From Thermaceae bacterium (GTDB lineage Bacteria > Deinococcota > Deinococci > Deinococcales > Marinithermaceae), in NCBI GenBank assembly GCA_027067955.1, contig JAMOUW010000079.1, forward strand, positions 1 through 64,000: a DNA stretch of 64,000 nt. Direction: 5' to 3'. The notes beneath the pieces were generated by a model. The model was not told the DNA's origin. It saw nothing but the letters and a program-made list of their open reading frames with translations, and ran no database searches. A program made the position numbers and the translations under genes. Shown here one piece after another: positions 1-64,000 of this stretch (positions within the stretch are counted from its first letter, which is position 1; each line of letters opens with the position of its first letter).

Positions 1-81
1 ACCAACCCGACCGCCGACCTCGGCGGCCGGGCCTCGACGGACGAGTTTACCGAGGCGGTGCTGGCCAACCTGAATGGTTAA
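1..81 (+). CDS. C-terminal fragment of an isocitrate/isopropylmalate dehydrogenase-family protein (truncated by window start)
   Basis: Frame 1 reads TNPTADLGGRASTDEFTEAVLANLNG*; the T-DLGG-AST-EF-AV ending is typical of the IDH/IMDH family C-terminus. Confidence 0.65.
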   Translation, partial: TNPTADLGGRASTDEFTEAVLANLNG

Positions 82-89
82 ACTGGAGT

Positions 90-839
90 ATGCCGAGCCT
101 GAAAGGTAAAACCCTGATCATCACCGGCGCTTCGCGCGGCATCGGCCGGGCGCTGGCGCTGGGTCTGGCCGGGCGCGGTGCGAACCTGGTGCTCACCGCC
201 CGCGGGGAGGGGCCTTTGGAGGAAACGGCGCAGGAGGCCGAGGCGCGGGGTGCGCGCGTCCGCCATCACGCAGGCGACGTGGCTGCTGCAGAAACTGCCC
301 GGCAGCTCGTAGGGATGGCGCGCGGGCTGGGGCGTTTCTGCGGTTTTATTCACAATGCCGGGGTGTTACACGCGGGACCGCTATTGTGGGAGCTGCCCGA
401 ACGGCACTGGAACGAGGTGCTGGGGGCGAGCCTCACCGGCGCCTACCAGCTCACCCGCTTCGCCCTGCCCGATCTTATCGCTAGTGGTGACGGCGTGGCC
501 GTTTTTGTCGGCTCGGGAGCCGCGGAATACAACCTGCCCGGCATCGGGGCCTACGCCATAGCCAAAGCTGCCGAAGAACACCTTGCGCGCCAGGTGGCGG
601 CCGAAGCGCCCATGGTGGCGAGCTTTGCTTACCGCCCCGGAGTGGTGGACACAGGCATGCAGGAGCAGGCTCGCAGCGCCAGCGGCGGAGCTGCGGCGCA
701 ACTGCAGGAGATCTTCGGGGGATACAAGGAAAAGGGAGTGTTGATCAGTCCCGAGCAGGCGGCTGAATACCTGATCCGGGTGCTCGAGGCCGATCCGCAC
801 CGCTATACGGGAAAGATATATGACTGGCGAAAAGAATAA
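90..839 (+). CDS. SDR-family short-chain oxidoreductase
   Basis: TGASRGIG nucleotide-binding motif, NAGV, S...Y-AIAK catalytic motif. Confidence 0.9.
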
Positions 840-843
840 ACGC

Positions 844-2517
844 ATGCGCAGCGACATCATCAAAAAAGGTATCGATCGTGCCCCGCACCGCTCTCTCCTC
901 CGGGCCACTGGCGTTATCAAGCGCGAGTCCGACTTCGATAAGCCCTTTATCGCCGTCGTCAACAGCTACATCGACATCGTTCCGGGCCACGTACACCTGC
1001 GCGAGTTCGTGGAGAGCATCAAGCAGTACATCCGCGACGCCGGCGGGGTGCCCTTCGAGTTCAATACCATCGGCGTGGACGACGGCATTGCTATGGGCCA
1101 CGAAGGCATGAAGTGGAGCCTGCCCAGCCGCGAGCTGATCGCCGACAGCGTCGAGACGATGCTCCGCGCTCACGCCTTCGACGGGGCAATTTTCATCCCT
1201 AACTGCGACAAGATCGTGCCCGGAATGATCATGGCCGCCATGCGGGTCAACATTCCCAGCGTCTTCGTCTCCGGCGGACCGATGAAGGCCGGCTACCTCG
1301 ACGGCCAGGCGCTCGACCTGATCAGCGTTTTCGAGGGCGTCGGTGCGGTGAAGGAAGGCAAGATGGAGCCGGAGCAGCTGGAAAAGATCGAGCAGATCGC
1401 CTGCCCCGGCTGTGGCAGCTGCTCGGGCATGTTCACCGCCAACTCGATGAACTGCCTGCTCGAGGCCCTGGGTCTGGCCGTCCCCGGCAACGGCTCAATT
1501 CTGGCCACCGACCCGCGCCGCGAAAAGCTGAAGAAGACGGCTGTCGAATGGCTGATGCGGATGGTGGCGAATGACGAAAAGCCGCTCGACATCATCAGCG
1601 AAGAAAGCTTCGAAAACGCCTTTCGCCTCGACGTCGCCATGGGCGGCTCGACCAACACCGTTTTGCACACCCTGGCCATCGCCGAAGAGGCCGGTATGCC
1701 CTTCTCGCTGCAAAAGCTGGACGAGATAGGCCGCAGTACACCGACGCTGTGCAAGATTGCCCCCTCGAGCGCCTACCACATGGAAGACCTCGACCGCGCC
1801 GGCGGAGTATTCGCGATCTTGAAGGAACTCGACCGCGGCGGCTACCTACACAAAGAAACCCGCACCATCGCGGGCAAAACCCTGGGCGAGCAGCTAACCG
1901 GAGACTACGAGATAAAAGACGAGCGCGTCATCCGCCGCCTGGAAAACCCCTACGACGCCAAGGGCGGCCTGCGGGTGCTGTTTGGCAACCTGGCCCCCGA
2001 AGGCGCGGTGGTCAAGACCGCCGGGGTGGTACCGGAGATGATGCAGCACGAAGGCCCGGCCCGTGTCTTCAACAGCGAAGAAGAGTCCCAGGCGGCCATC
2101 GACGCCGGCCAGATCAAGCCGGGCGACGTGGTGGTGGTGCGCTACGAAGGTCCCAAGGGCGGCCCCGGCATGCGCGAGATGCTGGCCCCCACCAGCGCCA
2201 TCGTCGGCCGCGGCCTGGGCGAGAGCGTGGCCCTGATTACCGACGGCCGTTTTTCTGGCGGCACCCGCGGCGCTGCCGTGGGGCACATCAGTCCCGAGGC
2301 GGCCGAGGGCGGGCCGATCGGCCTGATCGAAGAAGGCGACATAATCGCTCTCGATCTGGAAAACGGCACCATCGAGCTCAAGGTCGGTGAAGAGGAACTG
2401 GCCCGCCGCCGCACCCGCTTCGAGCCGCTCGAGAAGCCGGTGAACGGCTCCTGGCTCAAACGCTACCGAACGCTCGTCACCAACGCCGCCCGCGGAGCGA
2501 TCCTTAAGACCGGCTGA
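844..2517 (+). CDS. ilvD: dihydroxy-acid dehydratase
   Basis: [23 protein letters not shown]...CDKIVPGM...[19 protein letters not shown]...GRFSGGTRG; start likely 844 rather than the longer ORF start at 820. Confidence 0.97.
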
Positions 2518-2582
2518 CAGATATATATTATGCAGACATCGCTACGATTGTTCCGGCGAAGGGGTGGTGAAATCTAAATATA

Positions 2583-2620
2583 ATACATTCCTATGTATAT
2601 AGAAGTTAATCCGTTATAAT
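2583..2620 (+). promoter_or_regulatory. putative promoter/operator of lipoprotein gene: ATACAT-TCCT-ATGTAT inverted repeat (2583-2598) over the expected -35 position, TATAAT at 2615-2620
   Basis: AT-rich intergenic tract; perfect 6-bp inverted repeat; TATAAT then GGAGG SD at 2631 before ATG 2642. Confidence 0.5.
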
Positions 2621-2641
2621 ATTTCCAAAAGGAGGCAGTCA

Positions 2642-3877
2642 ATGCGAGTTCGATTCCACGCGTATCGGTTTGTAATATTGGGAATTGTAACGGCTTTCTT
2701 GCTGACCGCCTGCCCGCCATTAACCAGTCTTCCCACGGGCCGGATCGACCTCTTGTACGAAATCGACCCCAAGGGACCATTCCTGGATGCCAATTTTCTC
2801 GTCACCAAAACTCACCTCATAAGCTACGGACTCGGCACGGTAGCGGCTCTGGATCCGGGCGCCGGACGGTACGACTGGGAAAAGTACTTTGACTATCCCG
2901 TTGCCCCGGAATTCCTACAGGAGAGCAATGAGATCCTGCTCTGGCCCCATCGGTTTTCGGAGGAGGATAAGCTCCCCGACCCGCCGGTTATCGTCGTGCT
3001 GAATGCGGAAACGGGTGAAGAGACCCGCCGGATAGCTTTAAACGTCCCCCTGGAACTGTTTTCCCAGTGGGACCCCCGGTACATTGCCCGCAAAGAAGAC
3101 AAGATATACATAGGGGCCACCCGCGGCAGGATAGCAATTCTGAAAAAAGAAAGCACCGGTATAAAACACTACAAGACAATCCACATTGCTGAAATTTACG
3201 ACGTGAGCGGTTACGCCGACGACCCCGATGCATTCGTGGTGCTCAAGGTCATACCCGATCCGGATACGAGCGATTTATACGCGCTTGCTACTACGGGTCC
3301 CGGTTATTCCGGCAGCAAGCACGTGTACCGCGTTTCGGAGGACGGGCGTACAGTATGGAGTGCGGTTCCCCATATACAACCCAGCGACATCTTGCTGGTA
3401 AACGATCGGATACTGAGCTTCAACTACCGCGCCAATCTTGCCCTCGATGCTCGAACAGGAGCCCTAACTGACGATGGACCCGGCTCCACCGATGGGACCT
3501 GTGCGGAAGGCCAGTACGGGCTGCATCCAGTCTGGTACGATCGCGGGAATAAGGTGATCTACGCACCCTACGGTGTACTCGGCGCAAAGCCGCCCTTCGA
3601 ATGGCTGTGGTCGGTGCACGACATGATCGACAGGGCGGACGTGGTTAAGTGTCTGTACGCACCGGTAGTCAGCGAGGGTTTCGTCTATTATGGCGGAAAA
3701 CAAATGCTGCTCGTGGCCGAGGCGGCCTCCGGCAGGATCGTGGATATTGAAACCGCGGACCGCCGCAGCTACGAGCTATGGCTTGATGCGCCGGTCTTCC
3801 TGGTAGGAGAATACATCGTCGTTCCGCACCAGTTCATTCATGACCAGTTTCTGGCCGTTTACAAGACAATTGATTAG
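2642..3877 (+). CDS. predicted lipoprotein, PQQ-like beta-propeller-type hypothetical protein
   Basis: Signal peptide with lipobox LLTAC; repeated propeller-like segments; SD GGAGG. Confidence 0.65.
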   Translation: MRVRFHAYRFVILGIVTAFLLTACPPLTSLPTGRIDLLYEIDPKGPFLDANFLVTKTHLISYGLGTVAALDPGAGRYDWEKYFDYPVAPEFLQESNEILLWPHRFSEEDKLPDPPVIVVLNAETGEETRRIALNVPLELFSQWDPRYIARKEDKIYIGATRGRIAILKKESTGIKHYKTIHIAEIYDVSGYADDPDAFVVLKVIPDPDTSDLYALATTGPGYSGSKHVYRVSEDGRTVWSAVPHIQPSDILLVNDRILSFNYRANLALDARTGALTDDGPGSTDGTCAEGQYGLHPVWYDRGNKVIYAPYGVLGAKPPFEWLWSVHDMIDRADVVKCLYAPVVSEGFVYYGGKQMLLVAEAASGRIVDIETADRRSYELWLDAPVFLVGEYIVVPHQFIHDQFLAVYKTID

Positions 3878-3894
3878 TGACGGCGTGGAATCAA

Positions 3895-4272
3895 TTAATT
3901 TTCAAGCCATTCGGTCTCGTACTCCCTGGTCTTGGGGATGACGCAAAGAAATTCAACCGGCTCGCTGCCGCGGTTTTCGTACCAGTGGGCTACCCCTGCC
4001 GGTATAAAGACCGCTTCTCCAGCGGAGACAAGGCGCTCGTTCTCATTCAGGCCTACTATCATACTGCCGCTCAGCACGTATTGCTCGTGTTCGATGGTGG
4101 GGTGGCGGTGCGGAGGAATGCGCCCGCCGGGCTCGATCGTGAAACGCCTCAGAATGAAATTTGGAGCGCCGTCGTCAGGGCCGATCAGGACCTGAAGAAA
4201 GGCCCCCTTCCCTTTGGCCACTGGCTTCTTCGGCACGTCGGCGGCGGGGCGGACAATAGGCGTCGTCTCCAT
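3895..4272 (-). CDS. cupin-domain protein
   Basis: ILRRFTIEPGGRIPPHRHPTIEHEQYVLSGSM...EAVFIPAGVAHWYENRG cupin motifs. Confidence 0.85.
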   Translation of the reverse strand: METTPIVRPAADVPKKPVAKGKGAFLQVLIGPDDGAPNFILRRFTIEPGGRIPPHRHPTIEHEQYVLSGSMIVGLNENERLVSAGEAVFIPAGVAHWYENRGSEPVEFLCVIPKTREYETEWLEN

Positions 4273-4276
4273 GACA

Positions 4277-4915
4277 TTATTCTACTGCCCGGGCGGCGAG
4301 TAGCTTTTCCACGTCCTCGTCATTCACCTGGGGGAAGTGGCGGTAGTAGGCTCCCACCGCGACGAAATCGGGAGGAGCGCTCAGGGCTACCACCTCGGCT
4401 CTCTGCCGCAGCTTGTCCAGCGCCTCTGGTGGTCCCACGGGTACGGCGATGACCACCCGGCGGGGCTCCTCGGCCAGAACGGCGGTGAGCGCCGCCTCCA
4501 TGGTGCTGCCGGTGGCGATGCCGTCGTCGGTGATGATCACATCGCGGCCTGCAAGGGGCTCCTTGGGACGCAGCGCCCGGTAACGCCGTCGGCGTGAACG
4601 GATTACCTGCATTTGCCGGCCGGTTTCGGCCTTGAGGTAACTGGGATCGGCGATGCTGTCTGCGTAGGGCTGGAGGAAGACCCGTCCGTCTTCGCTAACT
4701 GCTCCGAGCGCGTACTCCGGGTTTCCGGGGGCACCAATCTTGCGCGCCAGGACGACGTCCATGGTTCCGCCCAGTTCGCGGGCGATAGTATCGGCCAGGA
4801 CAACTGCTCCCCGCGGAATTCCCAGCACCACGGGCCGTTGCAGCCCTAGCGGGCGCAGTGCTTCGGCCAGCAGCCGCGCCGCCTCTTTGCGGTCTTCGAA
4901 GAATCTAACCGGCAT
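4277..4915 (-). CDS. phosphoribosyltransferase-family protein
   Basis: GRDVIITDDGIATGSTMEAAL PRPP-loop; VVLGIPRGAVVLA. Confidence 0.85.
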   Translation of the reverse strand: MPVRFFEDRKEAARLLAEALRPLGLQRPVVLGIPRGAVVLADTIARELGGTMDVVLARKIGAPGNPEYALGAVSEDGRVFLQPYADSIADPSYLKAETGRQMQVIRSRRRRYRALRPKEPLAGRDVIITDDGIATGSTMEAALTAVLAEEPRRVVIAVPVGPPEALDKLRQRAEVVALSAPPDFVAVGAYYRHFPQVNDEDVEKLLAARAVE

Positions 4916-5588
4916 AACTCCTAACCCATTCTACTCTCCCCGGGATATTGGCTGGAATGAATGAGGGTGGATACGTGTGCCGCGACCCGTTTCCCGCCGC
5001 AACCTAATAGAGGCGGCCGGTAAAGAAAGCCCGATCAGGTCGGAAAGTCGATGCAAATTTGACAGGAATGAAATTGTTCCCCAAGGAAATAATCTTTGTG
5101 ATGAGCGGGTCGTGGAGTTGCGTGGTATGCGGCAGGAGGGTCCCACGGCATTCTTTCCGGCGAGGCGAGCGTTCCGCTCCCTGCTAATCCGGGTGACATT
5201 TCCTGGGCCGGTGCCCCGTGAAGACGGTGCCGATTACCGGGTAGACGTCGTTTACGTTTGATCGGCGCTTGGGTTACCGTTCCTTCAATTTTGCGGCGGC
5301 CTCACCGCAAGCCCGATTTGTCCGCAGGGTCGGGCTCAGGTGACTGCACCCGCCGGCGCGCGTTCGGGTTGCGCCCCTGCCCGGATTGCGGGTGTTTTCG
5401 CTGGGGCGGGGTTACGGGAGGTGCCCGCATTGGGGGTTGCATCAGGGGAATACGGCCAGGCATCCGAGCAACTGCTGCCCAAATCCTGGCTCGGTCGCAC
5501 AGGCTGGTTTGGCTGAAAAGGCCAGCCGCGCCTACTATGCAGGGCCGGTGCCACTAAGGGCAATGCCGGGAGGCCCGATGTGGGGAAG

Positions 5589-6254
5589 TCAGGAGTTTTC
5601 CGAGTTCCCCCGCCGCAACATGGACAGCTGGTAGAGGGAGGCAGTCGCCACCAGCCCAACCGCGAACCATGCTCCGAGCGGCAGGTTTACCCAGGCGCGC
5701 ACGCGAACGTCGTGGGTAATCAGCTGTGCCCCTGCCCAGACAATGATTAGCGCTCCGACCATGTTCAACCAGGGCCAGCGGTTGAGCAGCTCGGCTATCG
5801 CCGCGGAGCCGAGCATCAGGATGGGTATGGAAAGAAGCAGCCCGAAAACAAGGAGGCCCAGGTGGCCGTTGGCGGCACCGGCTACCGCTAGAACGTTGTC
5901 GAGGCTGAGGGTAAAGTCGGCGACGATAATCAGAGTCACTGCCTGCCAGAAAGACCGCGCGCTGCCCACCCGGGCCCCGTCCTCTTCGCCTCCCAGCAGT
6001 TTGGCAGCTATCCAGAAAAGGGCGGCTCCGCCGAGAGCGCGCAGGAAGGGTACTGCAAGCAGCAAAGCGGCCAGAATGGTAAAGGTTACCCTCAATCCGA
6101 TGGCTCCGAGGGTACCCATCAGTATCGCTTCGCGCCGCAGCCTGGCAGGGAGATCGCGCACCGCCATACCGATGACCACCGCGTTATCCCCCGACAGCAC
6201 CAGATCAATCAGGATAATACTGAAAAGCCCCAGCAGACTCGCTTCCGTGATCAT
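5589..6254 (-). CDS. TerC-family integral membrane protein
   Basis: LIDLVLSGDNAVVIGMAVRDLP...DFTLSLDNVLAVAGAANG duplicated TerC SxDN motifs, multiple TM helices. Confidence 0.92.
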   Translation of the reverse strand: MITEASLLGLFSIILIDLVLSGDNAVVIGMAVRDLPARLRREAILMGTLGAIGLRVTFTILAALLLAVPFLRALGGAALFWIAAKLLGGEEDGARVGSARSFWQAVTLIIVADFTLSLDNVLAVAGAANGHLGLLVFGLLLSIPILMLGSAAIAELLNRWPWLNMVGALIIVWAGAQLITHDVRVRAWVNLPLGAWFAVGLVATASLYQLSMLRRGNSENS

Positions 6255-7168
6255 TCTTCGAGGATGAAGCGGTCTTCGTGGTCGTGGAGGCGGACTCGTT
6301 GGATGATGCGGTGGTCGTGATCGTTGTTGGTGTCCGACGTCGCCACCACGGTTACATAGTCACGAATGGGACTTTTGAGCACCTTTTTCGTCAGGGTTTC
6401 CTCCACCTGGAATATGCCTGCGGCATTGTTCATGCGCACCCGGATTTCTATGGGTATCGTGTCACCGCGCATGATGATCACCTCGTCGACGGCCAGTGCA
6501 GAAATAGAGTGAATATCTATGGAGCCCAGGCTGAACGCCTTCCTGCCCCGTCCCTTGGTGATATCGGTTCCGTCGGCCACGGCCGTAACCCCGGCCTCGA
6601 TGGTCAGCGGTTCGGGGTGGAGGTCATGGCTGTATATCGAGTGCAGCATCAGGGCGCGCAGCTCGATCCTCTGTTCGGGCTTGGGGTAAAGCTCGCTCAG
6701 GATGCGGTTGAGCATGGGAAGCGCCAGGGTTACGCCGAAGGCCTCGTGGTGTTCGCGGTGCACCTGGTTGCCTATGTCGTGGAGCATGGTAGAAAGTATG
6801 ACCACCACGAAGGCGTCTTCCAGGTTGCCAACCCCCGACTCGATGGTGTCGGGGCGGACCCCGGCCTCAACGAGAAGCTGCAGGATTGCCACTGATGCTG
6901 CGCCGGTCAGCAGGGCGTGGACGCGGCCGTGGTCGTTGTAGCCCAATTTATGCATGGTGATGTAGTTGGCCATGTCCCAGTGGCCGCGCGCTTCGGGATC
7001 TTTTGAAAGCATTTCGTAAGCCGCCAGGGCGCGGGGATAAGGATCGAGTCCCTTGCGGATTGACTGATCAGCTTCGACATACAGGCGTGATTTGGGACTT
7101 GCAATGTGGATGATTCGTTCGCTTTGCTCGGACAACGGCAACCTCCAGAGGAAACGCCTCCGGTCCAC
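6251..7168 (-). CDS. HD-domain phosphohydrolase-like protein
   Basis: HDIGNQVHREHHEAFGVTL, HGRVHALLTG; overlaps terC start; exact start uncertain. Confidence 0.75.
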   Translation of the reverse strand: MDRRRFLWRLPLSEQSERIIHIASPKSRLYVEADQSIRKGLDPYPRALAAYEMLSKDPEARGHWDMANYITMHKLGYNDHGRVHALLTGAASVAILQLLVEAGVRPDTIESGVGNLEDAFVVVILSTMLHDIGNQVHREHHEAFGVTLALPMLNRILSELYPKPEQRIELRALMLHSIYSHDLHPEPLTIEAGVTAVADGTDITKGRGRKAFSLGSIDIHSISALAVDEVIIMRGDTIPIEIRVRMNNAAGIFQVEETLTKKVLKSPIRDYVTVVATSDTNNDHDHRIIQRVRLHDHEDRFILEE

Positions 7169-7226
7169 AGGGGACCGGTTCCCAGAAAGGCCATTCTACC
7201 GCTTTTCCGCCGTGCGCGCGAGGTGG

Positions 7227-8060
7227 CTATTCCCCTTTGAATTCCGGTGCCCGCTTTTCCAGGAAAGCATTGGTTCCTTCCCGCATGTCATGGGTTGCGG
7301 TGGTCATCCCAAAAAGGTCGGCTTCTATTTCCAGGGCTTCGGGCAGGGGAACGTCGTAGCCGCGGGCCACCGCCTCCTTTGCCAGCGCAATCGCCACGGG
7401 GCTGTTCTTCATAATTGACTTCGCCAGCTCCTGCGCCGCCATTATTGCGTTGTCGGCGACCCGGTTGACGAGCCCGAGCTGCAGCGCCTCCTCGGCGGGA
7501 ACATGCCTGCCGGTGAGGATTAGGTCGAGGGCGCGCCCCACGCCGATCAGGCGCGGTAGGCGCTGGGTGCCCCCAAACCCGGGAATGAGCCCGAGCCCCA
7601 CTTCGGGAAGGCCCAGCCTGGCGCCACTGGCTGCAACCCGCAGGTCGCAGGCGAGAGCCAGCTCGAGCCCGCCGCCCAGTGCGTAACCGTTGACGGCGGC
7701 TATGGTTGGCACCGGCAGCGCGGCGATGTGGTTCATGACCTCCTGACCGGCAAGGGCGAACTCCCGGCCTATAAACACGTCCTTCAGCGCGTTGATTTCG
7801 GATATGTCGGCCCCCGCCACGAAGGCTTTTCCCTCACCGGTGAAAACCGCCACCCTGACTTCCGGGTCTTCGGCGATGACCTCGGTCACTTCGGCTATCT
7901 CGCGCAGAACGTCGGCAGCTAGCGCGTTCAGGGCTTTGGGACGGGAAAAGGTGACCCAGGCTATGCCGTCTTTGACCTCGTAACGCAGGTGTTCGAATTC
8001 CGGTAGTTCGAGCGCGAAAGCGGGAACATCTTCGTGCGGATGGTCGTGTTCGTGAGCCAT
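7227..8060 (-). CDS. enoyl-CoA hydratase/isomerase family protein with His-rich N-terminus
   Basis: GIAWVTFSRPKALNAL...AGADISEINAL...VNGYALGGGLELALACDLRVA...GFGGTQRLPRLIG; N-terminus MAHEHDHPHED. Confidence 0.92.
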   Translation of the reverse strand: MAHEHDHPHEDVPAFALELPEFEHLRYEVKDGIAWVTFSRPKALNALAADVLREIAEVTEVIAEDPEVRVAVFTGEGKAFVAGADISEINALKDVFIGREFALAGQEVMNHIAALPVPTIAAVNGYALGGGLELALACDLRVAASGARLGLPEVGLGLIPGFGGTQRLPRLIGVGRALDLILTGRHVPAEEALQLGLVNRVADNAIMAAQELAKSIMKNSPVAIALAKEAVARGYDVPLPEALEIEADLFGMTTATHDMREGTNAFLEKRAPEFKGE

Positions 8061-8061
8061 G

Positions 8062-8781
8062 CTACACAACTCCTTTCAGTAGCAGCAGTCCTTCAAGGGC
8101 CGTTTCTATCATGCGGTGCACTCCCTGCCGCAGGACTTCTTCTTCGATGAACTCGGTGTCGCCTATCTGGTTGGAAACCGTCAGCAATGCTCCGGCATGC
8201 ACTCCTCTCATTTTGGCGATGAGAAACAGTGCCGCAGCTTCCATTTCGAAAGCCATTACTCCAAAGCGGTTCCAGGAGCGTGCGCTTTCGGGATTGGTAG
8301 CGTAAAACGCGTCTTCGGTGGCGATCAGGCCCACGTGGTGGGGATTGCCCGAGGTCGCCGCCGCTTGCTCCAGGGCTTTGAGTACCGGCCAGCTGGGGAT
8401 CGGGGCGTAGGGTTTGTTCTCCAGGTACTGGCGGGTGGTGCCGTCGAGCGGAACCGCACCCTGCACCACGAGGAGATCCGCGGGGGAAAGCGCCGGGTCC
8501 ACGGCGCCGCTGGTGCCGACCCGTACCAGCACCCGCGCCCCCAGCTGCACCAGTTCTTCGGCCACTATCGAGGCGGAGGGGCAGCCCATGCCGGTAGTTT
8601 GTACGCTAACCGGCAAACCCTTGTAACTTCCGGTAAAACCGAGCAGCGACCGGTAGGTGTTGTATGTGGTGACGTCGTCAAGGAAATTTGCGGCGATATA
8701 CTCGGCCCGCCCCGGGTCTCCGGGTAGCAGGACGAAAGGTGCCAGGTCGTCGGGCCGGGCGCGTACGTGTAAAGGGCTCAT
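8062..8781 (-). CDS. purine-nucleoside phosphorylase, DeoD/UDP-type fold
   Basis: MSPLHVRARPDDLAPFVLLPGDPGRAEYIA...GASGMGCPSASI-like TTGMGCPSASIVAEEL...AFEMEAAALF. Confidence 0.85.
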   Translation of the reverse strand: MSPLHVRARPDDLAPFVLLPGDPGRAEYIAANFLDDVTTYNTYRSLLGFTGSYKGLPVSVQTTGMGCPSASIVAEELVQLGARVLVRVGTSGAVDPALSPADLLVVQGAVPLDGTTRQYLENKPYAPIPSWPVLKALEQAAATSGNPHHVGLIATEDAFYATNPESARSWNRFGVMAFEMEAAALFLIAKMRGVHAGALLTVSNQIGDTEFIEEEVLRQGVHRMIETALEGLLLLKGVV

Positions 8782-8787
8782 ACACAC

Positions 8788-9501
8788 CTAGAATACCGCG
8801 CCCTCAAAGGTAAGCGACACCCGGCTGCGTTCCCGTAGAATCGGAACCAGGCGCAGGGCGTCACGATTGGCGCATAAAGCAACGTCTCGCTCCAGCCCCA
8901 CCTTTTCGAGTGCGCGGGCGGCGGCGCTGTGGGCGATGACCCCGGCGTCGGCGTTTTCCGCCAGCTTGAGCGCCAGCAGCGCTCCCTCTCCCAGCCTTGC
9001 TCGCGATAGCCGCTGCAGGGCGGAGACGATGACGCCCACGGTATAGGCGTCGTCAAGCGCCAGCTTTCCATTGCGGCCGGCGGCCACCAGGAGGACCGAA
9101 TCATAGCCGGTCGCCCAGCGGGCCGCCGCGGCTGCGTTGACCAAGGCGCCAAGCGCTACGTTGGGCACCAGCGCCGCCGTCCGCAGGGTGGCCCGGGTGC
9201 CATTGGTGGTGGTCATCACCACCGGGCGGCCATCCAGTTTAAGCAGCGCCGCCTCGCGCGGGCTGTTTCCAAGATCGAAACCCGGCGGGGGCAACCCGTC
9301 GCGTTCTCCCGCCAGAAGGGCGGCGCTCGCGCGTGCGAGGCGGCGGGCCGTTTCCAGCCTGTCCGCGAGCAGCAGCTTCCCGGCGCCCGCCTGCAAGAGG
9401 AAGGCGGCGGTGGTAGTCGCCCGAATGACGTCCACCACTATGGCGGCGTCGAACCCGTTCGGCATCGCCTCCGCCGGGCTAAGGAGGGCGTCAACTCGCA
9501 A
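8788..9501 (-). CDS. 2-phosphosulfolactate phosphatase family (ComB-like), copy 1
   Basis: IVVDVIRATTTAAFLLQAGA...GERDGLPPPGFDLGNSP...VVMTTTNGTRATL. Confidence 0.85.
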   Translation of the reverse strand: MRVDALLSPAEAMPNGFDAAIVVDVIRATTTAAFLLQAGAGKLLLADRLETARRLARASAALLAGERDGLPPPGFDLGNSPREAALLKLDGRPVVMTTTNGTRATLRTAALVPNVALGALVNAAAAARWATGYDSVLLVAAGRNGKLALDDAYTVGVIVSALQRLSRARLGEGALLALKLAENADAGVIAHSAAARALEKVGLERDVALCANRDALRLVPILRERSRVSLTFEGAVF

Positions 9502-10150
9502 TGGCGTTTCGCAGTGCCGAAATGTTTTCGGCGACGGATGATTTCCGGTTGAATATCGCGGACCCTGCTACCAGCACGTCGGCCCCCAGCCTGACAAGTT
9601 TGGCGGCGTTCTCGACGCTTACCCCCCCGTCGATTTCGATTTTCGCCTCGGGGTTCAGCCGGTCGCGCATGGCGGCCAGACGTTCTAGCCTTGCGAAGCT
9701 CCTGGGAATGAATGCCTGGCCGCCGAATCCAGGGTTGACGCTCATCAGGAGCGCCAGGTCGAGGTCTTCCAAAAGATCCTCGAAGCGATCGAGCGGTGTA
9801 GCCGGGTTGACCGCCATCCCCGCTTTCGCACCGGCTCGGCGAATCATCTGCAATACGCGGTGTGCGTGCGGGGTTGCTTCGGCGTGGAAGGTGACGATGT
9901 TGGCGCCGGCCGCCACAAAGCGCTCTGCGTAACGCTCCGGTTCCACGATCATCAGATGCACGTCCAGGGTCAGCCGGGTGACGGCCCGCAGGGATTTGAC
10001 CACCACGAGGCCCATCGTGATATTGGGGACGAAGCGCCCGTCCATTACATCCAGATGTACCCAGTCTGCCCCTGCTGCTTCGGCGGCCTCCACCTCTTCC
10101 GCCAACCTGGCGAAATCGGCAGAGAGAATGGAGGGGGCGATGAGGGCCAT
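9491..10150 (-). CDS. rpe: ribulose-phosphate 3-epimerase
   Basis: IAPSILSADFARLAEEV...DWVHLDVMDGRFVPNIT...VNPGFGGQAFI...EIDGGV. Confidence 0.97.
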   Translation of the reverse strand: MALIAPSILSADFARLAEEVEAAEAAGADWVHLDVMDGRFVPNITMGLVVVKSLRAVTRLTLDVHLMIVEPERYAERFVAAGANIVTFHAEATPHAHRVLQMIRRAGAKAGMAVNPATPLDRFEDLLEDLDLALLMSVNPGFGGQAFIPRSFARLERLAAMRDRLNPEAKIEIDGGVSVENAAKLVRLGADVLVAGSAIFNRKSSVAENISALRNAIAS

Positions 10151-10152
10151 GT

Positions 10153-10839
10153 TTACAGATCGTAGAGTACGTTCTCCAGCCCCGTGGGGTCCAGAACCTC
10201 TATGACCCTCGAGCCGGAGACGATCAGCCCCAACTCTTGAAATTGTCCCAGCACGCGCGTGGCGGTTTCCCTGCTGGTACCCGCCAGGTCGGCGAGTTCC
10301 CGGTGGGTGAGCGACATGCGCCGGCCGCGCGGCGTTGCTTCGCCGTACTTGTGCCGGTAGAGCTTGAGCAGGGCGTAGGCTACCTTGCCGCGGGCTTCCT
10401 CGAAGGTCAGCACCTCGACTTCGTGGTTCATCTCACGCAGGCGCCGGGCGATGATGCGCGCCAGATTATGGGCTACCTGTGGAAAACGGCGCACCAGACC
10501 CCAGTATTCCTCCAAATAAAGTGCGTGGATGATGGTGTGTTCCACTGCGGTAGCGGTTGCCGATCGCGGTTCATCGTCCACCAAGCTCATTTCGCCAAAA
10601 ATCTCTCCCGGGTTTAAATACGCCAGCACCTTTTCGCGCCCGTCCAGGTTGCGATGGGAAATCTTGACCTTGCCGGCGCGAATCAGATACAGCGCGTGCC
10701 CGGCGTCCCCTGCTTCGAAAACGGTCTGCCCCGGTTTCAGGGAAAGCGTTCGGAAAGCCTGTTCGGCTATCTCATACCCTTCCGGGGGCACCCCTTCGAA
10801 GAGGAGGGTTCGACTGAGGTGAGATACGTCGAGTTTCAT
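10153..10839 (-). CDS. Crp/Fnr-family transcriptional regulator
   Basis: cNMP-binding domain (GDAGHALYLIRAGKVKI...GEIFGEMSLVDDEPRSATA) plus HTH (LTHRELADLAGTSRETATRVL). Confidence 0.95.
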   Translation of the reverse strand: MKLDVSHLSRTLLFEGVPPEGYEIAEQAFRTLSLKPGQTVFEAGDAGHALYLIRAGKVKISHRNLDGREKVLAYLNPGEIFGEMSLVDDEPRSATATAVEHTIIHALYLEEYWGLVRRFPQVAHNLARIIARRLREMNHEVEVLTFEEARGKVAYALLKLYRHKYGEATPRGRRMSLTHRELADLAGTSRETATRVLGQFQELGLIVSGSRVIEVLDPTGLENVLYDL

Positions 10840-10905
10840 TATCTACAATCTATACTACTAAACCTGCCAGGGACACCTACCCCCTTTTATGGGTAGGATG
10901 AGCGG

Positions 10906-11556
10906 GTGAACGCTCTCAGGGCCGAGGGTCTGGTATTCCGTTACCCTGAAATCGAGATTTTTCGCGGGCTTGATCTCACGTTGGAGCCGGGCGAGGTACG
11001 CGCGGTGCTGGGTCCCAGCGGATCCGGCAAGACTACTCTGGTTCACCTGCTGGCGGGTATTTTGCCCCTCAGCGGTGGAAAACTGTGGTGGGGGGAGGTG
11101 GAGGTCAGCGGCCTGGGAGAGGAGGCGCTGGCGCGGCTGCGCCGGGACCGGGTCGGCCTCGTGTTCCAGCACCACTACCTGCTGGACGAGCTTACCGCTT
11201 TGGAAAACGTTCTGGTGCCGGGCATGATAGCGGGCCGCCCCGACGCTGACCGGGCGCGGCTGCTCCTCGAGCAGGTGGGACTGAGCGCCCGTTCCGGGCA
11301 GCGACCGGAGGCGCTTTCGGGAGGCGAGCGTCAGCGCGTCGCCGTGGCCCGGGCGCTGTATCCGCGGCCGCGGGTGATCCTCGCCGATGAGCCTACCGGT
11401 GCGCTTGATCGCGCCAACGCCCGCAAGGTGTGGGAGCTCCTGCGCGCGCTGGCCCAAGAAAACGGGGCCGCCGTATTGCTGGCGACCCACGATGAAGCCC
11501 TTGCGAACGATGTCGCTGCCTGGCGCATCGAAGAAGGGAGGCTGGTGGAAGTCTAG
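10906..11556 (+). CDS. ABC transporter ATP-binding protein (LolD/MacB-like), no adjacent permease
   Basis: GPSGSGKTTL Walker A, LSGGERQRVAVARAL signature, VILADEPTGALD Walker B. Confidence 0.93.
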   Translation: MNALRAEGLVFRYPEIEIFRGLDLTLEPGEVRAVLGPSGSGKTTLVHLLAGILPLSGGKLWWGEVEVSGLGEEALARLRRDRVGLVFQHHYLLDELTALENVLVPGMIAGRPDADRARLLLEQVGLSARSGQRPEALSGGERQRVAVARALYPRPRVILADEPTGALDRANARKVWELLRALAQENGAAVLLATHDEALANDVAAWRIEEGRLVEV

Positions 11557-12080
11557 AGCAGCGGCAGCTCGGCGGCGGTGGCTATTCCCTCGGCCCCGTT
11601 GCCCTGATGGAAACCGGCCATGCGCGCAGCAACTTTGCCGCCGGCGCGGTTTACCACGCGCTCGAGGGCGCGCATCGTGCCGCCCGAAGCGACGACGTCC
11701 ATTACCAACACGACGTTCTTGTTGAGGATGCGCTCGGTGTAGCGGCGGTCGAGCCAGAGCACCTCGCCGGCGCCCAGGGTAAGCGATTCCACCTCCTGGA
11801 TGATGGGATCCACCATATAAGGGCGGCGGCGTTTGCGCACCACGATGTAATTCAGATCGCGGGAGGCCGCGAGTTCGTGCGCCAGCGGTATGGAGGACGT
11901 TTCGACGGTGACGATCAAGTCGGCCCCGGACGGCATTTTGGGCTCGAGCTCGCTGGTTACCGCGCGCACGAATTCGATATCTCCCAGGAAGTCCACCAGG
12001 GGGATGCGCACTCCCGGAAAGGGTTCGTGCAGCGGTACGTGCCTGGTCACACCGCCGATTTCAATGGGATATGTTTCCAT
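11553..12080 (-). CDS. purine-type phosphoribosyltransferase paralogue A (PRPP-loop divergent)
   Basis: [17 protein letters not shown]...NVVLVMDVVASGGTMRAL; collinear with the adjacent paralogue. Confidence 0.8.
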   Translation of the reverse strand: METYPIEIGGVTRHVPLHEPFPGVRIPLVDFLGDIEFVRAVTSELEPKMPSGADLIVTVETSSIPLAHELAASRDLNYIVVRKRRRPYMVDPIIQEVESLTLGAGEVLWLDRRYTERILNKNVVLVMDVVASGGTMRALERVVNRAGGKVAARMAGFHQGNGAEGIATAAELPLL

Positions 12081-12094
12081 GGTCACCATGCTCG

Positions 12095-12637
12095 TCAGGC
12101 CTCCTCGGGGTTGAATAGAGGCAGATGGCCTAAGGCAATCACGTCATCGCGGGGGGTTCCTTCGGTAAAGACCGCCATGACCGCGGAAACCTCCCCTCCC
12201 ACGCTTTCTATCAGCTCGCGCAACCCCTTGAGCGTGCTTCCGGTAGAGACCACGTCGTCCACTATCGCCACCTTCCTGCCCTTTATCTTGGCGATGTCCG
12301 CGCCGTCGAGCACGAGTAGCTGCGGTTTGCCGGTGGTTATCGAAAGGACCTCGCGCGTTACCGGCTGGATCATATACGGCTTCGCCGTCTTGCGAGCAAC
12401 GATATAAGGCAGCCCGGTGCGGTTCGATAGCGCGTGCGCCAGGGGAACCGCCTTTACCTCGGGGGTCACCAGCACCTCTACCTGTTTGGGTAGCCGCTGC
12501 GCCATTTCCGCGGCCACCGCCTCGGTGAGCTCGGTGTCCCCGAGGAGATTGAGAAGGGCGACCGCAACGCCGTCGCCCACCTGCACCACTGGCAGCTCGC
12601 GCCGAACGCCGCCGATCTCGATGGGGTAGCTCTTCAT
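12095..12637 (-). CDS. adenine/purine-type phosphoribosyltransferase paralogue B
   Basis: [17 protein letters not shown]...[18 protein letters not shown] canonical PRPP loop. Confidence 0.85.
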
Positions 12638-12643
12638 GGCTTT

Positions 12644-12668
12644 AGTGTACACCCCGGTTAGCTATAAT
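12644..12668. promoter_or_regulatory. divergent leaderless-type promoters: TACACT (minus, 12644-12649) and TATAAT (plus, 12663-12668), each 6 nt from ATG
   Basis: minus TACACT-aaagcc-ATG (12637); plus TATAAT-aaggcc-ATG (12675). Confidence 0.7.
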
Positions 12669-12674
12669 AAGGCC

Positions 12675-13106
12675 ATGGTTAAGGCAAAACTGGAAAACCT
12701 GGGGGTGGAAGCCCAGAGCGGAAACGTTGTTGCATTGTTGCGAGCTGAGACTGGCGAGCTCCTCCCCATCTGGATAGGTCCGCTCGAGGCCCAGAACATA
12801 GCGGTCGCCCTGGCGGGCGAAAAACCACCCCGACCGCTGACGCCCGATCTACTGCTCTCGGTGCTGGAAATGCTGGGCGGGAAGCTCAAGCGCATCGAGA
12901 TCACCGAATTAAACGACGGCACTTACTTCGCGCGGCTGGTAATCGAACACCGGGGCATCGAATACGAGATAGACGCCCGCCCCTCAGACGCCATGGCGCT
13001 GGCGGTACGAACCGGTGCTGAGATTCTCGTGGATGAGAAGGTGCTCGAAGAGGGGAAGATAGACGAGGCCAATTTCGAGCCCCACGGCCCCACCCCCGAG
13101 GCCTGA
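12675..13106 (+). CDS. bifunctional nuclease family (DUF151) protein
   Basis: LLPIWIGPLEAQNIAVAL...HRGIEYEIDARPSDAMALAVRTGAEILVDE. Confidence 0.9.
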   Translation: MVKAKLENLGVEAQSGNVVALLRAETGELLPIWIGPLEAQNIAVALAGEKPPRPLTPDLLLSVLEMLGGKLKRIEITELNDGTYFARLVIEHRGIEYEIDARPSDAMALAVRTGAEILVDEKVLEEGKIDEANFEPHGPTPEA

Positions 13107-13191
13107 CAGATACCCCTTGTCTCTCGGGCGCGCGGCGGCCCCTAAAAAGACGGCGGACATCAAAGGGGTTCCTGCACTCAATGCGGTGGTC

Positions 13192-13210
13192 AACGGGTCG
13201 GCCGTTTTTT
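13192..13210 (+). terminator. weak candidate intrinsic terminator
   Basis: AACGG-gtcgg-CCGTT followed by TTTT. Confidence 0.35.
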
Positions 13211-13346
13211 CGAGACAAAAAGGAGCCGTATTGCTTTTTGGTATTTGTGCTATTTTCGCTATATTCCCCGAAGGCGTTTACAAGGTTTTACCGCCGCCCA
13301 AAACCCGTTGCATCGTATGGATGCGTGGGCGTTCGAAACGTTATAA

Positions 13347-13682
13347 CTAGCCGCTGACGGCGTTGCTCATCACATGCACGTGCACGTGAAATATCTCCTG
13401 GCCGCCGCGCTCGCCCACGTGGGCCTGGATCTTGTAGTGCTCGAGTCCCAGCGCCCGGGTAGCCACGCGGTTTACGGTGCGGAAGAGCGCGCCCAGTTTG
13501 CGCTCGCCTCCCTCGCTATCGGGATAGTCTGAGAGCCTGGGCACGTGCTCGCGCGGCACCACCAGCACGTGCACCCGGGCCTTCGGGTGAATGTCGCGGA
13601 AGGCTACGAATCGTTCGTCTTCGTAGACGATGTCGGCCGGAAGCTCCCCGGCGATAATGCGGCAAAAGACGCAGTCGCTCAT
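13347..13682 (-). CDS. HIT-family protein (HinT-like)
   Basis: DCVFCRIIAGELPADIVYEDE...GQEIFHVHVHVM (HxHxH). Confidence 0.95.
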   Translation of the reverse strand: MSDCVFCRIIAGELPADIVYEDERFVAFRDIHPKARVHVLVVPREHVPRLSDYPDSEGGERKLGALFRTVNRVATRALGLEHYKIQAHVGERGGQEIFHVHVHVMSNAVSG

Positions 13683-14965
13683 GCCTTCAAGTCTACCGGC
13701 CGGGCCGGGCGGGCCCGCAGTGTGTAGCCCTCGGCGGCCTCCACCACGACCTCAACTTCCTGGCCCGCGGTCAGACCCTCGCCACGGAGCTCGGCCTCGT
13801 AGTAGTCGGGGGTGTGACCGTAGGCCACGCCCGAGCGCACCCGCTCCACCAGTACGGTGGTGCGGCGGCCCAGAAGCGGGCGCACGCGCGCCTCGGCCAG
13901 CTCCGCGGCCAGGGCGATGAGTTCGCGGGTGCGGCGCTTGCGCTCGGCGCGGGGCACCTGGGGCAGGCGCGCGGCGCGGGTGCCCGGGCGCGGGGTGTAG
14001 GTGAATACGTGCACCCGGCTCGGGTGAACCTCGCGCAGGAAGGTAAGGGTAGCGCGGTGTTCGCCTCCGGTTTCGGTGGGTAGACCGGCGATTACATCCG
14101 TGGTCAGCGCAAACCCCGGAATGAGCTCGTGGGCTGACGAAACCAGTTTGCGGTAATGGGAGGTGTCGTAGCGCCTTCCCATGAGCTCGAGCAGGCGCTC
14201 CGAACCCGTTTGCAGACTCAGGTGCAGGTGAGGGCGGATGTGCGGAGCGTGACGGCCGATGATCTCCAGCAGTTCGGGGCCGGTGTCTTCGGGCTCGATC
14301 GAGCTGAGCCGCAGCGGTACACCCACCGCCGCCAGTTCACTTAGCAGGCCCGCAACGCCGCGGGGGTGACCGGCGTAAGATCCCAGGCGCACCCCGGTCA
14401 GCACCAGCTCTTTGTAACCCGCTGCAGCCAGGGTTTCGGCCTCCTCCAGCACGCTGCGCCATTCACGGTGGCGTTCACGGCCGCGGACGCGCGGGATGAT
14501 GCAGTAGGCGCAGCCGGCGTTGCAGCCGTCCTGAATCTTGATGAAGGCCCGCACCCGATCGGTATAAAGCCCGCGCTCTCCCGCGCCCCAGAATTCGTTT
14601 GGCGGGGTAGTGATCGGATCGGCCGGGAGGCCAAAGTGCTCGAGTATGACCCGGGGAAGCTCGGCCTTGCTGCGGTTTGGCACCACCGCATCCGCCCCCA
14701 GCGTGGCTATTTGCTCGGGGGCGAGCTCGGCGTAACATCCCGTTACCACCACGAAGGCCTCGGGGTTGGCGCGCCTCGCCCTGCGGATCTCCTTGCGCGC
14801 GGTGGCCTCGGCGGTCGCGGTTACGCTGCAGGTGTTTATTACCACCAGGTCCGCCGCTGCGCCGGGCTCGACAACCTCTGGGTTCAGGGCTGCCAGCATT
14901 CCTACCAGCGCGTCCGACTCCACCTGATTTACTTTGCAACCCAGGGTGCGCACCGCAATCTTCAT
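13679..14965 (-). CDS. mtaB: tRNA (t6A37) methylthiotransferase MtaB
   Basis: MKIAVRTLGCKVNQVESDAL; radical SAM CNAGCAYCIIPRVRG; MiaB/MtaB architecture. Confidence 0.92.
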   Translation of the reverse strand: MKIAVRTLGCKVNQVESDALVGMLAALNPEVVEPGAAADLVVINTCSVTATAEATARKEIRRARRANPEAFVVVTGCYAELAPEQIATLGADAVVPNRSKAELPRVILEHFGLPADPITTPPNEFWGAGERGLYTDRVRAFIKIQDGCNAGCAYCIIPRVRGRERHREWRSVLEEAETLAAAGYKELVLTGVRLGSYAGHPRGVAGLLSELAAVGVPLRLSSIEPEDTGPELLEIIGRHAPHIRPHLHLSLQTGSERLLELMGRRYDTSHYRKLVSSAHELIPGFALTTDVIAGLPTETGGEHRATLTFLREVHPSRVHVFTYTPRPGTRAARLPQVPRAERKRRTRELIALAAELAEARVRPLLGRRTTVLVERVRSGVAYGHTPDYYEAELRGEGLTAGQEVEVVVEAAEGYTLRARPARPVDLKA

Positions 14966-15032
14966 CCATATCATTGTCTCTGTCGTCCGGACCCGCGTCA
15001 ATATACGGTTTCATGTTAACGGTCCACTTTGC

Positions 15033-15081
15033 ATATCGGGACGCTTGTCTGTATATCGGGGATTGAACCCAGTAATAAACT
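15033..15081 (+). promoter_or_regulatory. fhs promoter region: ATATCGGG direct repeats (15033-15040, 15053-15060) and -10 TAAACT (15076-15081)
   Basis: exact 8-bp repeat at 20-bp spacing; the second copy covers the expected -35; -10 is 6 nt from ATG. Confidence 0.55.
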
Positions 15082-15087
15082 GGCAGC

Positions 15088-16731
15088 ATGACCGATCTTG
15101 ACATTGCCCAGAAGGCGAAGCTGCGTCCGATCCGCGAGATCGCCGGCGCGATAGGTATTCCCGAAGAGAAACTTTTCTATTACGGCACTCAGATGGCCAA
15201 GGTGGAGGGTGAACCCCCGCCGCGGCGGGGGAGATTAATTCTCGTTACCGCGCTTACCCCCACCCCCGCGGGGGAAGGCAAAACCACCGTATCCATTGGC
15301 CTCACGCAAGGTCTCGGCAAGCTTGGCAAGAAAACGGCCGTAGCGTTGCGCGAGCCCAGCCTGGGCCCTGTTTTCGGCGTAAAGGGCGGGGCCACCGGCG
15401 GTGGTTACAGCCAGGTGTTGCCGATGGAGGAGATAAACCTTCATTTCACGGGCGACTTCCACGCCATCACCAGCGCCGTCAACCTGCTTGCCGCGATGAT
15501 CGACAACCACATTCATCAGGGCAACTCCCTGGGGATCGAGCCCCGGCGGGTGGAGTACAAAAGGGTGCTTGACATGAACGACCGCGCCCTGCGCCAGGTC
15601 GTTACCGGTCTCGGCGGCCCTATCAATGGCGTGCCCGCCGAATCCGGTTTCGAAATCACCGTAGCTTCTGAGGTAATGGCCATCATGGCTCTTGCCCGCA
15701 CCATTCCCGAGCTCAAGGAGCGCCTGGGCAAAATCAGGGTCGGGTATACCTTTGACCGCAAGCCGGTTTATGCTCACCAGTTGAACGCGCACGGCGCCAT
15801 GACCGCATTGCTGGCCCAGGCCCTGAAGCCCAACCTGGTGCAGACCCTGGAAGGTCAGCCGGCTTTCGTGCACATGGGTCCTTTTGCCAATATCGCCCAC
15901 GGCGCAAACTCCGTGCGGGCCACCGAGATGGCGCTGGGATACGCCGACTACGTTGTTACCGAAGCCGGGTTCGGGTCCGACCTGGGTGCTGAGAAGTTTT
16001 TCAACGTCGTGAGCCGCGCCGGAGGTTTCGAACCGGAGGCGGTGGTTCTCGTGGCCACGATCCGCGCCTTGCGCTACCACGGTGGCGCCGATGATTACAA
16101 CGAGCCCAACCCCGAGGCCGTTGATCAGGGGCTTGCCAACCTGGCCCAGCACGCAGGCAACATCCGCCAGCACGGTTTTGATCCGGTAATTGCGCTCAAC
16201 CATTTCACCTCCGATACCGAGGAGGAAGTGGAGCTGGTGCGCGCCTTCGCCAATAAGTACCACCTGCGTTTTGCGGTGGCGGAGGTATGGGCCAAGGGAG
16301 GAGAAGGTGGCCGCGCTCTCGCCGAGGAAGTGCTCGCTGCTCTGGAGACCCCGGGCAAGCTCCAGCCTCTCTACGATCCCGAGGACGACTTGAAGTCTAA
16401 GATTCAGCGCATCGCCACGGAGGTATACGGCGCAGCCGGTGTCAGCTACACCAAGAAGGCGCGTACCGCCCTGCGCCGGATCGAGCGCGATGGTTGCGAC
16501 CGCCTCCCGGTAGTCATGGCCAAGACCCCGGCGAGTCTTTCGGACGACCCCAAGAAACGGGGCCGTCCCAGCGGTTTCACGGTCACGGTCACCGACCTCA
16601 AGTCTCGTTGCGGTGCGGGGTTCGTGGTCGTCTATATGGGCGATGTCATGACCATGCCCGGCCTGCCCAAGGTGCCGGCGGCCGAGCGCGTGGACGTTGA
16701 CGAGGGCGGAAAGATCGTCGGACTTTTCTAA
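15088..16731 (+). CDS. fhs: formate--tetrahydrofolate ligase
   Basis: LVTALTPTPAGEGKTTVSIGL...ALREPSLGPVFGVKGGATGGGYSQVLPMEEINLHFTGD. Confidence 0.97.
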   Translation: MTDLDIAQKAKLRPIREIAGAIGIPEEKLFYYGTQMAKVEGEPPPRRGRLILVTALTPTPAGEGKTTVSIGLTQGLGKLGKKTAVALREPSLGPVFGVKGGATGGGYSQVLPMEEINLHFTGDFHAITSAVNLLAAMIDNHIHQGNSLGIEPRRVEYKRVLDMNDRALRQVVTGLGGPINGVPAESGFEITVASEVMAIMALARTIPELKERLGKIRVGYTFDRKPVYAHQLNAHGAMTALLAQALKPNLVQTLEGQPAFVHMGPFANIAHGANSVRATEMALGYADYVVTEAGFGSDLGAEKFFNVVSRAGGFEPEAVVLVATIRALRYHGGADDYNEPNPEAVDQGLANLAQHAGNIRQHGFDPVIALNHFTSDTEEEVELVRAFANKYHLRFAVAEVWAKGGEGGRALAEEVLAALETPGKLQPLYDPEDDLKSKIQRIATEVYGAAGVSYTKKARTALRRIERDGCDRLPVVMAKTPASLSDDPKKRGRPSGFTVTVTDLKSRCGAGFVVVYMGDVMTMPGLPKVPAAERVDVDEGGKIVGLF

Positions 16732-16746
16732 CGACTGACCGAGATG

Positions 16747-16776
16747 CACCGGCGCCGCGGTTTGGCGCCGGTGTTT
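16747..16776 (+). terminator. intrinsic terminator after fhs
   Basis: perfect 10-bp stem CACCGGCGCC / GGCGCCGGTG, loop gcggttt, then TTT. Confidence 0.75.
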
Positions 16777-17074
16777 ACGTTGCGCCCAGCTTGACCACGA
16801 GGGCGCGGAGAATGCCGGATCCGGTGTTTTCTACTGCGTGCGGCGTGCCTGCGGAGCACGGGATCAGGTGGCCGCTACGCACATCCGCCCGTTCGTCGCC
16901 CACGATGATCACTCCGCAACCTTCGAGCAGGTAGATGAAGATGTCCACCGGGGCGCTGTGCCTGCGAAGATTCTCTCCGGGCTCGAGCGTCACCATGAGC
17001 ACCTGCCCTGCTTCGTGGTCGTAAATCTTGCGTACCTGTGCCCCGGACTTTTGCACTGCATCTACGATTTCCAT
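16775..17074 (-). CDS. small cupin-domain protein
   Basis: MEIVDAVQKSGAQVRKIYDHEAGQVLMVTLEPGENLRRHSAPVDIFIYLLEG; GGGAGGG SD upstream. Confidence 0.75.
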   Translation of the reverse strand: MEIVDAVQKSGAQVRKIYDHEAGQVLMVTLEPGENLRRHSAPVDIFIYLLEGCGVIIVGDERADVRSGHLIPCSAGTPHAVENTGSGILRALVVKLGAT

Positions 17075-17256
17075 AGCAGCACCCTCCCGGTATTCGCCAG
17101 TTCTCCGGTCTGCGCCGTGGTTGCATTCTGGCATACTCCCGGTGGACGGCGCCGCCGTATCGGATGTCGTTCCGTTCGCTGGCGCGCGGGGTTCGGGCAA
17201 TATGTGCAAATAAGCGATCACCGCCATGCTCCTGCTGCCGGACATTGCCGACCTCC

Positions 17257-17285
17257 TTGACAGGTTGCATCTTCCGGCATAGAAT
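17257..17285 (+). promoter_or_regulatory. promoter of the ilv-leu operon leader
   Basis: perfect -35 TTGACA (17257-17262), exactly 17-bp spacer, -10 TAGAAT (17280-17285). Confidence 0.85.
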
Positions 17286-17295
17286 CGGCGGCAAG

Positions 17296-17376
17296 ATGTC
17301 TGCGTTTGTGAGCATCATTATCAACCCCGCGCTCGACCTAGTACTAGGTCGGGGCGGGGGTGGCTTGCTTACGTAG
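17296..17376 (+). CDS. ilv operon leader (attenuator) peptide MSAFVSIIINPALDLVLGRGGGGLLT
   Basis: ATG 10 nt after the -10; codons ATC ATT ATC ... CTC GAC CTA GTA CTA ... TTG CTT; followed by an attenuator hairpin and ilvB. Confidence 0.8.
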   Translation: MSAFVSIIINPALDLVLGRGGGGLLT

Positions 17377-17401
17377 CGCGTCTTCAAGGTAGAGCAAACC
17401 G

Positions 17402-17431
17402 CACCCCGCCCTAGCGGCGGGGTGTTCGTTT
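17402..17431 (+). terminator. ilv attenuator terminator hairpin
   Basis: CACCCCGCC-ctagc-GGCGGGGTG perfect 9-bp stem then TTCGTTT; the 5' arm alternatively pairs with 17352-17362. Confidence 0.8.
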
Positions 17432-17451
17432 GCCGGGAGGGGGAGTGCGGA

Positions 17452-19134
17452 ATGAATGGAGCGGAAGCCATACTGGAAGCGCTGGCGCGGGAGGGCGTGG
17501 AGGTGATCTTCGGGGTGCCCGGCGGGGCAAACATGCCTTTATATGATGCGATGTATACCAGGCCGCGGTTCAAGCACGTGCTGGGGCGCCATGAGCAGGG
17601 GTCGATCCATGCGGCAGAAGGTTACGCTGGCAGCTCCGGGCGCACCGGGGTAGTTTTCGCAACCAGCGGGCCGGGAGCACTCAACCTGGTAACCGGCCTT
17701 GCCGACGCACTCATGGATTCGGTGCCTCTGGTGGCGATCACCGGGCAGGTCTCCAGGGCCGCCGTAGGTACCGACGCTTTCCAGGAGGCCGACGTTACCG
17801 GGGTCACCATGCCCGTTACCAAGCACAACTACCTCGTTCAAGACGTTGACGAGATACCCCGCATCGTAAAAGAAGCCTTTCTCATCGCTTCTACCGGCCG
17901 GCCGGGGCCGGTCCTGATAGACGTCCCCAAAGACGTTCAGCTGGAAGAATTCAGCGGCGACTTTGATGTTCAACCTGATTTGCCGGGGTACAAGCCCACG
18001 GTGAAGGGGCACCCCCGCCAGCTGGAAAAGGCGCTGGCGGCGCTGGGGCGCGCTCGCAGGCCGGTGATGATGGTGGGCGGCGGCGGCCACGACGCCGCCG
18101 ACTTTCTCCGCCACTTCGCCGAGAAGTCCAGGATCCCCGTGATAACCACACTGAAGGGTTTGGGGGTGCTTCCGGGCAACCATTCGCAGGTACTGGGTAT
18201 GCCGGGAATGCACGGTACCGTGGCAGCCAATCGCGCGCTGCAACATGCCGACCTGATTCTGGCTATTGGCATGCGCTTCGACGACCGTATCACCGGAAAC
18301 ATCGAGAAGTTTGCTCCTGACGTGGAAACCATAGTGCACGTGGACATCGACCCCGCCGAGATTGGCAAAGTGGTCCGGACCGCCATACCGATTGTGGGTG
18401 ATGCGCGCTGGGTGGCTGAGAGGCTCGCCCAGACCGCGAAACCTCTGGATATCAGCGACTGGTGGGATCGGATTCACGAGTGGCAGCAGCGGCACCCCCT
18501 GCCCACACCGGAACGCGACAGGCTCTCTTCACAGGAAGTAATCAGGGCGTTTTGGGAGGCCACCGGCGGCGACGCTTTCGTTACCACCGGTGTAGGGCAG
18601 CACCAGATGTTCGCCGCACAATTCTGGAAACCCAACCGTCCGCGCAGCTTCATTACTTCGGGCGGGCTGGGAACCATGGGCTTCGGTCTTCCGGCGGCGA
18701 TCGGAGTACAGGTGGCGCACCCGGATGCCACGGTCATCAACTTTGACGGCGACGGCTCTTTTCAGATGACCTTGCAGGAGCTGGCTACGTTGTTCAAATA
18801 CCGTCTGCCCGTCAAAACCGTTTTGTTAAACAACGGCTATCTGGGAATGGTGAGGCAGTGGCAGGATCTGTTCAACGAAAAGCGTTACGCCGAGGTGCAC
18901 CTGGAAGATTCGAATCCCGACTTCGCAAAGCTGGCTGATGCGTTTGGGGTCAGGGGGTTTACGGTGGAGAAACGCGAAGACCTGGTAGAGGCTGTTAAGG
19001 AAACCCTCGTTCACCCGGGCCCGGTGCTGGCGGAGTTTCGGGTCTTCCACGAAGAAGGGGTGTTCCCGATGATACCCGCAGGCGGCAGCGCCGAGGACAT
19101 GATCATCGAAAACCCCCGGGAGGTGCAGCAATGA
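17452..19134 (+). CDS. ilvB: acetolactate synthase large subunit
   Basis: MNGAEAILEALAREGVEVIFGVPGGANMPLYD...ThDP motif GDGSFQMTLQELATLFKY; SD GGAGGGGG. Confidence 0.97.
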   Translation: MNGAEAILEALAREGVEVIFGVPGGANMPLYDAMYTRPRFKHVLGRHEQGSIHAAEGYAGSSGRTGVVFATSGPGALNLVTGLADALMDSVPLVAITGQVSRAAVGTDAFQEADVTGVTMPVTKHNYLVQDVDEIPRIVKEAFLIASTGRPGPVLIDVPKDVQLEEFSGDFDVQPDLPGYKPTVKGHPRQLEKALAALGRARRPVMMVGGGGHDAADFLRHFAEKSRIPVITTLKGLGVLPGNHSQVLGMPGMHGTVAANRALQHADLILAIGMRFDDRITGNIEKFAPDVETIVHVDIDPAEIGKVVRTAIPIVGDARWVAERLAQTAKPLDISDWWDRIHEWQQRHPLPTPERDRLSSQEVIRAFWEATGGDAFVTTGVGQHQMFAAQFWKPNRPRSFITSGGLGTMGFGLPAAIGVQVAHPDATVINFDGDGSFQMTLQELATLFKYRLPVKTVLLNNGYLGMVRQWQDLFNEKRYAEVHLEDSNPDFAKLADAFGVRGFTVEKREDLVEAVKETLVHPGPVLAEFRVFHEEGVFPMIPAGGSAEDMIIENPREVQQ

Positions 19135-19643
19135 GGCACGTGGTCAGTGTTCTGGTGGAGGATCACCCGCGGGTCCTGACTCGTATCACCGCTCTTTTCG
19201 CGCGTCGCGGTTTTAATATCGAATCACTGGCTGTGGGCAGGACGCACATGCCCGGGCTCTCGCGTATCTCCATCGTGGTTCTCGGGGATGATCGCATGAT
19301 CGAGCAGGTCGAGAAGCAGCTGAACAAGCTCATTGAGGTCATCAAGGTTACCGACCACAGCGAGCCCCACGTAGAGCGAGAAATGGCGCTCGTCAAGGTG
19401 CGCACCGAAGGGGTGGAGGAGAGGTTGCAGATTAAGGAGATTGTAGAGGCCTTCAGGGCGCGGCCGGTAGACGTAGGGCGTACCAGCTCGACATACGAGG
19501 TGACCGGTGACCCGGGTAAGATCGAGGGGTTCATAGCCGGATTGGAGGCTTACGGGGTGCTCGAGGTGATGCGCACCGGCGCCGTAGCAATGAGTCGCGG
19601 CGAGGCTATACTGAGGCCCAGATTGAAAAAGGAGGCTGTATGA
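19131..19643 (+). CDS. ilvN: acetolactate synthase small subunit
   Basis: [36 protein letters not shown] domain; ATGA overlap with ilvB. Confidence 0.97.
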
Positions 19644-20665
19644 ACGTTTATTACGACCACGACGCAGACCTGGGATTCATTCGCGACAAGAAGGTGGCCA
19701 TCCTGGGATACGGTTCCCAAGGGCACGCCCACGCGCTCAACCTGCACGAGTCCGGAGTACCGGTGATCGTGGGTTTGCGTCCCGGTTCGCGCCGCTGGGA
19801 TCAGGCGCGGGAGGCGGGGCTCGAGGTGGCCGCCGTGCCCGAGGCCGTGTCCCGGGCCGATGTGGTAATGATCCTGCTGCCCGATGAGGTGCAGGCACAG
19901 GTGTACCGCGAAGAGGTAGAGCCCAACCTGAAGGAGGGGACAGCGCTCGTTTTCGCCCACGGCTTCAACGTTCACTTCGGTCAGATCAGGCCGCGGGCCG
20001 ACCTGGACGTTTGGATGGTGGCGCCCAAGGGACCCGGACACCTGGTCCGTAGCGAGTACCAGGCGGGGCGCGGGGTGCCGGCCCTGGTGGCCGTACACCA
20101 GGACGCTTCGGGTTCGGCGTTGCCCACGGCGCTAGCTTACGCCAGGGGCATCGGCGCCACCCGGGCCGGGGTAATCCCCACCACCTTCGCCGAGGAAACC
20201 GAGACCGACCTTTTTGGGGAGCAGGCGGTGCTTTGCGGCGGGACCAGCCAGCTGGTCACTTATGGTTTTGAAACCTTGATCGAAGCGGGCTACAAGCCGG
20301 AGATTGCCTATTTTGAGGTGCTCCACGAACTCAAGCTGATAGTGGATCTTATGTATGAGTCGGGACTTGCGGGCATGCGCTTCTCGATTTCCAATACTGC
20401 CGAGTATGGCGACTATACCCGCGGGCCGCAGGTAATCGGGCCCGAGGTCAAAGAGCGCATGAAAGAGGTCCTGCGCCAGATTCAGGAGGGCGAGTTCGCC
20501 CGTGAATGGGTACTGGAGAATCAGGCAGGAAAGGCAGTTCTGGAAGCCAAGCGCCATAAGTGGGCCCGTCACCCCATTGAGCAGATCGGCCCCAAGTTGC
20601 GGGCAATGATGCCCTTCCTCAAAGCGCATATCAGTGAGGAGGACGTAGGCGATGCGACGGATTAA
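19640..20665 (+). CDS. ilvC: ketol-acid reductoisomerase
   Basis: [17 protein letters not shown]...[33 protein letters not shown]. Confidence 0.98.
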
Positions 20666-22184
20666 GATCTTTGACACTACCTTGCGCGACGGCGAGCAGT
20701 CGCCCGGTGTGGCCCTCAGCCCGGACGAAAAGGTGGCGATCGCCAAACAGCTTGCGCGTTTGGGCGTAGACATTATCGAGGCGGGTTTTCCCATCGCCAG
20801 CCCCGGTGATTTTGCGGCGGTGCGCCGCATCGCCGAAGAAGTAGAAGGTCCAACGATTGCCGCTTTGGCACGCACCGCCAAAGCGGACATCGAGCGGGCT
20901 GCGGAGGCGATAGAACCCGCATCCCGGCGGCGCATTCATACTTTCATTGCCACCAGCCCGGTTCACATGGAAAAGAAGCTACGCATGACCCCCGATGAGG
21001 TGGTCGAAAAGGCCGTGTGGGCGGTGAAGCTGGCGCGTACCTTTGTCGACGACGTGGAATTTTCCGCCGAGGATGCAGGACGCAGTGATCCCGACTTCCT
21101 GGTGCGTATTTTTGGAGCTGCCATAGAGGCTGGGGCGACCACGATAAACATCCCCGACACGGTTGGATACCAGGTACCCTGGAAGTTCGCCGAACTAGTC
21201 GGTTACATCATCGAACATACCCCGGGTTCCGACGGGGTGGATTGGTCGGTGCATACCCACGACGACCTTGGTCTGGCGGTGGTTAACAGTCTGGCGGCGG
21301 TGCGCGCCGGAGCGACCCAGGTAGAGTGTACCGTCAACGGCATCGGCGAGCGAGCAGGCAACGCCAGTCTGGAAGAGGTGGTGATGGCCCTGTACACCCG
21401 GCGCGATTTCTTCGCGGCCGAAACCGGGGTCAACACCCGCGAGCTCTACCGCAGCAGCCAGCTTGTCAGCCGCCTTACCGGAATGGTGGTGCCTCCCAAT
21501 AAGGCAATTGTGGGCAGGAACGCTTTTGCCCACGAATCGGGTATTCATCAGGACGGTGTTCTCAAGGCGCGCGAAACCTACGAGATCATGAATGCGGAGA
21601 TAGTGGGGCGCGAAGCGGCGGTCATGGTACTGGGCAAGCACTCGGGGCGGCATGCGTTCAAGAAGGCGCTTGCGGAATTGGGTTATGAGGTAAACGACGA
21701 CGAGTTAAAACCGCTGTTTGCTCGCTTCAAAGAGATTGCCGATCGCAAGAAGCAGGTGACCACCGAGGACCTCATCGCTCTGGTCGAAGACGAGCGCACG
21801 CGCGCCCCGGAGATGTTCAAGTTGCTGGACATGCAGGTGCATTCGGGGCTTGCTCTTACCCCGGTGGCCACCGTGAAGGTAAAGACGCCCGATGACGAGG
21901 TAACCGAGGCCGCCACGGGTGACGGTCCGGTGGACGCGGTTTACAAGGCCATCAGCCGCGCTGTGGGGCTGGCCCCAACGCTCGAGCGCTATCGCATTGA
22001 GGCCACCACCGGCGGTACTGAGGCGCTGGGCGAGGTAATGGTGCGGTTGCGTCAGGGTACCGTGGTGGTTACCGGGCGGGGAATCGCCCCCGACATCGTC
22101 GAGTCGTCGGCCCGCGCCTACCTGGACGCCCTCAACAAGCTCGTTTCCGGCGTGGGCGCGCGCGAGACCATCGAAGCGCCGTAG
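20652..22184 (+). CDS. leuA: 2-isopropylmalate synthase
   Basis: [19 protein letters not shown]...[17 protein letters not shown]...[15 protein letters not shown]. Confidence 0.97.
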
Positions 22185-22192
22185 GAGCCGTC

Positions 22193-22423
22193 ATGCCCCC
22201 TGGTATAAACGAAATCGAGGAGTGGGTGATCAAAACCGAGGCGCGCCTGGGGGCAACGGTGGAGCCTGACGCCCAGCGCATATTTGCCGCCTATCACCGG
22301 GTTCTGCGCTGTTTCGTGCGCGATCTGGAGGATCCACGGGACATTGCCCTTTCGCGCGCCGCGGCGCTGATGCTGGTACAGGAGCTGATACTGCAAAAAG
22401 AAGGCCGCAGTGGCTGCGAGTAA
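22193..22423 (+). CDS. small hypothetical protein (76 aa) between leuA and cimA
   Basis: Same-strand ORF overlapping the cimA start; sits tightly within the operon. Confidence 0.65.
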   Translation: MPPGINEIEEWVIKTEARLGATVEPDAQRIFAAYHRVLRCFVRDLEDPRDIALSRAAALMLVQELILQKEGRSGCE

Positions 22424-24014
22424 CGGCGGCTTGGCGGGAATCCGGATAGAGGTGCTGGACACCACGCTCCGGGACGGTACCCAGGCGGAGGGAGTCGATC
22501 TTTCCGTCCGTGACAAGGTTACTGTGGCCGAAGCGCTGGCGGGATTTGGCATCGACCTGATCGAGGGAGGATGGCCGGGCTCCAACCCCCGTGACGCGGA
22601 GTTTTTCGGGCTCATGCGGGAACGGGCTCTTCCCGGCGGCGCGCGCCTTACTGCTTTCGGCGCCACCCGCAGAAAGGATCTGTTGCCGGAGGATGACCCC
22701 TCCCTGGCGGCCCTGATGGAGTCCCTAACGCCCGTGATCACTATTTTTGGTAAGTCCTGGACTTTGCACGTCACCGATGCCCTGGGAGTGAGCCTGGAGG
22801 AAAACCTGGTAATGATCCGCGAGTCGGTGTCCTTTTTGCGTGCTGCCGGTCGGCGGGTGATTTACGACGCCGAACACTTTTTCGACGGCTATGCGGATGA
22901 CGCCGCCTACGCCATGGCGACGCTGGGGGCGGCCGCCGAAGGCGGGGCCGATACTTTGGTGCTGGCCGACACCAACGGCGGCCGCCTTCCTGAAGAGGTC
23001 TTTACCGCCACCCGGCAGGTTGTGGCGCGTTTCCCGCGACAGGTTATCGGTGTTCACGCCCACAACGACGCCGGGCTGGCCGTGGCCAACAGCCTGGCGG
23101 CGCTGCGGGCGGGGGCGCGCCACCTTCAGGGCACCATCAACGGCTACGGCGAGCGGGCCGGCAACGCCAGCCTGACGAGCCTGATCCCCGCCTTGGTGCT
23201 CAAGTACGGTGCCGACCTGAAGGCAGCCGAGAACCTGGAAAAACTGCGTGAGCTGGCCCATTTCGTTGACGAGCGCGCCAACCAGCACCCCGATAAGCGT
23301 GCTCCCTACGTTGGCGACGCCGCCTTTGCCCACAAGGGCGGGGTACACGTTTCGGCGGTCCTCAAGAACCCGCGAACCTACGAGCACGTTGAACCCGAAC
23401 GGGTGGGTAACCGGCGCCGTTTCCTGGTTTCCGATCTCTCCGGCCGCTCCAATTTGCTGGCCAAACTGGCCGAGGCGGGGATCGGGTTGAGCAGGGACGA
23501 AGCCAGCCCCTTGCTCGATGAGGTTAAGGCGCTGGAGCGCGACGGCTACGCCTTCGAAGCCGCAGACGCCTCCTTCTTTTTGCTTGCCCGGCGGCTCCGT
23601 GGCGGGGGGGAGCCGTTTACCGTGAGCGCCTTCAAGAGCTGGACCAGTGGCGACGCCCACGGCCGCTGGCAGGCCGAAGCGACGATTCAGGTTGAAGTAG
23701 GTGGCCGCTCGGTTCACACCGCTGCCTGGGGCGAAGGGCCGGTGGGAGCCCTCGACAACGCCTTGCGTAAGGCCTTGCTCGACTTTTTTCCAGAGCTGGC
23801 GGAAGTGAGGCTGGCTGACTACAAGGTGCGGGTACTGGAGGGCCAGCAGGCGGGCACCGCCAGCGCGGTGCGGGTGCTGGTGGAGATGGAGCACCCGGCG
23901 GGGCGCTGGAATACCGTCGGTGCCAGCGCCAACGTGCTCGAGGCCTCCCTAAAGGCTCTGACCGACGGTTACGCTTACGCCTTGCTCAAATTGACGCCCG
24001 GGACCGGGAGCTGA
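22410..24014 (+). CDS. cimA: citramalate synthase
   Basis: IEVLDTTLRDGTQAEGVDLSVRDKVTVAEAL...EGGWPGSNPRDAEFF...HAHNDAGLAVANSLAALRAG. Confidence 0.95.
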   Translation: MAASNGGLAGIRIEVLDTTLRDGTQAEGVDLSVRDKVTVAEALAGFGIDLIEGGWPGSNPRDAEFFGLMRERALPGGARLTAFGATRRKDLLPEDDPSLAALMESLTPVITIFGKSWTLHVTDALGVSLEENLVMIRESVSFLRAAGRRVIYDAEHFFDGYADDAAYAMATLGAAAEGGADTLVLADTNGGRLPEEVFTATRQVVARFPRQVIGVHAHNDAGLAVANSLAALRAGARHLQGTINGYGERAGNASLTSLIPALVLKYGADLKAAENLEKLRELAHFVDERANQHPDKRAPYVGDAAFAHKGGVHVSAVLKNPRTYEHVEPERVGNRRRFLVSDLSGRSNLLAKLAEAGIGLSRDEASPLLDEVKALERDGYAFEAADASFFLLARRLRGGGEPFTVSAFKSWTSGDAHGRWQAEATIQVEVGGRSVHTAAWGEGPVGALDNALRKALLDFFPELAEVRLADYKVRVLEGQQAGTASAVRVLVEMEHPAGRWNTVGASANVLEASLKALTDGYAYALLKLTPGTGS

Positions 24015-24033
24015 GTTCCCGGTCCCGGGCGTC
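23993..24033. terminator. strong hairpin at 3' end of cimA, between convergent genes
   Basis: perfect 17-bp stem GACGCCCGGGACCGGGA / TCCCGGTCCCGGGCGTC, 7-nt loop; no clear U-tract. Confidence 0.5.
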
Positions 24034-24046
24034 AAAATGCAATAGC

Positions 24047-25684
24047 TTAAGGGTTCAACCTCAGCGCCAGCAGGTCCAGGTCGCCGTCTTTGCTGGTCGT
24101 GTAGCCAATCACCACTATCCTGCCGTGAGGGTCAAGACCTACTTCGAAAGCGCCGTCAGTGCCGGTGTTGCCGGTGCCGCCGTCGTAGGCGAAAACGCCG
24201 TTTGTGCCAAACTTGCCGTCGAGGCTGCCGTCGGGGTTCAACCTGATGACTATCAGGTCTTCGCCCCGGCCGGAGAAGAACGAGCGCCCGGCGACGATAA
24301 TACGCCCTTTTCGATCGGCAACCACGGAGAACGCCCGGTCGCTGCCGGCGTGGCTGCCTCCGGCGACCTTGTCGAGTGTTACGGTGCCGCTGCTGCCAAA
24401 GTTTTCGTCCGGGGTGCCATCTGCCTTTAGCTTCTCGACCACCAGGTCGTAGTCTTTGCCGTTATAAACATAGCCGGCGAGGTAGAAACCGCCGTCATTG
24501 CTGGGGGTGATCGAACGGACGCGACCGCCCACGGTGCCGTCGCTGAAAGCAGTCAGGCCGCCCCAGTTGCCGAGGTTCATTTGGGCGTCGATACTTACGA
24601 ATAAGCCTTTTCTGTTGTTGCTGGTGTCGATGATTTCGCCGCCGCCCATATAGCCGCTGCTGTTGGCGGCCAGCGAATAGAGCGCATCGTATTTTTGCTT
24701 GCCGTCCGAGGCTACCGTGTCTAGGGCACCATTGCTCTTGAACCTGGCTATTATGAACTGCTCGGTCACGTTGGTGTCTTTGAAGCTCATGCCGCTGACC
24801 AGGAAGCCGTCCTTGACAGGCAGCAGCGAGTATCCCCGGTCGTTACCGTTGCCGTTCCCTCCGGCTAGATTGTCATGAGTAATTGTGCCGTTGCTGCCAA
24901 AACCGCTATCCAGGCTGCCGTCGGGGTTGAGCCGTGCGAGCAACAGGTCGTCGTTGTTGCTATTGTACGAATATCCGGCGACTATCAACTTGCTACTCGG
25001 GGTGATGGCCATAGCGCGGTCGAAGTCGAATTCCCGGGTGTCGTAGCTCAGCGGCCGCAGGTCGCCCAGAACGGCGACCCCGGTATTGTTGGCGAAGCTG
25101 GCTTCAAATTTGCCGTCCCCGTCGAGTTTGCAAACTACCAGTTTGTCATTGCTGCGGCCTAGGACATACATGACGTTGTCGCCGAACGCCAAACTGTAAG
25201 CTACATCGTCCTTGCCCTGTGTTTGCGTCAGGTCTTTTACCACCGTTATGCCGCCGGTGCCAAAGCTGGTGTCGAGGGTGCCGGCCGGTGGGACGATTTT
25301 GATTCCGAAGCCAATGGCGTGTTCGATCTTGCCGGACGAGAAAGTCAGCGTGGTGTCGTAATCGCCAGGCGGGGCGGTATCGCTGGCGCTGATGGTCAAC
25401 GTGAAGTCCGCTTTGTTGCCGGATACCGTCAGCGTGGTTGGTTTCAGGGTTATGCCCTTTGGCAGGTCGTTTCCGTTTGCCAGACGGGCGGATACCGTTA
25501 TCTCCCCCTTGAAACCGCCAGAGGGCACGATGCTGATGCCGACGCCCCCGCTGTCTCCCTGGTGTATTTGAATGCTTGATGCCGAAGGCACTATTTTGAA
25601 GTCTGGTTTTTGTTTTTGATTGCAGCCGACGAAGTAGAGGGCTAGTGCCAAGAGCAGGACCGATTGGACGATCTGCTTTAGCAT
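24047..25684 (-). CDS. lipoprotein with N-terminal Ig-like segment and delta-60-type beta-propeller repeats
   Basis: MLKQIVQSVLLLALALYFVGC lipobox; repeats GTLDTSFGTGGITVV, GSLDSGFGSNGTITHD, GTPDENFGSSGTVTLD, GSLDGKFGTNGVFAYD; GGAGGTG SD. Confidence 0.85.
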   Translation of the reverse strand: MLKQIVQSVLLLALALYFVGCNQKQKPDFKIVPSASSIQIHQGDSGGVGISIVPSGGFKGEITVSARLANGNDLPKGITLKPTTLTVSGNKADFTLTISASDTAPPGDYDTTLTFSSGKIEHAIGFGIKIVPPAGTLDTSFGTGGITVVKDLTQTQGKDDVAYSLAFGDNVMYVLGRSNDKLVVCKLDGDGKFEASFANNTGVAVLGDLRPLSYDTREFDFDRAMAITPSSKLIVAGYSYNSNNDDLLLARLNPDGSLDSGFGSNGTITHDNLAGGNGNGNDRGYSLLPVKDGFLVSGMSFKDTNVTEQFIIARFKSNGALDTVASDGKQKYDALYSLAANSSGYMGGGEIIDTSNNRKGLFVSIDAQMNLGNWGGLTAFSDGTVGGRVRSITPSNDGGFYLAGYVYNGKDYDLVVEKLKADGTPDENFGSSGTVTLDKVAGGSHAGSDRAFSVVADRKGRIIVAGRSFFSGRGEDLIVIRLNPDGSLDGKFGTNGVFAYDGGTGNTGTDGAFEVGLDPHGRIVVIGYTTSKDGDLDLLALRLNP

Positions 25685-25968
25685 TGTTACACCTCCATCA
25701 AAAATGATAATCAATGGGTGCCACAATCTTGGTTTAGATCCGCCGCCAGGAAACGCGCTTGTGCGGCAAGGGGCTTGCGAGTCTGACGGACCTGCACCCG
25801 ACAATTCCGAGGGGGCTTCGGCTAGACCTGCAGCCCCCGCCGGGATGGCGAACATCCGTTCGCCGGTTCAGCACCCGGTCTTCGGGGGCGGCTATGGCAT
25901 GCGGGTGTCTGCCCGTTCCCTTCCGGGCGCCCTGAGGCGGTTGTCTGTGCGCTGTCGCTATGCGGGGA

Positions 25969-26154
25969 TCAACGGAGATAACCGGGGGCTTCAGGAAAGC
26001 GATCGGAGAGGTAGCGATAGAGTGCTTCCCAGGATGCGAAGCTAAGTTCATCCCGGTTGCGCTCGCGGAAAAGGATGCGCAAGGGTTTGAAGGGCGCTTT
26101 AAGGACCCTGATTTCGAACACCCATTCTTCAGTTCGAAGATCGGATCGCTCCAT
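25969..26154 (-). CDS. small hypothetical protein (61 aa)
   Basis: MERSDLRTEEWVFEIRVLKAPFKPLRILFRERNRDELSFASWEALYRYLSDRFPEAPGYLR; TAACCT-N6-ATG start context. Confidence 0.55.
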   Translation of the reverse strand: MERSDLRTEEWVFEIRVLKAPFKPLRILFRERNRDELSFASWEALYRYLSDRFPEAPGYLR

Positions 26155-26160
26155 GTTGAC

Positions 26161-26194
26161 AGGTTAGCGGGCATGCGTCACAAAAGCGTCACAA
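26161..26194 (-). promoter_or_regulatory. putative SARP-type promoter: TTGTGACGC direct repeats (11-bp period), 8 bp from -10 TAACCT
   Basis: + strand GCGTCACAA at 26175-26183 and 26186-26194; -10 complement(26161-26166); ATG complement at 26154. Confidence 0.5.
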
Positions 26195-29100
26195 GTCCCA
26201 GACCGTGCGCCAGACGAAGGTTGTGGTAAAGATGCGCCGGTACCTGGAAGGCAAGGCGTCGAGCTGCTTTTGCAGGTGCTGGCGCGCTTCATCGCGCCAG
26301 CGCGCACCCTTGGGGTGATGGCGGGCGTAAGCAGCCCAAACCAGAGGCAGGTCGGGAACGCCGACCGGCCAGTCACGGCTTGCACGCAGGGCTTCCGCGC
26401 TCAACCTCCGGGCCAGATCGTGCTGGCGGGCGTCCGCTGCAGCCAGAGCCGCATGCGCCAGGCTCCGGGCCAGGTGGCCGTGTTCATTCCTTGCCTTCCA
26501 GTGGCGCGCAGCGCGCCGGAACCAGTGCAACGCTTCGGTGGGTTCACCGCGTCGCAGGTGCAGGTAGCCGCGGGTGTGGTAGGTATGACCCAGCTTGGCC
26601 TGATCTCCTATACGCTGCTGTACTTCCAGGGCCTGGTCGAGGTCGCTGACGGCGCTTTCGAAATCTCCCAGCTCTATGGCCGCCCAGGCCCTTTCCGATT
26701 GCGCTAGGGCGGCGTCTTTCTCGAGGTGCAGTTCCCCGGCCCGCTTCACCGCAGCGTCGAAGGCGCGGAAGGACGCTTCGTTGTCACCCAGCTTGAGCGA
26801 AGACAGCCCTTCGAGCTCCAGGGCATCCAGCTCGCCGCCGAAATCGCCTGCCTGCCGGGCAGCTCTGCGCAGGCTGTGCGCCTCTTCCAGTGATCGCAGG
26901 TATTCGCCCCGCAGCCACCAGCCCGTGGCCCTGTCGGCGCGGATGCGCAAAGCGAGCACGGTGTCGCCTACCGCGTGAGCTTCGGCCAGCGCGCGGGATT
27001 GTAGGGCGTCTCCTTCGGTTTTGTCGCCCAGCCGGTAGTAGAGGGCGGCCAGATTTCTCAAAGTGCGTGCGACTCCCTGCCGGTCGCCGATTTGCTCGTA
27101 GGCGTCGAGGGCCTGCTCCAGCTCTGCAAGCTGGGCTCCCGGGTCACCATGGCGGTAGTAGGTCCAGGCAAGAATGAAGTGCGCGCGCGCCTGGCAGGCC
27201 CGGTCACCTGCGCGCAAGGCGCGGGCCAGGCCCGCCTGCGCCGAGGAGAGCGCACGGGGGTAATCGCCGCGCTGGAGCAGGGCTTCGGCAAGCAGCAGCC
27301 GGGGGCGGGCCCCGCCGTCCATGCTGAGCTCGCGGAGGCGTTCCAGCTCGTTTTCGCCGAGCCTGCCCAGCCGGATTTCGAGCTCGAGCAGGTCCAGCTC
27401 TGCCCGGGAGCTTTCCTCCGGGTCCAGATTCTGTGCAAACGCAAGGGCTCTTATGAAATACGCGCGGGCGGAGAGCGGTTCGTTTGCAGCGCTGCGGGCT
27501 GCGGTGAGGAAACCGCGGGCGGCACGTTGGGGTTCACCAGCTTCCTGCCAGTGCTCGGCGGCTTCCGCCAACCTCCCCTCATCTTCGAGGGACCGGGCCC
27601 AGGCACGGTGGTACGTACGCGCCAGAGAGGGGTTGAGCGTTTCCATCACCAGCGTCCGCAGGTGTTCATGGGCTGGAGTGTAGCCCCCCGCCAGGGCCGC
27701 CGCGAGCTGGCGTTCGCGCAGCTCTTCGAGATACTGCGCGGCCTCGAGCGCGCGAATCCCCAGAACGCGCCCGAGATCCTCAGCGGGAACGGGTCGGCGT
27801 GCCACGCATATCATTTCCAGGGCATGTCTAAGCGGGTTGTCCAGGCTTTGCAGCCGGGCCCAGAGCGTCTCCCTGATGCTGCGCGGTATCGGCAGCTCGC
27901 GGTAGTCCTCGGTGGTGCGGTCGTAGGGGGTTGACCAGCCTTCGGTGCGGTGTCGCAGCTCCCCGCGCGCAAAGAGGTGCCGCAGGGTTTCCAGAATGAA
28001 GAAGGGATTTCCACCGGTAGCCGAGTGCAGCCTCCGGGCGAAGAGGCGCGCGCCATAGCGCTGGTGGGCCAGGCTTTGGATGAGGGCGTGCACCGCCTCC
28101 TCCCCGAGCGGGGGGACCTCCAGCCGGATTATGTCGTTTTCGAGAGGGGCCAGCCAGGAGGCTGCGGGACCGGGAGGAAGGGGTTTCCTGGCGGTGAGCA
28201 CGAGCTGGGTTCCGGCGCGTTCGGCCATCGGCAGCAGGTGAGCCAGCAGCTCGAGGCCCGCCGGGTCGGTCCACTGGAGATCGTCCCAGACCAGCACCGG
28301 CCCGGCCAGGGCCAGCAACACCCGGCTCACGCCCTCCAGGAATCTGGCTCGGTCCGCCGCGCCCTGCAGGGGGCGCTCCGAAGCGGGCAGGAGGTGCGGC
28401 AGCAGGCGCCCTGCTTCGCGCAGCCATACCGGGTCGAGATCCGGGACGCCCTGGGCGTTGATTCCCTGCTCGAGCGCCCGTGTCAGCCCGGCGAAAGGCA
28501 GGGAGCGGCTGGACGCCGGGTGATCTATCGCCAAGCGGCCGCCACTCCTGGCCTGATGCTCCCGGGCGAGCCGCGTTTTACCGCTGCCGGCGTCACCCAG
28601 GAGGATAACCGGGCGCGGTCGCAAGCGACCCATTTCTTCCAGCAGCCCTTCGCGCCCCACCAGCGGGGGTTTGGCGAGCGTTTCCGGAACCGGTGCGGAG
28701 GAGGGCCGGCTGGGCGTTTTTTGTTCTTTCAGCTGAAGAAAAAGCCGCTCGGTTTCCGGATCCGGTTCCAGTCCCAGCTCGCGCTCCAGGCGGCGTTTGT
28801 AAGTCAGGTACACCTGCTCTGCTTCGTCCCAGCGGCCGGAACGGGCCAGCAGCCAGAGGATGCGGCGGTGGGCTTCTTCATGAAAAGGATCCTCGGACAG
28901 CACCCGTTCCCAGAGTTGCAAAGCCTGTTTTTCCCGGCCGCTGGCTTCGCGTTGAAGCGCGAGGCGCGACAAAACCATGACCAGCCGTCCCTGCCAGTTT
29001 TCCCTTTCCAGAGCCAGCCAGTCTTCGAATACCTCCGCGCCCTCGATGCTGAAAGACTCCATGAAGGTGCCGCGCCACAAAGATGCCGCTTTCTTCCAGG

Positions 29101-29401
29101 AGCCGTCTTCCAGCGCTTCGAGAAATTCTCGTGCATCGCTGCCCACGCCGCTTAGTCCTACCTGCTCTCGTTCGACGCGGAGATGGCCTTTTAGCGGGGT
29201 CTTCTGCAACCGGTATAATTCCTGCCTCAGGCGGTGGCGGGCGGTTTTGTCGGGGGCATCCCATAGCAGCGCAGCCAGCTTGTGGCGCGGTTGCGGTCCC
29301 GGATGCAGCGTAAGGTAGGCTACCAGGGCCAAGCTGCGCAGGGTCGGTAAATGTACCCGCACCCCCGCGCACCACAGCTCGGGCGGCCCGAGCAGCAGCA
29401 T
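26189..29401 (-). CDS. SARP/BTAD-family transcriptional regulator with AAA ATPase and TPR repeats
   Basis: MLLLGPPELWCAGVRVHLPTLRSLALVAYLTLHPG...ELYRLQKTPLKG wHTH; BTAD ...RLERELGLEPDPETERL; GDAGSGKTRLA Walker A; C-terminal TPRs; the ORF could start upstream to 29488. Confidence 0.88.
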   Translation of the reverse strand: MLLLGPPELWCAGVRVHLPTLRSLALVAYLTLHPGPQPRHKLAALLWDAPDKTARHRLRQELYRLQKTPLKGHLRVEREQVGLSGVGSDAREFLEALEDGSWKKAASLWRGTFMESFSIEGAEVFEDWLALERENWQGRLVMVLSRLALQREASGREKQALQLWERVLSEDPFHEEAHRRILWLLARSGRWDEAEQVYLTYKRRLERELGLEPDPETERLFLQLKEQKTPSRPSSAPVPETLAKPPLVGREGLLEEMGRLRPRPVILLGDAGSGKTRLAREHQARSGGRLAIDHPASSRSLPFAGLTRALEQGINAQGVPDLDPVWLREAGRLLPHLLPASERPLQGAADRARFLEGVSRVLLALAGPVLVWDDLQWTDPAGLELLAHLLPMAERAGTQLVLTARKPLPPGPAASWLAPLENDIIRLEVPPLGEEAVHALIQSLAHQRYGARLFARRLHSATGGNPFFILETLRHLFARGELRHRTEGWSTPYDRTTEDYRELPIPRSIRETLWARLQSLDNPLRHALEMICVARRPVPAEDLGRVLGIRALEAAQYLEELRERQLAAALAGGYTPAHEHLRTLVMETLNPSLARTYHRAWARSLEDEGRLAEAAEHWQEAGEPQRAARGFLTAARSAANEPLSARAYFIRALAFAQNLDPEESSRAELDLLELEIRLGRLGENELERLRELSMDGGARPRLLLAEALLQRGDYPRALSSAQAGLARALRAGDRACQARAHFILAWTYYRHGDPGAQLAELEQALDAYEQIGDRQGVARTLRNLAALYYRLGDKTEGDALQSRALAEAHAVGDTVLALRIRADRATGWWLRGEYLRSLEEAHSLRRAARQAGDFGGELDALELEGLSSLKLGDNEASFRAFDAAVKRAGELHLEKDAALAQSERAWAAIELGDFESAVSDLDQALEVQQRIGDQAKLGHTYHTRGYLHLRRGEPTEALHWFRRAARHWKARNEHGHLARSLAHAALAAADARQHDLARRLSAEALRASRDWPVGVPDLPLVWAAYARHHPKGARWRDEARQHLQKQLDALPSRYRRIFTTTFVWRTVWDL

Positions 29402-29438
29402 CCGGCATTCGCCAGCCACATCATCATCTTGCAACGCC

Positions 29439-30170
29439 CTAGCGCCGGTTTTGGTGCAGGAGCCGCGCCCGCTCCACGGCGAATGCAAAGCGCGCCAGGC
29501 GCAGCGCCCGTGGCCAGCGTTTGGGATCCGTACCTACCCGCAGCAGCCATTCCAGCCCCAGGTGTCGCGACCAGCCTGGCATGCGCCTGGCGGTACCTGC
29601 GAGAACGTCGAGGGTGCCGCCGACTCCTATCATCACCGGCACTCCCAGCGCTTGCTTGTTGCGCCACAAGAAGGTTTCCTGCCGTTCCCCCAGCCCCGCC
29701 AGCAAAAGGTTGGCGCCACTGGCTGCGATCGCCTGCACTGTATTGGTTTCGTCGGTGAAGTATCCGTGCTGAACCCCAACCACCTGTGCCCCTGCTTTTT
29801 CGGCCGCGCCGGCCGCCCGCTTGGCAACACCGGGCCTGCCACCCAGCAGAAAAACCCGCAGTCGCGGCCCCAGGTCTCCAAAGAGCCGCTCGGTCAGATC
29901 GACGCCGGTTACCCTGTCGGGGAGTTTTTTCCCGTTCAATCTCCTGACAGCCCAAAGTATACCCACCCCATCGGCGGTAACCAGCTCCGCCTCTTGGATG
30001 GCCCGGTGCAGCTCGGGATCGTGTTCGCTGCGGACGACGATCTCGGGGTTCAGAGTGATCACCTGTGCCGGTTTAGTGCCCTCCAGGCGCTTTGCAATCC
30101 AGGCAACCGCCTCTTCCATCGAAACCGGGTCTAGCGGCAGCCCCAATATTTGTATACGCGCCGTGATCAT
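29439..30170 (-). CDS. WecG/TagA/CpsF-family glycosyltransferase
   Basis: VITLNPEIVVRSEHDPELHRAIQEAELVTADGVGILWAVR...RVTGVDL. Confidence 0.93.
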   Translation of the reverse strand: MITARIQILGLPLDPVSMEEAVAWIAKRLEGTKPAQVITLNPEIVVRSEHDPELHRAIQEAELVTADGVGILWAVRRLNGKKLPDRVTGVDLTERLFGDLGPRLRVFLLGGRPGVAKRAAGAAEKAGAQVVGVQHGYFTDETNTVQAIAASGANLLLAGLGERQETFLWRNKQALGVPVMIGVGGTLDVLAGTARRMPGWSRHLGLEWLLRVGTDPKRWPRALRLARFAFAVERARLLHQNRR

Positions 30171-30892
30171 GGGGAAGCGGTAAAACGAAACAAACGCTCT
30201 GATCCTGTTTGTTCGCTGCCGGCCAGGATGGGCAGGTTGCGGTCGGCGCCGACGCGGCTTGCCGCCACCAGATCGTCCTCGAATCCCATGCCAAGCAGGT
30301 AGCGGCCCGAAGCGGAGGTCATCAGTGCTTCCAGCGGATTCGCAAATGCCACCGGAAGTGCGGCGCTCAAGCGCGCTGCGTCCCCGAGGGAGAGGGGGAC
30401 CTGTCTTGAGGCCAGGGCGCGTACCAGCAGACCGGCGGCGAAAGCGTCGTCAAGAGCTTCGGTTCCCCGAAAGCCCGCGCATACAACCGCCACCCGTTCG
30501 GGCGCGGCTTCCACCAGTTTTTCGACGATGAGCGGCGCATTACGCAGCGAGGCCAGCCAGACACCGTTCGCGTGCTCGACGCTTTCCAGGGCTGCAGGAA
30601 GATTGTCACTGGTAAAGAAGACCCTGCGCCCGTCTACATCGAGCTGTTCCAGGGCCGCTGGAGAGGTTCCATGATGGAAGCCTTCGGGGGGGAGTCCTTC
30701 CCTTTCTCCCAGGAGCAAGTCGCCTGTACGGGCGCGGTCTCGCAGCACCCCGGTGCTGCTGGCCACCCAGACCTCCCGCGCACCGTTTTCGAGCAATATG
30801 GTGATCGAAGTGGTGGCGCGCAGGGCGTCTACGACCACGATCAGCTCGTCGTGATAGGGAGGGCGGGGGGCTAGGTCTACGCGTAGGCGCAT
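30167..30892 (-). CDS. 2-phosphosulfolactate phosphatase-like (ComB family), diverged copy 2
   Basis: IVVVDALRATTSITILLENGA...GEREGLPPEGFHHGTSP; TTTNGT motif replaced by FTSDNL. Confidence 0.8.
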   Translation of the reverse strand: MRLRVDLAPRPPYHDELIVVVDALRATTSITILLENGAREVWVASSTGVLRDRARTGDLLLGEREGLPPEGFHHGTSPAALEQLDVDGRRVFFTSDNLPAALESVEHANGVWLASLRNAPLIVEKLVEAAPERVAVVCAGFRGTEALDDAFAAGLLVRALASRQVPLSLGDAARLSAALPVAFANPLEALMTSASGRYLLGMGFEDDLVAASRVGADRNLPILAGSEQTGSERLFRFTASP

Positions 30893-30919
30893 TTCGTTAG
30901 CGATTGTAAACCCTGGGGG

Positions 30920-31444
30920 CTAATCCCGCAGCAGCAGAGTGGGTTCATCGCCGAGCGGGGGGAGGTCGTCCAGACTGCTGAGCCCGAAAACCTCTAGAAA
31001 ACGCAGTGTCGTTCCGTAAAGACGGGGTCGGCCGACAGCAGGTTTTTCCCCCACAACTTCTACGAGCCCGCGTTCCAGCAGGCCTTCCATGACCGCGTCC
31101 GAGTTCTTTCCGCGCATGGCTTCCACCTCGGCCCGGGTTATCGGTTGGTGGTAGGCAACTATCGCCAGCACCTCCAGCGCGGCAGCGCTAAGCCGCGGCG
31201 GTTTTGGGCGCAGTGTTCGGCGGGCCCGTTCTACGTAGCGGGGATGGACAATAAGACGCCATCCGCCAGCGACCTCCTCCAGAACCACACCGTGGGTTCC
31301 GCTTTCGAGGGTGCGTTCCAGTCTTCTTATGAGCTGGCGCGTTTCCTCTTCGCTGCGGTCCAGCCCCCGGGCCAGATCCTGTGTTGAGAGCGGTTTACCG
31401 GCCGCGAAGAACACCGCCAGCAGTTCAGCCAGGGTTTCGTTCAC
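30920..31444 (-). CDS. scpB: segregation and condensation protein B
   Basis: LAVFFAAGKPLSTQDLA...LSAAALEVLAIVAYHQPITRAEVEAMRGKNSDAVMEGLLERGLV. Confidence 0.95.
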   Translation of the reverse strand: MNETLAELLAVFFAAGKPLSTQDLARGLDRSEEETRQLIRRLERTLESGTHGVVLEEVAGGWRLIVHPRYVERARRTLRPKPPRLSAAALEVLAIVAYHQPITRAEVEAMRGKNSDAVMEGLLERGLVEVVGEKPAVGRPRLYGTTLRFLEVFGLSSLDDLPPLGDEPTLLLRD

Positions 31445-32034
31445 GTATCCTCCAAGATCGCGAGCACTTTCTCTGCGGGAACGGCCCCGGTGCGCAAGAT
31501 TTCACCTGAAACCAAATCCACCACTGTGGATGCACGTCGCCCTTTTGGTTCTCCCGGATGGATCCGCCCCACCCAGTCAGCGTAACGCATTGCGTCCCGG
31601 TAGCTGAGTACAGGAGGCTCGCCGCTGCGGTTGAGGCTGGTGGCGGCGACATATCCCCCCAATGCGGCCAGCAGGCGGCGCAGTTCGGGGTCGGCAGGAA
31701 CGCGCAGACCCACCTTTCCCTCCCGGACGCAGGTGGTTGGCGCCAGCGTAGAAGCCGGGGCGACGATCGTAAGGCCTCCGGGCCAGAAGGCCGCTGCCAG
31801 ACGCTTGAACTTTTTTGCCCAGTCTCCGTCGTCTACGAGCCGGCGTGCGGACTCGTGGTCTGCTGCCAGAAGCTGCAACGGTTTTTCGGGCGGGCGGTGT
31901 TTCAGATGGTACACACGCTCCACCGCTTCGGGGAGATCGGCGCGCGCCAGGAGCCCCCAGGTCGTGTCGGTGGGCCAGGCCAGCAGGTCTCCGGCGATCA
32001 AGGTTTGCAGGCTATATTCAAACTCGGACGCCAC
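31441..32034 (-). CDS. Sua5/YciO/YrdC-family protein (threonylcarbamoyl-AMP synthase type)
   Basis: LAWPTDTTWGLLARADLPEAVERVYHLKHRPPEKPL...GLRVPADPELRRLL...ATSLNRSGEPP. Confidence 0.9.
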   Translation of the reverse strand: MASEFEYSLQTLIAGDLLAWPTDTTWGLLARADLPEAVERVYHLKHRPPEKPLQLLAADHESARRLVDDGDWAKKFKRLAAAFWPGGLTIVAPASTLAPTTCVREGKVGLRVPADPELRRLLAALGGYVAATSLNRSGEPPVLSYRDAMRYADWVGRIHPGEPKGRRASTVVDLVSGEILRTGAVPAEKVLAILEDT

Positions 32035-32039
32035 TAAGG

Positions 32040-32046
32040 TATACTA
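32040..32046. promoter_or_regulatory. interlocked divergent -10 elements: TATACT (plus, 32040-32045) and TAGTAT (minus, complement 32041-32046)
   Basis: minus TAGTAT-N6-GTG (32034); plus TATACT-N10-ATG (32056). Confidence 0.65.
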
Positions 32047-32055
32047 TCGGTTAAG

Positions 32056-33276
32056 ATGCCTCTGTATCACTATCGAGCCAAGGACCGCCAAGGGCGTTCC
32101 ATAGCGGCGACAATCGAAGCCGAAGACATCCGCACTGCAGCCAAGATCCTGCGCGAAAAGGGTTACTTCATTTCCGAACTGAAAGAGCCCGGCAAGGGGC
32201 TCCAGGCGGAACTCAAGATCCCCGGCCTGGACCGGGGCCCCGGTCTCAAGGACGTCGCCATTTTCAGCCGTCAGCTGGCAACGATGCTCTCCGCGGGTTT
32301 GCCTATCGTGCAGGCCCTCGCAATCCTGGAACGCCAGACCGAGAACAAAGGTTTTCAGAAAATCATCAAGGAAGTCCGCAGTGATGTGGAAGGAGGGTCC
32401 AATTTCAGCGATGCACTACAAAAGCACTCTACATTTAGCCGTTTGTACATAAACCTGGTGCGCGCCGGCGAAACCTCGGGCACGCTAGACGGCGTTCTCG
32501 ACCGCCTCGCCACCTTCCTGGAAAAGGATCTTGAATTGCGCGGCAAGATCAAGTCCGCGATGACATACCCGGTGATCGTATTCGTCTTCGCTATCCTCGT
32601 CACCTACTTCCTTCTCACCGGGATCGTGCCGCAGTTCGCGCAGATCCTCACCGACCTGGGTTCTGAGCTGCCGCTGCTGACACGCTTCCTGATCGCTGTG
32701 TCGGACCTGCTGCAGAGAGGGACCCCCTTACTTATCCTCGGCGCGATCGTTCTTACGCTGGCGTACCGCTTCTATTACAAGACCGAGCGCGGGCGCCGCG
32801 TTATCGACCGCATCAAGCTGCGCCTGCCCGTTTTCGGTCCGCTGATCAAGAAGAGCGCCATCGCGCGCTTCAGCCGCACTTTTGGCCTGCTTATCACCAG
32901 CGGTGTGAACGTGGTTGAGGCTATAGACATCACCCGCGGGACTGCCGCCAACGCCATCGTGGAAGACATTCTGGATGAAACCAAGGAGGCCATTCAGGTC
33001 GGTGAGCCCATTCACTCCACCTTGTTGCGTTACCCCGTCGTTTTCCCGCCGATGGTTTCCTCCATGATTGCTATCGGCGAAGAAACGGGCGCTTTGGATA
33101 CGATGCTGCAAAAGGTGGCGGACTTCTACGAGCGCGAAGTGGATGAAGCTGTAGCCAGCCTTACCGCGGCAATCGAGCCGATGATGATCATTTTCCTGGG
33201 TTTCATCGTGGGTACGATCGTGGCGGGTATGTTCCTGCCCCTCTTCCAGATCATCAACACCTTGTCGGCCGGTTAA
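32056..33276 (+). CDS. pilC: type II secretion/type IV pilus inner membrane protein, PilC/GspF family
   Basis: YHYRAKDRQGR...FSRQLATMLSAGLPIVQALAILE...MISSMIAIGEETG-like; C-terminal TM. Confidence 0.95.
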   Translation: MPLYHYRAKDRQGRSIAATIEAEDIRTAAKILREKGYFISELKEPGKGLQAELKIPGLDRGPGLKDVAIFSRQLATMLSAGLPIVQALAILERQTENKGFQKIIKEVRSDVEGGSNFSDALQKHSTFSRLYINLVRAGETSGTLDGVLDRLATFLEKDLELRGKIKSAMTYPVIVFVFAILVTYFLLTGIVPQFAQILTDLGSELPLLTRFLIAVSDLLQRGTPLLILGAIVLTLAYRFYYKTERGRRVIDRIKLRLPVFGPLIKKSAIARFSRTFGLLITSGVNVVEAIDITRGTAANAIVEDILDETKEAIQVGEPIHSTLLRYPVVFPPMVSSMIAIGEETGALDTMLQKVADFYEREVDEAVASLTAAIEPMMIIFLGFIVGTIVAGMFLPLFQIINTLSAG

Positions 33277-33291
33277 CGCATCGGGTTCTAC

Positions 33292-33318
33292 ACGGGCGGT
33301 GCGTGCGCCGCCCGTTTT
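33292..33318 (+). terminator. intrinsic terminator after pilC
   Basis: ACGGGCGG...CCGCCCGT 8-bp stem followed by TTTT. Confidence 0.75.
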
Positions 33319-33344
33319 CCGTGGTGCGGTAAGATGGGCGCGGT

Positions 33345-34781
33345 ATGGATGCCGTTTCTCTTGCCCGCCAGGTTAATGACGGAAAGCTCGATCCGCGTGA
33401 TGTAGTGCACGACTCTCTGGCGCGCATCCAGCGACTGGATTCCCGAGTGCGCGCATTCCTGAGAACAAATCCCCAGGCCGAGTCCGAAGCGGAGCGGGTC
33501 GGACGGCGGGTGCAGGAGGGGGGGTCATTGCCGTTAGCGGGGGTGCCGGTTGCGGTCAAGGACAACCTGGTCACCCGGGGACTGGAAACTACCTGTGCAT
33601 CGGCTATTCTCGAGGGCTTCCTTCCCCCTTACGACGCCACCGTGATCAGCCGTTTGCGCGCCGCCGGTGCGGTAATCATAGGAAAGACGAACCTGGACGA
33701 ATTCGCCATGGGGTCGTCTACTGAGTATTCGCACTACGGAGCGACCCGTAATCCCTGGGATCTGGACCGGGTACCCGGTGGCTCCTCCGGGGGTTCGGCT
33801 GCGGCGGTAGCTGCAGGATTCGTGCCCGTGGCACTGGGTTCTGATACCGGCGGCTCTGTCAGGCAACCGGCTGCATTTACCGGTACGCTTGGCTTCAAGC
33901 CCACGTACGGCCGTATTTCGCGCTATGGGCTCGTAGCTTTTGCTTCCAGTCTCGACCAGGTGGGAACGTTTGCTCGCTCCACCGCGGATCTGGCGCTCAT
34001 CAGCCGGGTGCTGATGGGGCACGACCCCGCCGATGCCACCAGCCTCCAGGAGGCGGTCCCCGAGCTGGCCGCCGATCCGGTCTCTGCGCGTGGTTTGAAG
34101 ATCGGTCTGGTGCGCGAGACCCTTAGCGAAGGAAATAGCGACGGCGTCCTGGACGCAATCGATCGTTTTCGCAAACTTCTTGAAACTGAAGGGGTGCGCT
34201 TCGTCGAGGTGTCGCTGCCGAGTTTGCGATACGCGCTGGCCGCCTACTATCTGGTCGCAACCGCCGAGGCGAGTAGCAACCTCGCCCGCTATGACGGCGT
34301 GCACTATGGAAAGAGGGAAGCCGCTGGCGATGTGGGCGGCTTACTGCAGCAGACCCGCGAAAAGGGGTTCGGCCCTGAGGTGAAGCGCCGTATCCTAATG
34401 GGCACCTTTGCATTGTCGTCTGGTTATTACGACGCTTATTACGGGCGGGCGCTGCGGGCGCGCCGCAGGCTGGCCCTGGAGTTTGCGCAGGCCTTTGCAG
34501 AAGTGGACTTACTGCTTACCCCCACCACCCCCACTCCCGCCTTCCCGCTCGCTTCAAGGCTGGCCGATCCCATGGAGATGTACTTGTCGGACGTGGATAC
34601 CGTCGCCGTCAACCTTGCAGGGTTGCCCGCACTCTCGTTGCCGGCCGGTTTTGAAGCAGGCTTGCCATTGGGGCTGCAGCTTATTGCTCCGGCCCTGATG
34701 GAAGACCGGCTTTTCGATATAGCGGCCCTCTTTGAAGAGGTCACCGAAGGTGCCTACCTGCAACTAGCCCCCCTTGACTGA
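33345..34781 (+). CDS. amidase / Asp-tRNA(Asn)/Glu-tRNA(Gln) amidotransferase subunit A-like
   Basis: GVPVAVKDNLVTRGLETTCAS...GSSTEYSHYGATRNPWDLDRVPGGSSGGSAAAVAAG...GSDTGGSVRQPAAF amidase signature. Confidence 0.9.
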   Translation: MDAVSLARQVNDGKLDPRDVVHDSLARIQRLDSRVRAFLRTNPQAESEAERVGRRVQEGGSLPLAGVPVAVKDNLVTRGLETTCASAILEGFLPPYDATVISRLRAAGAVIIGKTNLDEFAMGSSTEYSHYGATRNPWDLDRVPGGSSGGSAAAVAAGFVPVALGSDTGGSVRQPAAFTGTLGFKPTYGRISRYGLVAFASSLDQVGTFARSTADLALISRVLMGHDPADATSLQEAVPELAADPVSARGLKIGLVRETLSEGNSDGVLDAIDRFRKLLETEGVRFVEVSLPSLRYALAAYYLVATAEASSNLARYDGVHYGKREAAGDVGGLLQQTREKGFGPEVKRRILMGTFALSSGYYDAYYGRALRARRRLALEFAQAFAEVDLLLTPTTPTPAFPLASRLADPMEMYLSDVDTVAVNLAGLPALSLPAGFEAGLPLGLQLIAPALMEDRLFDIAALFEEVTEGAYLQLAPLD

Positions 34782-34783
34782 TC

Positions 34784-35542
34784 ATGGTTCCCGTTGAGTA
34801 TCGCATGGCCGCGCGCGTGGCCCGCTTTTTGCGCGAAGCAGGCGGGCCACGCAGTGCGCGTGAAATAGCGTACCGGGCGCTGGCCATGCCTTCCGTTGCG
34901 GCAGCGCGACTGGAAAGGGTCATCGAACCGGTGCTGGACGGCCGCTTCTTCCGCGAGACGGAGGAACTGGGGTTATGGGAATGGCGCTACTCACTGCCCC
35001 GGGATGGAGAGGCGCTGGTGGTGCTCGACCTGGAAACTACCGGGCTGTCGCCGAGCGAAAATGAAATCATTGAGATCGCACTGATGCGCGTGGAGTCTGA
35101 CCGCATAGAGCGGTTTTCCCGTTTGGTTGACCCCGGCGTTCCGATACCTCCTTTTATAACCAAGCTCACGGGAATAACCAGCGCGGACGTGGCCGGAAAG
35201 CCGGATGTTTACAGCGTGTTGGAGGAGGCCCTGCCCTATTTGGACGGCGCGGTGCTGGTCATTCAGAACGCGCCCTTCGATATGGGTTTTTTGCGACCTC
35301 GGGCACGCCGCTTGGGTGTTAAGATACATAACGAAGTTGTCGATACCGTGCAGTGGGCCAGGCGCGCACTGCCGCTCTTGAAGCGAAGAAGGCTGGATTG
35401 TTTGGTCAGGGCTTTTGAAGTTTCGATTCAAACCGGGGCGCGTCACCGCGCCCTGTGGGACGCGGAGGCCACTTGGGCAGTAATGCGGGAGATGTACTTC
35501 ATCCTTACCGCCGGGAAGCCCAAGAAGGTGCTGGAGGTGTAG
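34784..35542 (+). CDS. DnaQ-like 3'-5' exonuclease
   Basis: VVLDLETTGLSPSENEIIEIAL...ITKLTGITSADV...VIQNAPFDMGFL...HRALWDAEAT. Confidence 0.9.
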   Translation: MVPVEYRMAARVARFLREAGGPRSAREIAYRALAMPSVAAARLERVIEPVLDGRFFRETEELGLWEWRYSLPRDGEALVVLDLETTGLSPSENEIIEIALMRVESDRIERFSRLVDPGVPIPPFITKLTGITSADVAGKPDVYSVLEEALPYLDGAVLVIQNAPFDMGFLRPRARRLGVKIHNEVVDTVQWARRALPLLKRRRLDCLVRAFEVSIQTGARHRALWDAEATWAVMREMYFILTAGKPKKVLEV

Positions 35543-36643
35543 ATGCGGGCCAGGTACGTGGTGACCAGTACGTGCATTCAATCGGGCACAATCCGCCTCA
35601 CGCTTTCATTGCGCCAGATGCTGTCTGGCCGCGAGCGGGTTGCCTGTCAGGATGAGGACGGCGAAAGGCTGGATTGCACCGTCGACTGGGTGCGCGGTGT
35701 TTTGGATGGGCTGTTGCCGTACTTTGAGAAACGCCGTTTGCAGGTAAACGACGTGATATGGCTGACGCTTGATGACGATGTGCTGACGCTCGAGGCGGCC
35801 GCCGCGCGTAAGGCACGCCCCCGTCCGGTCGCCCGCCCCGCGGGGCGGGCCGGGGTAGAGGAGGTTAAAGCGATGGCGGCGGTGGAGGCGGCCGTCCCGC
35901 CTGCGGGTGTCGTGGCGGAGCCGCCCAAGCGGGTTCGCGTTACCCCGCATGCCGGTGAAAAACGGGCTGTCAAGAAACCGGGTTACGTTCAGGCGCTGGA
36001 GGCGCTGGACCTAAAGTTCACGGCGGGCGAGGCGTACGACCTTTTTCGCGCCTATCTGGGGCGGCGTGAGTATACGCTGGCGCTGGGTCGTTACGGCGAA
36101 ACCGACGCTGCTGACCTCCTGGCCGTCCGGCGTACTGGAAAGGCCGATTTTGTGGGGTTGGTGGTACCCGAGGCGCGCATGGCGGAGGCGGTGGCGGGGC
36201 TTGGGGGCGTTAGGCTTGCTCTCGTTTCGCCCGAAGCGCTTTCGCAGCTGGTGTCGCTGAAGAAGCTTTTTCCAGTGGGTCCAGTAGAGCTCGAGCGGCT
36301 GTTGCGGGCGGGTCGCGTGGATGCTTCCGCCATTGCCCGGCTGGCCGAGGAGGTGCGCCGCTGGGTTGGCGAAAGGGCGGCTTTCTCGGCGGTATTGCTG
36401 GCCCTGGCGGAATATACCCGGCAGCAGGTCTTCTTTCCCGAGGACGTTCTGGCAAATTTGGGAGAAGGAGGATGGGATCGGGAAACGGTCCGGGCGGTTC
36501 TCGAGGCGCTAACCGGGCCGCCGTTCCTGTTGCTCGAAAAGAGCGGTATGGGTGAGTACCTTTTGCGGGAGCCGGTGGCCGATAACCTGACTCATCTGGC
36601 GGAGTATGCGCTTTCGCTCAAAAGCCGCATAGCGGCCCGCTAG
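35543..36643 (+). CDS. hypothetical protein (366 aa)
   Basis: Long ORF starting immediately after the exonuclease gene, GC3-rich, no recognised motif. Confidence 0.75.
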   Translation: MRARYVVTSTCIQSGTIRLTLSLRQMLSGRERVACQDEDGERLDCTVDWVRGVLDGLLPYFEKRRLQVNDVIWLTLDDDVLTLEAAAARKARPRPVARPAGRAGVEEVKAMAAVEAAVPPAGVVAEPPKRVRVTPHAGEKRAVKKPGYVQALEALDLKFTAGEAYDLFRAYLGRREYTLALGRYGETDAADLLAVRRTGKADFVGLVVPEARMAEAVAGLGGVRLALVSPEALSQLVSLKKLFPVGPVELERLLRAGRVDASAIARLAEEVRRWVGERAAFSAVLLALAEYTRQQVFFPEDVLANLGEGGWDRETVRAVLEALTGPPFLLLEKSGMGEYLLREPVADNLTHLAEYALSLKSRIAAR

Positions 36644-36676
36644 ATTTCGGGATCAAAAGCGTAGCCGGCTGCGGGG

Positions 36677-37665
36677 TCAGCCGGATGGTTGCCGGGGCGG
36701 AGGTTTACCCCAAACGTGGTTAATGCCTTCGGCGGCGCGAATTTTCAAGTCGCGCAGGGCGCTTTTCTTTGGCCCGGCGCGGTGCAGCGCCATTTGAACC
36801 ATCGCCTCCGGGTCGCCGGGAAGTTCCCAGTAGGGAGCACCGCTCTCGGTGCAGAAGGCTTTTACCTTGGGGTCATAGCTGCCGCCGGCGAAGGGGGTTC
36901 CCGCTACCGCTGCCAGGATTAGGCCGTGCAGGCGCAGCGAAAGAACGTAGCCGGCCTGGGCTATCAAGTAAAGTACCCGTCGCGGGTCACCGCTTATCTC
37001 GCGGTTAAAGCCGTTGAAGAGCTCCAACGCTGGTTCGTCAAAGTTTGGCTGGAACCCCAGTACCAGCAGTTCGTATCCTAGCGCTTGCAGCCGCTCGGCC
37101 ACCTCTCGCATCCGCCGGTTGGCCTCCAGCGGCACTCTCGCCCGCGGTACCAGCACCACCAGACGCTCCTCGCGGCTGACGTGCGGCGGTTCTAGCAGCA
37201 GCGCGGCGTCTGCACCCAGGCGCAAGCGGTTGGGGGCAACCCCCATCCGTCTGGCCAGTTTCAGAGACTCCTGGTCGCGCACCACCACGGCACGACTGCG
37301 TTTTAGGGCGGGTGCGGCGAGACGCATGCCGCCGGGGCTCAGCGGTCCCAGGGACTGGCCCAGGATCCAGGTAGGTTTTCTCAGAGATTGAGCCAGGTAG
37401 AGCAGACCCAGGTAGTACGCCAGGCTCTTGCCGGAGGTTTTGTTTTGTAACAGGCCGCCTCCACCCGATAGCAAACCGTCGCTTTGCTGCAGGGTACGCG
37501 CCAGCGCCAGGCTCATGCGCGGGACTGCCTCTGTGCCGTGCAGCGATTCGGTCCCCTGCGGGTCGGCCGATAGCACCACCGGTTCAACGCCGCGGCGGCG
37601 GGCCTCGCGTATCAGCGCCATGAGAATAGCTTCGTCTCCGGCGTTTCTGAAGCCGTAGTAACCGC

Positions 37666-37681
<16 letters not shown>
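36677..37681 (-). CDS. csaB: polysaccharide pyruvyl transferase, CsaB-like
   Basis: MVVTLSGYYGFRNAGDEAILMALIREARRRG...SGGGGLLQNKTSGKSLAYYLGLLYLA; C-terminal sialyl-transferase-like H-L-L. Confidence 0.9.
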
Positions 37682-40061
<2,380 letters not shown>

Positions 40062-40556
40062 TCAGGCGGAGCCGGTGCGAAGCACAAGTTTGCGGACCGT
40101 GTAGGTCAGGATTCCCAGTGCCGCCGCCAGAGCCAGGCTTCCGAAGACCCAGAAAACGCGCGGCCTTCCTTCGACGGTCGCGCGCACGGTCAGAAGCGCC
40201 CCCGCGGGGAAGAGAAAAGTGACCGGCACCTCTTCCCCGGGAGGATAGGGCCCCCCGGTGAGACGGATGCGAAAGGCGGTGGTAGCGCCCAGGCTGGTGA
40301 CACCGTAGGGGATGGGCACCGACGGCACGGGGCGCCACGCGCTTCCCTCGCGGAGCTCGAGCACGCCCTCGCCACGATCGGTAGCCACCACCTCCAGTGA
40401 CAGGGGATCGTCCCAGGCGGGGTATACCACCAGCCCTTCCAGGAAAACTCCCTCCGCTGTGCGCACTATGCGCAGTTCCTCGATTTCGAAGTCTCCCGCG
40501 TGAGCGCGGGCGATTCCGCCCAAGAGCAGCAGTCCCGCCAGCCACAGCGCTCGCAC
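40062..40556 (-). CDS. membrane-anchored protein resembling a PCu(A)C domain but lacking obvious Met/His copper ligands
   Basis: Signal peptide, C-terminal TM; RPVPSVPIPYG...PYPPGEEVPVTFLFPAGALLTVRATVE resembles PCu(A)C C-half; adjacent to SCO gene. Confidence 0.5.
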   Translation of the reverse strand: MRALWLAGLLLLGGIARAHAGDFEIEELRIVRTAEGVFLEGLVVYPAWDDPLSLEVVATDRGEGVLELREGSAWRPVPSVPIPYGVTSLGATTAFRIRLTGGPYPPGEEVPVTFLFPAGALLTVRATVEGRPRVFWVFGSLALAAALGILTYTVRKLVLRTGSA

Positions 40557-41149
40557 TAGAACCGGCCCCTCCGCTCTAAAATGGCCCGCAGATCACGCAA
40601 CATGGCGGTTTCTTCTTCTACCGCTTGCTGGCCGTAAAGCACCCGGATGCGGCCCTCAGGATCGATCAGCGTCACCGTTGAGGTGTGGTCTATGTAGCCG
40701 CTGGGGTCAGTACGTACGTAAATGTAAAAGCCGGCCGCCACTTTGGCTATTACCTTGGGCGGACCGGAAAGACCGATGAAACTGGGGTGGAACAGTTTGG
40801 CGTAGCGGTCCATGGCCGCGGGGGTGTCGCGCGCCGGGTCGATGCTGATGGCGAGAACCTGCAGCTGTTCAGGCTCGCCCAGTTCGCGGTAGATGTGCGC
40901 CAGGTGGTTTAGCGTAAGCGGGCAGACATCGGGGCAGTTGGCGTAGCCAAAAAAGACGAGGACCACCTTGCCGCGAAAGTCGGCCAGGCTCACCGGGCCA
41001 TCGGCGCTTTCCAGGCGGAACTCGGGGGCTGGGCGCGGGTTCTTGAGCACCGTACCGGAAAGGGCCAGTACCTGCGGACGTTGCTGGAACAGCCACGCGC
41101 CCCCCAGGATTACCAGGAGTGGAACGAGGTACAGGATGCGCCGCTGCAT
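40556..41149 (-). CDS. SCO1/SenC-family protein
   Basis: VVLVFFGYANCPDVCPLTLNHLAHIY (CxxxC) and DHTSTVTLIDPEG. Confidence 0.95.
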   Translation of the reverse strand: MQRRILYLVPLLVILGGAWLFQQRPQVLALSGTVLKNPRPAPEFRLESADGPVSLADFRGKVVLVFFGYANCPDVCPLTLNHLAHIYRELGEPEQLQVLAISIDPARDTPAAMDRYAKLFHPSFIGLSGPPKVIAKVAAGFYIYVRTDPSGYIDHTSTVTLIDPEGRIRVLYGQQAVEEETAMLRDLRAILERRGRF

Positions 41150-41159
41150 CGCGCCCAGT

Positions 41160-43190
<2,031 letters not shown>

Positions 43191-43244
43191 TCAAAATGAA
43201 CCGCATCTTTACCGAGGTTACATGACCTTCACCCTTCCCTGGCA

Positions 43245-43295
43245 TATAATGACGCTGGCGAAAGAGCCATTAGGACACCAAACCTTTAAGGAGGT
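43245..43295 (+). promoter_or_regulatory. promoter -10 TATAAT (43245-43250) and SD AAGGAGG (43289-43295) of the BMP gene
   Basis: Consensus -10; canonical SD before ATG 43301. Confidence 0.65.
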
Positions 43296-43300
43296 CGAGT

Positions 43301-44383
43301 ATGAAACGATGGGCAGTGTTGGGCATGATGCTAGCGGCCTTCATGGGCCTGGCGATGGCGCAGGTTCGTGTTGGTATTGCGTTTGACGCGGGCGGCAAGA
43401 ACGATCGCAGCTTCAACCAGTCGGCCTGGGAGGGTGCACAGAAGGCCGCCAAGGACTTGGGCATCGAACTCTTTGATTTTGAGCCTTCCGATCCCAGCCA
43501 GGTCATTCAGGGTATCCGCAACTTCGCCGAGGAGGAGTTCGATCTGATCATCGCCGTCGGTTTCGCCAACCAGGGTGCTATCGAAGCAGTGGCGAAGGAA
43601 TTTCCCGACATCCACTTTGCGATCATCGACTCTGTAGTCGACCTCCCCAACGTGGCAAGCCTCGTTTTCCGTGAGCACGAAGGCTCGTTCCTGGTAGGGT
43701 ACATCGCCGGCAAGCTCACCCAGACGGGGACCGTCGGTTTCGTGGGGGGCATGGACATCCCGCTGATTCACAAGTTCGAGCAGGGCTACAAGGCTGGCGT
43801 CGAATACGCCTGCGCCGAAGACGGCATCGAGTGCAACGTCATTATCAATTACGTGGGCAACACCCCCACTGCCTGGAACGACCCCGCCAAGGCTAAGGAG
43901 ATCGCTCAGGCGCAGGTTTCCCAGGGCGCCGACATAATCTACGCCGCCGCCGGCGGTTCTGGTCTGGGAGTGCTCGATTACATCAAGCAAACCAAGTGCA
44001 CTACGGGCAAGAAGTTCATCCGCGACCCCTTCCGCAACGTTCCCGGCAACCCTTGCGGCAAGGACGCCCGCCCGCTCTTCCTGGTAGGGGTGGACGCCAA
44101 CCAGAACTACCTGGGCGACACCGATAACAATCCCAAGACCCTCAACTTCGTGCTTACCTCCATGCTGAAACGCGTGGACGTGGCCACCTACGACACCATC
44201 AAGAGCGTTGTCGAGGGCAACTTTAGTGGCGGCATTCACGAGTTCGGGCTCGAAAACAACGGCGTTGGCTATGCGCTCGACGAGTACAACAAGGACCTCA
44301 TTCCGCAGGCGATCGTCACCCGCCTCGAGATAATCAAGCGCAAGATTCTGAGCGGTGAGATCAAGGTACCCTCTTCGCGCTAG
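43301..44383 (+). CDS. BMP-family ABC transporter substrate-binding protein
   Basis: Signal peptide; VRVGIAFDAGGKNDRSFNQSAWEGAQKA...GVDANQNYLG. Confidence 0.93.
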   Translation: MKRWAVLGMMLAAFMGLAMAQVRVGIAFDAGGKNDRSFNQSAWEGAQKAAKDLGIELFDFEPSDPSQVIQGIRNFAEEEFDLIIAVGFANQGAIEAVAKEFPDIHFAIIDSVVDLPNVASLVFREHEGSFLVGYIAGKLTQTGTVGFVGGMDIPLIHKFEQGYKAGVEYACAEDGIECNVIINYVGNTPTAWNDPAKAKEIAQAQVSQGADIIYAAAGGSGLGVLDYIKQTKCTTGKKFIRDPFRNVPGNPCGKDARPLFLVGVDANQNYLGDTDNNPKTLNFVLTSMLKRVDVATYDTIKSVVEGNFSGGIHEFGLENNGVGYALDEYNKDLIPQAIVTRLEIIKRKILSGEIKVPSSR

Positions 44384-44399
44384 GATCATGCCGAATACG

Positions 44400-44426
44400 G
44401 GCCGCCCCCGAACGGGGGCGGCCTTT
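44400..44426 (+). terminator. intrinsic terminator after the BMP gene
   Basis: GGCCGCCCCC-gaac-GGGGGCGGCC then TTT. Confidence 0.8.
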
Positions 44427-44446
44427 CCGGTTGGTATACTGCTTCC

Positions 44447-45961
44447 GTGAGCGAAGTCGCTTTGCAGCTTGAGAACATCACCAAGCGCTACCCCCTGGTG
44501 CTGGCGAATGATCATATTAACTTGAGTGTCAGGTGGGGCGAGGTGCTGGCGCTGGTGGGTGAGAACGGCGCGGGCAAGTCCACCCTGATGAAGATCGTTT
44601 ACGGGCTCGTCAGGCCCGATGAGGGTGAGATCTACGTCGACGGCGAAAGGGTGGAGATTAACACCCCCTCGGACGCCATTGCGCTGGGCATAGGCATGGT
44701 GCACCAGCACTTTATGCTCGTGGACACCCTTTCTGTTCTTGACAACGTCATTTTGGGGATGGAGCCAAAAGCAGGTCCGGCCATCGACTACGCAGCCGCC
44801 CGCAAGCGCGTAGTTGAGCTAATAAAAGAGCTGGGCTTCGATCTCGATTCCGACGCCGTAATCGAAGACCTGCCGGTGGGTGCGCAGCAGCGCGTAGAGA
44901 TTCTCAAGACCCTCTATCGCGACGCCAAGATACTTATTCTCGACGAGCCTACCGCCGTGCTCACCCCGCAGGAAGTGGAGGATCTTTTCAAGTTTCTGCG
45001 CGAGTTCGCTGGGAAGGGGCACGCCATCATACTTATCACCCACAAGCTCGATGAGGTGATGGAGGTTTCCGACCGTGTCACCGTCATTCGTGACGGCAAG
45101 GTGGTGGGCACGGTGAACACGTCTGAAACCAGCGTGGCCGAGCTGGCGCGGATGATGGTAGGACGGGAAGTGATATTGACCGTGCAGAAAAAACCCGCCG
45201 AGCCCGGAGAGGTGGTGCTTGAGGCCGCAGACCTGCGGGTCGAGGGAAGCGGTCACCGTCCGCGCCTGGACGGCGTCTCATTTCAGGTGCGCGCGGGCGA
45301 GGTCGTGGGCATTGCCGGCGTGGAGGGCAACGGACAGACCGAGCTGGTTGAGGTGATCACCGGCCTGCGCCCCTTCAAGGGCACGCTGCGCTACAACGGC
45401 GAGGCCGTGCACCCCAGCGCCCGCAAGGTGCGCGAGTGGGGTGTGAGTCACATTCCCGAGGAGCGCAACGACCGCGGTTTGATCCTCGAATTTCCCACCC
45501 GGTATAACATCATCTTGGGTGATCACTACCGTCCGCCTTACGCAGGCTTCCTGGGTTTTTTCAACGACGCCGTCATCAACGATTACGCTGAAAAGGTAGT
45601 TGAGCGCTTCGACGTACGGCCGCGCAGCATCCACCTGATCGGACGCCGCTACTCGGGCGGCAACGCTCAAAAAATCATCGTTGGCCGCGAGCTGGCGCGC
45701 GAACCCAAGCTTCTCGTAGCCGCTCAGCCCACCCGCGGCGTGGATATCGGAGCAATAGAATTCATCCACCAGAACATCATCGAGGCGCGCGACCGCGGCA
45801 TGGCGGTTTTGCTCGTTTCTGCCGATTTGAACGAGGTTATGAGCCTTGCCGACCGTATTCTCGTTATGTATGAGGGCAGGGTGGTGGGCGAGGTATTGCC
45901 GGGAGAGGTGACTGAAGAACAGATAGGTCTTTTGATGGCCGGTCTGGAAGCGGCGGTCTAG
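44447..45961 (+). CDS. ABC transporter ATP-binding protein, nucleoside/sugar (YufO/RbsA-like tandem ATPase)
   Basis: Two ABC domains; [46 protein letters not shown]. Confidence 0.95.
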
Positions 45962-45968
45962 CCCGTTC

Positions 45969-46727
45969 ATGCGTGTGCTTTTTGTTGGCGACGTGGTCGC
46001 GGGGCCTGGATTGCGAGCCGTGGCCCTGCACCTGCCGGATATACGCAGGCGTTACGATTGGGTGATAATAAATGGAGAGAACGCCGCGGGCGGTAAGGGA
46101 CTCGACCGCAAGAGTTATCGCATCTTGCGGGAAGCTGGCGCCGACCTGGTCACCCTGGGGAACCACGCTTGGGACAGAAAAGGCGTCTATGATCTTATAG
46201 ATCGGGAACCCGTAATCAGGGCCGCCAACTATCCTCCGGGAACTCCCGGGCAGGGCTGGTGGGTACTGGAACGGGGAGGTTTCCGCTTGCTCGTGTTCCA
46301 GGTGATGGGTCGCGTATTCATGGGGTTGTTCGACGACCCTTTCCGCACCGCCGACCGCATCCTTGAAGAAGTTCCCCACGATGCCGCAATCGTGGAGATT
46401 CACGCCGAGGCAACCAGCGAAAAGTACGCCCTGGGGCACTATCTCGACGGCCGTGTGGCCGCGGTTCTGGGTACCCACACGCACGTTCCCACGCTGGACG
46501 CCGGGTTTCTCCCCCGGGGCACGGCGTTCCAGTCTGACGTGGGAATGACCGGCACCTATAATTCCGTAATAGGCGGAGACATCAATACTTTCCTGGACCG
46601 CTTCCTTACATCGCGCCCGCAGCCGTTTCGCAGCGCCGAGGGGGCGGCCAGTTTTCTGGCCACCGAGCTCGTTTTTTCCGGCACCCGGGTACAGGCGATC
46701 AGTCCCTATCGCTGGGAGGAGCCGTGA
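45969..46727 (+). CDS. YmdB-family metallophosphoesterase
   Basis: MRVLFVGDVVAGPGLRAVALHLP...NGENAAGGKGL...LGNHAWDRKG...EIHAEATSEKYALGHYLDGRVAAVLGTHTHVPT. Confidence 0.95.
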   Translation: MRVLFVGDVVAGPGLRAVALHLPDIRRRYDWVIINGENAAGGKGLDRKSYRILREAGADLVTLGNHAWDRKGVYDLIDREPVIRAANYPPGTPGQGWWVLERGGFRLLVFQVMGRVFMGLFDDPFRTADRILEEVPHDAAIVEIHAEATSEKYALGHYLDGRVAAVLGTHTHVPTLDAGFLPRGTAFQSDVGMTGTYNSVIGGDINTFLDRFLTSRPQPFRSAEGAASFLATELVFSGTRVQAISPYRWEEP

Positions 46728-49342
46728 CCCTGCCCGAGGCGCTCCGGCGCGACGTGGACAGGCTGGGCCGGGCGCTGGGAGAAGCGATCCGCATGGTCAG
46801 TGGCGAGCGCCTGTACGGTCTGGTCGAAGAGGTGCGCACCCGCACCAAGATGCTGCGCCGCCATCACGATGAAGCCGAGCGCGAAGCGCTGGATTCGCTA
46901 ATAGGGAGTCTGGATCTTCACCGCGCCGAGGGTCTGACCCGGGCCTTTACCAGCTTCTTTTATTTGGCTAATCTAGCCGAGTCGTTCCACCGGTCCCGGA
47001 CGGTTGCCCGTGAAGAAAGCGGATTCGCGCGCGCAGCGCAAACCCTGCTGGATTGGAACGTTCCCGCCGGAGACGCTGAGCGTCTTGCCCGTGCACTCCG
47101 CCTTCGCCTTACCTTTACGGCGCACCCAACTGAGGCGCGCAGACGCACCGTAAGGCATCACCTGGAGCGGCTGCATGAAGCCCTGGAGCGCGATGACGGG
47201 GAGATGCTGCGTGAGCGTGTCGCCTTGCTGTGGGCCACCGAGGAGCTGCGCCGTACCCAGCCCACCGTGAACGACGAGGTGAAAGGGGCGCTCTACTACC
47301 TTCCCCGCAGCCTTTGGTCGGCCCAGGCGCGCCTGGTCGAGCGCATGGAAACGGCCCTCCATGACGCCTACGGGCGCAAATTCCATGTCGGTAGCCCCAT
47401 TCGCACCCGCAGCTGGATCGGAGGAGACCGCGACGGCAATCCCGCCGTTACCCCGGAGGTGACCGCCTGGGCTCAGGATTACGCACGCCGCTTGTACGTA
47501 GAGCATTTCTGTAGCGAGCTTGATGAGCTGATCAGGGATCTCTCGGTTTCCGAACGCCGCCTTCCAGTTCCGCGAGACCTGCGCGAGGCCGCAGAACACG
47601 CACTCCGGCTCATCGGTGAACCTCCCCGCTTTGCTGGCGAGCCGCTAAGGCGTTATCTGATGGGTATCTATTACCGGCTCGAGCACACCCTGACGGCGGG
47701 CCCTGGCGCTTACCGGGAATCCGCCGAGCTGGTTTCCGACCTGGCCCGGTTGCGCGGCGCCTTGCGTGCCATGGGCCTTGTTTCCTTTGCGATCCGGGGC
47801 GTGCGCCCGCTGGAGGAGGCCGCGAGAACCTTCGGGCTCGGTTTGGTATCCCTTGATTTGCGTGAGGAGTCGGGCGAGCACCGCCGGGCGGTTGCCGAGC
47901 TGCTGGAAGCGGCCGGCCTGGCTGAAGACTATCCCGGCTGGTCCGAAGAGCGGCGCGAGGCCTGGCTAACCGAGGAGCTTGCGAGCGCGCGACCCCTGGC
48001 CCCCGTGGGCTATGAGCCCGAAGGTGCTCCGCTGCGCCGGGCGCTGGGGGCTCTTGCTGTATGGGACGGGCGCGGCGCTTATGTGGTGAGCATGACCCGC
48101 GGACCGTCCGATCTGCTCGAGGTGCTGCTGCTGGCGCGCGAGGCAGGCCGCTACGATCCGCAACGTGGTGCGCCCTTCGACGTGGTGCCGCTGTTCGAGA
48201 CCCTGGACGATCTGAATACTGCAGGCGTTACCGTGGAGCGCCTGCTAGCCAACCCGGTGTTCCGGCGTCAGGTTGCCGCGCGCGGGGCGCTGGAGGTGAT
48301 GATAGGTTACTCGGATTCGAATAAGGACGCGGGATTTCTCGCCGCAAACTGGGCGTTATACATGGCGCAGCAGCGCGTTGCCGCGTCGGCCCGGGCTGCC
48401 GGGGTGCAAGTGCGCTTCTTCCACGGACGCGGCACCTCCACCGCACGCGGTGGCGGTCCGGCGGGCAGGGCGATAGCCGCATTGCCGGCGGGTGCGGTAG
48501 GACCGGAAATCCGTATAACCGAGCAGGGCGAAGCCCTGGCCGATAAGTACGGTCATCCCGACCTGGCCCTGCGCAGCCTCGAGGAAACGGTCGCCCACCT
48601 CCTGCTCGCCGCGGCGCGCGACGCCGGCTACGGGCCCGCCGCCGGGTTCAAGCCCGAGGTCGCCTGGACGGAGGCGCTGGCGGGCGCTGCCAAACGCTCT
48701 GCGGAGGTGTACCGAGGGCTGCTGTCGTCCGAGGGTTTCTTCAGCTTCTTCGAGCAGCTAACCCCCATTCGCGAAATCGCCGCCCTGAAAATTGCCTCAC
48801 GCCCCGTTTACCGTCACGGGCGTATCCGCGATGTGAGTGACTTGCGGGCGATTCCCTGGGTTATGGCCTGGACCCAGGTACGTGCCAACCTGCCCGGCTG
48901 GTTCGGTCTGGGGGAGGGGCTCGCTGCTCTGGACCCTGATCTGCTTGCAGAAATGTACGCAGGCTGGCCTTTTTTCCGCAGCGTGCTAGAGGGTGCCGAG
49001 CTGTCTTTGGCGAAGACCGACCTGAATGTGACCCGTAACTACCTGCGCTTATTGGAGCCGGGGCTCGCCGAGCGTTTCTTTCCCCGGCTGGAACGGTCGT
49101 TCGAGTCGTCTCTGGAGGTGCTCGAGGCGGCCCGCGGAGCAGCGCTTCTGGCGACGACCCCCGAGCTGGCCCGCAGCATTGAATTGCGCAATCCCTACCT
49201 GGATCCCATCAACCATCTGCAGGTAGAGCTTCTCTTCCGCTACCGGAGGCTGCCTTCCGAGAGCCCTGACCGCGAGGCGACTACGCGGGCGCTATTGTCG
49301 ACGATTTTGGGCATTGCGGCAGGGATGCGCAATACCGGTTGA
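46724..49342 (+). CDS. ppc: phosphoenolpyruvate carboxylase
   Basis: TFTAHPTEARRRTV...GGDRDGNPAVTPEVT...MIGYSDSNKDAGFLAANW...FFHGRGTSTARGGGP. Confidence 0.98.
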   Translation: MTLPEALRRDVDRLGRALGEAIRMVSGERLYGLVEEVRTRTKMLRRHHDEAEREALDSLIGSLDLHRAEGLTRAFTSFFYLANLAESFHRSRTVAREESGFARAAQTLLDWNVPAGDAERLARALRLRLTFTAHPTEARRRTVRHHLERLHEALERDDGEMLRERVALLWATEELRRTQPTVNDEVKGALYYLPRSLWSAQARLVERMETALHDAYGRKFHVGSPIRTRSWIGGDRDGNPAVTPEVTAWAQDYARRLYVEHFCSELDELIRDLSVSERRLPVPRDLREAAEHALRLIGEPPRFAGEPLRRYLMGIYYRLEHTLTAGPGAYRESAELVSDLARLRGALRAMGLVSFAIRGVRPLEEAARTFGLGLVSLDLREESGEHRRAVAELLEAAGLAEDYPGWSEERREAWLTEELASARPLAPVGYEPEGAPLRRALGALAVWDGRGAYVVSMTRGPSDLLEVLLLAREAGRYDPQRGAPFDVVPLFETLDDLNTAGVTVERLLANPVFRRQVAARGALEVMIGYSDSNKDAGFLAANWALYMAQQRVAASARAAGVQVRFFHGRGTSTARGGGPAGRAIAALPAGAVGPEIRITEQGEALADKYGHPDLALRSLEETVAHLLLAAARDAGYGPAAGFKPEVAWTEALAGAAKRSAEVYRGLLSSEGFFSFFEQLTPIREIAALKIASRPVYRHGRIRDVSDLRAIPWVMAWTQVRANLPGWFGLGEGLAALDPDLLAEMYAGWPFFRSVLEGAELSLAKTDLNVTRNYLRLLEPGLAERFFPRLERSFESSLEVLEAARGAALLATTPELARSIELRNPYLDPINHLQVELLFRYRRLPSESPDREATTRALLSTILGIAAGMRNTG

Positions 49343-49364
49343 AATAGCCGGGTAGAATGAGCCC

Positions 49365-50114
49365 GTGGCCATGACGCGCCTGTATCACATCTCCGATATC
49401 CACGTGGCTTCCAAATACTTTCAGCCACAGCTGATGGAACGACTTATTGCGGAAGTAAACAGTGAACGCCCTGATCTGCTCGTGCTTTCGGGGGACCTCA
49501 CCGATCGCGGGCTTGCCTACGAGTTCGAGGAGGCCCGGGACTGGACCGACCGTTTTGAGGTCCCGTTGCTCGTCACCCCCGGGAATCACGACTCGCGTAA
49601 CGTTGGTTACGTTCACTTCGAGGAGATCTACGGTTCGCGCTATCGGATAGTGCGCCTCCCCGGCGTACACATAGTTGCTGCGGACTCGAGCGAGCCCGAC
49701 CTCGACGAGGGGCGCATAGGCCGGAGCATATATCCGTGGTTGCATGAAGCCCTTGATTCCGCACTTGAGGGCGACCTGAAGGTTTTCGTCACCCACCACC
49801 ACCTACTGCCGGTTCCCGGCGCCGGGCGGGAGCGCAACATATTGCAAGACGCGGGAGACCTGCTCAAGATACTGGTGGATCACGGGGTGGAACTAGTGCT
49901 AAACGGTCACAAGCACGTGCCGTGGGTATGGCGCTTCGAGGACATGCTGATCGTCAATGCGGGAACCGCGACCACCAACCGCCTGCGGGGAAAGGAGCAA
50001 CCAAGCTTCGCGGTCATAGACCTTTCGGGCGAAGCCATAACCGTGCGCCACAGGTATTACGATGGCAGTGAGGAAACCTTGCACCACCCCCTGAAACGGA
50101 GGACCCCGGCATGA
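49365..50114 (+). CDS. metallophosphoesterase (CpdA/Icc-like)
   Basis: YHISDIHVAS...LLVLSGDLTDRG...VTPGNHDSRN...LNGHKHVP. Confidence 0.93.
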   Translation: MAMTRLYHISDIHVASKYFQPQLMERLIAEVNSERPDLLVLSGDLTDRGLAYEFEEARDWTDRFEVPLLVTPGNHDSRNVGYVHFEEIYGSRYRIVRLPGVHIVAADSSEPDLDEGRIGRSIYPWLHEALDSALEGDLKVFVTHHHLLPVPGAGRERNILQDAGDLLKILVDHGVELVLNGHKHVPWVWRFEDMLIVNAGTATTNRLRGKEQPSFAVIDLSGEAITVRHRYYDGSEETLHHPLKRRTPA

Positions 50115-50665
50115 AGGAATCGATGGGCTGGAACGCCATGCAGCGCGTAGGCCTGTTCGTTGACACGCAGAACCTCTACCACTCCGCGCGAGATTACTAC
50201 GAACGCACCGTCAACTTCGAGAGTCTGCTCAGGCACGCGGTGCAGGGCAGACAGCTGGTGCGGGCGACCGCGTACGTGGTCGAGCGCGAGAACGACACCT
50301 CTGCCTGGCCCTTTATTTACAAGCTTTCCACCATGGGGTACCGGGTGCGGCGCATGAACCTGAGCGTGCATCATACGACCGATGAGGGCAAACCCATATA
50401 CGAAGGCAATTGGGACATGGGGATAGCGGCCGACATGGTGCGGTTAATGGACTCCCTCGACGTGGTAGTTTTGGGTTCCGGTGACGGCGATTTCGTAGAC
50501 ATCCTCGAGGTGCTGATGGAAAAGGGCATCAGGGTTGAGGTCATTGCCTTCAAGGAAACCACCGCCCAGAAGCTCATAGATGCAGTAGACCAGTTCACCC
50601 ATCTTCCCGAGATCGAAGAACCTTTCATGCCGCAACGCGAGAAGAACTATCCGGGCACGAAGTGA
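50111..50665 (+). CDS. NYN-domain (LabA/DUF88-like) protein
   Basis: VGLFVDTQNLYHSARDYY...VVLGSGDGDFVDILEVLMEKGIRVEVIAF. Confidence 0.9.
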   Translation: MKESMGWNAMQRVGLFVDTQNLYHSARDYYERTVNFESLLRHAVQGRQLVRATAYVVERENDTSAWPFIYKLSTMGYRVRRMNLSVHHTTDEGKPIYEGNWDMGIAADMVRLMDSLDVVVLGSGDGDFVDILEVLMEKGIRVEVIAFKETTAQKLIDAVDQFTHLPEIEEPFMPQREKNYPGTK

Positions 50666-51681
50666 GTTCACGCGGACAGCGGATAGCAGACTACGACTAC
50701 CCCCTTTCCGAGGATCGCATCGCCCAGGAAGGCGCGGATCCGCGTGACAGCAGTCGATTAATGGTCGTTGCGCGCGGTAGGGGCGTTCTCGAGCATTCGC
50801 GTTTTTTCGAACTGCCGCGCTTTCTGGTCTCTGGAGATCTGCTAGTCTTCAATGAAACGAAGGTTTTCCCCGCCCGGCTCCACGGCGAAAAAGAAAGTGG
50901 GGCGCGGATAGAAGTACTGCTGGTGCGAAAGGAGGGCGCGGATCGTTGGTGGGCGCTGGTGCGGCCCGGCCGCCGGCTCAAGCCCGGGGCGCGGGTTCGT
51001 TTCGGCGCACTCGATGCCGAGGTGTTACAGATAAACGACGAGGGTATGCGCCTGCTTTCGTTTTCGGCGCCAGTGCAGGAGCACCTGCCCGGGCTGGGAG
51101 AAACGCCGCTTCCGCCTTACATACACAGGCGGGTTGATCCCCAGCGTTATCAAACCGTTTACGCCCGGTACGAGGGGTCGGTGGCCGCCCCAACGGCGGG
51201 GCTGCACTTCACCCCGCGCCTGCTTGATGAGCTGGCGGAGATGGGCGTGGAGATGGCCCACGTTGTGTTACACGTGGGTCCGGGAACTTTTCAACCGGTC
51301 AAGGGCGCTATTGAAAAACACCGCATGCATGCTGAATATTTCGAGGTGTCGGAAGAGGCTGCATTGCAAATCAACCGTGCCCTGGCCGAAGGGCGGCGGG
51401 TCATCGCTGTGGGGACCACGGTTGTGCGTACTCTCGAATCGGCCTTTGTTTCCGGCAAGGGGGTGCGCCCGGGTGCGGGGGAAACGAGGCTTTTCATTCG
51501 CCCCCCGTATCGTTTCGCGGTCGCTGGGGGTTTGATTACCAATTTTCATCTGCCGCGCAGCACTTTGCTCATGCTCGTTGCGGCGTTTGCCGGGTACGAC
51601 GTGACGATGGCCGCTTATCGCAAAGCGCTGGCGCATGGGTACCGTTTCTACAGTCTGGGCGATGCGATGTTGATCGTCTGA
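50662..51681 (+). CDS. queA: S-adenosylmethionine:tRNA ribosyltransferase-isomerase
   Basis: YDYPLSEDRIAQEGADPRDSSRLMV...AAPTAGLHFTPRLLDEL...HVGPGTFQPVKG...NFHLPRSTLLMLVAAFAG. Confidence 0.97.
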   Translation: MSSRGQRIADYDYPLSEDRIAQEGADPRDSSRLMVVARGRGVLEHSRFFELPRFLVSGDLLVFNETKVFPARLHGEKESGARIEVLLVRKEGADRWWALVRPGRRLKPGARVRFGALDAEVLQINDEGMRLLSFSAPVQEHLPGLGETPLPPYIHRRVDPQRYQTVYARYEGSVAAPTAGLHFTPRLLDELAEMGVEMAHVVLHVGPGTFQPVKGAIEKHRMHAEYFEVSEEAALQINRALAEGRRVIAVGTTVVRTLESAFVSGKGVRPGAGETRLFIRPPYRFAVAGGLITNFHLPRSTLLMLVAAFAGYDVTMAAYRKALAHGYRFYSLGDAMLIV

Positions 51682-51997
51682 GCTGCCTGATTTGAGGTAC
51701 GCAACCTCCGGTATTTGGCGCTTGGTGAAAGGAACGGGGCTCGTGACTGGCTGATCGGGCCCTGTGGCGAGGGTTACAATCGCGGTCTTGCGCGCCGATT
51801 AATACCACCGGCTTTCTCGTAGTGCAATCAGCAGGTCCCCTTTTGTCGGAGGAACGGGGGGCGAGGGAAGTTTTGCACGGGTTCTAGGGCGTACGTACAT
51901 TTCGTGGGTGTCTTTTGCAACCCGCTCTCGCCGCGCCGGCTCCGGGCTTCTTCGCGCCCCTCTCCCTGCACAGGGTTTCCAGGGGTCGCTTTTTAAG

Positions 51998-53758
51998 TTA
52001 TCCTCCGTTGTTGGTGCGGTAAAGCCGACGCTCGGCTTCGATGGCGTGATCTAGTTCCTGTATTTCCTTCAAAATCTGCAATGTGTGTTCCCGATCTTCT
52101 TTGAGTGCTGCCGTCAGCCGGGCGCGTTTGCGCCGCAAATATGCTTCGCGCAGTCTTGCCAGACTCTTGTCGAGCTGCTCCTTGTGTTCGCCGGCGCTAT
52201 CGCTTCCGGATAGCATCAACCGTTCGAACAGGAGGCCGCCTTCACCGCGACCGGCGAAGCGATCGAGAATCCGCCGCTGTCTGAATCCTTCTTCCTCGGC
52301 CACCCTGATGAACTCTGCCAGAAATGTGTCGTCCGGGGGCCAGCTATGATCTTCTACGTAACGTACCCAGTCAGCGAGATGGTCCGGGCCGACCGCAAGC
52401 AGCTGAGCAATGACATCCAGCTCCAGCAGCAAAATGCGGTCGTCCGGATTCTTCACCGCCGCTTCCACCTGGGCGCGTTCCACAACGCGCCGCTTGCGCT
52501 TTTGTTGGCTGCGGATTAAGTCTTCGAGAGCCCGCGGGTCCAGGCCCAAGCGATCCACGATCACTGCTTTCAAGGCTTCGGCGACGGGGTCGAAGGGATC
52601 GACGTCGACCAGGCGAGGGAGCAATCGTTCCAGCACAGCACGTTTCCCCTCAGTGGTGCCGAGATCGACGTCCTCGGCTGCCGACTGGAAGCGGTATTCG
52701 ACTTCCGGGAGGGCTTCCTCCAAAGCCCGGGCAAAGGCTTCCTTCCCGCCGGGGCTGGTGAGCAGGTCCCCGGGATCGCGCCCGGCGGGAAGCAGCACTG
52801 CGTAAGTGAGAAAACGGCGCGCCACCGCGACGTCCAGTCCCGCCAGCGTCGCTTTCCGCCCCGCTTCGTCGGCGTCGAATGCCAGATACAGCCGCTCTGC
52901 TTCCGCACGCTCCAGCAAGCGCGCTTGCTCTTGCGAGAGGGACGAGCCGAGTACGGCGACGGTTTCGGTCCAGCCCAATTGCGTTAGCGCCAGAACATCA
53001 AACAGCCCTTCGACGACGATGGCCCGGCGGCGTTTGCGGATGCTCTTCCTTGCCTCGGAAAAACCGTATAGCAGGCGGTTTTTTTTGAACAGGTCGGTTT
53101 CGGGCGTATTTAAATATTTGGGCGAGTCGTCGGCGGATAGCGCCCTGCCGGTAAATGCGACCACCCGTCCCATGGGGTCGCGTATAGGGAAGATGACCCG
53201 CCCGCGGAAACGGTCGTAGACGCGCCCCTCTTTTTCTGCAAGGACCCCCGCTTGCAAACCTAGTTTGAGGGGAACCTTATGGCGCGTTAGGTGGCGGACC
53301 AGCCCATCCCAGCTTTTTGGGGCGTAACCAAGCGAATATTGCTCTATCGTTTCGGGTTTCAGGCCGCGGCCTTGCAGATATACCAGCGCTTCATTTCCGA
53401 TGTTGTCATGAAAGTATTCAAGCGCTATCCGGTTTACGTCTACGAGGTCTTTACTAGACTTTTGGGACGGTCCGCGTTCGGGGAGCTCTACCCCGGCTTC
53501 TTGGGCAAGTTTTTCCAGGGCCTCGCGGAAGTCCAGACCCTCGATCATCTGCACAAACTTGAATACGTCGCCTCCTGCTTTGCAGCCAAAGCAGTAAAAC
53601 ATGCCCTTGTTTTCGTCTACATAAAAAGATGGAGTCTTTTCGTTATGAAAGGGGCAGAGGCCTTTCCAGCGCCCCTGGCCTGCGGGTTTCAATGGAAGGT
53701 ACCGCTCGACTAGGGATTTAAAGTCGATGCGGTCGCGGATTTCTTCACGAGGGTCCAT
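51998..53758 (-). CDS. dnaG: DNA primase
   Basis: MDPREEIRDRIDFKSLVERYLPLKPAGQGRWKGLCPFHNEKTPSFYVDENKGMFYCFGCKAGGDVFKFV Zn domain; TOPRIM VVEGLFDVLAL. Confidence 0.97.
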   Translation of the reverse strand: MDPREEIRDRIDFKSLVERYLPLKPAGQGRWKGLCPFHNEKTPSFYVDENKGMFYCFGCKAGGDVFKFVQMIEGLDFREALEKLAQEAGVELPERGPSQKSSKDLVDVNRIALEYFHDNIGNEALVYLQGRGLKPETIEQYSLGYAPKSWDGLVRHLTRHKVPLKLGLQAGVLAEKEGRVYDRFRGRVIFPIRDPMGRVVAFTGRALSADDSPKYLNTPETDLFKKNRLLYGFSEARKSIRKRRRAIVVEGLFDVLALTQLGWTETVAVLGSSLSQEQARLLERAEAERLYLAFDADEAGRKATLAGLDVAVARRFLTYAVLLPAGRDPGDLLTSPGGKEAFARALEEALPEVEYRFQSAAEDVDLGTTEGKRAVLERLLPRLVDVDPFDPVAEALKAVIVDRLGLDPRALEDLIRSQQKRKRRVVERAQVEAAVKNPDDRILLLELDVIAQLLAVGPDHLADWVRYVEDHSWPPDDTFLAEFIRVAEEEGFRQRRILDRFAGRGEGGLLFERLMLSGSDSAGEHKEQLDKSLARLREAYLRRKRARLTAALKEDREHTLQILKEIQELDHAIEAERRLYRTNNGG

Positions 53759-56700
53759 CGGTTTCCTGCAGCCGTGCGCTGCTGCCATGCTGGCGCGCCC
53801 ACGCACCCAGGATACCGTAGCCTCCGAGGCTGTGGTCAGCCGCAGAACCGGAATGCTCCAGCCGGGTCAGCAGAGATTGCCGCCACGTTTCCTGCGTAGC
53901 CAGTGAACCCTTGAAGCGCAGGAGGTGCTCAACCGGTTCGCCCCGCCCCATGGCGATTTCTGCCCGCAACAGACGCGCAGTTTCACTGACCGCTACGAAG
54001 CCCCCGGCACCGGCGCGCCTTTGCAGGTGCTGCGCCAGCGCCAGCGCCTTTTTCGGTTTTCTATGCATCAGATACAGACCCCACAAGGTCAGGGTCAGGT
54101 AGTGCAGATAAGGGCCGCTGCTACGAGTTTGCCTGCGGGCGGCCTTGAGTACGGGTATGGGGTTCCCGCCCGTACGCCATATCCGCAATGCTTCAGAGAG
54201 GGCAAATAGCAAATGGCCCGGCGAAGAGGTTTCCTGGGCGTGACGACGCTGCAGCTCGCGGAAGCGTTGTTCGCTATCGGGACCACCACGCAAGGCGTAT
54301 GCCAGGGCCAGGTTAGCCCCCAGCCAGTGATGAGGTTCACCAGCATAAGCAGACTCGCCCAATACTATAGCCTGTTGTAATTGCCCGGTTTCTATGAAAT
54401 AGCGCATGCGGATTGCGTGGATTCGCGCCCTCTCATTCGGTGTTCGCGCGTGATCCAGGTGAACCTCGGCTTGCTCCAGTGCGGCAGCCGCCTCACTGGC
54501 CCGACCTTGATCGAGCCACAATCCCGCACGAACGCTCCACGCGGTGGTGGCCAGACCGGGATGGGCTTTGCGCGCGTGCTCGACGGCCCGATCTGCCCAT
54601 TCGGCGGCGGCCTCCAGTCGCTCTGCCATCCAGCGGTGCCCGCTTATTGCCAGTGCCGCTTCCGCAGCGCGGCTTTCGTTGCGAGCTTCCATGTAGTGGG
54701 TATATGCCGAATGCATGGCCCTGGCAGCCTCTTCGTAGCGACCTAGTTCGGCGTAGCTTTCAGCAAGGAGACGGGCATGCGCGGCTCTGAGTTCAGGGGG
54801 ACCTTGCGGCTGCGCCGCGTGCAGGCGCTCGAGCCTTTCGGCTGGAGGGTCGAGCGCCAATAGTGCCATAGCGACCTCCGGATCGCCTCGCCGTGCCTTC
54901 AAGTAACGGCCGAGATTGATCCTTGCCTCCTTGGCCATGCCCAGGCGCGCCTGCGCCAGGCCGGTAAGCTTGAGCGCTTCGTGGGATGTCTGCCCTTCTA
55001 GCCACGAGAGTGCCGTTTCGGGCGATCCCCCCTCCAGATGCAGCGCCGCCAGGCGCAACCGGGCTTCATCCTTGTTTTCGTCAGGAAAGTAACCCAGCGC
55101 AGCCTGATAGTATTGCTCGGCGCCGCGGAAGATGCCTTCTTCTTTTTGCAGGTCGCCGGCGCGCAGGTAGGCGCGCGCCGCGTCGAGATTGCGGCCTGCC
55201 AATCGCGCGTGCTCGGCCGCCTGGGCGGCGTAGTGAGTACTGGGTCGGTTTCGCAACCAGTGCCAGTAGGCCTCGTGAAGCCGCAGGCGGTCCTTTTTCG
55301 AGAGAAAGAGGCGGGCGGCTTTTTGTAGCAATGGGTTGGCGACCCGCAGCGCTGTTGCGTCTTCGTCGCTCGTAGTGTCGGCTACCAGGTAGCCGTCTTC
55401 GACGAGGTCGGTAATGGCGCTGTCTACTTCTTCGTTGAGCAGCTCCCGCAGCAAACCCGGCCAGCTAGCTGGCTGTCCTAGGGCGGTATAGAGAAGAATC
55501 TTCCGGTGTAGCGGGCGCAGTTTGTCCAGCCGGGACTGAAAAGCCGCCATTACCGATGCGCCGGGATCTGCTGATAGCGCAAGGAAGCGCAAGGCTAGCG
55601 GGAAACCTCCGCTTTCTCGATATATCCCCTCGCGGGTACCCTTGTCCAGTGCGGGATTGAGGTGCCTGAGGTAGGCGTCGGCATCGCGCGGCGATAGCGG
55701 TCCCAGCATTAGATCGGCTCCTGGGGCTGGCGAGCGTTTGAGCACCAGCACCGTCAGGCCTTTCAGGGGTTCGCTGCGGAGTTCGTCAAGCAGGCGACCA
55801 AGCAGAGCATGGTCGTGTGGTCCGCTGCGCATGACCAGCACCGTGGGGCGCTCCGTGGCCAAATATTGAAGGCCGCGCCGGAAGCTGCGCGCCAGGGTGC
55901 TCTCCAGGTCTTCCGGGGGGGCGGGACGCTCGGATTCCAGGCCAAGTGCGAAGGCAAGTGCCCGGCGGTCGAGGTCGGCGAGGGGAAGCTGCGCAAGGAT
56001 GGCTTCGGGGGTCATGCCCAGACTGCGCGCCAGTGCCTGTTGCAGGATTTCACGCACGGGGCTCCCTACGTCCACCCCGGGAATGTGAATCGTGCGTATC
56101 TGGGACGAACTGCGCCTCAGGGCTTCCTCTACCAAGAACGTTTTTCCGGCGCCGATGGGTCCCGAAATCACGGCCACGCGGCCGCCGCCCCGTTCGGCCT
56201 CGCCGATCCAGCCCAGAACCCGCTTGATCTCTTCTTCGCGGCCGAAGAGGGGATGTTCGCGTCGCCCCCAGCCCTGGAAGACTCCTACAGGCTGGGGTTC
56301 CCGAAAGCCCTTGAAAAGGCGCGGTTTCAGACCCTTAAGGTTGGCCTCGGGGATCAGCTGTGCCGTTACCTGGTCCAGCCATACTTCGCCGCCCGGGGCC
56401 GATGCGGCGAGACGCTGTGCCAGATTCACGGGGGTTCCTATCACGGTTTGGTGCTGCCCCTGTTCGCTTCCTAGCGGTCCCAGCAGCACCAGGCCGGTGG
56501 CGAGCCCTACCCGGCCTTGCAGCTCCTGACCGTTACCGCGTGTGGCTTCGACCATGCAGGCCGCCGCTTGCAGCGCTCGCAAGGGTTCGTTCTCGCGGCT
56601 CTTTTGCAGCCCGAAGACGGCGAGCATGCCGTCGCCGAAGAACTTGTCCACGTAGCCGCCATGAGTGGTTACGCAGTCGCGGGCCCGCTCCAGCAGTTTA

Positions 56701-56885
56701 TGAACTGCATGATGGGTGTCTTCCAGGTCGTGCGCGGTGGTGTAGCGGCTGAAGTTGGTGAGGTCGAAAAACAAGGCAGTCGCCCACCTGCGCTGCGGCA
56801 GCGGGGCCCTGCTCAGCGGATTGCCGCAATGCCCGCAGAACTGAAATCCCTCTGGATTGCGTGCACCGCAATGCGGGCAACGCAC
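53745..56885 (-). CDS. zinc-ribbon / class III nucleotidyl cyclase / AAA ATPase / TPR protein
   Basis: MRCPHCGARNPEGFQFCGHCGNPL; FFDLTNFSRYTT, GYVDKFFGDGMLAVFG, TVIGTPVNLAQRLA; GPIGAGKTFLVEEAL; C-terminal TPRs. Confidence 0.92.
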   Translation of the reverse strand: MRCPHCGARNPEGFQFCGHCGNPLSRAPLPQRRWATALFFDLTNFSRYTTAHDLEDTHHAVHKLLERARDCVTTHGGYVDKFFGDGMLAVFGLQKSRENEPLRALQAAACMVEATRGNGQELQGRVGLATGLVLLGPLGSEQGQHQTVIGTPVNLAQRLAASAPGGEVWLDQVTAQLIPEANLKGLKPRLFKGFREPQPVGVFQGWGRREHPLFGREEEIKRVLGWIGEAERGGGRVAVISGPIGAGKTFLVEEALRRSSSQIRTIHIPGVDVGSPVREILQQALARSLGMTPEAILAQLPLADLDRRALAFALGLESERPAPPEDLESTLARSFRRGLQYLATERPTVLVMRSGPHDHALLGRLLDELRSEPLKGLTVLVLKRSPAPGADLMLGPLSPRDADAYLRHLNPALDKGTREGIYRESGGFPLALRFLALSADPGASVMAAFQSRLDKLRPLHRKILLYTALGQPASWPGLLRELLNEEVDSAITDLVEDGYLVADTTSDEDATALRVANPLLQKAARLFLSKKDRLRLHEAYWHWLRNRPSTHYAAQAAEHARLAGRNLDAARAYLRAGDLQKEEGIFRGAEQYYQAALGYFPDENKDEARLRLAALHLEGGSPETALSWLEGQTSHEALKLTGLAQARLGMAKEARINLGRYLKARRGDPEVAMALLALDPPAERLERLHAAQPQGPPELRAAHARLLAESYAELGRYEEAARAMHSAYTHYMEARNESRAAEAALAISGHRWMAERLEAAAEWADRAVEHARKAHPGLATTAWSVRAGLWLDQGRASEAAAALEQAEVHLDHARTPNERARIHAIRMRYFIETGQLQQAIVLGESAYAGEPHHWLGANLALAYALRGGPDSEQRFRELQRRHAQETSSPGHLLFALSEALRIWRTGGNPIPVLKAARRQTRSSGPYLHYLTLTLWGLYLMHRKPKKALALAQHLQRRAGAGGFVAVSETARLLRAEIAMGRGEPVEHLLRFKGSLATQETWRQSLLTRLEHSGSAADHSLGGYGILGAWARQHGSSARLQETDGPS

Positions 56886-56889
56886 CTGA

Positions 56890-57309
56890 TTACAACCTCC
56901 CTTCCATCCGGAAAGCCATCAGGGGGGGTTCGGTGGTGACCTCTATGTCCATCCCCTCTTCAAGGGGCTTCTCCGATGCGAGGACCAAAGGTAGACCACA
57001 ATCCATGAGATAGAAGCCCGGTTCCAGCTCGGCCTGGACCCGGCCCTTCAGCCGATAGCGCCCCCCGGAGAGCTCCTCTATTCCCGGAGCGTGCCGGCGG
57101 TACCTGAACGATTCGACGCTTGCATGCAATACCAGTTCGACCTGGCCAGTGGGTGCCGGAGGTGCGCACCGATCGAAGGGGTAAAGCACCCCGACGGGGG
57201 TAATCGCCTCGAGTAAGGGATAGCCGAAGGGATACGGTAACAGCTCAACGTTTACCGCGTGATCGGCGAAGTGTTCCGCGAAGTACTCGGGGCTTTCCTC
57301 ATAGGCCAT
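56890..57309 (-). CDS. hypothetical protein (139 aa), cotranscribed with cyclase and dnaG
   Basis: TAAAAT-N6-ATG start; 4-nt gap to the cyclase gene. Confidence 0.7.
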   Translation of the reverse strand: MAYEESPEYFAEHFADHAVNVELLPYPFGYPLLEAITPVGVLYPFDRCAPPAPTGQVELVLHASVESFRYRRHAPGIEELSGGRYRLKGRVQAELEPGFYLMDCGLPLVLASEKPLEEGMDIEVTTEPPLMAFRMEGRL

Positions 57310-57390
57310 GGGAACATTTTAGGTTAGGGAACCAGCCGTGGCGTACCCCAAAATAGGGGGGGTGTGACCGGGGTGAGAGCGACGTTTGGC

Positions 57391-59841
57391 TCAGAAGACG
57401 GGACCGATTCGAAAATGGAAAACGCCCCGAGGATGAATTCCGCTGAAGCCGTAATCGAAGCGAAGTGCAGGGAGGAGGACCGAACCGTAACCCAGGTTCA
57501 GCTGCACTCCGGCGCCGAAGCCCGCTTTCAGGTCCGGGTCGTCTCCTGGATTCCATGCTGTTCCGAAGTCCACGAAGAGAATGCCAATGACGGTTTGGCT
57601 GATGACCGATTGCAGGTTGAAGTCGTAACGGTACTCCACGGAGCTGCCCAGGAAGTAGCGCCCGGAGAACTCCATGGGTTTGTAGCCCCTTAGTGTTCCG
57701 ATCTCCACCTGGTTACCCCCCAGGAAGAAGATGCGACTGGCTGGAGGATCTCCTAGGACAGCTCCCCCCGAAGCGCGCAAGGCGAAAACCTGGCGCGGGT
57801 CTTCGTCCACCACGGTATAGGTCTTGAAGTTAATCCAGGCAGGTACAAATTGGCTCGCAGGTTTTCCATAGGGAATGTTGAGACCATAAGCCAGGGATCC
57901 TGTGAGGGTAAACCCCTGTCTGGGGAACTGGGGGTCTTCGACGGTTGAGTACGTGGCTGAAGTCCCGACCGAGAAGCTGCGGTAGGGGACGGGCAGCAGG
58001 CTGCGGGCTGTGGCCTCGTCGGGTTTGGATGGTTTATCGGGATCGTAAATTTCCAGCTTGGGTTGCACCCACTCGCCATCGAGATTGACGAAGACCTTGA
58101 GGTTGTCCAGCTCGCGCGACCAGGGTCTGCCTACGGAAAACTTGCCGCCGCTGCGGCGCTCGCTATACTCCCAGCCCGTGTCTGAGTCGTTCGAATCCTT
58201 CAGCGGCAGATTACCCAGCGGATAAGTATAGGCGCTAATGCTGAAGCTAGTGGGCACTTCCTTGAAGTCCAGATAATCTACCCAGAGCCAGGGAATGCTG
58301 TAGCTGGCGCGAATGGAAACGTTGTCGTGGGCGTCGTTCTCTCCGAACGACAGGTTGAGGCTGGCCTGATGGGCGCGGCCCCATAAGTTCTTGGTCTCCA
58401 GTGTCGCCTGACCGCTCCAGCCTTCTACGCTGGACCAGGCTAGGGCAGGGGCCAGTACGGTGGTTTTTGCCTCTTTGAGAGTAAGGATCAATATCAGGCG
58501 GTCGGGGGATTCCCCGGTCGTCGTATTGACCGCGGGGGGTTCTGCCAGCAGTCCTGAACGCAATAGGTTGCTGATGCCCTTACGAATTGCCGGAACCGAG
58601 AATAGTGTTCCCGGAGGCGGGAGCTCACGAAGTACGACGAAGTCGCGCGTGCTGTGCGCTCCCGTCCAGTCGAGCCGGTAACCCCCGATTCTCAGTTCGT
58701 GAATTCTAAGCAGGTAAACACCGTTTTCAAAGGTGAAGTCCGGCTGAGGAAGGATTTCATATCCGGCGTCGTGGTAGGCCCGCTGGATTCGAATGAAGTC
58801 TTCCTGGGCCAGTTCGGGAGAAAATAGATCACCCGGGCGCAGGCGGAGTAGCGATTTTAGCTCCTCCGGGTCGAGTGCGGTTACTCCCTCCAGGCGCAGC
58901 TCGCGAATCTTTCCATAACGCACCTCTCCTGGAGTGAGCACCACCCGAACCCGGTCGCCGCCGGCGGGCTCGATTCTGAGCCGAATCTCGCGTTCGACTT
59001 CGCGGGAGATTCGGGCGACCTCGTCAAGCAAGCGATCGTAATTGAGAATTTCCCCTACTTTTAACCCAACCCTAACATTCTGTAGTTCCCCGGTATCGAT
59101 CTCTGCAAGCTTCAGTTCGTGGATGAATACAGTCAATGTTCCTTCTGCCAGGTAGGTTCGCTTGGGATCTACACCAGAGAAGCGATATCCGGCTTCGAAG
59201 TACTTACGGTTGATTTGTTCAATGGCGCTGCGGTATAGGGGCCAGGAGAACTCTCCCTTCTCGAGCAGGGGTTTAAAAGGTTGCCTTAACTCCGGGAGCG
59301 GAAAGACGCTCGCACCCTTTATTTCAAGTTTCTTGAGGGGTTGGGTTTCCTTCACAGAATAAGTCAATGTAATCCCAGATCCGCCCTCCAGGGTTTCCAG
59401 CTCCACTTCGGGGGTGAAGGGAAAACCCCGTTCCCGGTAGAAATTGGCGAGACGTTCCGCCCCTTCCCGGGCCCGAACGGGGTTGAACGTAGCTCCAGTA
59501 CCCAGGGCGAGTTCGTCATTGAGCAGTTGCGCAAGCTGATCCGGTGGAAATGCTTGCGATTTTACCTCTACCTTTGCTATTGGAGGATTTGGTTCCAGTT
59601 TCACAATAAGAACGTCGTCTTCAAGAGCGACCTCTACTTTGCGGAAATAGCCGCTTTCCATGAGTGCGTTGCGGACTGCTTCTACATCGATGCTGCCAGT
59701 GTCCTGCCCAGGTTTTACTGGCAGCGCTACCCGCGCCAGGGCAGACAGCACCGGGTCGGCACCTTCGATGCGGATATCGGCGAGGGGGGCGGCTAAAGCA
59801 AGACCTGCCGTCAGCAGCAGCGGTACCAGGTAGTGTCGCAT
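57391..59841 (-). CDS. bamA: outer membrane assembly protein, Omp85/BamA family
   Basis: Signal peptide, several POTRA-like repeats, C-terminal beta-barrel with PRQGF, LGGNQVEIGTLRGYKP, terminal F; LPALRFDYGFSG. Confidence 0.9.
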   Translation of the reverse strand: MRHYLVPLLLTAGLALAAPLADIRIEGADPVLSALARVALPVKPGQDTGSIDVEAVRNALMESGYFRKVEVALEDDVLIVKLEPNPPIAKVEVKSQAFPPDQLAQLLNDELALGTGATFNPVRAREGAERLANFYRERGFPFTPEVELETLEGGSGITLTYSVKETQPLKKLEIKGASVFPLPELRQPFKPLLEKGEFSWPLYRSAIEQINRKYFEAGYRFSGVDPKRTYLAEGTLTVFIHELKLAEIDTGELQNVRVGLKVGEILNYDRLLDEVARISREVEREIRLRIEPAGGDRVRVVLTPGEVRYGKIRELRLEGVTALDPEELKSLLRLRPGDLFSPELAQEDFIRIQRAYHDAGYEILPQPDFTFENGVYLLRIHELRIGGYRLDWTGAHSTRDFVVLRELPPPGTLFSVPAIRKGISNLLRSGLLAEPPAVNTTTGESPDRLILILTLKEAKTTVLAPALAWSSVEGWSGQATLETKNLWGRAHQASLNLSFGENDAHDNVSIRASYSIPWLWVDYLDFKEVPTSFSISAYTYPLGNLPLKDSNDSDTGWEYSERRSGGKFSVGRPWSRELDNLKVFVNLDGEWVQPKLEIYDPDKPSKPDEATARSLLPVPYRSFSVGTSATYSTVEDPQFPRQGFTLTGSLAYGLNIPYGKPASQFVPAWINFKTYTVVDEDPRQVFALRASGGAVLGDPPASRIFFLGGNQVEIGTLRGYKPMEFSGRYFLGSSVEYRYDFNLQSVISQTVIGILFVDFGTAWNPGDDPDLKAGFGAGVQLNLGYGSVLLPALRFDYGFSGIHPRGVFHFRIGPVF

Positions 59842-59847
59842 ATCCTG

Positions 59848-59894
59848 ATGCTACCTCTACGCGTGAAGTGGGCGTGAGACCCGTGTGGTAACGT
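59848..59894. promoter_or_regulatory. divergent leaderless-type promoters: TAGCAT (minus, 59848-59853, bamA) and TAACGT (plus, 59889-59894, PNP), each 6 nt from start codon
   Basis: minus TAGCAT-caggat-ATG; plus TAACGT-aatatt-GTG. Confidence 0.65.
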
Positions 59895-59900
59895 AATATT

Positions 59901-60722
59901 GTGAGTTACGAGGCAATCGTTGACGCTGTCAAATCAGTGCGGGAGCGCACGGACTTTACGCCGGAAGTGGGGTTGGTGCTGGGATCGGGCCTGGGCCCGC
60001 TCGCTGAAGAAATCGATACAGTGGCCGAGATCGCATACAGCGATATCCCCGGATTTCCTGTATCCACCGCCCCGGGGCATGAGGGAAAGCTGATTCTGGG
60101 CAGGCTTTCGGGTCGGGCCGTGGTCGCTTACAAAGGCCGGGTTCATTACTACGAAGGTTATTCCATGGAAAAGGTGGTATTCCCGGTACGGGTCGGCTAT
60201 TTTCTCGGAGCCAGACGCTTCGTCGTAACCTCGGCCGCCGGGGGGCTAAATCCGGTATACCAGGCGGGCGATTTTATGCTGCACCTGGATTTCATCAACG
60301 CCATGGGTGATAACCCTTTGCGCGGCCCCAACGATGGCCGTCTCGGGCCCCGCTTCCCGGTCACTTTTGACGCCTATGATCCCGAATACCTCGAAGTGGC
60401 GCGTCGTGTAGCGCGCTCCCAGGACGTACGCTTGCGCGAAGGCGTATACCTGGCGATTAGCGGACCGAGTTATGCGAGTCGCAGCGAGCTGAGGGTTTAT
60501 CGCTACGGCATGTATGCCGACGCCATTGGTATGTCGGTCGTGCCCGAGGTGCTCGCGCTGCGGCATCTGGGGGCGCGAGTTCTGGGTCTTTCGACAATTA
60601 CTGACATGGCGCTGGCGGATAGTTCCCACCATGCGGACGAGCAGGAAGTCATCAGGGTTGCGCAAGAGCGCAGTCCCGTTTTCCGCAGGTTGGTATCAGG
60701 CATCATTGCCGAGGTGCCGTAA
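59901..60722 (+). CDS. purine-nucleoside phosphorylase (low-molecular-mass trimeric type)
   Basis: VGLVLGSGLGPLAEEI...GHEGKLILGRLSG...KGRVHYYEGYSMEKVVFPVRV...TSAAGGLNP...AIGMSVVPEVLALRHLG. Confidence 0.95.
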   Translation: MSYEAIVDAVKSVRERTDFTPEVGLVLGSGLGPLAEEIDTVAEIAYSDIPGFPVSTAPGHEGKLILGRLSGRAVVAYKGRVHYYEGYSMEKVVFPVRVGYFLGARRFVVTSAAGGLNPVYQAGDFMLHLDFINAMGDNPLRGPNDGRLGPRFPVTFDAYDPEYLEVARRVARSQDVRLREGVYLAISGPSYASRSELRVYRYGMYADAIGMSVVPEVLALRHLGARVLGLSTITDMALADSSHHADEQEVIRVAQERSPVFRRLVSGIIAEVP

Positions 60723-60727
60723 TAAAG

Positions 60728-61369
60728 ATGGGATTGCTGGAGGTTCTTTCCCGCATAGAGGCTGCAGCCAAGCGGGCGGGGCGCGATCCTTCCGACGTCC
60801 GCCTGGTTGCGGTGACAAAAGGGCGCAGCCTGGATGAAATACATGACAAAGTGCTGCGCTATGGGGATTTCCCCCTTGGCGAGAACCGCGTCCAGGAAGC
60901 GAGGGTCAAGATGGCAGCATGGCCCGAGCGCGAGTGGCACTTCATTGGGCCCCTACAACGCAATAAGGTACGTTACCTGCGCCCGTTCCGGCTCATCCAC
61001 TCAGTGGATTCGCTTAAGCTGGCCAGAGCCCTGGCGGCGCGCGCTGCCGGGGAGGGCTACCGGCCCCGGATCTTGCTTGAGGTAAATGTCGGTCGCGAAC
61101 CGCAGAAGCATGGACTCGACCCTTCCGAGGTGGATGAGGCGGTGGGCGCGGTGCGAGAGATGGGGTCTTTGGAACTGAGCGGTCTGATGACGCTGGCTCC
61201 ATTGGTAGAGGATCCGGAGCAGGTGCGCGGTATTTTTCGGGAGCTGGCGCTAATGGCCGCCAAGCATGGTTTGCAAGAGCTTTCCATGGGAATGTCCGGC
61301 GACTATGAGGTTGCCGTAGAGGAGGGGGCGACCCTGGTGCGGGTAGGCCGGGCGCTCTTCGAAGAGTAA
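60728..61369 (+). CDS. YggS-family PLP homeostasis protein
   Basis: VRLVAVTKGRSLDEI...GENRVQEARVKMA...WHFIGPLQRNKVRYL...SVDSLKLA...LSMGMSGDYEVAVEEGATLVRVGRALF. Confidence 0.95.
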   Translation: MGLLEVLSRIEAAAKRAGRDPSDVRLVAVTKGRSLDEIHDKVLRYGDFPLGENRVQEARVKMAAWPEREWHFIGPLQRNKVRYLRPFRLIHSVDSLKLARALAARAAGEGYRPRILLEVNVGREPQKHGLDPSEVDEAVGAVREMGSLELSGLMTLAPLVEDPEQVRGIFRELALMAAKHGLQELSMGMSGDYEVAVEEGATLVRVGRALFEE

Positions 61370-61379
61370 ACTAACGGTA

Positions 61380-61832
61380 ATGGAGTTTAACGCGCTCGAT
61401 ATACGATATCAGGAGTTTAAACGCGGTTTACGGGGTTACGCAGTCGAAGAGGTTAGAGCTTATCTGGCGCAGCTGGCGGACTTCGTATCGCATCTGGTTG
61501 AAGAAAAACATCGTTTGGAGAAACGGGTATCCGAGTTGGAACAAAGCCTGTTGCAAATGCAGCAGAACGAGGAAAAACTCAAACGGACGGTAGTAGCCGC
61601 CGAGAGAATAGCCCGTGACGTAAAGCAGCAAGCGCAGCGCGAGGCGGAGCAGATAATTAAGGAAGCTCAGGAGCTGAAGGAACAAACTTTACGGGAAGCG
61701 GTGGAGCACGTAAAACGCGTTCAGCGGGACCTGGACATGCTTCGGAGAGAACGGGATCTATTCAAGGAGAAGTTTCGAGCCTTGCTGGAGGAACACCTGG
61801 AGTCACTTGATGGCGAGGGCGAATGGGGTTAA
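61380..61832 (+). CDS. DivIVA-domain protein
   Basis: LDIRYQEFKRGLRGYAVEEVRAYLAQLADFVSHLVEEKHRLEKRVSELE coiled coil. Confidence 0.92.
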   Translation: MEFNALDIRYQEFKRGLRGYAVEEVRAYLAQLADFVSHLVEEKHRLEKRVSELEQSLLQMQQNEEKLKRTVVAAERIARDVKQQAQREAEQIIKEAQELKEQTLREAVEHVKRVQRDLDMLRRERDLFKEKFRALLEEHLESLDGEGEWG

Positions 61833-62362
61833 TGAGTCCATCCCAAATGGGCCAGGGTGAATAACAATTGTTCCCGAAGCCGATACCTTCTCGAAAACTC
61901 GCCCTTAACCGGCCAGCCCCTAGCGTCGATACCCAGACGACGCGCTAACAATAGAGCCCGGGGCAGGTGCGGCTCATCGGTCACGATCCAGACCCCGCCG
62001 GGTTTTAGAAATGTTCGTGAGCGGGCCAGATTTTCCCAGGTGCTGCGACTTTTTGTTTCGCAGGCCAGTGCAGCTTGGGGTACGCCCCGGGACCTCAAGT
62101 AGCCGCATCCCGTGTCGCCTTCGCTGTGGCGGTCCCCAGGAGCGCTGCCGCCGCTAACTACGATACGTTCGATCATGCCTCTTTGAAAGAGGGTGAGCGC
62201 CGCATCCAGGCGGGCGCGAAAAATGGGTGACGGGACGCCGTCGTACTGTGCTGCGCCGAGAACCAGCGCCTGCCTGGGTTCGGTTGTTTCCCCGGGGACA
62301 CCGGCCGTGACTAAGATTCCAAAAAGCACCAACCAGCTAAGCAACCAGTGCCACGCCCGCAT
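61829..62362 (-). CDS. YdcF/SanA-family (DUF218) protein
   Basis: ALVLGAAQYDGVPSPIFRARLDAALTLFQRGMIERIVVSGG...SRSTWENLARSRTFL...VTDEPHLPRALLLARRLG. Confidence 0.93.
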   Translation of the reverse strand: MRAWHWLLSWLVLFGILVTAGVPGETTEPRQALVLGAAQYDGVPSPIFRARLDAALTLFQRGMIERIVVSGGSAPGDRHSEGDTGCGYLRSRGVPQAALACETKSRSTWENLARSRTFLKPGGVWIVTDEPHLPRALLLARRLGIDARGWPVKGEFSRRYRLREQLLFTLAHLGWTH

Positions 62363-62442
62363 AATTCAAGTTAACCTTCAGGGAGTGAGGATGTCCAGCT
62401 CGTGCTAAAATTTTATCGCGCAAGGGGTGCGCTGAAACGTAC

Positions 62443-64000
62443 ATGAACAAGCTTTACGGAAACATCCAAGGGCTGAAACCTTCCCTAAAAAAGAAGCTCG
62501 GGAATCTTTACCGCCGCAGGGTACCCGCAAACCGCCTCTACACTGCCGAAGTGGCTCGTACCTTAGCGGCTCTGTCCCAGGAGGTGGGCCGCCCTGTAAG
62601 TGTACTGCTGGCCCGTAACGGGCAGGTGCGGGCCGTTGCGGTGGGTGACGCGTCTGCTTTGCCGGTGCCGGAGCATGCATATTTGGAGTCGCGGCTTTCG
62701 GGTTATCGAATCCTGCACACTCATATGGCTGAAGGCGGCTTGAGTGCTCCGGATCTTTCTACGCTGTTTTTACACCGGTACGATTCCATTACGGCCATCG
62801 ATGTCGCCGCTGGTTTGCCGGCTGGAGTGCACCTTGCCCATCTGGTTCCGCCCGACGCCGAGGAGGAAGACTGGCGTATTTATCCGGCTCGCCCGTGGGA
62901 TACCTATTTGGAGTGGGATTATGGCGCCGTACTCAGGGCACTTGAGGAGGAGCTGGCGCGCCAGGATGATTTGCGTGAGCTCAGGGACGGTGCGGGTGAA
63001 CGCGTAATACTGGTGGGAGTCGATGAAGGTCAGGGTCCCGAGTCGGAATTGCGCCTAGAGGAGCTTACCGAGCTGGCCGGCACTGCGGGCGGGGTGGTGG
63101 TGCACCGCGAGCTTGTGTACCGTCCCAATCTCGACCCACGTTATGCAGTTGGGAGGGGCAAACTCGACGAACTTACACTCGTCGCCTACCATGAGAATGC
63201 CGGGACGCTAATATTTGGTATAGATCTCACTCCCGCGCAGGCTGGCGCCATAGAGCAGGTAACCCAGCTGAAGGTGCTGGATCGCACCCAATTAATTCTC
63301 GACATATTCGCGCGCCATGCGCGCACGCCGCAGGCGGAGGCGCAGGTGGAGCTAGCGCAGTTACGGTACCTCTTGCCCCGTTTGGTGGGCAAGGGAAAGC
63401 AGTTGAGTCGCTTGGGCGGCGGAATCGGCACGCGAGGCCCGGGCGAAACAAAACTGGAAGTTGATCGCAGGCGCATAGGTGAGCGCATTCACCGCCTTTC
63501 ACGTCAGATAGAGCGCATCGCCAAACAGCGGCGTGAAGCCCGCAAATCCCGCAAGCGCAACCGAATTCCGGTAGTAGCCATTGTGGGTTATACCAACGCT
63601 GGCAAGACCACCCTGCTGCGCTTGCTGGCGCGAAAGGGCGATGAGGGTGAAGACAAGCTTTTCGCAACTCTGCGGCCGCTTACCCGGCGTGGGTATCTCC
63701 CCGGGTACGGTGAAGTCCTTTTTACCGACACCGTCGGCTTCATCCGCGACATGCCTCCGGCGCTGCTAACCGCATTTGGTGCGACTTTGGAGGAGCTGTT
63801 TGAGGCCGACTTGATCCTCCACGTGGTTGACGCTACCGCTGCTGGGGCTTGCGAACACCATAGCGTCGTAGAGGAACGCCTGCGGGAGATGGGGCTCGAA
63901 ACTCCCCGGTTGGTGGTAATCAACAAGATCGACCGGGCTGATCCATTCGATCGCATGCAGCTTGAAGAGCGCCTTGTCGGCGTTGCCCTTTCGGCGCTAA
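62443..64000 (+). CDS. hflX: GTPase HflX (3'-truncated by window end)
   Basis: GRGKLDEL...FGIDLTPAQAGAIEQV...DRTQLILDIFARHARTPQAEAQVELAQLRYLLPRL...GGGIGTRGPGETKLEVDRR...VGYTNAGKTTLL; absent from the ORF track because there is no in-window stop. Confidence 0.95.
   Translation, partial: MNKLYGNIQGLKPSLKKKLGNLYRRRVPANRLYTAEVARTLAALSQEVGRPVSVLLARNGQVRAVAVGDASALPVPEHAYLESRLSGYRILHTHMAEGGLSAPDLSTLFLHRYDSITAIDVAAGLPAGVHLAHLVPPDAEEEDWRIYPARPWDTYLEWDYGAVLRALEEELARQDDLRELRDGAGERVILVGVDEGQGPESELRLEELTELAGTAGGVVVHRELVYRPNLDPRYAVGRGKLDELTLVAYHENAGTLIFGIDLTPAQAGAIEQVTQLKVLDRTQLILDIFARHARTPQAEAQVELAQLRYLLPRLVGKGKQLSRLGGGIGTRGPGETKLEVDRRRIGERIHRLSRQIERIAKQRREARKSRKRNRIPVVAIVGYTNAGKTTLLRLLARKGDEGEDKLFATLRPLTRRGYLPGYGEVLFTDTVGFIRDMPPALLTAFGATLEELFEADLILHVVDATAAGACEHHSVVEERLREMGLETPRLVVINKIDRADPFDRMQLEERLVGVALSAL

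Follow-up and report, generated by a model that had tools for sequence, protein, structure and literature searches.

A direct repeat at the stop codon of a large SARP regulator as the probable operator of a small-protein gene and of scattered lipoprotein genes in a Thermaceae bacterium

The direct repeat that overlaps the stop codon of a large SARP gene in the window, the whole stretch of 64,000 nucleotides that was analysed, is very probably the operator of that SARP, which appears to switch on the adjacent gene of a 61-aa protein and, from further sites of this kind, ~10 lipoprotein genes elsewhere in the genome. From sequence comparison, we infer that the regulator binds the repeat and activates transcription. 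On the minus strand, positions 26194-26175 read TTGTGACGC-TT-TTGTGACGC, followed by 8 nt (ATGCCCGC), the hexamer TAACCT, 6 nt (GTCAAC), and the ATG (26154) of the 61-aa ORF. The first half-site (26186..26194) is found at this position in each of the six members of the genus and contains the stop codon of the SARP gene (TGA, 26191-26189), the second (26175..26183) lies exactly 11 bp after the first, and the putative -10 element TAACCT (26161..26166) lies 8 nt past the second. Both the layout and the position of the stop codon match the preliminary description of the locus exactly, and the 20-mer pattern, with up to three mismatches allowed, occurs once in the window compared to 0.02 expected matches. 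That description had relied on the period, the offset, and the neighbouring regulator, and had proposed to look for the 61-aa ORF and the repeat downstream of orthologous SARP genes. These three features and the 61-aa target are conserved across the genus; every species of the six has one site across the stop codon of the SARP gene, with the 61-aa ORF behind it. Known SARP operators are direct repeats at 11 bp with the 3′ repeat ~8 bp from the -10 element (PMC10936776). The heptameric repeats of small SARPs and SARP-LAL regulators of Streptomyces (PMC5930380) show the same period and distance, the general rule being that of PMC10936776; these proteins are cluster-situated antibiotic regulators, unlike the present one, and for them the literature consulted reports neither a conserved small partner nor an operator at the 3′ end of the gene.

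The regulator (26189..29401, minus strand; ~1070 aa) has an OmpR-type DNA-binding domain followed by BTAD, AAA/NOD, and TPR parts. Its product matches the Pfam families BTAD (1.3e-17), AAA_16 (8.9e-16), and TPR_12 (2.2e-19); the winged helix is not recognised by Pfam by itself. A profile of the orthologues matches the AfsR structures 8jke and 8k60 over residues 2-229 (E 5e-15, whole chain) and also EmbR (2fez), which upholds the earlier assignment of the neighbour as a SARP/BTAD-AAA-TPR protein. Of the coordinates 26189-29401 first given for the gene, the stop is retained, and the start should probably be moved 6-7 codons upstream of 29401, where no stop interrupts the frame as far as 29488 and a start at codon -7 is available in relatives.

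The strongest reason for assigning the repeat to the SARP is that the residue covarying with the operator agrees independently with a base contact of AfsR. Among clusters of regulators, which share ancestry and are not fully independent by descent, base 4 of the operator follows residue 60 of the SARP: Q is paired with T (22/22), K with G (3/3), and R with C in seven of nine clusters, two R60 clusters (L165 and L171, the latter with a repeat of 12-bp period) having been entered by hand, while V is found with mixed bases. Residue 60 ranks first of 240 SARP-domain residues for covariation with base 4, with a z of 13 compared to 5.3 for the runner-up. It is still first (z 8.7) once the stop-overlapping repeats are removed, on which ground stop-codon overlap alone was rejected as the source of the T4 signal. 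In a HMMER alignment to AfsR, residues 59, 60, and 64 correspond to R87, T88, and R92; in the cryo-EM structure of AfsR, the residues named as touching bases are T88 and R92 (PMC10936776). The equivalent of R92, R64, is invariant in 13 SARP orthologues, and the equivalent of T88 in the window SARP is a different residue, Q60. The base touched by T88 is one position off the covarying base in the register used here, and a simple code is broken by two of the nine R60 clusters and by the V60 class. Collectively, it could be deduced that SARPs differ in their half-site letters and that residue 60, in the recognition helix, is the main determinant of these letters.

Tandem 11-bp repeats before other genes, for which the preliminary description had suggested a search, were indeed found, nearly all of them before lipoprotein genes. 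The own genome (1.94 Mb, 78% complete) was searched, as was all genome-wide work, by pattern; it holds 11 places with up to three mismatches, 10 of them in a promoter-like layout, and none in the reversed-pattern control. One of the 11, with three mismatches, is probably due to chance. In the genus, each of six genomes has 5-10 sites (up to two mismatches) and controls of 0, and most other genera have few sites or none above control. The aligned genus sites read TTGTGACGc-NN-TTGTGACG, and in 43 of 48 the top-ranking -10 hexamer begins at a distance of 9-10 nt from the end of the 19-mer repeat, giving a layout of a 22-bp box (2 x 11 bp), 6 bp, and the -10 element. The operator also precedes ~10 other genes per genome. 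Of the earlier proposal of an autonomous regulator-target module, we keep the view that the site most plausibly belongs to the SARP, whereas "autonomous" has to be dropped. A strict lipobox is found at 39/48 target starts, compared to 13/234 background ORFs of the same loci, and two further targets (L083 and L051) are lipoproteins by eye, for a total of 41/48. The 61-aa gene is the target at six promoters, one per species (five by script plus that of the window, where the script picked an overlapping ORF), and a single target, L043, is neither a clear lipoprotein nor the 61-aa gene. With targets so rich in lipoboxes, the regulon looks like a lipoprotein regulon. The start codon of the lipoprotein targets usually lies ~33 nt after the repeat and is preceded by a Shine-Dalgarno sequence. 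Ten target proteins were scanned and contain Big_5, FG-GAP, DUF5122, and carboxypeptidase-regulatory-like domains, several being without a family; phosphate-uptake families are matched by none of the ten.

These targets bear on the idea that the repeat belongs to an OmpR/PhoB-type response regulator, with the SARP as an incidental neighbour. Response regulators of this type also bind 11-bp direct repeats through an OmpR-type winged helix, at promoter-overlapping PHO boxes in the case of PhoB and PhoP, and the half-site spacing is equal for the two families. Moreover, PhoP and AfsR boxes overlap at the afsS promoter of Streptomyces (PMC6988585). However, the box tracks SARP genes and no response regulator, being present where every orthologous and many a paralogous SARP gene terminates, and its letters follow the recognition helix of the respective SARP; the targets are lipoproteins, and among those inspected or scanned none resembles a Pho-regulon protein. 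We regard this explanation as improbable and retain the adjacent SARP as the most likely owner of the operator.

The 61-aa ORF (25969..26154, minus strand) belongs to a SARP-linked family of small proteins ending in G-(Y)LR. Its substitutions between the window and G001 are distributed over the codon positions as 15/14/37, and dN/dS is ~0.05-0.15 among close relatives; judged by these comparisons, it is a real gene under purifying selection. The AlphaFold model has a β-β-β-α arrangement (pLDDT 81), no solved structure resembles it below E 0.001, and no Pfam family was found for the ORF. In the window and in many relatives, the start codon lies exactly 6 nt past the -10 hexamer and no Shine-Dalgarno sequence is present, from which a leaderless mRNA is predicted; the gene is probably leaderless. 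Leaderless TANNNT genes are common in Deinococcus-Thermus (PMC12340547); their -10 element lies a few nt before the start codon, and in this the 61-aa gene resembles them. The present promoter differs in its additional, predicted activator operator, and the lipoprotein targets differ in having a leader and a Shine-Dalgarno sequence. The next gene downstream (24047..25684, minus strand) encodes a lipoprotein with DUF5122 repeats, and in G005 a related lipoprotein gene comes after the 61-aa gene; it is a candidate second gene of a shared transcript. Homologous small ORFs follow SARPs in 25 of 83 further loci, Burkholderiales included. By analogy with AfsS, the small protein might have a feedback or co-regulator role.

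The arrangement appears to recur, with matching changes in protein and DNA, across Deinococcus-Thermus and in some Betaproteobacteria. In g2, the sister genus, the SARP gene terminates inside GTRACG repeats, the next gene encodes a homologue (53-59 aa) of the 61-aa protein, and each of four genomes has 6-9 exact GTRACG sites before lipoproteins (controls 0). In Meiothermus, RTAACG repeats and a lipoprotein come after the SARP. RTAACG sites also precede other lipoproteins and the small-protein gene, which is unlinked to the SARP yet retains its operator, although at one mismatch the counts are just few-fold above control. Similar repeats occur at or just past the SARP stop in Burkholderiales and Rubrivivax (L168, L169, L175, L180, and L183), where small ORFs of the 61-aa family follow some of the SARPs. 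The Betaproteobacterial variant TTGCAACG has only the SARP-adjacent site and weak matches in the L175 genome, and is single-copy in G028 besides one match with three mismatches. For the variants TTGGAACG and AGCAACG of family f5, sites are few per genome and some are no better than controls, so that no large regulon is claimed for them.

Of 58 further large SARPs in the order, 25 have ACG repeated at exactly an 11-bp lag near the stop (positions -40 to +60), as do 11 of 423 control stops; other lags account for 0-3 of the 58, and a clear ACG repeat is absent at the stop of 33. These counts speak to a reading that treats the stop-overlapping repeat as an RNA element, or as arising by chance from the context of the stop codon, with no role as a DNA operator. 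Since T[GA]ACG half-sites hold a stop codon, some overlap is to be expected. Against this reading stand the excess over control stops, the survival of the residue-60 code without stop-overlapping repeats, and the intergenic location of most sites, in promoters that belong to other genes. In addition, no Rfam match to a structured RNA was obtained at or around the site, and no terminator-like site was found in 25500-26400. This reading is extremely improbable, and a DNA operator of the SARP is preferred.

A second large SARP, ~34% identical, is present in G001 (L051) and G002 (L056). Its stop lies inside AAACGCTGC[TG]GTAACGC and is followed by its own 59-aa small protein; the operator at this stop is AAACGCTGCTGTAACGC, and V60 is found where the first SARP has Q60. 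A variant box, TTGTGACGGT[CG]TTGTGACC, lies ~660 bp from the start of the second SARP in both genomes, and separate GTAACG-type sites in G001 (L254 and L269) precede lipoproteins. This suggests two parallel SARP circuits in one genome. It might also be supposed that two SARPs, or the SARP and a response regulator, compete for shared boxes, as AfsR and PhoP sites overlap in Streptomyces (PMC6988585); the second SARP with its variant box and GTAACG-type sites would supply such a competitor in G001 and G002. However, this SARP has its own stop operator and a different residue 60, and the TTGTGACG class is uniform. Competition of this kind is compatible with an operator of the adjacent SARP, and we consider it unlikely rather than implausible.

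In Streptomyces, afsS lies next to afsR, and the system involves phosphorylation by AfsK-type Ser/Thr kinases and control of antibiotic clusters. The closest known counterpart of the present locus is found there: in Streptomyces coelicolor, the large SARP AfsR activates the gene of a 63-aa protein (PMC10936776, PMC6988585). The two regulators share the SARP, AAA/NOD, and TPR architecture, both promoters have two 11-bp direct repeats over the -35 region, 6 bp, and the -10 element (PMC10936776), and both target genes encode a protein of ~60 aa, here adjacent to the regulator, the likeness being one of size and place. The present system differs in phylum, in half-site sequence, in the residue at AfsR position 88, in the overlap of the operator with the stop codon of the regulator, and in a main regulon of lipoproteins instead of antibiotic regulators. 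We propose that two SARP protomers would bind side by side, one per TTGTGACG half-site, on a box overlapping the -35 region, and would bring RNA polymerase to the -10 element that lies 8 nt further on, in the manner of AfsR at afsS. An inducing signal may be read by the AAA/TPR part. The target at the locus would be the small protein, whose mRNA is probably leaderless, and the other targets would be the ~10 lipoprotein genes round the genome, all of which have their own copy of this promoter.

The half-site contains T[G/A]A and can therefore double as the stop of the SARP, so that the probable operator of the regulator forms the 3′ end of the regulator gene. More generally, we find it rather likely that the large SARPs found outside Actinobacteria constitute a self-labelling family of ancient origin. 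In such a family, the operator would overlap or immediately follow the end of each regulator gene, its variable base would be determined by one recognition-helix residue (AfsR position 88), and the usual partner gene would encode a small protein. If this is true, the DNA specificity and the regulon of SARPs could be read from sequence alone in Deinococcota and parts of Betaproteobacteria. To our knowledge, work on SARPs has dealt almost exclusively with the switching of antibiotic production in Streptomyces. In the present thermophiles, which belong to a different phylum, SARPs seem to control surface lipoproteins, and the promoter geometry is unchanged. With operator and regulator in one gene, a large number of specificities can be taken from genomes together, and this exposed a simple amino acid-base code at a position already known from structural work to touch DNA. 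SARP specificity and the role of an AfsS-like small partner thereby become directly testable. Our literature search found no paper describing SARPs in Oceanithermus or Meiothermus. In the same phylum, Deide_19260 of Deinococcus deserti is a SARP of receiver-SARP architecture whose targets are stated to be unknown (PMC3564903).

Several further observations were made at these loci. Three half-sites in a row at an 11-bp period (TGGTGGCGC, TTGTGACGC, and TTGTGACGC) occur in G003 (L082, 3630-3660), and the SARP-adjacent repeat TTGCAACGC of Meiothermus rufus (L171, ~8240-8290) has a 12-bp instead of an 11-bp period. In Meiothermus taiwanensis (L110/L174), the region past the SARP stop looks interrupted and a clear operator is absent; the next ORF resembles an insertion-sequence protein. 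In Meiothermus-like genomes (L117 and L122), RTAACG repeats and a -10 element lie just upstream of AAA-type genes starting with MVRL[ED][ST]TD, possibly SARP-derived ATPases without the DNA-binding domain. SARPs with A/V59-Q60 (L210, L214, L216, and L221), one from a Thermus-family genome, have GTCATCC-type 11-bp repeats at the stop rather than ACG-type ones, forming a second operator class. Finally, tiny lipoproteins of ~50 aa with the motif C-NPAVFDN..C.FDD....FGP (L159, L160, L162, L164, and L269 of G001) form a recurring, unnamed family directly downstream of SARP operators or GTAACG-type sites.
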